The notes beneath the pieces are model-generated. The model did not search any database, had not been told where the DNA came from, and saw only the letters and a list, made by a program, of their open reading frames with translations. A DNA stretch of 17,104 nt, from the NCBI GenBank assembly GCA_002686955.1, contig NYZA01000137.1, positions 1-17,104 on the forward strand, in the 5' to 3' direction. The translations under genes were made by a program, and so were the position numbers. Source of the DNA: Gemmatimonadota bacterium. Its GTDB lineage: Bacteria > GCA-2686955. Below, in pieces: positions 1 through 17,104 of the stretch. Numbering within the stretch: position 1 is the first letter of the stretch; each line of letters starts with the position of its first letter.

Positions 1-1
1 G

Positions 2-1387
2 CATCGACTGAGCGGGTTCATCGACCACCTGAGCGCCACCGATTTCTCCACGGAGTTGGCCGGCGAGGTCTATCGAGCCCCGCCCTGGAGCGACCTGCCG
101 AGGAATCTCGGGCCGGAGTGGAGCGTGCTGCTCCTGGCTGGAATCGGCACGCTCCTCGCGCCGCGGTTGTGGAGAGGGAGATCCCCGAGCTTGCGCCCCG
201 TGCTAATCGTATCGGTGTTGGCGGGGATCTTCCTGGCCCTGCGCTTCGGCGGCGGAATGGTGCTCGACGCCTATCTGCTCCCGGTGGCGCTCCCTCTGGC
301 TATGGCCCTCGCGGTGGTCGCTCCGATCGATCGCGGCCCGGTGGCGCGGAGCGCGGGGTTGACCGCCTTGCTCGCCGCGGCGATCGTCTGGAGCGCCGCG
401 CTTCGTTGGAACGAGAGAGATCTCGCTGGGCGGAACGACGCGCATCGCTACGGAGCCGCCCTGGCGGCCTGCGCGCCCGACTCGTCGCTGGTGATGCTCG
501 ACAACACCCTCGACCTCTTCGCGCTCGAGGAGTTCCGCGCGTCGACGGGCGAGCGCGAAGACCTGGTGGTCGTCTATCCGCCCGTAGTCGTGCGCCCGTG
601 GGCGATGGAGCGCGCGCTGGCGAGCCTCGGCGATGAGCTCGGGGAGCGCGACGCCGAGCCGAGCTCTGCTCCGCTCGAGAGGTTGATCGACGCGGCCGGC
701 GCTCGCCCGGTCATGCATGCACCGCTCGAGCGTTCCGCGTTCCCGGCCTCTCGGCTCTCGCCCCGTGGATTGCTCTTCCGGCTGGCCGACGGGCACACCG
801 AGCCGCCCCGCGCGCGGGCGGCTCTCGACACCTTCATCGAGCTCGCCCGGCGCTCCCCCGATCGACATACGCGGCGCCGCGCGGCCCTGGTGCTTGCGCG
901 AAGGGCCGAATGGGCCGCTGAGACGGGGAGGCTCGAGCAAGCGTCGAACGAATGGGACCAAGCTCTGGAGCTGACGCCGAACGATCCGCGGATGCTCCAC
1001 AACGCGGGCGCACTCCGCCGCAGGCGCGGCGATCTCGGGGAGGCCGAGCGGATCTGGACGGCCGCCGCGGGGCTGCGGGCCGCCGGGAGCGAGACCTTGG
1101 TCGCGCTGGGGCGCGTGCGCCAGGAGTTGGGAAGGGACGCCGCGGCGATCGAGTCGTGGCTGGCGGCGCTCGATCGCGGTGCGGAAGGCTTGGATCTCCG
1201 TCTCAACCTCGGCAGCGCCTATCTGCGCCGCGGCGAAGCGATCGCCGCGATCGCCCATCTCCAGCGGGCGGTGGAGATCGATGCGACCTCGGTGGATGCT
1301 TGGGATCGATTGGCTCTGGCGCTTCGGCTGGCCGGGCGGGCGGAGGAGGCGCGCGGTGCCGGGGATCGGGCGGAGGAGGCGCGGTAG
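2..1387 (+). CDS. Membrane GT-C-type (DUF2723-like) protein with C-terminal TPR domain, 5' partial
   Basis: The reading frame is open to the left edge, so the start lies outside the window and only the C-terminal part is seen (461 residues). The visible part begins with a soluble stretch, then four hydrophobic segments (about 120-175, 205-250, 260-325 and 345-405 nt), including an xAYLLP stretch typical of the late transmembrane region of DUF2723/PMT-like GT-C glycosyltransferases. A soluble region follows, then about four TPR-like repeats from nt 920 to the end, with A-G-x-L/Y, A-x-x-x-W and P-N-D-P spacing. The family transfers sugars from polyprenyl-phosphate donors on the outer face of the inner membrane; that role here is inference. 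The last 50 bp carry a direct repeat (gcggaggaggcgcggt at 1338 and 1371) that encodes an EEAR-type ending. The TPR part is certain, the GT-C family assignment is moderate. Confidence 0.75.
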   Translation, partial: HRLSGFIDHLSATDFSTELAGEVYRAPPWSDLPRNLGPEWSVLLLAGIGTLLAPRLWRGRSPSLRPVLIVSVLAGIFLALRFGGGMVLDAYLLPVALPLAMALAVVAPIDRGPVARSAGLTALLAAAIVWSAALRWNERDLAGRNDAHRYGAALAACAPDSSLVMLDNTLDLFALEEFRASTGEREDLVVVYPPVVVRPWAMERALASLGDELGERDAEPSSAPLERLIDAAGARPVMHAPLERSAFPASRLSPRGLLFRLADGHTEPPRARAALDTFIELARRSPDRHTRRRAALVLARRAEWAAETGRLEQASNEWDQALELTPNDPRMLHNAGALRRRRGDLGEAERIWTAAAGLRAAGSETLVALGRVRQELGRDAAAIESWLAALDRGAEGLDLRLNLGSAYLRRGEAIAAIAHLQRAVEIDATSVDAWDRLALALRLAGRAEEARGAGDRAEEAR

Positions 1388-1781
1388 TCCCCCGCAACCA
1401 TGATGACCCACACAATTCGCCGATCCGCGTCGATATCCGCCGCTGGGGGGCAGTCGCTCTCTGCCAACACGCGTGAGACATTTTCCCATCCCGCGAGCCC
1501 CGCAGCCCTGCGAGTGATTCCGCATAGCCGATCGAGGTCCGGATAATGTGAGGCGATACGCGATTTCGAGGCCCCGCCCGCGCCTGCGACGTAATCTCCG
1601 GCGGTTGTCATCCACGAAGATACTCCGCGCCGACGCTTTTGAACGCGTGCGGCGAGGCCGGAGCTTGGTTGCGAATGGGCGCGTGTCGATCGCGTCGAAG
1701 TCGCGGGGCAGGCGACCGATCCCGGCCGCCGGTGGCGGATCCCGGCCAAGCCGCGGCATCGGGCAACCTCTCAGCTCCTCA
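1388..1781. other. Gene-poor intergenic stretch, no supported gene
   Basis: No ORF here has a convincing RBS, family signature or codon pattern. Long antisense frames crossing it are low-complexity shadows rich in Arg, Pro and Ser. It holds a 10-bp direct repeat (gatcccggcc at 1718 and 1738), a small CCGCC/GGCGG hairpin (1726-1738) without a T tract, and one copy of a 35-bp element that recurs at 2653. I see no clear terminator for the upstream gene. Confidence 0.5.
1421..1455. repeat. Dispersed 35-bp repeat, copy 1
   Basis: Positions 1421-1437 are identical to 2653-2669 (17 bp), and the full 35 bp match 29 of 35 with 2653-2687. The first four mismatches fall every third base. On the minus strand both copies therefore read PPAADIDADRR with synonymous changes. 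Copy 2 lies inside the 5' end of the ArnD-like gene. It may be a remnant of a duplicated gene start or a small dispersed element; chance is not excluded. Confidence 0.4.
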
Positions 1782-1790
1782 TGTTATGAT
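1782..1790 (+). promoter_or_regulatory. Putative extended -10 promoter (TGTTATGAT)
   Basis: TGn followed by TATGAT (one mismatch to TATAAT) in otherwise GC-rich DNA. No good -35 is visible, as expected for an extended -10 type. The predicted transcription start is about 1796-1797, which coincides with an ATG at 1796. It would drive the leader and the secreted-protein gene downstream. Confidence 0.4.
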
Positions 1791-1795
1791 TCCGC

Positions 1796-1924
1796 ATGAA
1801 GGACCCGAACCCCGACCCGCGAAGAAGAAGATCCCGGAGGGGGATCACAACTCGCGAATCGAGGCGAAGGCCGAGTGAGATCGCAGGAAACTGGACGCAT
1901 ATAGCAAGAAGGGGAATATCATGA
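1796..1924 (+). other. Possible leaderless 42-codon Arg-rich upstream ORF
   Basis: The ATG at 1796 sits at the predicted transcript start and opens a 42-residue frame with 12 Arg, several encoded by AGA/AGG codons that are scarce in this GC-rich sequence. Its TGA (1922-1924) overlaps the well-placed ATG at 1921 as ATGA, a classic coupling arrangement. It may be a leader peptide, or merely a purine-rich 5' UTR that happens to be open. No protein family is recognised. Confidence 0.25.
1830..1846 (+). promoter_or_regulatory. Small hairpin with GGAGG loop in leader
   Basis: GATCCC (1830-1835) and GGGATC (1841-1846) form a perfect 6-bp stem around the loop GGAGG, in the predicted 5' leader of the secreted-protein gene. 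It has no U tract, so it is not a terminator. Function unknown; it matches no riboswitch class I can name. Confidence 0.3.
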
Positions 1925-1965
1925 CGTCTCAGCTCTCAGCTCTCAGCTCTTCTAGGGAATCGTAG
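1909..1965 (+). other. Strong RBS plus ATG start, frame-broken after 14 codons
   Basis: AAGGGG (1909-1914) stands 6 nt before the ATG at 1921, the best Shine-Dalgarno/start pair in this region. The frame from this ATG runs through the heptamer repeat and ends at TAG 1963-1965 after 14 codons. The signal peptide and body of the downstream gene lie one frame away. This is probably the true start of the gene annotated at 1997-2551, in an OFF configuration. Confidence 0.6.
1927..1950 (+). repeat. Heptanucleotide tandem repeat TCTCAGC x3.4 at a gene start
   Basis: Units at 1927-1933, 1934-1940 and 1941-1947 are identical, followed by a partial TCT. The unit length is not a multiple of three and the array lies 3 nt after the ATG codon at 1921. 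Removing one unit, or adding two, would join that ATG to the downstream signal-peptide frame. The geometry is that of a slipped-strand phase-variation tract, though three copies is short for one. Confidence 0.7.
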
Positions 1966-1996
1966 TTGGCAGCGCACCCTCGCCGCGGTCGGGATC

Positions 1997-2551
1997 TTGT
2001 TGCTGCTCCGATCGGCGCTGGCGGCACAGATCAAGCCGGTCCGCACGATCAACTTTCTAGAGAACCCGAACCTCGATGTGACATGGAAGCCCGATTCGGC
2101 GGTTTTCGGGAGCTGCGCCGACACATTCGAACACGTTGTTCTAGAGTGGACCCCTGAGAGCGACGCGAGGGTGCGGCTCAGCGAAAGCGATCTGATCGAA
2201 TGGTACTCGACGGCGAAGGCCGGTAGCTTCCTCGTCTGCAGTGGGAGTGGAGCGCGATTCGCCACCATCCGGCCCCGCCCGAACGGCGATCTCCTGATCG
2301 CCGAGCTCGAGCAGCATGCGACGAGCGCGTTGGTTCTGGCCGGTGACCCGGAGGGGGGTCTCTACTACGCCGGCAAAGGGCCGCTCAGAACCGGCATCGT
2401 CGACTCGACCGGGCACCTGACGAGCGGCATGAATGTCTACGGGAGCAGCACCAACAACATCAGGATCGGTCGAGGATCGAAACACCTTTTCGCGGCCCAG
2501 AGCGAAGGGCTCAATCTCTACCGCGCTGTCGCAACCCTTGCTTTCAATTGA
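1997..2551 (+). CDS. Secreted hypothetical protein, probably frame-shifted OFF at its start
   Basis: No family recognised. The ORF from TTG 1997 encodes 184 residues but starts in the middle of a hydrophobic core. In the same frame, codons from 1949 to 1996 add a charged Arg-containing n-region and the rest of a hydrophobic stretch (LAAVGILLLL) leading to an ALA/AQ cleavage site. That upstream stretch has no start codon in frame. The good RBS and ATG at 1921 are one frame away across a heptamer repeat. The mature part is about 175 residues with two Cys (GSCADTF and LVCSGSG), many beta-type stretches and Gly/Ser/Thr-rich turns, consistent with an exported beta-rich protein. It may still be made at a low level from TTG 1997, but the signal peptide would then be very short. 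Confidence 0.6.
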   Translation: MLLLRSALAAQIKPVRTINFLENPNLDVTWKPDSAVFGSCADTFEHVVLEWTPESDARVRLSESDLIEWYSTAKAGSFLVCSGSGARFATIRPRPNGDLLIAELEQHATSALVLAGDPEGGLYYAGKGPLRTGIVDSTGHLTSGMNVYGSSTNNIRIGRGSKHLFAAQSEGLNLYRAVATLAFN

Positions 2552-2590
2552 AGAGTGCGCGGTTGTGGCGAGCGGAGCCGAAGGGCGCGC

Positions 2591-2596
2591 TACGAT
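2591..2596 (+). promoter_or_regulatory. Possible -10 element (TACGAT)
   Basis: TACGAT lies 40 nt before the ATG of the ArnD-like gene. The same hexamer occurs in the predicted promoter at 15782-15787 on the other strand. No convincing -35 is seen at the usual spacing, so this is weak. Confidence 0.25.
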
Positions 2597-2636
2597 ACCA
2601 GTGGCCCGAAGTCACAACTCTAGAGCCCCGTCCCAA

Positions 2637-3596
2637 ATGAGCCTCATCGCGGCGATCCGCGTCGATATCTGCTGCCGGCGGGCGGCCACGGAGGCGCTCG
2701 CTCCGATGCGAGAGCTTCTCGATCGCCATTCGGTTCCCGCGACCTGGTGCGTCGCGACCGGTCCCGACCGCTCCGGGCTCGCGCTCTCGAACGCTTTGCT
2801 GGAGCCGGGCTTCTCGAGGCGGATGCTGCGGGTGAATCCTCTGCGCACCTACGGTCTTCGCAGCCTTGTGGCCGGCACACTGCTTCCCGCGGAGACGATC
2901 TTCTCGGCCGATGTGGCGAAAGCGCTGATCGAGATGGGCGCGGCGGGGCACGAAGTCGCGCTTCACGGACACGACCACCGGGCGTGGCAGAATCGGATCG
3001 GGCGCTGGCCGAATGAGCGGATCGCGGCGGATCTCGAGGCGAGCCGGGCCGCGATCGATTCGGCGGGGATCGAAGCCCGGGGATCGGCGGCGCCGGCCTG
3101 GCGGGCGACGGAGCTCTCGGTCGAGGCGCTCTCGGGGCTGGGCCTCTTGTGGGCGAGCGATCTCAGAGCGCGGGAGCCGCTACGTCTGGTCAACAGCGGC
3201 GGGAAGCAGCAGGGGCCGCCGCAGATCCCGGTCAACCTGCCCACCTGTGACGAGCTGATCGCCTGGCCAGACGTGGGAAGCGCGGATCGAGCCTCCACAC
3301 TCGCGGGGATGGTGAGAACTCTAGTATCGCTTCCCCCCCCTATTCCCCCTTTGATTTACTGCGCTCACCCCGAAGTGGATGCTCTGATCGACTCGCGCCC
3401 TCTCCAGCGTTTCGTTGAATTGCTTCGGGCCGAAGGGGGCCGGTTCGCGACCCTGGGGGAGATCGCGGTGGGGCTGACTGATCGGTTGCCGCTCCGCCGG
3501 CTGAAGCGCGCGCGCTGCCGTGGTCGGGGAGGATGGGTGGCCACCGACGGCTCCGAGCTACCCTGGCTGCAACATTTTGGAGGCGAATTGGGTTAG
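2637..3596 (+). CDS. ArnD-like polysaccharide deacetylase-family deformylase
   Basis: 319 residues, close to the usual ArnD length of about 300. ArnD removes the formyl group from undecaprenyl-phosphate 4-formamido-arabinose at the inner membrane. Matching blocks I recall from ArnD: IRVD at 7-10; GPDRSGLAL (42-50, ArnD GPDNMGRHL); HEVALHGHDHRAWQ (105-118, ArnD HEVGLHAWDHHAWQ), which holds the H110-x3-H114 metal pair; SAAPAWRA (150-157); IPVNLPTCDE (197-206); YCAHPE (241-246); and a GRGGW near the C-terminus. The second Asp of the ArnD VDVDT motif is Cys12 here, so one expected metal/catalytic residue is missing. ATG 2637 is chosen because the family begins just before the IRVD strand; the RBS is weak. 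It carries a C8 run at 3333-3340. No other arn genes are visible, but the GT-C protein at the left edge could be a lipid-linked sugar partner. Confidence 0.85.
   Translation: MSLIAAIRVDICCRRAATEALAPMRELLDRHSVPATWCVATGPDRSGLALSNALLEPGFSRRMLRVNPLRTYGLRSLVAGTLLPAETIFSADVAKALIEMGAAGHEVALHGHDHRAWQNRIGRWPNERIAADLEASRAAIDSAGIEARGSAAPAWRATELSVEALSGLGLLWASDLRAREPLRLVNSGGKQQGPPQIPVNLPTCDELIAWPDVGSADRASTLAGMVRTLVSLPPPIPPLIYCAHPEVDALIDSRPLQRFVELLRAEGGRFATLGEIAVGLTDRLPLRRLKRARCRGRGGWVATDGSELPWLQHFGGELG
2653..2687. repeat. Dispersed 35-bp repeat, copy 2 (inside deacetylase gene)
   Basis: Partner of 1421-1455 (29 of 35 identical). It encodes the first metal-site motif of the ArnD-like protein (IRVDICCRR), where an expected Asp is replaced by Cys. 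The overlap of a repeat with an active-site substitution is noteworthy. Confidence 0.4.
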
Positions 3597-3617
3597 ACTT
3601 GGGCTTTCGGAGAACTA

Positions 3618-4079
3618 GTGAATACGACAGACGCCATTCGACAGGCACCGGAGCTCAAGGGGTCGGCGACCCACGAGCGATTGAGGCGCGCTTTCGATGT
3701 TGCTTCCCGTTCGGCGCAGCGATACCTCTATCTCGCGACTATGGCCGAGATCGAGGGGCGCTCGAACGCCGCGGGCCTGCTGCGAGAGCTTGCCGAGACC
3801 GAGGCGGTTCACGCCCAAGGGCATCTCGATCTGATCCGCGGGGTCGGCGATCCGGTCACCGGCCTGCCGATCGGCGAGACCGATCAGAACCTCGACGCGC
3901 TGATCTCCAGCGAGATCGAGGAGGGTGAGACGGTCTATCCGAGCATGGCCAGGACCGCCCGCGCCGAGGGCTTCCTCGATATCGCCGATTGGTTCGAGAC
4001 GATGGCCAAGGTCAAGCGCGGATTCGCGGCGAGGTTGGGGGAGCTGTCGGAAATGGGGAGCGGCGCGGATCGTTCCTGA
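3618..4079 (+). CDS. Rubrerythrin-like ferritin-fold protein with incomplete di-iron site
   Basis: 153 residues, four-helix bundle. The pattern follows rubrerythrin: LKGS at 13-16, helix A (19-47), helix B with E62-x-x-H65, helix C with E99-x-x-E102 before YPSMARTARAEGF (107-119), then helix D (121-142). Two ligand positions are changed. Helix A has Arg31 where rubrerythrin has its Glu (AGESQA versus ASRSAQ). Helix D has K133/F136 in place of the second E-x-x-H. The C-terminal rubredoxin domain is absent. A normal di-iron peroxidase site therefore looks unlikely; a mononuclear or structural role is possible. The start is GTG 3618 with GGAGA 4-5 nt upstream. It lies 21 nt after the ArnD-like gene and 35 nt before the GyrB fusion, probably co-transcribed. 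Confidence 0.75.
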   Translation: MNTTDAIRQAPELKGSATHERLRRAFDVASRSAQRYLYLATMAEIEGRSNAAGLLRELAETEAVHAQGHLDLIRGVGDPVTGLPIGETDQNLDALISSEIEEGETVYPSMARTARAEGFLDIADWFETMAKVKRGFAARLGELSEMGSGADRS

Positions 4080-4114
4080 CGTACCCAGGGGGGCCGCGCG
4101 GCGGAAGAGCATCG

Positions 4115-6091
4115 ATGAGCACAGCGAAACGTAGCGACAACAACAAGACGCCCAGGCTGGCCTACGACGCGAAGAGCATCACGGTGCTGCCGGGGCTCGA
4201 GGCGGTTCGGCGGCGGCCGGGCATGTACATAGGTGCCGCCGACGCGAAAGGGCTGCACCACCTGGTCTTCGAGGTGGTCGACAACGCGATCGACGAATCG
4301 CTGGCCGGCTTTTGCGAGCGGATCTCGGTGGTGATCGGCGGCGACGGCTCGTGCGTAGTGGAGGACGACGGGCGGGGGATTCCGGTCGATCTTCACGATG
4401 AGGAGAACAAGCCCGCCTGCGAGGTGGTACTGACGACCCTCCATGCCGGGGGGAAGTTCGATGCGGGCACCTACGGGATCGCGGCTGGAATCCACGGGAT
4501 CGGCGTATCAACCGTCAATGCACTTTCGGAATGGCTCGTGCTCGATGTGTTTCGCGACGGCACGCACCACCGGCAGCGCTACGAGCGGGGAAGCGCTGTT
4601 TCGCCGGTCGACACGATTGGAGATTCGGATCGGCGGGGGACCCGGATCCACTTCATGCCGGATGCCGAGATCTTCGAAGGGGGGGAAGGGCTCTCGGGCG
4701 AGCGCCTTGCGGGGCGAATGCGTGAGCTCGCGTTTCTCGAGCCGGGGATCGAGATCAGTCTGCGCGACGAGAGGAACGGAAGGGACGAGCGCTTCTGCTT
4801 CGCGGGCGGTATTCCCAGCTTCGTCGAGTACATGAACCGCACGCGCAAGGTCTTGCACGAGGCACCGATCCACATGGTGGAACAGGTGAACGGAATGCGG
4901 ATCGAGCTCGGGCTGCAGTGGACGACCGGCTATGCGGAAGACCTGTCCAGCTTCGTCAACCATGTGCGGACGAGCGACCACGGCAGCCATGTCGACGGAC
5001 TGTTGTCGGCCATGACGCGCGTCATGAACGAGCATGCCCTCGGGCGGCGACTTCTCGAGAAGGGGGAACGGATCCAAACGATGGATCTGCTGGAAGGGAT
5101 GACCGGCGTGATCTCGGTGCAGCTGGCCGATCCTCAGCTCGAAGGGCAGACCAAGACCCGGCTGCGGAGCGACGAGGCTGGGGCAATCGTAGAAGAGGCT
5201 GTCGCGCACCACCTGACGAGCTATCTCGAGGAGAATCGCGCGGTCGCCACGAAGATCGTCGGGCGGGCGCTCGAGGCACAGCGCGCCCGAATCGCGGCGC
5301 GGCGGGCGAGCGAGCAGGCCCGGTACGAGGTGGCGCGGGCTGAAGTGAACGAAGATGTCTATCGCTCGCAGTTCGGCATCCGGTCGCAAAACTGGCACGA
5401 ATCGTGTACTTGGCTCACGCACGAGAATCTGCTCGAGGCCCACGCGGCAGCATCGAAGATGCCCGAAGACGGGTTGCTGCTGGACGTCTGCTGCGGCAGC
5501 GGCGTTGTCGGAGCATCGTTTCGAGGTCGGGTCGGGCGGATCGTCGGGCTCGATCTGACACCGCAGATGGCGGAGATGGCGCGCACGCGACTCGACGAAG
5601 TACAGCTCGGGAATATTTACAAGCTCCCCTTCGAGGAGGGGGTCTTCGATGGCGTGGTGACCCGCGAGGTGTTGCATCTGCTGCCCGAGCCGGAGCGGCC
5701 CGTCGCGCAGATCTTCCGGGTGCTGAAGCCTGGCGGGCAGTTCATCGTGGGGCATATTCTGCCCTTCGGGCCGATCGACGCACCGTGGATGTGGCGGGTC
5801 TTCAAGAAGAAGCAGCCGCTCATCTTTACGATGTTCCAGGAGGAGGATTTCCGAGCCCTGCTCGAGGGGGCGGGATTCGTCGATATAGAGATGACCGAGC
5901 AGACGGTTTGGGAATCGATCGATCTGTGGATCGATACCCACGAAACGCCGAATATCCATCGCCACGAAATCCGCCGGCTCTTCGATACGGCGCCGAAGAT
6001 GGTGCGTGACGTCCACCCCTTCGAGATCCTGCCGACGGGAGAGATTCGAGATCTGTGGAGGTGGTGTGTGTTTTCGGCGAGAAAGCCCTAA
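4115..6091 (+). CDS. GyrB ATPase/transducer clamp fused to class I SAM methyltransferase
   Basis: 658 residues in one frame. Residues 17 to about 405 align end to end with the GyrB 43-kDa domain: YDAKSITVLPGLEAVRRRPG, then E53/N57 (EVVDNAIDE), D84 (DDGRGIP), the ATP lid AGIHGIGVSTVNALS (124-138), and the transducer loop QTK with Q345 and K347. These equal E42, N46, D73, Q335 and K337 of E. coli GyrB, so ATP binding, hydrolysis and N-gate dimerisation look intact. TOPRIM (EGDSAGG) and all later gyrase regions are absent. From about 410 a complete methyltransferase follows: motif I LLDVCCGSG (455-463), acidic D480 (GLDLT), LPFEEGVFDGVV (504-515) and RVLKPGGQF (535-543). It shows no DNA-methyltransferase signature (no NPPY or PCQ), which suggests a small-molecule or lipid target. 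It aligns full length with the stand-alone enzyme at 7909-8649. ATG 4115 has GGAAGAG 5 nt upstream and fits the GyrB N-terminus. An internal in-frame GTG at 5345 could also start the methyltransferase alone. Confidence 0.9.
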   Translation: MSTAKRSDNNKTPRLAYDAKSITVLPGLEAVRRRPGMYIGAADAKGLHHLVFEVVDNAIDESLAGFCERISVVIGGDGSCVVEDDGRGIPVDLHDEENKPACEVVLTTLHAGGKFDAGTYGIAAGIHGIGVSTVNALSEWLVLDVFRDGTHHRQRYERGSAVSPVDTIGDSDRRGTRIHFMPDAEIFEGGEGLSGERLAGRMRELAFLEPGIEISLRDERNGRDERFCFAGGIPSFVEYMNRTRKVLHEAPIHMVEQVNGMRIELGLQWTTGYAEDLSSFVNHVRTSDHGSHVDGLLSAMTRVMNEHALGRRLLEKGERIQTMDLLEGMTGVISVQLADPQLEGQTKTRLRSDEAGAIVEEAVAHHLTSYLEENRAVATKIVGRALEAQRARIAARRASEQARYEVARAEVNEDVYRSQFGIRSQNWHESCTWLTHENLLEAHAAASKMPEDGLLLDVCCGSGVVGASFRGRVGRIVGLDLTPQMAEMARTRLDEVQLGNIYKLPFEEGVFDGVVTREVLHLLPEPERPVAQIFRVLKPGGQFIVGHILPFGPIDAPWMWRVFKKKQPLIFTMFQEEDFRALLEGAGFVDIEMTEQTVWESIDLWIDTHETPNIHRHEIRRLFDTAPKMVRDVHPFEILPTGEIRDLWRWCVFSARKP

Positions 6092-6120
6092 ATTTCGATC
6101 AAGTCCGGCTGTAGGCGTTG

Positions 6121-6142
6121 ATCGCGCGGCCGGCCGGGCGAT
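6121..6142. promoter_or_regulatory. 22-bp dyad, candidate operator
   Basis: ATCGC (6121-6125) and GCGAT (6138-6142) are exact inverted arms around a core centred on GGCCGGCC (6128-6135). All share one centre (6131.5), with only one mismatched pair in 11. The right arm overlaps the TG of the extended -10 of the radical SAM operon. This fits a repressor site. There is no T tract, so a terminator for the upstream gene is less likely. Confidence 0.4.
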
Positions 6143-6150
6143 GCTATCCT
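6142..6150 (+). promoter_or_regulatory. Putative extended -10 promoter (TGCTATCCT) of the radical SAM operon
   Basis: TGn-TATCCT lies in the 117-nt gap before the radical SAM gene. A TTGATC at 6118 is a poor -35 at 21-bp spacing. The predicted start near 6157 gives a leader of about 50 nt. That leader contains a 5-bp CCGGG/CCCGG hairpin (about 6177-6192) just upstream of the RBS GGAG (6199-6202). Confidence 0.4.
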
Positions 6151-6208
6151 GGATCCGCACAACGAGATGTTGGCCCCGGGTTTCTCCCCGGCATGATAGG
6201 AGTGCCCT

Positions 6209-7912
6209 ATGCGCAAGCCATCACTAGCACCCGACCTATACACGGCGTCCGATACCACCGTCGATCAGCACTACATGGGTCTGATGCGTGAGCAGGACCA
6301 GACACCGGTTGCGACCGATTCGAAGCTGCCTCGTTTCACCCTCGTAGTCGGTCCCTCTCCATTCACCATGCCGCGAGGGTGGGAGTTCTTCCTCACCTCG
6401 CCCTACGAGGGCGCGACCTACATCGCAACGGTGCTCCACAACGCCGGATACCCGACACGGATCATCGATGTGCGCTATGCGCGCGATCCGGTCGGCGAGG
6501 CGGCCGGGCGGATCGAAGATGGCACCGATGTGTTGGGGATCTGCACCTTCGAGGACAACTTCCCCTTCGTCCAGAGACTCGTCGACCGGGTCAAGGACGA
6601 CAACCCGAAGCTGCCCGTGGTGCTGGGGGGGTCGTTGGTGACTTCGTCGTCCGAGGTGTTCATGAAACACACGCGCGCCGACATCGGAGTGATCAGCGAA
6701 GGTGAGATCACGATTCTCGAGCTGATGCAGGCGTTTACGGCGGGGCAGTGGCCGGAGCGTCTGCCCCATATCCGCGGAATCGTCTATCGCGACGAGAAGG
6801 GGAATGCGAGGCGAACGCCGCCGCGCGGGCAGATGCCCGATCTCGATTCCCTCCCCCGCATGCGTCTCGATCTCTGGCCGCAGGCGAACGATCCTCGTGG
6901 GCTGCAGCCGCAGATCATCTCTTCCTACAGCCGCGGCTGCTACATGGATTGTTCCTTCTGCTACCGGACGACGCCGCAGGAGCGGGTGAAGTCGCCCGAG
7001 AAGATGAACGCGGATATGAGATGGCTGAAGGAGCGCTACAAGACGGAGTTCGTCTTCTTCGTCGATCTGACCTTCAGCGCCCGGCGCGACTACACCTTGC
7101 AGATGATGGACGTCATCAAGGATCACGATGTTCGCTGGACCTGTCTGACCCGCTGCTCCGACGTCGATCCGGTGCGCCTCGAAGCGATGAAAGGGGCGGG
7201 AGCCGACATCGTTCTCTACGGCGTCGAGTCGCTCGGCAAGGCGAGCCTCAAAGAGGCGCGCAAGGGGAACAACGAAAATCTGACCGTGCGCGCCATGCAT
7301 GACACCTGGGATGCCGGCATCAGGTTCGGTGGACTGATGATCGTCGGGCTGCCGGGCGAAACGAAGGAGACGCTGGATCACGCCTGCGATTGGGCGGAAG
7401 AACACCAGCACATCACGCGCGTGAAGTACCTCTCCGCGATGCCGGGCACCTCGGTCTACCACGATGGCCTGCGCAACGGGCTGATTCGCAGCGAGCTCGA
7501 CCATATGAACTGGCTCTCGCTCGAACAGTCGTTGATACAAGACGAGTTCATCAACTACACCGGCATGGCTGAAGCGGATCTACGCACCGCCTTCCGGCGC
7601 CTGTACGACTCGTATCAACCCGGACCGGTCGTCGACTTCAAACACTGGCCCGACTACTTCGAATACCACCAGCCGAATCCGGCCGACGGCGCCGTTGCCT
7701 GCGTCGAGTATGCGGGCGATGGGTGGCGATCGAAGTTCACATCGGCCGGTCCCTATCTGCTCGAGGACACGAAGGGGTACGGGTTGGCGAATGTGGGGGC
7801 ACCGGGGGTGAGCGAGTCGGGCGCCGCGACGACGTGGGCGGCGGAGATGCGCGAGCAGGAGCACAAGGCCCCGCTCGTCGCGAAGAATGGGCGGAACGGG
7901 AGCGCGCGTTGA
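6209..7912 (+). CDS. B12-binding-type radical SAM protein
   Basis: 567 residues. Residues 45-190 form a B12-binding-like Rossmann domain: DVLGICTFEDN, VVLGGSLVTSSSE and ISEGEITIL are the usual landmarks. It lacks the DxHxxG lower-ligand motif, as is common in class B radical SAM enzymes. The radical SAM barrel follows, with C244-x3-C248-x2-C251 (RGCYMDCSFC) for the [4Fe-4S] cluster, YGVES (337-341) and GLMIVGLPGET (375-385). The class performs methylations, ring rearrangements or C-C couplings on unactivated carbons; the substrate here is unknown. The ATG has GGAG 6 nt upstream. It overlaps the next gene by 4 nt, so a two-enzyme modification unit is likely. The last 60 residues are a low-complexity tail that may be dispensable. 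Confidence 0.9.
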   Translation: MRKPSLAPDLYTASDTTVDQHYMGLMREQDQTPVATDSKLPRFTLVVGPSPFTMPRGWEFFLTSPYEGATYIATVLHNAGYPTRIIDVRYARDPVGEAAGRIEDGTDVLGICTFEDNFPFVQRLVDRVKDDNPKLPVVLGGSLVTSSSEVFMKHTRADIGVISEGEITILELMQAFTAGQWPERLPHIRGIVYRDEKGNARRTPPRGQMPDLDSLPRMRLDLWPQANDPRGLQPQIISSYSRGCYMDCSFCYRTTPQERVKSPEKMNADMRWLKERYKTEFVFFVDLTFSARRDYTLQMMDVIKDHDVRWTCLTRCSDVDPVRLEAMKGAGADIVLYGVESLGKASLKEARKGNNENLTVRAMHDTWDAGIRFGGLMIVGLPGETKETLDHACDWAEEHQHITRVKYLSAMPGTSVYHDGLRNGLIRSELDHMNWLSLEQSLIQDEFINYTGMAEADLRTAFRRLYDSYQPGPVVDFKHWPDYFEYHQPNPADGAVACVEYAGDGWRSKFTSAGPYLLEDTKGYGLANVGAPGVSESGAATTWAAEMREQEHKAPLVAKNGRNGSAR

Positions 7913-8649
7913 TCCAACAAGATGTTCGCGAGCATTTCTCGGCCAGGGCGGAGCGCTACGACCGATCTAGCCATTGGTGTGGAGATCGGGCTTTCTTGGA
8001 GAGAATCGTCGATCGCCTCGGCGCTTCGGCCGGGTATCGAGTGCTCGACGTCGCCTGTGGCACTGGGCAGGTGTCCCGGGTGATGAGCGAACGCGGCCTG
8101 CGGGTGCTGGGGCTCGATTTCACCGAGGCGATGTTTCGACAGGGGCGAGAGCTCACCGAGTTCTTCGTGGCGGGCTCGGGTGAGGCGATGCCGCTCGCGG
8201 GCGACTCGGTCGATGCCGCAATCGAGCGGCAGGGCATTCAGTTCATGGATGACCAGCGGGCGGTGTCGGAGATGGTTCGGGTCACGAAACCGGGGGGGCG
8301 GGTCTGCCTCGTGCAGCTCTGCGCCTTCGGGGCCGAGGACGAGCGCGAGTACTTCGAGATCCTGAGGCTGCGCAACCCCGCCCGCCGCAACTTCTACCGA
8401 GTCGAGCGCCTCGGGGAGCTGCTCGAGAACGCGGGCTGCGCCAAGGTCGAGATCCACTCGGAGCGTTCGAGTGAAGATGTCGAGGTCTGGGCCGACAACG
8501 GAGCCATTCAGAGCGAGTCGCAGAAGGCTATCGAGAGCTGCTACCGCTCGGCGTCGGAGCCCTTTCGCCGGCTGCATGAGGTGGAGATACGGGACGACGG
8601 CACGATCCTCGACCGCATGCTATTCGCCATCGCGATCGGTGTCTGCTGA
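7909..8649 (+). CDS. Class I SAM-dependent methyltransferase (UbiE/type-11-like)
   Basis: 246 residues. Motif I is VLDVACGTG, motif II ends in LGLDFT, and TKPGGRVCLV marks the motif III strand. TTG 7909 is chosen because GGGAG (7898-7902) stands 6 nt upstream, it overlaps the radical SAM stop as TTGA, and the length then matches the methyltransferase half of the GyrB fusion. Similarity to that half extends through the C-terminal region (hydrophobic-W-x-D segment, then H-x-x-E-I and D/P-x-G-x-I), so the two are paralogs within 4 kb. A cytosolic small-molecule or lipid methyltransferase is likely. The frame is open upstream to 7723, inside the radical SAM gene, but that start would add about 60 residues of shadow sequence. 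Confidence 0.85.
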   Translation: MIQQDVREHFSARAERYDRSSHWCGDRAFLERIVDRLGASAGYRVLDVACGTGQVSRVMSERGLRVLGLDFTEAMFRQGRELTEFFVAGSGEAMPLAGDSVDAAIERQGIQFMDDQRAVSEMVRVTKPGGRVCLVQLCAFGAEDEREYFEILRLRNPARRNFYRVERLGELLENAGCAKVEIHSERSSEDVEVWADNGAIQSESQKAIESCYRSASEPFRRLHEVEIRDDGTILDRMLFAIAIGVC

Positions 8650-10061
8650 TGCGTGAACCAGGGGGCGGCCCGACGCGGGCCGCGGCATCGATCGATGGGG
8701 AGCTTGGCGTGAGCGCCGGACCGGAGTTCGTGGCGGCGCTGACCGATATAGCGCGGCGCACGCCGCCCGCGATCTCGCGTTTCCGCCATCGGGTGCGCAA
8801 CCTCGTGCTCGTCTGCTCCAGCTCACGGGGTGGCTCGAGCGTCTTCGCCGAGATGCTCCGGCATTCCGATGATCTGCTGCACTTCCGGGCCGAGATCAAC
8901 CCTTTCTTCGTGCTCTCCGGTTTGTCCTGGCCCCAGAGCGGAACCGGCTCCGATCTCCTTCACGCGCACCATGCGGCGAGAGCCGATGCGCTCGATTTCT
9001 GGCTCTCGTGGGATGTGGGCGGTCAGGCCGAGCGATTGCGAGACGACGCAGAGCTCGACCGATTCGCCGTCCACCTGACCTGGCGGCTTCAGGCCCAGTG
9101 GCCGGAGGAACGATTCGAGATCGACGAGGTGCATCAGCGAGCGGTCGAGGTGTTGCGTGAGCCGAAAGAGAATCATCCGGGGATCGAATCGCCCCAGCAT
9201 TTCCATATCTGCTTCTTGAAGCGCCTCCGCCTGGCGCACCCGCGAGTCAATCCCCACTACTACGATCTCGATCCGGCGCTGATTCGTCGCCTCGATCCCG
9301 ACGCGCCGCTGCCGGAGGGGCCGCCGAGCGGCTTCCTAATCGAAGAGCCGCCCTTTGTCGCGACGATGCCGTGGGCGGTTCCGACGGCGGAAGAGATCGA
9401 GAGCCGGCCGCTCGTGATCAAGACTCCTAGCAATGTGTATCGGCTTCCTTTCTTCCGGGCCTTCTTTCCCAATGCCCGAATTCGTGTTCTTCATCTGACG
9501 CGTCACGCGGCGGATTGCATCAACGGGCTATACGACGGCTGGCGCTATCGTGGCTTCTTCTCTCATCCGGTCCAGCCCGCGCTCGCGGGGCGGGAGCTCC
9601 GGATCGGGTCGTACAGCGACGAGCAACCCGCTTGGGGCGGGAGCTGGTGGAATTTCGATCTTCCGCCCGGCTGGCAGGACTGGATCGATGCACCGCTGGA
9701 GGAGGTCTGCGCCTTCCAGTGGCGCTCCGCTCACGAGGCGGTGCTGGATTGGGTGCGGAGCACCGATTCCGCCGAGTACCTGCGCGTATCGTTCGAAGAG
9801 AGTGTGCTGGCGCCCCCGGCGAAGCGGCGCGAGCTTTTCGAACGTCTGGCGGCATGGATCGGAGTTCCCTACCGGGGGCCCCTTGCCCGGGCGGTCGAGG
9901 CCGGATTGCCGCCGATCATGGCGATGGCCCCGCCGAGGCGGGAGCGCTGGCGTGCCCGGGCCGAGCTGATCGAGCCTCTGCTGCGGGAGTCGGCGACGAG
10001 GGAACTCCTGGCGCGATTGGGATACGAAGTGCCGGCGAGGCAGTCGGGCGGAGGGGTTTGA
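8649..10061 (+). CDS. Sulfotransferase-like protein
   Basis: 470 residues, longer than the common 250-350. The phosphate-binding loop near the N-terminus is VCSSSRGGSSVFAEML (55-70), as in PAPS-dependent sulfotransferases. The second element is VIKTPSN (256-262) followed by RIRVLHLTRHAADCINGL (277-294), resembling the 3'-phosphate-binding Arg region, although the usual Ser after the Arg is not clear. Between these lies an insert of about 130 residues rich in charged and Pro residues. It would move sulfate from PAPS to a hydroxyl or amine of a glycan, lipid or small molecule. The ATG overlaps the preceding TGA by 1 nt (TGATG), so translation is coupled to the methyltransferase. Confidence 0.75.
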   Translation: MREPGGGPTRAAASIDGELGVSAGPEFVAALTDIARRTPPAISRFRHRVRNLVLVCSSSRGGSSVFAEMLRHSDDLLHFRAEINPFFVLSGLSWPQSGTGSDLLHAHHAARADALDFWLSWDVGGQAERLRDDAELDRFAVHLTWRLQAQWPEERFEIDEVHQRAVEVLREPKENHPGIESPQHFHICFLKRLRLAHPRVNPHYYDLDPALIRRLDPDAPLPEGPPSGFLIEEPPFVATMPWAVPTAEEIESRPLVIKTPSNVYRLPFFRAFFPNARIRVLHLTRHAADCINGLYDGWRYRGFFSHPVQPALAGRELRIGSYSDEQPAWGGSWWNFDLPPGWQDWIDAPLEEVCAFQWRSAHEAVLDWVRSTDSAEYLRVSFEESVLAPPAKRRELFERLAAWIGVPYRGPLARAVEAGLPPIMAMAPPRRERWRARAELIEPLLRESATRELLARLGYEVPARQSGGGV

Positions 10062-10068
10062 ACAGCGA

Positions 10069-11628
10069 ATGAGCCGCTCGCGGGTAGCTGCGGCGTTCGG
10101 GGTGGGCGCGCTGCTGGGCGCCTTCGGTGTTGGCTCGGTGCTGCTGAGCTCGTGCGAATCGGATACCCCGCGGGCCGATGCCGACCTGCCCTCGAGCGAG
10201 CTGAACCTGCTCATGATCGCGATAAACAATGTCGCGTGGGGACATATGAGTCTCGCTGGTTATGGGCGCGACACCACGCCGAATCTCGATCGCTGGGCGC
10301 GCGATGCGGTGGTCTTCGAGAACTTCTACTCCCACTGCTCCTGGACCCTGCCCGCGGGCACTTCGCTTTTCACTTCACTCTATCCATACACCCATGGAGT
10401 GTTGGATCGTTACCATGGCAATCTGCTCGACGACGATGTGATGCCCTTGGCGGAGGTGCTTTCGAGGAACGGATACGAGACGGCCGCGTTCACGGGAGGG
10501 CTCGACTACAAACCGATCTTCGGGCATATGCGGGGCTTCGATGAGATCGCGGACAACGACAATTTCACGAGCTTCGAAACGACATTCGCACAGGCGCGGG
10601 AGTGGATCGAATCACGGGACGATGGCGGCGGCTTTTTCTGCTTCGTTCACGGTTACGATGCGCACTCTCCCTTCAATCCGCCGGATCGCTTCAAGGGTGT
10701 GTTCAGCAATCTCGACGGCAAGAACATCACTGTTACGACGCAGTATTCGCTGCGAGGGTATCAAGCTGAAGAAGGGAGATATGTTGCCCACTACATCTGG
10801 AACGAAGATCCCTTCTTGAAGGAATCCGCCGAGAAAAGGAGCAACAAACGTTTTTCGATGGAGCGTCGAGTAGAGCTCACGCAAGACGATATCGAGTATC
10901 TCACAGCGCTCTACGATGAAGAGGTGCTTCATATCGATTCGCTGCTCGATCGATTCTTGCGCTCGATCGACGGAGAGGTTCTTCGCAACACGATCGTGGT
11001 GATCCTCTCCGAGCACGGCGAGATGTTCGCCAAGCATGGCCGCTTCGGGCGGGCCGGAACCGTGCGTGGGAATCTGTACGACGATGTGGTCCATGTGCCC
11101 TTCTTGCTGCGGGCTCCCGGTCTCGAAGGGAAGAGGGTCGATGCTCTGGCACAGATGATCGATGTCATGCCGACGGTCCTGGAGATCATGGGGATCTCAC
11201 CGCCGGTGGGGGCGCAGGGCAGGAGCTTGTTACCGGCGGTGGGGGGGGTTGTGGAAGTGAACGACTTCGGCTTCGCGGGGGGACGATTCAATCATGCCCG
11301 CAAGAAGCAACACCCTTTCTTTTGGGCGGAAACGATCAACGAGTCGATCCGATCGCGGCGATGGAAGCTGATTCGCGAGCTGATCCACCCGGCCGGTAAA
11401 GGGTGGGATCGAATCGAAGCGGCCGAGACCTTCGAGCTCTACGATGTGATGGACGACGGGGACGAAGGGCTAAATGTCGCCGATGAGAACCCACGGGTGC
11501 TGGCCGAGCTCTCCGATCGCCTCGCCACGTGGGCGGCCGCGAGCAAGAAGAGCGGGGCCGCCGAACCGGCGACCGTCGAGGTGCCTAGAGCGATGGAGCA
11601 GGAGGCCAGGGAGAAGGGATACTGGTGA
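10069..11628 (+). CDS. Sulfatase-fold lipoprotein, probable pseudoenzyme
   Basis: 519 residues. The N-terminus is a lipoprotein signal with Cys29 after LLSS. The sulfatase/alkaline phosphatase fold is clear: TPNLDRWA (70-77), SWTLPAGTSLFTSLYP (91-106), FVHGYDAHSPF (192-202), and a late HVPFLLRAPG. Key ligands are altered. The first metal Asp (ISxD) is Asn53, followed by Asn54. The nucleophile position holds Thr93 rather than Cys or Ser, without the CxPxR motif. The late D-H pair is Glu315-His316, and the His expected after the following HG is absent. Arylsulfatase activity is therefore unlikely; a binding or structural role fits better. It follows the sulfotransferase by 7 nt, with GGAGGGG about 12 nt before the ATG. 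A G8 run sits at 11241-11248. It converges with the minus-strand operon, the stop codons being 5 nt apart with no terminator between them. Confidence 0.8.
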   Translation: MSRSRVAAAFGVGALLGAFGVGSVLLSSCESDTPRADADLPSSELNLLMIAINNVAWGHMSLAGYGRDTTPNLDRWARDAVVFENFYSHCSWTLPAGTSLFTSLYPYTHGVLDRYHGNLLDDDVMPLAEVLSRNGYETAAFTGGLDYKPIFGHMRGFDEIADNDNFTSFETTFAQAREWIESRDDGGGFFCFVHGYDAHSPFNPPDRFKGVFSNLDGKNITVTTQYSLRGYQAEEGRYVAHYIWNEDPFLKESAEKRSNKRFSMERRVELTQDDIEYLTALYDEEVLHIDSLLDRFLRSIDGEVLRNTIVVILSEHGEMFAKHGRFGRAGTVRGNLYDDVVHVPFLLRAPGLEGKRVDALAQMIDVMPTVLEIMGISPPVGAQGRSLLPAVGGVVEVNDFGFAGGRFNHARKKQHPFFWAETINESIRSRRWKLIRELIHPAGKGWDRIEAAETFELYDVMDDGDEGLNVADENPRVLAELSDRLATWAAASKKSGAAEPATVEVPRAMEQEAREKGYW

Positions 11629-11633
11629 GTTGC

Positions 11634-12530
11634 CTACCGGGACCGGCTCACGCGCTCCACATGCGTCGGTCCCTTCGCGGGATCGGTGAGTACGAGCCGC
11701 ATGCCCGACAAAACCTGCTCGGCCGATTCGTCGCGCACTCTCTCTCGAAACACTCGGGGTGCCTTTCGATACTCCGCGAGCATGGCTTCGAAGGCGCCGG
11801 CGCCGGCCTCCGCGGCGTTGGTGAGACGGGTAGAATCGGCGGCAGCCCGGTTGGCGATGGTGGATGAATCGGCACGGGCCTCGGAGAGGCGCCGGTCGGC
11901 CCACGCGTCGGCCTCGATACGATAGGTGTGCCGATCGCCCCTGGCGCTGGCCACATCGTTGAAGGCCTCGACGACCATCGCCGGCGGAGTGGCTTCGACC
12001 GCGCTGACGCGGGTGAGTTCGATCCCCAGGCCCAGCGCGTCGAAAAGCTTGTCCGCGCGGCGCTGCACCCGCGATTCGAGATCGAGCTTGGCGGTGGTCA
12101 ACACGCTGTCGATCGGCATGGTGGCGAGGACCGCTCGCGCCTGGCCCGCCAGAATCCGGGCGGCGGCGGCCTTCGGGTCTTCAGCGGCGAAGGTGTAGGC
12201 GATCGGATCGGCGACCGTGTAGTGCGCCGTGAGCTCGAGATCGAGCAGATTCGCGTCGGCGGTCAGGTGGCGGCGGTCGCGGGGGGCGTGCGAGCGGGCG
12301 AGCTCGACGTCGACCCGCCGCACGGTCGTGACATCGACCGCGATGATCTCTTCGATCGGGTAGGGGAGACGGAGCGAGATCCCCGGAGGCACGACGCGGT
12401 CGACCCGGCCGAAGCGCAAGACGAGGCCTAGCTCCTCCGCGTCGACGTAGGCCGTGCACGCGAAGGCCAGCGCACAGGCCGCGAGCAGCGCGGCGGCGGC
12501 CGCCCAGGTCGAGGAGGGGCGTCGCGTCAT
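11634..12530 (-). CDS. hflK: HflK-like SPFH/band 7 membrane protein
   Basis: 298 residues, shorter than E. coli HflK (about 420) because the Gly/Pro-rich N- and C-terminal extensions are missing. A single hydrophobic anchor (9-27) precedes the SPFH domain (about 32-200): ELGLVLRFGRVDRVVPPGISLRLPYP is the typical first strand set. An Ala/Arg/Glu-rich helix (200-250) leads to AEYRKAPRVFRERV (252-265) and SGMRLVL, as in HflK. HflK and HflC form a large periplasmic cage around the FtsH protease and modulate it. The ATG overlaps the HflC stop by 1 nt. It is the last gene of the minus-strand operon. Confidence 0.85.
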   Translation of the reverse strand: MTRRPSSTWAAAAALLAACALAFACTAYVDAEELGLVLRFGRVDRVVPPGISLRLPYPIEEIIAVDVTTVRRVDVELARSHAPRDRRHLTADANLLDLELTAHYTVADPIAYTFAAEDPKAAAARILAGQARAVLATMPIDSVLTTAKLDLESRVQRRADKLFDALGLGIELTRVSAVEATPPAMVVEAFNDVASARGDRHTYRIEADAWADRRLSEARADSSTIANRAAADSTRLTNAAEAGAGAFEAMLAEYRKAPRVFRERVRDESAEQVLSGMRLVLTDPAKGPTHVERVSRSR

Positions 12531-13426
12531 CAGCGGCTCTCCGGTGTCAGCTCGAAGAGCGGCTCGAAGAGGGGGGAGTCGGCGGCGAGGACCAGCGTGG
12601 CATCCTTTCCGAGAATCCGGTCGTAGGCCTCGAGCCGCCGAAGGAACTCATAGAGCTCGGGGTCCTGGTCGTGGGCGGCCGAGTAGACCCCTGCCGCCTC
12701 GGCCTCGCCTCGGGCTCTCACCAAGGTTGCCTCGCGGCGCGCCTCGGAGAGGATGCGCGAGGCCTCCCGTTCGGCGACGGCGCGGATCCCCGCCGCCCTT
12801 TCGGCCCCTTCGGAGCGATAGCCGGCCGCGATCCGCTCCCGCTCGGCGCGCATCCGCTCGAAGACCGAGCGCTCATTCTGCAGGGGCAGGCCCAGATGGC
12901 TCAGTCCGACTCCGTGTACGGCCACGCCGAGCTCGGCCCGTGCGAGTCGATCGATGTCGGCGCGCACCTGCTCCAACACCGTTTCGATCTGCACGGCGCC
13001 CGGCTCGGTGGAGATCACCTGGGTGAAGGGAAGGCGTCCGATCGCTCCCCCGAGCTTCGAGGTCACGAGGTCTCGCAGCTGCGCTTCGGCCCCGGCCCGC
13101 GAGCCGACCGCTTCGAGGAATCGGCGGGCATCGTTCGTGCGCCAGACCACGAAGGGCTCGAGCACCAGCACCTTCTTTTCGCTGGTTAACAGCTCCGTGG
13201 CGGGCAGGTCCATCACCCGCAGCCGCGATTCGAAGCGATGAAGTGTCTGGATCGGCCAGGGCACACGGGCGTGCAGTCCGGGCTGCGTCACCACCCGCCG
13301 TGGATCGCCCAGAGTGCTGACCACCACCAGCTCCCCTTCGCGCAAGCTGAAGAGACAAGCGAACGCGGCGACCGCCACGATTCCACCGATCGCCAAGATC
13401 GCTTTCCATAAACCGGCCGTCATCAT
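12530..13426 (-). CDS. hflC: HflC, SPFH/band 7 FtsH-modulator protein
   Basis: 298 residues. The anchor is at 7-27, then REGELVVVSTLGDPRRVVTQPGLH, the SEKKVLVLEPFVVWR strand (82-96), and the diagnostic VFERMRAERERIAAGYRSEGAERA (188-211). GEAEAAGVYSAA and DPELYEFLRRLEAYDRIL (255-272) follow, as in HflC. With HflK it forms the FtsH-regulating complex in the inner membrane. GGGAG stands just before the ATG. The ATG overlaps the stop of the EamA-SPFH fusion by 4 nt (ATGA). E. coli has the order hflK-hflC; here an SPFH fusion comes first, then hflC, then hflK. Confidence 0.9.
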   Translation of the reverse strand: MMTAGLWKAILAIGGIVAVAAFACLFSLREGELVVVSTLGDPRRVVTQPGLHARVPWPIQTLHRFESRLRVMDLPATELLTSEKKVLVLEPFVVWRTNDARRFLEAVGSRAGAEAQLRDLVTSKLGGAIGRLPFTQVISTEPGAVQIETVLEQVRADIDRLARAELGVAVHGVGLSHLGLPLQNERSVFERMRAERERIAAGYRSEGAERAAGIRAVAEREASRILSEARREATLVRARGEAEAAGVYSAAHDQDPELYEFLRRLEAYDRILGKDATLVLAADSPLFEPLFELTPESR

Positions 13427-15735
13427 TCTCTCCCTTGCTCGAGCTTCGACGCCCGCGTTTCCATTCCGGACGAGGGGTGGGTGAGCCAGAGGGCGCCCGA
13501 CTCGGTGGTGAGCACCAGTCCGACGCTATCGAGCGCCGCCTCGATCTCCTCCAGGTAGGTTCGGACCCGGAAGGTGCGCGGATGGGCGGAATCGATCTCG
13601 GCGAGCAGCCCGAAACGCCCGGCTTCCCCCTTTGCCTTCGCGACGGCCTCGTGTCCCGCGGCCTTTCCCAGCTCGCGAGCCCCTCGAGCCCGGCCTCGGA
13701 CATCGGGGAGTAGGCGGGTCTCGTCGGCCCGCGCCCGGTTCACGGCGGTCGCCCGCTCTTCGTCGGCATCGATCACATCGTGGAACGCCGCCCGGATCTC
13801 CTTCGGAGGCTCCACCGCGGTCAGCAAGGCCCCGATCACCTCGAGTCCGTAGTCGCCGGCCTCGGCCCGCAGCGTGGAGGCGAGCTCGGCCTCAGCCAGG
13901 GCGCGGCCGCCGCCGAGAAGGTCTTCGGCGATGCTGCGCGCCCCCACCGTCAGCAGCGCCTTGCGCCCGGAGCGTTCGAGGCAGGTCTCGGCCGATTCCA
14001 CATCGAAGAGGTAGCTAATCGGATCATCGATCCGGTAAAGAATCGATGCCCCCACGTCGAGGAAGCTCTGGTCTCCACTGAGCACGCGCCGGGGTCCTGG
14101 CAGCTCGAGGCGACGAACCCGGCCGGTGTCGACCCGCGTCACCCGATCCACCGGCGTCGGCCAGACCAGGTGCACCCCCGGGTCGAGGAGCCGATCCCGC
14201 AGGGCACGCCCGAAGCGATCGATCACACCGATCTCTCCCGGCCCGACCACGACGAGCGCACCAGCCAGCCAGGCGACCAGCACCAGAGCAGCGATCGCTT
14301 TGCCGGTTGCCAGCCTTCCCAGCCCTCGGCTCACCGGATCCTTCGCGCCGACACCCAGGCAGCCGTGTCCTACCGCAACTCCGGCGAGCGCGAGCCCGCC
14401 CACGGCCATGAAGATCGCCGAAGCCGTCTCCGCGCTACCCGCCGCGAAGAGCCCCCCGACGGCGACCGCGGCCGCCGCGAGGCGCTCTACTTCGCCGCTC
14501 CGCCGCCTAGGAGCTCGGCCGGCCAGCAGTGCCAGCGCCAGCAGTCCGACCGCCACCGCCAGATCGGCACCGCCCGCCGCGTGCACGCTCCAGGGAAACG
14601 ACCGGGCCAACCCCACGGCCAGCAACGCCCCCACAACCAGGCGCCCACCGCGCAACCATCCGGCGGGCAGATTCGCCGCGGGGCCGAGCTCGAGCAGGAT
14701 CCCCACGAGCGCCGCCAGCACCACCCATGCCCCCGCCAGTGCGAGCTCCGAGCCGGCGAAAAGATGGAAGAGAACGAAACTGTTCAGTGCCAGGAGGAGA
14801 ACGACGCCGGGCAGGGCGTACTTGGCCAGATCGATCTCATCCGCCGCCCCGGCATCGCTCCCGCCGTCCCCCCCCTTCACGGGGGCCAGAGGCAGATATA
14901 CCCCGGCCAGAACCAAGAGTCCCCCGATCCAGCCCGCGCCCGAGATTCCCTCGCCGAAGACCACCAGACCGACCAGCGCCGCGAACACCACTTCCGAGAA
15001 GGAGAGCACGCTCGCCTCCGAGGCTGAAACGCCTCGCATGCCGCGGTTGAGGAGGACGAAGGGCGCGACCGTCGCGAAGATCGCCAGCCCCGTGGTCGCC
15101 GGAATCGCGTGCGCCGGCAGGCTCACCGCTCCCGCCGGCACCGCCGCCACCGCGATCGTCAGCAAGGCGATCCACCAGGCACCCGCCAGCGTGGCCCCGA
15201 TGTCGGTCCCCTTCGTCCGACTCACGCGCGTCATCATCAACACGCCCGCATAGCCGATCGCCGATAGCAAAGCCAGCAGATCGCCGAGCAGGAAGCGAGC
15301 GCTGGCGAAATCGTGGTGTGCCCACAGAGCCGCCCCCGACATCGCGCCCACGCCGAGCACCGCCAGAATCGCCCCGGCGATATGTTCGGGTCCCGCCCGC
15401 TCCCCCAGATAGCGATGCGCGACCGGGAAAACGATCAAGGGCGCCAAGTGGTGCAGGAAGACCGTGCTCGCCACCGTCGTGAGCGCATAGCCGCCGACGA
15501 AGCTAGCCGACGCGACACCGAGACAGAGGCCGTAGGGGAGGGCGACCCGCCAGAACTCGCGATCACGAAAGCTCGGCAGCACCCCTCGCCGCGCCGCGTC
15601 GAGGCTGAAAAGCCCCGCGACCATCAACGCCCGGTAGAGCGCGACCGAGAGGAAATCGGTCCCCGCCGCCCGCGTGAAGGCGGGCATGAGGCCGAAGAGG
15701 AACATCGCCCCCAGTATCTCGATTCGACCGCGCAT
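13423..15735 (-). CDS. EamA/DMT transporter fused to a multi-TM segment and HflK-type SPFH domain
   Basis: 770 residues. Residues 1-285 form an EamA-type drug/metabolite transporter of two halves with about ten hydrophobic helices (for example 8-20, 32-44, 64-84, 90-105, 119-139, 150-168, 182-204, 213-229, 242-260 and 267-284). A Gly/Asp-rich linker (287-301) follows, then a second hydrophobic block (305-460) of unclear family with about five to six helices. A last TM helix (478-497) runs directly into an SPFH domain from GPGEIGVIDRFGR (498-510) to EIRAAFHDVIDADEERA (646-662), then a helical tail containing SAHPRTFRVRTYLEEIE. The start is ATG 15735, with AGGAG 3 nt upstream and family alignment from residue 4. 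An in-frame ORF continues to 15810 but gives a poor N-terminus. EamA-SPFH is unusual: it may couple export of a metabolite to an HflKC-type membrane platform, or anchor a third SPFH subunit. Confidence 0.85.
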   Translation of the reverse strand: MRGRIEILGAMFLFGLMPAFTRAAGTDFLSVALYRALMVAGLFSLDAARRGVLPSFRDREFWRVALPYGLCLGVASASFVGGYALTTVASTVFLHHLAPLIVFPVAHRYLGERAGPEHIAGAILAVLGVGAMSGAALWAHHDFASARFLLGDLLALLSAIGYAGVLMMTRVSRTKGTDIGATLAGAWWIALLTIAVAAVPAGAVSLPAHAIPATTGLAIFATVAPFVLLNRGMRGVSASEASVLSFSEVVFAALVGLVVFGEGISGAGWIGGLLVLAGVYLPLAPVKGGDGGSDAGAADEIDLAKYALPGVVLLLALNSFVLFHLFAGSELALAGAWVVLAALVGILLELGPAANLPAGWLRGGRLVVGALLAVGLARSFPWSVHAAGGADLAVAVGLLALALLAGRAPRRRSGEVERLAAAAVAVGGLFAAGSAETASAIFMAVGGLALAGVAVGHGCLGVGAKDPVSRGLGRLATGKAIAALVLVAWLAGALVVVGPGEIGVIDRFGRALRDRLLDPGVHLVWPTPVDRVTRVDTGRVRRLELPGPRRVLSGDQSFLDVGASILYRIDDPISYLFDVESAETCLERSGRKALLTVGARSIAEDLLGGGRALAEAELASTLRAEAGDYGLEVIGALLTAVEPPKEIRAAFHDVIDADEERATAVNRARADETRLLPDVRGRARGARELGKAAGHEAVAKAKGEAGRFGLLAEIDSAHPRTFRVRTYLEEIEAALDSVGLVLTTESGALWLTHPSSGMETRASKLEQGRE

Positions 15736-15781
15736 GGACTCCTGTTCTCGTGGGTGGTCTGCCCGGCGACCGCGGACGGCC

Positions 15782-15790
15782 ATCGTATCA
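15782..15790 (-). promoter_or_regulatory. Putative extended -10 promoter (TGATACGAT) of the SPFH operon
   Basis: On the minus strand, TGA followed by TACGAT lies about 47 nt before the ATG at 15735. It is the same type of extended -10 as at 1782 and 6142. No clear -35 is seen. Confidence 0.4.
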
Positions 15791-15902
15791 CGGTGGCCCG
15801 ATTGTGGCATTGAGTCGGTGGGCGGGACTCGACCCGCTCCCGCGCAACCCGCTAGTCTCTCCCTTCCGACCTACCGACTTCCGCCACCTCAGGGACTTCC
15901 AA

Positions 15903-17104
15903 ATGGCCCAATCGAACCGCCTTCGCCCTTTTCTCCTGGCCGGCGGAGCCATCGTGCTCGCCAACGTGGGTGTCGTGCTCTGGTTGCTGCTCCAGCGCCC
16001 CTCGACGGGGCAGGAGGGGGGCGGCGATCGGATCGGCCGGCTCCTCGATGAGCGCACCCGCTCCGAGTCCCGCTTCGACCTGGCGGACGAGCCCTACAAC
16101 ATCTGCCTGATTTCGCTCGATGCCCTCCGCTACGACCGCACCGGCTTCGGCGGCAATTCGCGAAACGTCACACCGAACCTCGACCGCCTGGCCGACGAAT
16201 CGGTGCTCTTTGCCGACGCGACCTCCCCCTCGGCCTGGACCTTGCCATCCCATATGTCGATCTTCACCGGGCGCTGGCCCTCGATCCACGGGGTCGTCAA
16301 CAAGCTGCGGGTCGTCGGGGGCGATCGGCTAGAGCGGGCCTCCCTCTCCCCGGCGATCCAGACAATTCCGGAGCATCTCGAGGAGCATGGCTTCATCTGC
16401 GGCGGCTTCACCGGTGATGCCGGAGTTTCCGGCGAGTTCGGCTTCTCGCGCGGCTTCGATACGTATCTCGACGACGAGAAATTCGGGGGGCTCCCCCATT
16501 CCGTCCCCGCGGCCCTGAGCTGGCTGGAAGCGCATCGATCGGAGCGTTTCTTCCTCTTCCTTCACGGCTATGACGTGCACGGTCAGTACGATCTGGCTTC
16601 GGGCTACTCCGGGCGCTTCACTCCCGGCTATCAAGGCTCGATGAAAGGGGGCAAAGATGAGCAGGCGGAGATCCGCGAAAGATCGTTGCTCTGCTACACC
16701 GAAGAGGGCGGTCCGCGGGCATCGGATCTGATGAGCGAAGCCGACTTCGAATACCACCTCGGGCTCTACGACGAAAAGGTGCAAGCCGCCGACGAGCAGG
16801 TCGGTCGCTTCATGGATGCCCTGCGCCGCTTCGATCTGCTCTCGCGCACCGTCGTCATCGTGCTGGCCGATCATGGCGAGGAGTTCGGTGAGCACGGGGG
16901 GCTCGACCACGGTCCGACCCTCTATCAGGAGATGGTCCACGTGCCGCTCCTGATCCACTTCCCGGGTTATTCGAAACAGCTCGAGATCGGTAGACCGGTC
17001 CGCTCGATGGACGCTCTGCCGACCGTTCTCGACGCATTGGGGATTCCGCTCCCCGGCGGGATCGACGCCGTGAGCCTGCTGCCGCTGCTGCGCGGCGAGC
17101 CGCA
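15903..17104 (+). CDS. Sulfatase-fold membrane-anchored enzyme, 3' partial
   Basis: The frame is open from ATG 15903 to the right edge (400 residues seen). An N-terminal anchor (10-31) precedes the sulfatase/alkaline-phosphatase fold. Metal ligand Asp73 sits in ISLDALRYD, then TPNLDRLA (90-97), SAWTLPSHMSIFTG (110-123) with Thr113 at the nucleophile position, HGYDVHG (221-227), and ADHGEEFGEHGGLDHG (322-337) with D323, H324 and H336. In contrast to the paralog at 10069, all metal ligands look present. The Thr in a TLPSH context, instead of Cys-x-Pro-x-Arg, argues against formylglycine arylsulfatase and for a phosphodiesterase or phosphotransferase-like activity, though many such proteins are named sulfatase. 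No clear RBS is seen before the ATG; a weak TAGTCT (15853) could be a -10. It is divergent from the SPFH operon. Confidence 0.85.
   Translation, partial: MAQSNRLRPFLLAGGAIVLANVGVVLWLLLQRPSTGQEGGGDRIGRLLDERTRSESRFDLADEPYNICLISLDALRYDRTGFGGNSRNVTPNLDRLADESVLFADATSPSAWTLPSHMSIFTGRWPSIHGVVNKLRVVGGDRLERASLSPAIQTIPEHLEEHGFICGGFTGDAGVSGEFGFSRGFDTYLDDEKFGGLPHSVPAALSWLEAHRSERFFLFLHGYDVHGQYDLASGYSGRFTPGYQGSMKGGKDEQAEIRERSLLCYTEEGGPRASDLMSEADFEYHLGLYDEKVQAADEQVGRFMDALRRFDLLSRTVVIVLADHGEEFGEHGGLDHGPTLYQEMVHVPLLIHFPGYSKQLEIGRPVRSMDALPTVLDALGIPLPGGIDAVSLLPLLRGEP

Follow-up and report, generated by a model that had tools for sequence, protein, structure and literature searches.

The window, i.e., the whole 17,104-base contig that was analyzed, carries a single uninterrupted frame of 658 codons (4115-6091, forward strand) in which the 43-kDa ATPase clamp of the gyrase subunit GyrB is followed by a class I SAM methyltransferase. 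This assignment is based on the open frame, Pfam and the profile TIGR01059. Within the one chain, Pfam places HATPase_c at residues 43-183, DNA_gyraseB at 232-400 (156 bits) and Methyltransf_11 at 456-545 (75 bits), which confirms the initial annotation's claim that both modules share a frame. The remaining two forward frames over the same interval contain 19 and 5 stops. The gene starts with ATG, and a ribosome-binding-like GGAAGAG is located at 4103-4109, 5 bases upstream; promoter and terminator scans yielded no signal above chance, and an Rfam search yielded no match. No description was found when the literature was searched for GyrB-methyltransferase fusions, in line with the initial annotation, whose author knew of none. 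The reading we favor, to which a probability of roughly 45% is assigned, is that a clamp derived from a gyrB paralogue was joined to a small-molecule methyltransferase and closes with ATP, pairing the methyltransferase domains.

The clamp comprises a GHKL ATPase domain (residues 17-231; 4163-4807, forward strand) and a transducer domain (residues 232-403; 4808-5323, forward strand), both delimited by Pfam, by alignment with E. coli GyrB43 (6ENG) and by comparison with GyrB proteins. Its GyrB type is evident from the matches to HATPase_c, DNA_gyraseB and TIGR01059. The latter, the gyrB equivalog profile, aligns its first 391 of 639 positions with residues 17-404, scoring 470 bits, which is below its cut-off of 882, and 6ENG aligns with the clamp from Y5 through its final residue. 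TOPRIM and the C-terminal DNA-cleavage part are absent, and methyltransferase sequence stands there instead. Two further claims, that the GyrB part ends at the natural limit of the 43-kDa fragment and that TOPRIM is missing, are thus borne out by the alignment to the last residue of 6ENG and by the profile match, which ends before TOPRIM. Given TOPRIM is missing, the fused protein alone cannot serve as a gyrase subunit.

The conservation of clamp residues was scored by comparison with 38 GyrB proteins of diverse lineages. E53, N57, D84, Q345 and K347 align with E. coli E42, N46, D73, Q335 and K337 in 6ENG and are invariant among the 38 proteins, in agreement with the earlier description of the ATPase and transducer as intact. 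All 16 checked positions of the ATP site and N-terminal arm (Y17, I22, E53, N57, D84, R87, G88, I89, P90, K114, Y120, G130, R147, T176, Q345 and K347) hold the usual GyrB residue; Y17 and I22 belong to the arm. The ATP lid is present as annotated, but its sequence is altered, which the annotation did not mention: it reads YGIAAGIHGIG versus the GyrB consensus YKVSGGLHGVG. The substitutions include G124A, L126I and V129I, and the replacement of SGG by AAG and of K by G may make ATP hydrolysis less efficient. The transducer reads NHVRTSDHGSH versus NNINTxEGG(S/T)H in GyrB. Counting to residue 405, near-invariant GyrB positions are changed in 4 of 57 cases in the ATPase domain and in 10 of 37 cases in the transducer, with equivalent losses of 1 and 1 in the genome's own GyrB. 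Given the ATP site is kept while gyrase-specific positions have drifted, the nucleotide site is apparently under selection, and the gyrase-specific constraint appears to be lost.

The search for a complete gyrB elsewhere in the genome, recommended in the initial annotation, found one (634 aa, contig C133), along with a complete parE-like gene (646 aa, contig C210). With both on other contigs, the fused clamp is a third, extra copy. Membership in ParE, the topoisomerase IV subunit B, was rejected, as GyrB profiles outscore ParE profiles on the clamp and the tree places it with GyrB (100/100), on a long separate branch that calls for caution in reading this placement. The long branch among the GyrBs also indicates that the clamp is not a recent copy; an AU test neither favors nor rules out the genome's own gyrB as its ancestor (p-AU 0.49). 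We infer that the clamp is an old paralogue, out of topoisomerase service, that has retained its nucleotide site. The same long branch and the relaxed transducer positions would fit a passive fusion as well, in which a methyltransferase gene and a redundant copy of gyrB were brought together by a deletion. The clamp would then be a carrier or decaying relic, and the methyltransferase would do the work, alone or made from an internal GTG. This explanation is considered unlikely: a decaying relic should lose ATP-site residues randomly, yet all of them are kept despite the long branch, and the 405 codons contain no stop or frameshift.

GyrB similarity stops at residue 403-405. The first residue of a stand-alone methyltransferase encoded downstream (7909-8649, forward strand) aligns with residue 410, one before a GTG at 5345, and from there the fused and downstream methyltransferases are collinear to the C-terminus, with about 25% identity. 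Given this GyrB end and the aligned start of the paralogue, the fusion point lies almost exactly between the two natural module boundaries. According to the alignments to 6ENG and the paralogous methyltransferase, the junction comprises approximately 7 residues (404-410; 5324-5344, forward strand). The in-frame GTG (5345-5347, forward strand) adjoins the position homologous to the start codon of the downstream methyltransferase, and GAGGTGG at 5327-5333 is a candidate weak ribosome-binding site before it. This GTG is possibly a relic start or an internal start for a free methyltransferase. Its position favors the passive fusion, and it counts against the ATP-operated clamp in that it could allow the methyltransferase domain to be made alone.

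The source is one draft metagenome-assembled genome of 270 contigs, and a possible artefact was assessed from the assembled sequence. The draft state of this one genome and the lack of a second example would be consistent with a chimera, i.e., a methyltransferase gene wrongly attached to a piece of gyrB in assembly. This appears quite improbable, however. The join is in frame and a few codons from both natural domain boundaries, an arrangement improbable by accident, and the clamp is a sequence distinct from the genome's own gyrB (45%). In addition, the tetranucleotide fit to the genome is r = 0.795 for the GyrB half (versus 0.742 +/- 0.066) and 0.650 for the methyltransferase half (versus 0.652 +/- 0.076). 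The GC3 values are 0.82 and 0.78, respectively, the codon-position GC is continuous over the join, and the tetranucleotide composition of the whole window agrees with that of the genome's other contigs. Given both halves match the base composition of the genome, an assembly chimera is unlikely.

On present data, the architecture is a singleton. The searches used the full protein and residues 300-658 as queries, the latter chosen so that matches to clamp plus methyltransferase would stand out. No fused relative was found in approximately 1,100 genomes, nor in viral contigs, phages, plasmids or other genome contigs. Among 386 genomes over many families, with the source genome as positive control, only the window matched. 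The phyla around genomes G010, G036, G041, G025, G029 and G048 likewise yielded no fused relative, with a cut-off of 1e-128 in the G010 phylum that is strict enough for a distant fusion to escape, and with the best few candidates per genome scored in two of the phylum searches. The other genome of the same phylum in the collection searched has no fused relative either; given the phylum is represented there by two genomes, each about 84% complete, absence in kin means little. In that other genome, a parE-like gene (L044, G001:C826) was the only one above threshold and gyrB was not found, probably because the genome is incomplete. The ortholog sought on the suggestion of the initial annotation was missing from every collection searched, so that no ortholog supports the idea that the fusion itself is conserved or selected. 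The singleton status is a further point in favor of the passive joining of a redundant gyrB copy to a methyltransferase gene.

The methyltransferase occupies residues 411-658 (5345-6088, forward strand) and, according to Pfam, the paralogue alignment and the predicted fold, is complete at its N- and C-terminal ends. It was modeled alone because a joint alignment probably set methyltransferases on the GyrB half (the paralogue showed 16% identity, versus 25% expected); the full 658-aa chain modeled without alignment presents a pLDDT of 33.5. The AlphaFold2 model of residues 411-658 presents a complete class I methyltransferase fold, with a pLDDT of 89.5 and a pTM of 0.89. The best structural match is YcgJ (1XXL), with a Z of 26.0 and an rmsd of 2.3 over 223 residues, followed by BH2331 (1VL5) and then by natural-product and lipid methyltransferases. 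The SAM-binding motif I, LLDVCCGSG (residues 455-463; 5477-5503, forward strand), has its L, D, C, G and G invariant across 28 methyltransferases. The earlier claim of a full-length class I SAM methyltransferase agrees with the predicted fold, the match to 1XXL and the presence of motif I.

Most of the fold neighbors act on small molecules or lipids or have no assigned function, and the sequence searches concur; no DNA methylase family is found among the Pfam matches or the 25 NCBIfam matches listed. Judging by the model and the searches, the methyltransferase half resembles small-molecule enzymes rather than DNA methylases. A defence-system search gave nothing beyond a weak, partial hit to mad2 for the methyltransferase part, and this was not counted as evidence. 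GyrB and ParE clamps encircle DNA, which would suit an enzyme whose clamp holds DNA while its methyltransferase modifies the DNA or a bound protein. The occurrence of GHKL-S5 ATPases in DNA methylase operons (PMC2292703) points in the same direction. Such DNA- or nucleoprotein-directed methylation is nevertheless considered most improbable, given the type of the fold neighbors, the lack of a DNA methylase family match, the loss of conserved transducer positions, and a clamp of GyrB rather than MORC or paraMORC type.

The fused gene is preceded, at 35 bp, by a gene for a rubrerythrin-like protein (3618-4079, forward strand; Pfam), upstream of which a polysaccharide deacetylase/DUF2334-like protein is encoded (2433-3596, forward strand). 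A gap of 117 bp separates it from the downstream genes, which are tightly packed on the same strand. These encode a B12-binding radical SAM protein similar to HpnJ/BchE (6209-7912; Pfam, NCBIfam), the stand-alone class I methyltransferase, identified as a paralogue by alignment, a sulfotransferase-like protein (8649-10061; Pfam) and a sulfatase (10069-11628; Pfam). The TTG start of the stand-alone methyltransferase gene, 1.8 kb downstream of the fused gene, overlaps the stop of the radical SAM gene. The radical SAM protein has distant relatives only (best match 32%), and no second copy of the cluster was found in the contexts of its relatives examined. This set of neighbors points to a pathway in which a small molecule or lipid is tailored; that the fused gene acts in the same pathway is inferred more weakly. 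The rest of the contig includes a second sulfatase-family gene (15900-17102, forward strand), cut by the contig end. On the reverse strand, three consecutive overlapping or adjacent genes (11634-15810) each encode an SPFH/Band 7 domain (HflK/HflC-like). The frame at 13423-15810 (795 aa, reverse strand), in which an EamA-type transporter is followed at the C-terminus by an SPFH/Band 7 domain, is the second unusual fusion on the contig.

Methyltransferases and B12 radical SAM enzymes are found in aminocoumarin-type pathways, and the clamp keeps D84, R147 (E. coli R136) and T176 (T165), at the aminocoumarin contact positions. The fused protein could accordingly be pictured as a decoy, with a clamp that imitates the ATP site of gyrase and sequesters an inhibitor of GyrB of the aminocoumarin type, either produced or encountered by the cell, and a methyltransferase that modifies this inhibitor. 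We consider this very unlikely: genes for aminocoumarins or other gyrase inhibitors are absent among the neighbors, such a cluster would not typically contain a sulfotransferase and a sulfatase, and the kept contacts double as ATP-site or common GyrB residues, which makes them non-discriminating.

The GyrB clamp is among the best-studied ATP-driven dimer switches and is the target of several antibiotics. The isolated GyrB 43-kDa fragment hydrolyzes ATP and dimerizes with ADPNP (PMC7897471). Given the GyrB43 residues for dimerization and hydrolysis are kept, a dimer closed by ATP that pairs the methyltransferases is the most economical working model, and the ATP-gated dimeric methyltransferase suggested in the initial annotation is plausible as a hypothesis. 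According to this model, a gyrB paralogue would have been truncated where its 43-kDa clamp ends, and the truncated copy fused directly to the gene of a small-molecule methyltransferase. The clamp would still bind ATP and close as a dimer via its N-terminal arm, and its closure would bring the two methyltransferase domains together or apart, so that the methylation of its small-molecule or lipid substrate would be coupled to ATP-driven dimerization. Less securely, this substrate might come from the pathway of the radical SAM, methyltransferase, sulfotransferase and sulfatase neighbors. That a gyrase clamp has been removed from DNA topology altogether and now works as a switch, driven by ATP, that brings two small-molecule methyltransferase domains together or moves them apart is a more doubtful statement. 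If it is true, the GHKL-transducer module would have found a new role, and methyltransferases a new mode of control. The module would be reusable beyond topoisomerases as a general ATP-operated dimerizer, and the protein would be a naturally occurring blueprint for an ATP-gated enzyme. If not, the gene is still a clean domain fusion at natural boundaries from a sparsely sampled phylum.

In comparison with known systems, the clamp is like the GyrB 43-kDa fragment (6ENG, 1EI1, 4WUB) in its two domains, length, ATP-site residues and N-terminal arm. The fused protein differs from GyrB in that TOPRIM and the tail are missing, lid and transducer positions are altered, and a methyltransferase is appended. 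Structure 3CWV ("DNA gyrase, B subunit, truncated"), presumably from Myxococcus xanthus, is likewise a GyrB ATPase-transducer fragment without TOPRIM, but it has no methyltransferase and is far from the clamp in sequence (128 bits, versus 362 for E. coli GyrB). The 362-aa GyrB-like protein encoded at L085 (1882-2970, reverse strand) is also truncated and stand-alone and resembles the 3CWV type; by eye, it lacks the GyrB ATP-site motifs, which are intact in the fused protein. The complete class I small-molecule methyltransferase fold is common to the fused protein, YcgJ (1XXL), BH2331 (1VL5), RebM (3BUS) and AtmM (6UV6), at about 20% identity, yet only the fused protein bears a GHKL clamp. The MORC and paraMORC ATPases of restriction-modification operons (PMC2292703) similarly associate a GHKL-S5 ATPase with a methyltransferase. 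In those systems, however, the ATPase is a separate gene accompanying a DNA methylase, whereas here a GyrB-type clamp and a methyltransferase of non-DNA type form one chain.
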